Below, one piece after another: positions 1 to 11,106 of a stretch of 11,106 nucleotides of DNA (positions within the stretch are counted from its first letter, which is position 1; each line of letters begins with the position of its first letter). The notes beneath the pieces were generated by a model, which had not been told where the DNA came from, did no database searches, and saw only the letters and a program-made list of their open reading frames with translations. The position numbers were made by a program, and so were the translations under genes. The stretch is from Desulfobulbaceae bacterium (lineage in GTDB: Bacteria > Desulfobacterota > Desulfobulbia > Desulfobulbales > Desulfobulbaceae), in the NCBI GenBank assembly GCA_026986885.1, contig JALSNT010000341.1, positions 1-11,106 of the forward strand, in the 5' to 3' direction.

Positions 1-270
1 TTCATGGCTGAGCAAGGACTGGCTGCCCATTTCCCGAAGATAAATATTCATGGGATCGTTGCTCGTCCCTACCCGGCCGCCGTCACTCCTTCTTCGATCT
101 CGACCTGTACGACGATCGTCCGAAATTCTTCGCTCGGTCTTTCCCAAAGCAAACTCCCACTCATCTCTATTCCCTTCATCGGATGATTTTACCATGGAAT
201 CATCAAGATCAAGGGTAAACTCTTCGCCGGTTTCCAATTCCAAATCCGAATCCGAATCGTTACAGTCCAT
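1..270 (-). CDS. rpoD: RNA polymerase sigma-70 factor, N-terminal part (probably RpoD), cut by window edge
   Basis: Ninety codons are visible from an ATG at 270 running off the left edge. The last 20 residues, with DPMNIYLREMG at residues 72-82, match sigma-70 region 1.2, which in primary sigma factors reads close to DPVRMYLREMG. The position directly downstream of dnaG on the same strand supports RpoD, the housekeeping sigma factor that directs RNA polymerase to promoters. Ahead of region 1.2 I see no recognisable region 1.1: residues 1-25 are strongly acidic and residues 47-62 are an Arg/Asp-rich tract with RRISD, DRRTG and RDRRR in succession. The start is uncertain. In-frame ATGs also exist at 312 and 351, but the peptide they add looks non-coding, and none of the three has a strong ribosome-binding site. 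The 202-bp gap to dnaG (271-472) holds no other convincing gene. A group 2 (RpoS-like) sigma factor is the main alternative. Confidence 0.78.
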   Translation of the reverse strand, partial: MDCNDSDSDLELETGEEFTLDLDDSMVKSSDEGNRDEWEFALGKTERRISDDRRTGRDRRRSDGGRVGTSNDPMNIYLREMGSQSLLSHE

Positions 271-472
271 TACTCTCTGCCGGAGACTCCGCTCCTCTCC
301 AGAACTCAACATCCTGTACGCCGGCAAAAAAACAATGCCGACGCACCCCATTTTTCCCTGCGGCTTTTCTTGTTAACAACACGCAACGATCAAACCTGAA
401 TTGACAAAAAACAACACTGGTTTCTACTGTTGCGGCCTCCTTTTAGAGTACGGATTTGTAATGTACCAGTAT

Positions 473-2290
473 TTACTCATTTTTCAACAAGTTATCACAA
501 AAACCCGTTCTTTTTCTCCCACACTCCTGTTTCCTCCGCAACAGCGCCATCATTTTTTCCCGGTCTCCGGCCGCCTGTGCCTCCCGGATTCGCTGCAGCA
601 GTTCCGCCTCCTCCTGCAGGCGTCGTTCTTCCTGTAACCATGCCAGCAGCTCCTTACACATGGCCCGGGAACCGGAATCATCTTCCGCCGTACCGTTGCC
701 GGCCCGCAGAAAAAGACCGGCCGCATATCTCCTGGCCCCGCCTTCCGGAAGCGCTGAAAAAATTTTCTCCGGCGAACAATTCCCCTGTCGACGAATTTCC
801 TTTAAAAACGCTATAAAATCAAGGAGCATCCGTTCCTGAACAACGCTTTCCAGTCCCGCGGCCAGCAGATCATCAAAAAACTCGGGATAGAGGAGTAAAA
901 AATCAAACAACTGGCGGTAACGGCGGGGAAGCTTTTCCGGTCCTGTCCAATGCCCGTCCTCCGGCGGGGGAGCCACCGTCGATTGCACCCGTACGGCTGC
1001 CGTTGACATCCGCTCCGGCGACACACCCAGTTTTTCGCTGAAATGGGCAATCATCAACGCCCTCTGGTCGGCATCACCGGCTTTCAGCAAAGGCTGCAAC
1101 TCGGCAATAATACGATTCTTACCGTCCAGGGTAAGACCATGCCGCCGGGCCAGGGCATCAAAGACAAATTCAGGCAGGGGTGCGGCCCCGTCGATCAAGG
1201 CGATAACGGCATCAACACCCTGTTCCCGCACCATGCTGTCCGGGTCCTGACCCTCGGGCAGCAGTGCAACTCCGGCCGCCAGCCGTTCCGAAAGAAAAAA
1301 CGGCACGGAACGCATGGCGGCCTTAAAACCGGCGGCATCGCCGTCAAAGAGAAGGACCACCTGTTCACAGTAGCCGCGCAGGGAACGGACATGCTGCCTG
1401 GTAAGCGAGGTGCCCAGGGGCGCGACCACATTATCGAGACCGTGTACGGCCAGCGATAAAAGGTCGAAATTTCCTTCGACAACCAGGGCCTTCTGCTGCC
1501 TGCGAATGACCTCCCGGTGTTGATAGAGGCCAAAAAGCAACCTGCTCTTATCAAAAATCTTACTTTCCGGCGAGTTCATGTATTTCGGCTTGCCGTCACC
1601 GAGTATCCTGCCGCCGAATGCAACCACCCGACCACTCATATCATAGATGGGAAAGAGCACGCGATCACGAAAACGATCATAATAACCGCCCTGTTCTTTT
1701 TTGACCGCCAGCCCCGCCCGTTCAATATCGGCAACGGCCATGCCGTTTTTCTGCAAAAGGCCGGTAATGAAATTCCAGCCGCCGTGATCAGGACCGGGCG
1801 CATAACCAAGCCGGTATTTTTCGATAAAATCATCAGGAATCCCGCGACCGGCGAGATAGGAACGGGCATTTTCCGCTACGGGAGAATCCGTCAAGGTCTG
1901 CTGATAAAGAGCTGCCGCCGCTTCATTAACCGCATACAACCGGTCGCGCTGCCGAAGCTGTTCCTGCTGGGCAGGAGTCAATACCCGTTCAGGCAGGTCG
2001 ATACCGGCGCGCCGGGCAAGTTCTTTCAAGGCCTCGGGAAAAGAGAGGCGATGATACTTCATCATAAAGGTGAAGACATCCCCTGATTCGCCACAGCCGA
2101 AACAATGAAAAAACTGCCGCCCGGGATTAACGGAAAACGACGGTGTTTTTTCGGCATGAAAGGGACAGAGGCCTACATAATTGACGCCGGCCTTTTTCAA
2201 TTCGATATTTTCGCCGATCAAACGGACAATATCCGTACTCTCACGAACCCTGTCTTTAACCTCGTCCCGTTGCCTGAAGGCAGGGTTCAC
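473..2290 (-). CDS. dnaG: DNA primase DnaG
   Basis: This 605-residue protein makes the RNA primers for replication and is full length for the family. The N terminus has the CHC2 zinc ribbon (C42, H45, C63, C66; CPFHAEKTPSF then FHCFGCGESGD). The RNA-polymerase-like core follows, with FGGRILGDGKPKYMNSPE at about residues 225-242. The Toprim catalytic centre has EGNFD at 272-276, DGD at 316-318 and LPEGQDPD at 344-351. The C-terminal roughly 170 residues fit the helicase-binding domain, more variable and ending in a charged helix. I take the GTG start at 2290 because a GGGAGG ribosome-binding site lies 6 nt upstream; an ATG within that spacer is out of frame and meets a stop at once. Primases usually have Tyr or Met at the third position of EG(Y/M)xD, and here it is Asn, a mild variation. 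Transcription proceeds toward the sigma factor gene; no terminator is visible between them. Confidence 0.97.
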   Translation of the reverse strand: MNPAFRQRDEVKDRVRESTDIVRLIGENIELKKAGVNYVGLCPFHAEKTPSFSVNPGRQFFHCFGCGESGDVFTFMMKYHRLSFPEALKELARRAGIDLPERVLTPAQQEQLRQRDRLYAVNEAAAALYQQTLTDSPVAENARSYLAGRGIPDDFIEKYRLGYAPGPDHGGWNFITGLLQKNGMAVADIERAGLAVKKEQGGYYDRFRDRVLFPIYDMSGRVVAFGGRILGDGKPKYMNSPESKIFDKSRLLFGLYQHREVIRRQQKALVVEGNFDLLSLAVHGLDNVVAPLGTSLTRQHVRSLRGYCEQVVLLFDGDAAGFKAAMRSVPFFLSERLAAGVALLPEGQDPDSMVREQGVDAVIALIDGAAPLPEFVFDALARRHGLTLDGKNRIIAELQPLLKAGDADQRALMIAHFSEKLGVSPERMSTAAVRVQSTVAPPPEDGHWTGPEKLPRRYRQLFDFLLLYPEFFDDLLAAGLESVVQERMLLDFIAFLKEIRRQGNCSPEKIFSALPEGGARRYAAGLFLRAGNGTAEDDSGSRAMCKELLAWLQEERRLQEEAELLQRIREAQAAGDREKMMALLRRKQECGRKRTGFCDNLLKNE

Positions 2291-2350
2291 GCCATACCTC
2301 CCGGACCGGGACAGCTATGAAATATTTTCCCGTTTACAAATATCATCGAC

Positions 2351-2401
2351 AAGTCACCTGAGGTTCATTAGAGTTTAATATAGGCTTAAATTGAGCGTTT
2401 C
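2351..2401. repeat. Weak 11-bp-phased 7-mer series in the dnaG / 2426 divergent region
   Basis: Between the divergent genes, the plus strand shows GGTTCAT at 2362, GTTTAAT at 2373 and GCTTAAA at 2384, each 7 bp followed by a 4-bp spacer. Weaker units flank them (AAGTCAC at 2351, GCGTTTC at 2395). The period and the G-N-T-T-A-A pattern resemble the arrays in front of pstS and phoU, where the plus strand reads GATTAGA or GGTTAGG. Matches are poorer here, and no -10 hexamer lies at the 9-bp distance seen in those two. The only -10-like word for the plus-strand genes is TAATAT at 2376-2381, inside the series and without a good -35. This may be a degenerate regulatory array or chance in an AT-rich spacer. 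Confidence 0.25.
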
Positions 2402-2402
2402 A
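2389..2402 (+). repeat. 14-bp repeat, copy 1
   Basis: The word aattgagcgtttca occurs here in the leader of the 2426 gene and again at 5073-5086 in the pstS-pstB spacer. Both copies are followed three or four bases later by atcc. The first copy is upstream of the gene it precedes; the second is antisense to pstB transcription. No function is known to me, and a 14-bp match somewhere in 11 kb is not very improbable by chance. Confidence 0.4.
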
Positions 2403-2425
2403 TTCATCCACAGCAGGGAGGAAAC

Positions 2426-3154
2426 ATGGCGCCGGACATCGACAAAATGCTCTCATACGAGATCAAAAAGGAGATTGCCGACCGATATTTCGGCTTTCGC
2501 AAACTCATCGAAGAGGATATCAAGGAATACGACAGCCTTGTTATTACCGCCTTCAGAAGCCTTGAGCAAAAAATCGGCTTTGATCTGGTCAGGCTGTATA
2601 TTCTACTGAAAAGTGAACAGCTTATCCATGACTTTTTTCAAGTAGCCGGCCTTGATGAGCGACTTTTTTACGATCCCTACCTGGCGGAATCGCCCACCAT
2701 CAGAAAACGGGTGTTCGCCGATATGCAGCCGCACGGTCTGACCAGAAAGAGCCGGTTTGTCAATATGGTGGCCGACAGGTACAGGGATCTCGTCAACCAT
2801 CTGGAAGAATACAGGGACAACCTGGAGGAACTCAAGGAGGAACAGGAAACCATTGCCGAGGAGATCAACCTCTTCTATCAAAAAAACGACCTCAGCACCA
2901 TCATGGGATTTCTGCGCGGCCTCGGCGGCACTGGGTCGTACAAGTCCGGCGCCATGGAAGGCGGCCTGACACCACAGACCGGCCAAAACCTGGAAAAAAA
3001 GATGCGGGTCAATCCGCCGCCGCCCGTGGAAAAAACACTGCCGGACCTGCCGGAAATTCGTCCATACAGGGAAATAAAGCACGAACTGGAACCCATCATT
3101 GAACGGGCCTACCGCCTGCAGGGCGAGCCGGAAATGCGCCAATTCATTTCTTAA
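2426..3154 (+). CDS. Conserved-looking hypothetical coiled-coil protein
   Basis: I do not recognise this 242-residue protein. It has no signal peptide or membrane segment and is rich in charged residues, so it should be cytoplasmic. Residues 1-85 look like a helical domain, including RYFGFRKLIEEDIKEYDSL. Residues 115-150 (HLEEYRDNLEELKEEQETIAEE region) should form a coiled coil. A Gly-rich stretch (FLRGLGGTG, about 162-170) and a Pro-rich linker (PPPP at 197-200) lead to a final helical tail. The ATG at 2426 has an excellent ribosome-binding site, GGGAGG, 5 bp upstream. Its stop overlaps the start of the antiporter gene (TAATG), so the two are co-transcribed and probably translationally coupled. 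Codon use resembles the neighbours, with no sign of transfer. A role linked to the antiporter is inference from position only. Confidence 0.85.
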   Translation: MAPDIDKMLSYEIKKEIADRYFGFRKLIEEDIKEYDSLVITAFRSLEQKIGFDLVRLYILLKSEQLIHDFFQVAGLDERLFYDPYLAESPTIRKRVFADMQPHGLTRKSRFVNMVADRYRDLVNHLEEYRDNLEELKEEQETIAEEINLFYQKNDLSTIMGFLRGLGGTGSYKSGAMEGGLTPQTGQNLEKKMRVNPPPPVEKTLPDLPEIRPYREIKHELEPIIERAYRLQGEPEMRQFIS

Positions 3155-4113
3155 TGGCAACAGGTTATTCGATCATGCTGCATGCCGTTACCCTTGTAGT
3201 CGGCGGCCTGATTATGCTGGTCGGCGGCGGTGAAGCGCTGGTCGGCGGCGCGACCAGACTGGCCGCTCGCCTGGGGATGAAGCCGCTGTTGATCGGCCTG
3301 ACAATAGTGGCTTTCGGCACCTCGGTTCCAGAGCTTTTTGTCAGCCTGACAGCGGCTTTTCATGGATATCCCGACATCATGATCGGCAATGTCATCGGCT
3401 CCAACATAGCCAATGTCGGCCTTATCCTGGGTTGCTGCGCCCTGCTCGCCCCGCTCACCCTGACCATAGGGGAAGTATGGACGGAACTGCTGCTGGTGAC
3501 CGGCGGCGGAGTTCTCCTCATGCTTTGCAGCGGTTACGGCTTTTTTCCCCGGGCCATGGGCCTGCTCTTTGTCCTGACCCTGATCGGCTATACCATAGTG
3601 GTCGGCCTTAACGGACGTAGCGGACAAAACGACGCTCGACAAGGTGGGCAACCGCCGGAGCAGACGATGGGATTACCGCTCATGCTGGCCCTGATTCTCC
3701 TGGGCCTGCTGCTGCTGGCGGCCGGCTCAAACCTCTTTATCAGAGGCGCCGTTGATCTGGCCCGTTATTTCGGTATCAGCGAGTTGATCATCGGCCTGAC
3801 CCTTACCGCCATCGGCACTTCCCTGCCCGAACTGGCGGCCTCCCTGTCCGCCCTGCGGCATAATGAATCCGGCCTGTTGATCGGCAATGTTATCGGTTCC
3901 AACATGTTTAACCTGTTCATGGTCCTGGGCCTGACCGGTCTGCTCAAACCCTTTCCACTGTCGTCGGTCCTTTTACATCGCGATCTACCGGTCATGCTCG
4001 CCTTTACCCTGGTCCTGATCCCCATTCTCCACAAAACCGGGGGCACCAGGCGTCTGCACGGCCTGCTGTTGACAGGCGGCTATCTCTTGTACTGTCTCAG
4101 TTTGATGGAGTAA
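3154..4113 (+). CDS. CaCA-family calcium/sodium antiporter (YrbG-like)
   Basis: This 319-residue inner-membrane protein is about the normal size for a bacterial K+-independent Na+/Ca2+ exchanger of the YrbG type, with about ten hydrophobic segments. Both inverted alpha repeats are intact. Repeat 1 has GTSVPE at 55-60 and GNVIGSN at 78-84; repeat 2 has GTSLPE at 221-226 and GNVIGSN at 244-250. The two Glu residues in these motifs are the ion-binding acids of the family. A hydrophilic loop at about 153-171 separates the two halves, as expected. I place the start at the ATG that overlaps the upstream stop (TAATG), which suits reinitiation since no ribosome-binding site is visible. An ATG at 3175 (MLHAVTL) fits the usual family N terminus and is the alternative. 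The cation actually moved cannot be told from sequence. The gene ends 26 bp from the convergent pstB stop, with no terminator hairpin visible between. Confidence 0.93.
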   Translation: MATGYSIMLHAVTLVVGGLIMLVGGGEALVGGATRLAARLGMKPLLIGLTIVAFGTSVPELFVSLTAAFHGYPDIMIGNVIGSNIANVGLILGCCALLAPLTLTIGEVWTELLLVTGGGVLLMLCSGYGFFPRAMGLLFVLTLIGYTIVVGLNGRSGQNDARQGGQPPEQTMGLPLMLALILLGLLLLAAGSNLFIRGAVDLARYFGISELIIGLTLTAIGTSLPELAASLSALRHNESGLLIGNVIGSNMFNLFMVLGLTGLLKPFPLSSVLLHRDLPVMLAFTLVLIPILHKTGGTRRLHGLLLTGGYLLYCLSLME

Positions 4114-4139
4114 TCGTGACCGTTGACCAGAGGCTGCAA

Positions 4140-5033
4140 TCAGACAAAACGCCCGGTAATATAATCCTCGGTCAGCCGGTGGCGGGGATTGGTGAAAACA
4201 CGATCGGTGCTGCTTACCTCAATCAGGTTACCGAGATGGAAATAAGCGGTTCTCTGGGAGATCCGGGCCGCCTGCTGCATATTATTGGTAACGATGACAA
4301 TGGTATACTGCTCCCGCAACTCGGCTATTAAATCCTCAACCGTGGCCGTGGCGATCGGATCAAGGGCTGAGCAGGGTTCGTCCATGAGGATGACTTCCGG
4401 CCGCACGGCTATGGCCCGGGCAATGCACAATCGTTGCTGCTGACCACCGGACAGTCCCGTGCCCGGCTGATTCAGCCGGTCGTTGACCTCTTGCCACAAA
4501 CCCGCCTTTTGCAAAGAGCCTTCAACTATCGCGTCCAGCTCCGTCCGGGATGATGCCAGGCCGTGGATGCGCGGCCCGTAAGCCACATTTTCATAGATGG
4601 ATTTCGGAAAAGGATTTGGTTTCTGGAAAACCATACCCACTTCGGCCCGCAGCGGTACGACATCGATATCCCGGCCATAAATATTGCGCTCATCCAGGAA
4701 TATATCGCCGCTTACCCGGCAGGTATCAATGGTGTCATTCATGCGGTTCAGGCAGCGCAAAAAAGTGGATTTGCCGCAACCGGACGGTCCGATCATGGCC
4801 AGAACCTCATTGGCGGCCACATCAATGGAAACATCCTTAATCGCATGTTTGTCCCCATAATAGACATTGACCTCCCTGCAGGTCATGCGGGGATTATCGA
4901 CAAAGGGCTCGCCGACGGTTCGCCGGTCTTCTCTGCCGGTCAACTCCCCGTTCATGCCGGCTCTGTGCAAGCCCTCTGTTTTTGCAGAAGAGACATCCCG
5001 GATACCGGAAGCTGCATCTATGGTTGTTGCCAT
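4140..5033 (-). CDS. pstB: Phosphate ABC transporter ATP-binding protein PstB
   Basis: PstB is the cytoplasmic ATPase that drives PstC/PstA. From the ATG at 5033 it has 297 residues: a variable 50-residue N-terminal extension, then the ABC domain. Walker A is GPSGCGKST at 82-90, the Q-loop Gln is at 137 (VFQKPNPFP), the signature LSGGQQQR is at 194-201, and Walker B VILMDE is at 214-219 with catalytic Glu219. The start is chosen for its AGGA ribosome-binding site 6 nt upstream; an upstream in-frame ATG at 5117 would add 28 residues that do not look like PstB. One oddity is the switch (H-loop) position: PstB normally reads VTHNMQQAAR, but here it is [10 protein letters not shown], with Asn250 encoded by AAT (4286-4284). 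The gene is last in the run, 103 bp after pstS, and probably shares the promoter in front of pstS. Confidence 0.97.
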
Positions 5034-5072
5034 TTTTCTATCCTGAAAAAATGAGTGATGAGGTGATAGCTG

Positions 5073-5086
5073 AATTGAGCGTTTCA
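5073..5086 (+). repeat. 14-bp repeat, copy 2
   Basis: This is the second copy of aattgagcgtttca, in the 103-bp spacer between pstS and pstB, 40 bp before the pstB start. Read in the pstB direction it is TGAAACGCTCAATT. Copy 1 is at 2389-2402. The spacer also has a short CGGAG/CTCCG inverted repeat at 5094-5109 with no T tract. Confidence 0.4.
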
Positions 5087-5136
5087 CCCCATCCGGAGTC
5101 TGCGCTCCGTTGGTCAAATCCGGTGGTGGAACTGTA

Positions 5137-6195
5137 TTATTTACCGAGTACCAGCGGCTTCAATACCCCGGCATCGGCAGCGGACTGCCTGCGCTCGGCA
5201 TCAGGCGCGGGGATCAAACCCTTGTCGGCAAGGTAGCCCTCCGGCCCCCAGGCCCTGTCACTGGTAAACTCGGCGATATATTCAGTCATACCGGGGACGA
5301 TACCGACATGGGAATCCTTGACATAAAAAAAAAGCGGCCGGGACAGTGGATATCTGCCATCGGCAATATTATCAAAGGTGGGAGCAGCCCCACCGACAAA
5401 TGAACCCTGAAGTTTGTCCCCGTTCTGATCCAGATAGGAAAAGCCGAAAATCCCCAGAGCATCGGGATCGGCCTCGAGTTTCTGAACGATCAGGTTATCG
5501 TTTTCACCTGCCTCAATATAGGCACCATCCTCACGGACAGCATGACAGAGAGCCTTGAATTTCTTTTTATCCGTCTTTTTCAATGCCTTGATCCACCCGA
5601 TCTTTTGGCAACCGCCCTGCATGGCCAGCTCAACAAAGGCGTCACGGGTTCCCGAGGTAGGCGGAGGTCCGAAAACCTCAATCTTCATGGCCGGCAGAGA
5701 CGAATTGACCTCCTTCCAGGTTGTATACGGGTTGGCAACCGTTTTTTCACCGCCCCTGGGATCGGGCACGTCTCTGGCCAACGCAAGATAGATATCTTTT
5801 TTGGTCAGCTTCAGCTGCGGTGCGGCCCTGGAACCGGCCAGAACGATACCGTCATAACCAATTTTAACCTCGGTGATTTTTATTACCCCGTTTTTCCGGC
5901 ATTTTTCATATTCAGACATTTTGATACGGCGGGAAGCATTGGTAATGTCGGGAGTATTGATATCATTGCCGGCACAAAACAGTTTCATACCGCCGCCTGA
6001 ACCGGTGGACTCTATTTTAGGTGTTTTAAATTTTGTTGTTTTACCGAACTGTTCAGCCACGGCAGCGGCAAAGGGATATACCGTTGAAGAGCCGACAATT
6101 GCAATATAATCACGACCGGATGCCCCGAAACCATTTAAGGCCGCAGCAGCAACAAGCATGGAGGCCGCAGTAAGGATTATACTTTTCTTCCACAT
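5137..6195 (-). CDS. pstS: Phosphate-binding periplasmic protein PstS
   Basis: PstS captures phosphate in the periplasm and delivers it to PstC/PstA. From the ATG at 6195 it has 352 residues, starting with a signal peptide: MWKK, a hydrophobic stretch, and likely cleavage near residues 25-26 (NGFGA/SG). There is no lipobox. Phosphate-binding loops of the family are visible: GSSTVYP at 35-41, STGSGGG at 63-69, [10 protein letters not shown] around Asp83, and SGTRD at 181-185. The start is supported by AGGAAG about 8 nt upstream and by the signal peptide beginning there; an earlier in-frame ATG at 6267 would add 24 residues ahead of the signal peptide. The gene lies between pstA and pstB rather than first in the operon, and has its own regulatory region at 6196-6349 with a phased repeat array. 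High demand for the binding protein would explain a separate promoter. Confidence 0.97.
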
Positions 6196-6292
6196 TATTA
6201 GGCTTCCTGAATAGCAGTTAATTAAAGGACGCCTGAAATACGCCTCAGTTTTTGTTACAAAAAACACGAAGTTAATAACTCATTGTAGCCTC

Positions 6293-6298
6293 TTTATA
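6293..6298 (-). promoter_or_regulatory. Candidate -10 of the pstS promoter
   Basis: TATAAA on the minus strand starts 9 bp after the last unit of the phased array (6308-6314). PhoB-activated promoters place the box about 10 bp from the -10 with no good -35, and that is the layout here. The predicted transcript would start near 6286 and have a leader of about 90 nt before the pstS ATG. A second -10-like word, TACAAT at 6287-6282, is the alternative. Confidence 0.55.
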
Positions 6299-6307
6299 AT
6301 CAGGCCA

Positions 6308-6347
6308 TATTAGAATTGGATTAGAAAATGATTAAAAAGAGATTAGA
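6308..6347 (-). promoter_or_regulatory. Candidate Pho box array upstream of pstS (four 7-mers, 11-bp period)
   Basis: In the direction of pstS transcription the four units are TCTAATC (6347-6341), TTTAATC (6336-6330), TCTAATC (6325-6319) and TCTAATA (6314-6308), each separated by exactly 4 bp. A 7+4 direct repeat on one DNA face is the geometry bound by PhoB dimers, and phoB lies in the same locus. The unit sequence differs from the enterobacterial CTGTCAT box. The array begins 2 bp after the pstA stop codon. PhoB as the bound protein is inferred from geometry, placement and the matching array at 9793-9832. Confidence 0.75.
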
Positions 6348-6349
6348 CC

Positions 6350-7663
6350 TTACCGGGGCCGTTCAAATTTCTTGCGCAAAAAGACGGCCAGTCCATTCAT
6401 GCTGATTAAAAGGGCCAGTAACACCATGATGGCGGCCGAAGTTCTCTCGACAAATGCCCGCTCCGGTGCATCGGCCCAGAGATATATCTGTACCGGCAAC
6501 ACCGTTGCCGGGTCGGTAAAGCCGTGGGGGACGTCCGCGATAAAGGCCACCATTCCGATCATCAACAGAGGTGCGGCTTCCCCCAGGGCCTGGGCCATAC
6601 CAATAATGGTCCCGGTCATCATGCCGGGCATGGCCAGGGGAAGGATATGGTGAATAATAGCCTGCATTTTGGAAGCACCGATTGCAAAGGCCGCTTCACG
6701 AATGGACGACGGCACCGACTTCAACGATGCCCTTGAGGTGATGATAATGGTCGGCAGGGTCATCAGGGTGAGTACCAGGCCGCCGACCAGGGGTGATGAT
6801 CGGGGCATATTGAAAAAATTGAGAAAGACCGCCAGACCGAGCAGGCCGAAAATAATGGGGGGGACGGCGGCAAGATTGTTGATATTGACCTCGATAAAAT
6901 CGGTCCACCTGTTGCGGGGGGCAAATTCCTCAAGATAAACGGCCGTTGCCGCCCCTATGGAAAAGGAAAGGGTCAGGGTAACAATGAGCGTGAAAAAAGA
7001 ACCGGCTACCGCCCCATGAATACCGGCAAGTTCGGGCTCCCGGGAATCACCGGCGGTAAAAAAAGTGGTATTAAATTTTTCTTTCAGGAGTCCGCCGGCC
7101 ACCAGCCGGTCAATCCAGCCAATCTGTTGATCGGTCAGTCGCCGTTCACTCTCCGGGACGTCACGGCGGATATACCCTTTAAGAAACATATCCACCTCAT
7201 CATCGACGGGCAGCCATATCTTGAGGGTTTTACCGATCAGGCTGGTGTCGTGGATGATATGATTCTGTAAAATAAAGGCCGCCCCGATACTGATCAGCTT
7301 ATTTAATTTACGTTTATCGCGGCGGTCTTTGACTTCCGGAAACATCCGCTGCAGGGATTTCTTTACCAGGCCGCCGTAATCTGCAGCGGCAAGATTATCG
7401 ACATCAAACATGGCCGGATCAAAATGTACCTTGAGCAGTATCTCGGCCTGTTCAAAGGCCGACCAGCCATTGACAACAATAGATCCAAAAAGAATTCCTA
7501 AAAAACCAATAGTTACAATAACGGCTCCCAAACCGCAACGCCTGAACCAGCGTTCTTTACGATAGCGGCGCGCCAGGCAGCGATTAATCAGCTCCATGGT
7601 GCTTGCACCATTCTCTGCGGCCATATTTGATGATCCGTTTTCAGGGTCAGGTCGATGATCCAT
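6350..7663 (-). CDS. pstA: Phosphate ABC transporter permease PstA, long form with DUF3333-type insert
   Basis: PstA is one of two inner-membrane subunits of the phosphate channel. From the ATG at 7663 it has 437 residues, well above the roughly 280-300 of the short form. The N-terminal 40 residues are cytoplasmic, then one membrane helix (about 44-64), then a roughly 140-residue hydrophilic section (about 70-205) of the kind called DUF3333, presumably periplasmic. The MetI-type permease domain follows from about 213. The coupling (EAA) loop is REAAFAIGASKMQAIIHHILPL at about 322-343, and the LGEAAPLLMIG motif is at about 360-370. The start has AGGTGG just upstream, only 7 bp after the pstC stop, so the two are coupled. 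Alternative in-frame ATGs at 7624 and 7597 lack good ribosome-binding sites. The stop abuts the pstS regulatory array. Confidence 0.95.
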   Translation of the reverse strand: MDHRPDPENGSSNMAAENGASTMELINRCLARRYRKERWFRRCGLGAVIVTIGFLGILFGSIVVNGWSAFEQAEILLKVHFDPAMFDVDNLAAADYGGLVKKSLQRMFPEVKDRRDKRKLNKLISIGAAFILQNHIIHDTSLIGKTLKIWLPVDDEVDMFLKGYIRRDVPESERRLTDQQIGWIDRLVAGGLLKEKFNTTFFTAGDSREPELAGIHGAVAGSFFTLIVTLTLSFSIGAATAVYLEEFAPRNRWTDFIEVNINNLAAVPPIIFGLLGLAVFLNFFNMPRSSPLVGGLVLTLMTLPTIIITSRASLKSVPSSIREAAFAIGASKMQAIIHHILPLAMPGMMTGTIIGMAQALGEAAPLLMIGMVAFIADVPHGFTDPATVLPVQIYLWADAPERAFVERTSAAIMVLLALLISMNGLAVFLRKKFERPR

Positions 7664-7670
7664 ATGCCAC

Positions 7671-9068
7671 CTATTCGTATTTTTCCCTGTATCTGCGCAC
7701 AACGTAAAGGGCGATAACATTGAGAATCATGGTTATGACAAAGAGCAGCAGCCCCAGGGCAAAGGCGGCTAAAGTTTTGGGACTGTCGAACTTCTGATCA
7801 CCGACCAGCAGCGTTACAATCTGAACCGTCACCGTTGTAACCGACTGCAGGGGATTCGCGGTCAATCCAGCGGCAAGACCGGCGGCCATGACCACGATCA
7901 TGGTCTCACCGATTGCCCGGGAAGCCGCTAACAAAATAGAAGCGACAATGCCCGGCAGGGCCGCCGGCATAATAACCCGGATAATGGTTTCGCTCCGGGT
8001 TGCTCCCAACCCTAAGGATCCATCCCGGATGGACTGGGGAACGGCATTTATCACATCATCGGCCAGGGACGACACAAAGGGAATAATCATAATCCCCATG
8101 ACCAGCCCGACAGCCAGACCGCTTTCAGATGACACATCAAGGCCAAGCAGTACGCCGACATGACGAATAAAGGGCGCGACCACCAGGGCGGCAAAAAAAC
8201 CGTAGACAACCGTGGGCAGCCCGGCCAGAATCTCCATCACGGGCTTGGCCCAGACCCGCACTTTATTACCCGCATATTCAGAGAGATAAATTGCCGACAT
8301 CAGGCCGACAGGCACAGCTACCGCCAGGGCAATCCCGGAAATCATAAAGGTGCCGGCCAGTACCGGCAGCACGCCAAAGCTGCCCGAGGAACCGGCCTGA
8401 TCGGCACGCAGGGCCATCTGCGGACTCCATTTCAGACCGAAAAGAAAATCCGTCAGGGGCACCTGTCTAAAAAAACGTAATGATTCAAAGAGTACGGAAA
8501 GCACAATGCCGATGGTAGTAAAGACGGCAATGGTCGAACAGGCAATAAGACCGTAGCGGATAAACCGCTCAACATGATTCCTGGCCCGCATCTCCGGCCG
8601 GATCCTTCGGTAGACAAGCAAACCGGAAAAAAGGGCGACCGCCGTCAGGACGGCGGCCAGCAGGAGACGGGCAAGGTGCTGCATTGCAATATATCGCTCG
8701 GCCGCCTGCTGCAATACGGGCCTGATATCCCGGCCGGCAACATGGCCGGCGATCAGATTATGGAGATCATTGACCAGAAGATTCAACTGATCCGGCGGTA
8801 GATTCTGCAGGGCAGGCGGCAGGGTCTGCAGGGTAAGCGCCGTCAGAATGGAATCGGAACATGCCGCCCAGATCGCTATAATAAGAAGGGCCGGCAGCAG
8901 GCAGCCAAGCGCTGTCAGCAGTCCGTAATAGCCCGGTAACGAGTGCAGCGGCTTTTTTCCTCCCCTGCCGTCCGCCAACCGGGAAAGAGAAAAGGCCTTT
9001 CTCTTTCCCTGCATGTAGGCGCCGGCGGAAAGAATCAGCAGAAAAAACAGAAAAAAACCGACAGACAC
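7671..9068 (-). CDS. pstC: Phosphate ABC transporter permease PstC, long form
   Basis: PstC pairs with PstA to form the phosphate channel. From the GTG at 9068 it has 465 residues, against about 300 for the short form. Extra N-terminal sequence comprises a first membrane helix (2-18), the family signature LHSLPGYYGL at 41-50, a second helix to about 68, a loop (about 70-128) with a Pro/Leu-rich segment, and a third helix (about 130-153). The permease domain follows, with the coupling loop IRDGSLGLGATRSETIIRV at about 347-365 and SRAIGETMIVVMAAG near 383-397. I choose GTG 9068 because GGGGAGG lies 9 nt upstream, inside the end of phoU, and the phoU stop is 1 bp away. An in-frame GTG at 9086 would overlap phoU by 17 bp and has no such site. 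Confidence 0.95.
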   Translation of the reverse strand: MSVGFFLFFLLILSAGAYMQGKRKAFSLSRLADGRGGKKPLHSLPGYYGLLTALGCLLPALLIIAIWAACSDSILTALTLQTLPPALQNLPPDQLNLLVNDLHNLIAGHVAGRDIRPVLQQAAERYIAMQHLARLLLAAVLTAVALFSGLLVYRRIRPEMRARNHVERFIRYGLIACSTIAVFTTIGIVLSVLFESLRFFRQVPLTDFLFGLKWSPQMALRADQAGSSGSFGVLPVLAGTFMISGIALAVAVPVGLMSAIYLSEYAGNKVRVWAKPVMEILAGLPTVVYGFFAALVVAPFIRHVGVLLGLDVSSESGLAVGLVMGIMIIPFVSSLADDVINAVPQSIRDGSLGLGATRSETIIRVIMPAALPGIVASILLAASRAIGETMIVVMAAGLAAGLTANPLQSVTTVTVQIVTLLVGDQKFDSPKTLAAFALGLLLFVITMILNVIALYVVRRYREKYE

Positions 9069-9069
9069 C

Positions 9070-9732
9070 TCAGTCCGCCTCCCCACGCACTATTTCGCCT
9101 TCAACAAGATAAATAATTTCTTCGGCGATATTGGTTGCCCGGTCGCCTATCCGCTCAAGATGACGGGCGAGGAGATACAGATTAACGAGACAGGCGGCGT
9201 GCCCCGGTCCGGCATTGAGCTCGCGGATAATTTCCTTGTACGCCTGGTTACGGAGCCGATCGACCTCCGCGTCTTCAAGAAAAATCAACCTGGCCAGATG
9301 CACATCTTCGGTGACCAGGGCATCCAGGCTGTGTTTAAGCATATTCATAACCTTGCCGGACATGGGATCGTAATCAACCATTGTCCTGATACCGGCATCC
9401 TTGTTGATCACCTGTACCCGTTTGGCAATATTGACGGCAATATCACCAATCCGCTCAAGCTCATTGTTGATCTTGATTACGGCGACCAGAAAACGGAGGT
9501 CACGGGCAACCGGCTGGTGCAGGGCCAGGATTTTCAGACATTCCTCCTCCACCTCGATTTCCATTTCATCAATCTCCCAGTCGGAGCCGATAATCTCTTC
9601 AAGAAGATCAGGGTCCCTGGTCTCAATGGCAAGGCAGGCCTTTTGCACCCGGTCTTCCACCAGGGAACCAAGCACCATGAATTTTTTCTTTAACCGGTCT
9701 ATTTCCCGGTGAAAGGTCAGCTGATGGACCAC
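9070..9732 (-). CDS. phoU: Phosphate signalling and transport regulator PhoU
   Basis: PhoU is a cytoplasmic all-helical protein with two three-helix bundles that bind metal ions. It represses Pho signalling when phosphate is plentiful by linking the Pst transporter to PhoR. From the GTG at 9732 it has 220 residues, the usual length. The two metal-site motifs are present exactly 100 residues apart: ERIGDIAVNIAK from 93 and ERIGDRATNIAEE from 193. The GTG at 9732 is preferred because GGAGGG lies 7 nt upstream. The in-frame ATG at 9747 contains that site as codons 1-3 and lacks one of its own. phoU is first in the minus-strand run, whereas in enterobacteria it is last. Its promoter probably lies within the phased array at 9793-9832. 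Confidence 0.96.
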   Translation of the reverse strand: MVHQLTFHREIDRLKKKFMVLGSLVEDRVQKACLAIETRDPDLLEEIIGSDWEIDEMEIEVEEECLKILALHQPVARDLRFLVAVIKINNELERIGDIAVNIAKRVQVINKDAGIRTMVDYDPMSGKVMNMLKHSLDALVTEDVHLARLIFLEDAEVDRLRNQAYKEIIRELNAGPGHAACLVNLYLLARHLERIGDRATNIAEEIIYLVEGEIVRGEAD

Positions 9733-9777
9733 GATGTATCCCTCCATTTATGCACTCATTAACAGATATGACCAAAA

Positions 9778-9783
9778 ACACTA
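9778..9783 (-). promoter_or_regulatory. Candidate -10 of the phoU-pstC-pstA promoter
   Basis: TAGTGT on the minus strand keeps the first, second and last bases of the TATAAT consensus. It starts 9 bp after the nearest array unit, the same distance as in front of pstS. The leader to the phoU GTG would be about 40 nt. The hexamer alone is weak; the equal spacing at both promoters is the supporting evidence. Confidence 0.45.
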
Positions 9784-9792
9784 CTTCGTTCA

Positions 9793-9832
9793 TTTTAAGA
9801 TTTGGTTAGGCTCATGTTAGGATTTCATGAGG
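9793..9832 (-). promoter_or_regulatory. Candidate Pho box array in the phoU/phoB divergent region
   Basis: On the plus strand, units at 9793 (TTTTAAG), 9804 (GGTTAGG), 9815 (TGTTAGG) and 9826 (CATGAGG) recur every 11 bp. On the strand of phoU they read CCTAACA and CCTAACC for the two best units. The two middle units are near identical; the outer two match 4 of 6 core positions. They align with the pstS array to give a common unit of about YCTAAY. The array lies between phoU and phoB, so it could serve phoU activation and phoB autoregulation, but its orientation favours phoU. A perfect 6-bp inverted repeat (ctcatg at 9811-9816, catgag at 9826-9831) is nested in it. Confidence 0.65.
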
Positions 9833-9877
9833 GCGTTAATTTTTCTTGCAAGCATTTTTCTCCCTTGTAGGATCATA

Positions 9878-9973
9878 ATGGAAATGTACAATGATGATGA
9901 ATACGGCAAATATTACGTGGAGAAAAAACTACGTGGGAAAGGCAACTATCCTGGTCGTGGAAGACGACACTGA
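9878..9973 (+). CDS. Possible 31-codon upstream ORF overlapping the phoB start
   Basis: An ATG at 9878 with TAGGA 5 nt upstream opens a frame of 31 codons ending at TGA 9971-9973. It overlaps the first 41 bp of phoB in another frame. The peptide begins MEMYNDDEYGKYYVEKKLRG and is rich in charged residues and Tyr. Its ribosome-binding site is at least as good as that of phoB, so ribosomes might read it and affect phoB expression. It could equally be chance. A weak promoter-like pair (TTGCAA 9846, TAGGAT 9868) would start transcription too late to include it. Confidence 0.22.
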   Translation: MEMYNDDEYGKYYVEKKLRGKGNYPGRGRRH

Positions 9974-10640
9974 TATCCAGCAGCTTGTCAGCTACAACCT
10001 GATTAAAGCCGGCTTCAATGTAACCTGTGCCGATTCCGGTGAAGAAGGGCTGCAGATACTTGAGCAGGAAAAAATTGACCTGATATTGCTGGACCTCATG
10101 CTTCCCGGTCGGGACGGCATGGAGATCTGCACGATGATCCGGGCAAAAAATTTTGATTCGCAGCCCCCTGTTATCATGCTGACGGCAAAAAGCGAGGAAG
10201 ATGACATCATCACCGGCCTGGCCTGTGGTGCGGACGACTATATCACCAAACCCTTCAGCCCCCGGGTGCTCATCGCCCGAATCCAGACCCAGCTGCGTAA
10301 AAAACAGGAAAAAATTCTCACCAGACAACGGCCGGGACAGGAAGAAGTCCTGACGATTCACTCCATGACCATTCACCGCGGCCGACACGAAGTCACGGTC
10401 AACGGCGAACCCGTTCATCTGACGACAACGGAGTTCACTATCCTTGAACAATTAGCCGGTCGTCCCGGCTGGGTATTTACCCGGCAACAGATTATCGACC
10501 ACTGCCGGGGGTATGAATATATCATCACTCCGCGTGCCGTGGACGTACAGATCTTCGGACTGCGAAAAAAATTAGGGAAGACCGGTGCCTGCATAGAAAC
10601 CGTTCGTGGTATAGGCTATCGTATTCGGGAAGAAAAATAG
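9933..10640 (+). CDS. phoB: Phosphate-regulon response regulator PhoB
   Basis: PhoB is the DNA-binding response regulator of the Pho regulon. From the GTG at 9933 it has 235 residues. The receiver domain (about 3-120) shows the acidic pocket E10/D11, phospho-acceptor Asp54 in LILLDLMLPG, Thr84 in VIMLTAK, and Lys106 in DDYITKPF. The winged-helix OmpR/PhoB domain (about 140-232) shows LTTTEFTILEQLAGRPG, VFTRQQIIDH, PRAVDVQIFGLRKKLG and VRGIGYR. I prefer GTG 9933 because it gives the usual short PhoB N terminus (GKATILVVEDD) and has GGAG 10 nt upstream. The in-frame ATGs at 9891-9897 would add 12-14 residues with no good ribosome-binding site. The phoR-phoU-pst context supports PhoB over other OmpR-family regulators. 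It is the likely binder of the two phased arrays. Confidence 0.94.
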   Translation: MGKATILVVEDDTDIQQLVSYNLIKAGFNVTCADSGEEGLQILEQEKIDLILLDLMLPGRDGMEICTMIRAKNFDSQPPVIMLTAKSEEDDIITGLACGADDYITKPFSPRVLIARIQTQLRKKQEKILTRQRPGQEEVLTIHSMTIHRGRHEVTVNGEPVHLTTTEFTILEQLAGRPGWVFTRQQIIDHCRGYEYIITPRAVDVQIFGLRKKLGKTGACIETVRGIGYRIREEK

Positions 10641-10646
10641 GAGAAT

Positions 10647-10715
10647 ATGGTGCATCGTCCCGGCATTTACTTTTCTGTAGATCGACGTTTCCACGTCACT
10701 GTCGGCGCCCCATGA
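10647..10715 (+). CDS. Possible 22-codon coupling ORF between phoB and phoR
   Basis: An ATG at 10647 lies 6 bp after the phoB stop, with TAGGAG, partly inside that stop, as its ribosome-binding site. The frame runs 22 codons, starts MVHRPGIYFSVDRR and ends with a TGA that overlaps the phoR ATG as ATGA. phoR has no ribosome-binding site of its own, so this frame would carry ribosomes to the phoR start. The peptide itself has no recognised motif. Its main role, if real, would be translational coupling. Confidence 0.4.
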   Translation: MVHRPGIYFSVDRRFHVTVGAP

Positions 10716-11106
10716 AAAACACACGACTTTTCTGGCAAATCTTTCTGGCCGTCCTCCTGATTGTTATCGGCTCCATTGCCATCGGTTCCTGGTACGAAAG
10801 CGCAATGATAAAGTCGTTTTATTACCAGCAGATGAGGGAGGATATCGGTAACCGTACCTTACTGCTTCGCCCTCATATCCAGCAATTGCTCAGCGCCAAT
10901 CCCAATGGATTACAGGAATTTTGTCGACAGGCAGGCAGGGCGGCATCGACCCGCATTACCGTCATCAACGGCCGGGGAAAGGTCCTGGCCGACTCCAATG
11001 AAGATCCTGCCCGCATGGACAACCACGGCAGCCGCCCGGAAATCAAAATCGCCTATGCGGGCAAGACGGGTTCCTCACTTCGTTTCAGCAAAACACTCAG
11101 CCGCAG
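10712..11106 (+). CDS. phoR: Phosphate-regulon sensor histidine kinase PhoR, N-terminal part, cut by window edge
   Basis: The first 131 codons are present. PhoR is the membrane kinase that phosphorylates PhoB under phosphate limitation. The N terminus has a membrane helix at about 7-26 (FWQIFLAVLLIVIGSIAIGSW), then a helical stretch with DIGNRTLLLRPHI. The start of a sensory fold typical of delta-type PhoR follows: RITVINGRGKVLADS at 81-95 and PARMDNHGSRPEI at 99-111. The HAMP, PAS, His-kinase and ATPase domains would lie beyond the window. The ATG at 10712 is the only reasonable start, as the upstream frame is open but has no ATG, GTG or TTG back to the phoB end. It lacks a ribosome-binding site and overlaps the stop of a small ORF (ATGA). 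Identity rests on the sensor-domain motifs and on adjacency to phoB. Confidence 0.9.
   Translation, partial: MKNTRLFWQIFLAVLLIVIGSIAIGSWYESAMIKSFYYQQMREDIGNRTLLLRPHIQQLLSANPNGLQEFCRQAGRAASTRITVINGRGKVLADSNEDPARMDNHGSRPEIKIAYAGKTGSSLRFSKTLSR

Follow-up and report, generated by a model that had tools for sequence, protein, structure and literature searches.

A probable Pho box with a changed core at the pst locus of a Desulfobulbaceae bacterium

The pst locus of a Desulfobulbaceae bacterium carries, upstream of pstS, an array of four short direct repeats with a period of 11 bp (positions 6309–6348, minus strand), which was delineated by inspection of the sequence, shuffling controls and a matrix scan. 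We consider it very likely that this array is an operator, a Pho box, for the PhoB encoded at 9891–10640 of the same locus. Judging from the sequences, the half-site is (T/C)(C/T)CTAA(C/T), with C at the position where PhoBs of the Arg201 type have G.

The window, by which we mean the entire stretch of 11,106 nucleotides, is a pst locus in which phoU, pstC, pstA, pstS and pstB all lie on the minus strand. The run is headed by phoU (9070–9747; PF01895), followed by the permease genes pstC (7671–9086) and pstA (6350–7720 as the longest frame; the Pfam search was done on 6350–7648), by pstS for the phosphate-binding protein (5137–6195; PF12849) and by pstB for the ATPase (4140–5033). On the plus strand and divergent from phoU, as in relatives, lies the gene for a PhoB-type response regulator (9891–10640), which combines a receiver domain with a Trans_reg_C winged helix (PF00072 and PF00486) and has the recognition helix RAVDVQIFGLRKKL, including Gly201. 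The next gene on the plus strand (10712–11104) is truncated by the end of the window and has a weak sCache_like match under the cut-off of that family; we infer its role, presumably that of a PhoR-type kinase. The closest matches to PstS share 99 to 80% identity with it, and among the 120 matches listed the first with a named source, a PstS of a Desulfobulbaceae bacterium, stands at 79%; most of the other named matches in that list come from genera of Desulfobulbales. Four further loci (L001, L002, L003 and L032) share with the window the gene order phoU-pstC-pstA-pstS-pstB, and mostly gammaproteobacterial loci with a similar PstS have the order pstS-pstC-pstA-pstB instead. Elsewhere in the window, a gene for a 242-residue protein with no Pfam match at 0.001 (2426–3154, plus strand) adjoins a gene of the Na/Ca exchanger family (3154–4113). 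A frame beside dnaG (1–351, minus strand) resembles the N-terminal part of the principal sigma factor, whose region 4 falls outside the window.

The pstS array begins a single base after the stop codon of pstA. In the frame defined by relatives, its units are GTCTAAT (6348–6342), TTTTAAT (6337–6331), TTCTAAT (6326–6320) and TTCTAAT (6315–6309). The initial annotation had placed four plus-strand 7-mers here (TATTAGA at 6308, GATTAGA at 6319, GATTAAA at 6330 and GATTAGA at 6341); all four are in place, and their positions bear out the exact 11-bp period that it had described before pstS. Read on the minus strand, these are TCTAATC, TTTAATC, TCTAATC and TCTAATA, followed by nine bases and then by the −10-like TATAAA (6293–6298, minus strand). 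The 9-bp distance claimed at the outset is therefore correct in that frame and becomes 10 bp in the frame of the relatives, counted from the last TTCTAAT. A Pho box consists of two or more direct repeats of about 7 bp, separated by 4-bp spacers and set about 10 bp upstream of a −10 element; by definition it also stands in for a −35 element and, as the binding site of phosphorylated PhoB, is required for induction when phosphate is low. The window has four such units, with TATAAA after 10 bp.

Self-similarity of the four 7-mers is 26/28 at period 11, compared with 17–19 at periods 8–10 and 12–15, and none of 2000 shuffles matched the observed value. Within the window, YTAAY recurs at period 11 only before pstS (four units) and before phoU (two exact units). 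Dinucleotide shuffling of the whole window never produced three such units in 300 trials, and shuffling of the pstA–pstS gap did so in 9 of 20,000; four units appeared in none of those 20,000.

The second array lies between the divergent phoU and phoB genes and may serve both (9794–9822, minus strand). It consists, at period 11, of TCCTAAC (9822–9816), GCCTAAC (9811–9805) and a weaker third unit, TCTTAAA (9800–9794), with a −10-like TAGTGT (9778–9783, minus strand) exactly 10 bp past it. Both arrays were scored with a matrix learned from the phoU arrays of 22 other loci, the window being left out. In overlapping three-unit frames the scores are 23.5 and 19.6 for the pstS array and 21.5 and 21.3 for the phoU array; shifted frames give 11.7 for the former and −1.8 and −2.5 for the latter. 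The best score elsewhere in the window is −3.5, so that the two arrays are its sole positive matches. A third candidate, spotted by eye before the gene at 2426 (TTTAATA-tagg-CTTAAAT), was dropped because its matrix score is −4.6, or −3.5 when the opposite strand is read.

Conservation was analyzed in the best 80 of 582 loci from a reference-genome scan with a PstS alignment, supplemented by whole-genome searches. Gene order, not taxonomy, defined the two sets of loci: in one pstA precedes pstS, in the other pstS precedes pstC. The pstS-first set is mostly gammaproteobacterial and also contains some records from alpha- and betaproteobacteria, as well as a single record titled Nitrospirota and another titled Acidobacteriota. 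Removal of near-copies reduced the upstream regions from 73 to 47 for pstS, from 24 to 23 for phoU and from 16 to 15 for pstC, and left the 50 pstS-first regions unchanged. A repeat-motif program was then run over periods 9–13 with no starting motif and with the window left out. Before phoU (n = 22) it returned TCCTAAC on the coding strand, with a log-likelihood of 274 at period 11 versus 49–83 at the other periods. The array is present in all 22 of these loci, from which the matrix itself was learned, with one poor unit each in L035 and L147. Before pstC (n = 15) the same core emerged (103 at period 11 versus 35–43), the two weakest sites falling on the other strand. As a positive control, the pstS-first loci (n = 50) gave the classical TGTCATA, with 268 at period 11 versus 59–85. 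Position 3 of the phoU units of relatives is C in 56, T in 10 and G in none (n = 66), and the units of the window likewise have C or T in place of the G of the enterobacterial CTGTCAT type with its TGTCA core. The proposal in the initial annotation that YCTAAY replaces CTGTCAT was right, and one of the changed bases tracks residue 201 of PhoB, as described below.

The site before pstS is more variable. The period-11 motif search that had been suggested as a check succeeded before phoU and failed before pstS, where 46 upstream regions gave period 9 as the best (297, with 209 at period 11) and no CTAAC-like motif; from the appearance of the sites, we put the period-9 optimum down to conserved pstA coding ends. 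When the phoU-trained matrix was applied to the 47 thinned pstA–pstS loci, arrays were found in 22, the window included, 21 of them in gene direction. The corresponding figures are 68 of 9400 for shuffles, 0–1 of 47 at six other periods, and 404 of 8800 for random 320-bp stretches of the same loci, a background that has the true arrays among it. The same scan found an array in 1 of the 50 pstS-first regions, and before pstC in 11 of 15 loci, 10 in gene direction. Conservation of the units before pstS orthologues, the other check proposed at the outset, thus holds for the 22 loci and fails in the remaining 25, where no array exceeds the threshold; the pstS site is therefore less conserved than the phoU site. 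These 25 regions, the visibly AT-rich gap and the likeness of units whose spacers are unlike are what one could cite for an array that plays no part in regulation and arose either as an AT-rich repeat by chance or as a tandem duplication now in decay. We give that explanation almost no credence, as shuffles never produce four units and the arrays are conserved, with a fixed distance to the −10 element, in other genomes.

A genome-wide search for three CTAAY units at period 11 covered 146 genomes belonging to the order of G001; the genomes of L003 (Desulfogranum) and L032 (Ca. Desulfobulbus) are members of this order. The search gave 49 places in 41 genomes, compared with 13 places for the reversed control pattern. 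Thirty of the 49 were obtained as loci, and 28 of these precede phoU, pstC, pstA or a PstS-type gene. Fourteen stand before phoU, pstC or pstA (L081 being assigned by its place in L032), and another 14 lie 17–96 bp from the longest frame of a PstS-type gene too distant to be found by tblastn with the PstS of the window; five of these genes were confirmed by Pfam and nine by eye from their shared N-terminus. The other two loci, L130 and L142, have no visible phosphate link. Among the 19 remaining matches, two are phoU arrays already seen in L154 and L146. The motif learned before phoU therefore picks out phosphate-uptake genes of other branches. In four of the loci (L134, L135, L137 and L139, at about 1400–1620) arrays stand back to back, with a PstS-type gene on one side and a porin gene on the other, identified as Porin_5 by Pfam in L134 and by eye in the other three. 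This arrangement suggests that the porin gene may be phosphate-regulated in these genomes.

The geometry of the putative promoters is also conserved. Across 54 arrays, TANNNT follows the last unit at exactly 10 bp in 18 and at exactly 21 bp in 14; one or both offsets occur in 30 of the 54, no other offset is found more than five times, and none of 5000 shuffles reaches that. The 21-bp offset is 10 bp plus one further, degenerate unit. The reading of the pstS site as a Pho box in the initial annotation gains support, at the level of sequence, from the arrays, their conservation, the −10 spacing and the gene context. These features would fit a mechanism in which PhoB, phosphorylated when phosphate is low, binds side by side on the head-to-tail half-sites of period 11 and brings RNA polymerase to the −10 element located 10 bp downstream. 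The pstS array would then raise expression of pstS to pstB from within the operon, and the phoU array would drive phoU and the genes behind it.

Recognition helices were taken from 122 distinct PhoB-like proteins and numbered after E. coli PhoB. E. coli-type PhoBs have Arg201 and Trp184; the PhoB of the window has Gly201 and Arg184. Gly201 is found in 66 sequences; their sources are L182 and the two orders to which G001 and G149 belong, some records being titled Deltaproteobacteria. Gln198 accompanies Gly201 in 64 of them, Ala or Ser194 and Thr191 in all 66, and Arg184 in 61, the window among these. The 44 Arg201 sequences (16 from Pseudomonadota, 26 from the class of Desulfacinum, and one genome each of Acidobacteriota and Nitrospirota) all have His198, Thr194 and Trp184. 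At position 177, Asp or Glu occurs in 32 of the 44 Arg201 sequences, and at least 62 of the 66 with Gly201 have a non-acidic residue there. Seven of the PhoB-like proteins have Asn201. Loss of an acidic residue at 191 was discarded as a mark of the Gly201 group, since 26 of the 44 Arg201 sequences have Tyr there. Together with two nested Ser201 sequences, the Gly201 sequences form one clade (68 sequences; support 100/99), which implies a single origin. One Gly201 genome of the class of Desulfacinum, G156, is an outlier; its phoB (L182) starts at a contig end. This genome has three TAAY triples: in one (L263) the units are mixed, with a weak PhoB-like match lying 0.9 kb further along, and the other two have no neighbor among the query genes.

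In the E. coli PhoB–DNA structure, Arg201 is reported to bond a guanine, with no particular one named; the same source states that W184R abolishes activation in E. coli PhoB (PMC3973317). With Trp184 gone from the Gly201 clade, its sigma contact cannot simply match that of E. coli. The hypothesis that Arg201 contacts the G of the half-site predicts, for PhoBs that keep Arg201, boxes with G in place of the C of the window. Upstream of phoB in 28 loci with Arg201 (26 belonging to the class of Desulfacinum and two to one Acidobacteriota genome), motif discovery returned TGTaACA at period 11, with a log-likelihood of 162 versus 38–61 at the other periods; in the two-unit model G has a frequency of 0.98 at the switch position, and 23 of the 28 sites score above 10 bits. 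To avoid bias, a neutral scan left the switch base free over 330 bp upstream of phoB, taking one array per locus, the first met if there were several. Triple arrays were found in 30 of 63 Gly201 loci, with C in 70, T in 13, G in 4 and A in 3 of 90 units. They were found in 16 of 28 Arg201 loci, close relatives included (L013, L183), with G in 37, A in 10, T in 1 and C in none of 48 units. Shuffles gave 18 of 3150 and 3 of 1400, respectively.

This co-variation bears on whether the arrays could be sites for another regulator of the OmpR family and not for the adjacent PhoB. Direct repeats of about 11-bp period are common across that family, with KdpE and mycobacterial PhoP among the members reported to use direct repeats, and the searched genomes are rich in candidate regulators (first-look counts of 54–270). 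However, the arrays precede phoU, pstC and PstS-type genes of more than one branch, and also phoB in some Gly201 genomes, and the switch base follows residue 201 of the neighboring PhoB. We therefore regard another regulator as quite improbable and retain PhoB as the candidate ligand of the arrays.

Given a Pho box, the cause of the one-base change is less certain. Our preferred explanation, held with moderate confidence, is that replacement of Arg201 by Gly, together with His198 to Gln and Thr194 to Ala or Ser, caused it. Base and residue may have changed independently, each drifting in the same ancestor: Gly201 arose once on the tree, so that common descent alone could account for their joint change, and residues 194, 198, 200 and 184 also differ. 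Against this, residue 201 of the recognition helix is reported to bond guanine in E. coli (PMC3973317), and it is a guanine that was replaced. The nested Ser201 pair (L009 and L156) also argues against independent drift: it has TTTTAAC, TTTTAAC and TCTTAAC before pstC, and is perhaps a second shift at the switch position, in two genomes whose units before pstS are mixed (n = 2). Such drift seems rather unlikely to us. In the two Ser201 genomes (loci L265 and L266) the TTAAC units before pstC (at about 1500–1527) resemble the cyanobacterial box. A broader proposal, offered tentatively and with somewhat less than even confidence, is that in this Desulfobacterota clade the DNA word of PhoB (Arg201 to Gly, TGTAACA to CCTAAC) and its sigma-70 contact (Trp184 to Arg, with residue 177 mostly uncharged) switched together, the 11-bp array and the 10-bp distance to the −10 element staying fixed.

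With the matrix, genomes of Desulfobulbales and their relatives can be searched for sites of phosphate control, the core of which is unlike the E. coli consensus. Gly201 with CTAAC and Arg201 with GTAAC, both found among Desulfobacterota, form a natural pair for testing how the residues of an OmpR-family regulator correspond to the bases they read. Judged by E. coli, a PhoB with Arg184 should be inactive, yet here it occurs naturally with conserved, well-formed promoters. If our proposal is true, the clade is a natural experiment in which the specificity of an OmpR-family regulator changed with promoter geometry kept, and the nested Ser201 pair with TTAAC would be a second step in the same code. 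We found no description of a CTAAC Pho box in Desulfobulbales, or of its tie to residue 201, in the open-access literature searched.

Several known systems resemble the one described here. Desulfovibrio vulgaris is a sulfate reducer of the same phylum. Its PhoB box is reported as a (c/t)GT(n)AC repeat (PMC3333781), with a site before por that reads AGGTTACAGCATAGTTAC (PMC6456213), and a gel shift with PhoB has been shown for this system. The complement of that site has GTAAC twice at period 11, the spacing seen in the window; compared by the box alone, it keeps a G at the position occupied by C or T in the window. The cyanobacterial SphR box, given as CTTAACCT with an 8+3 arrangement (PMC1906773), shares with the window the period of 11, a TAAC core and at least three units, and the pstS2 site CTTAATTC-CTTAATTT-CTTAATCA comes near the units of the window. 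It differs in having T and not C at the switch position and belongs to a distant lineage, again as compared by the box alone. In the class of Desulfacinum, PhoBs with Arg201 are related to that of the window and have boxes of period 11, with TGTAACA; unlike the window, these boxes have G at the switch position, and the PhoBs retain Arg201, His198 and Trp184.

The E. coli or gammaproteobacterial PhoB box (CTGTCAT, 7+4) likewise consists of coding-strand direct repeats of 11 bp before pst genes, and in E. coli it lies 10 bp before a TAN3T/A −10 element (PMC1906773). We weighed whether the box of the window is a flipped one, its GTTAG being the E. coli GTCA read from the other strand. No flip is claimed, because in motif discovery CCTAACA falls on the coding strand, as TGTCATA and TGTAACA do, and the fixed positions of the motifs align. 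Compared in this orientation with the classical half-site TGT(C/A)A(T/C)A, the window has the same strand and period, and the core CTGTCAT is altered from G to C at position 3 and from C to A at position 5; the regulator has Gly201, Gln198 and Arg184 where E. coli PhoB has Arg201, His198 and Trp184. Pho boxes are known to vary between species along with the contacts of the regulator (PMC4415409). Overall, the system described here is of a known kind, represented by a lineage variant whose specificity has probably switched by one base.
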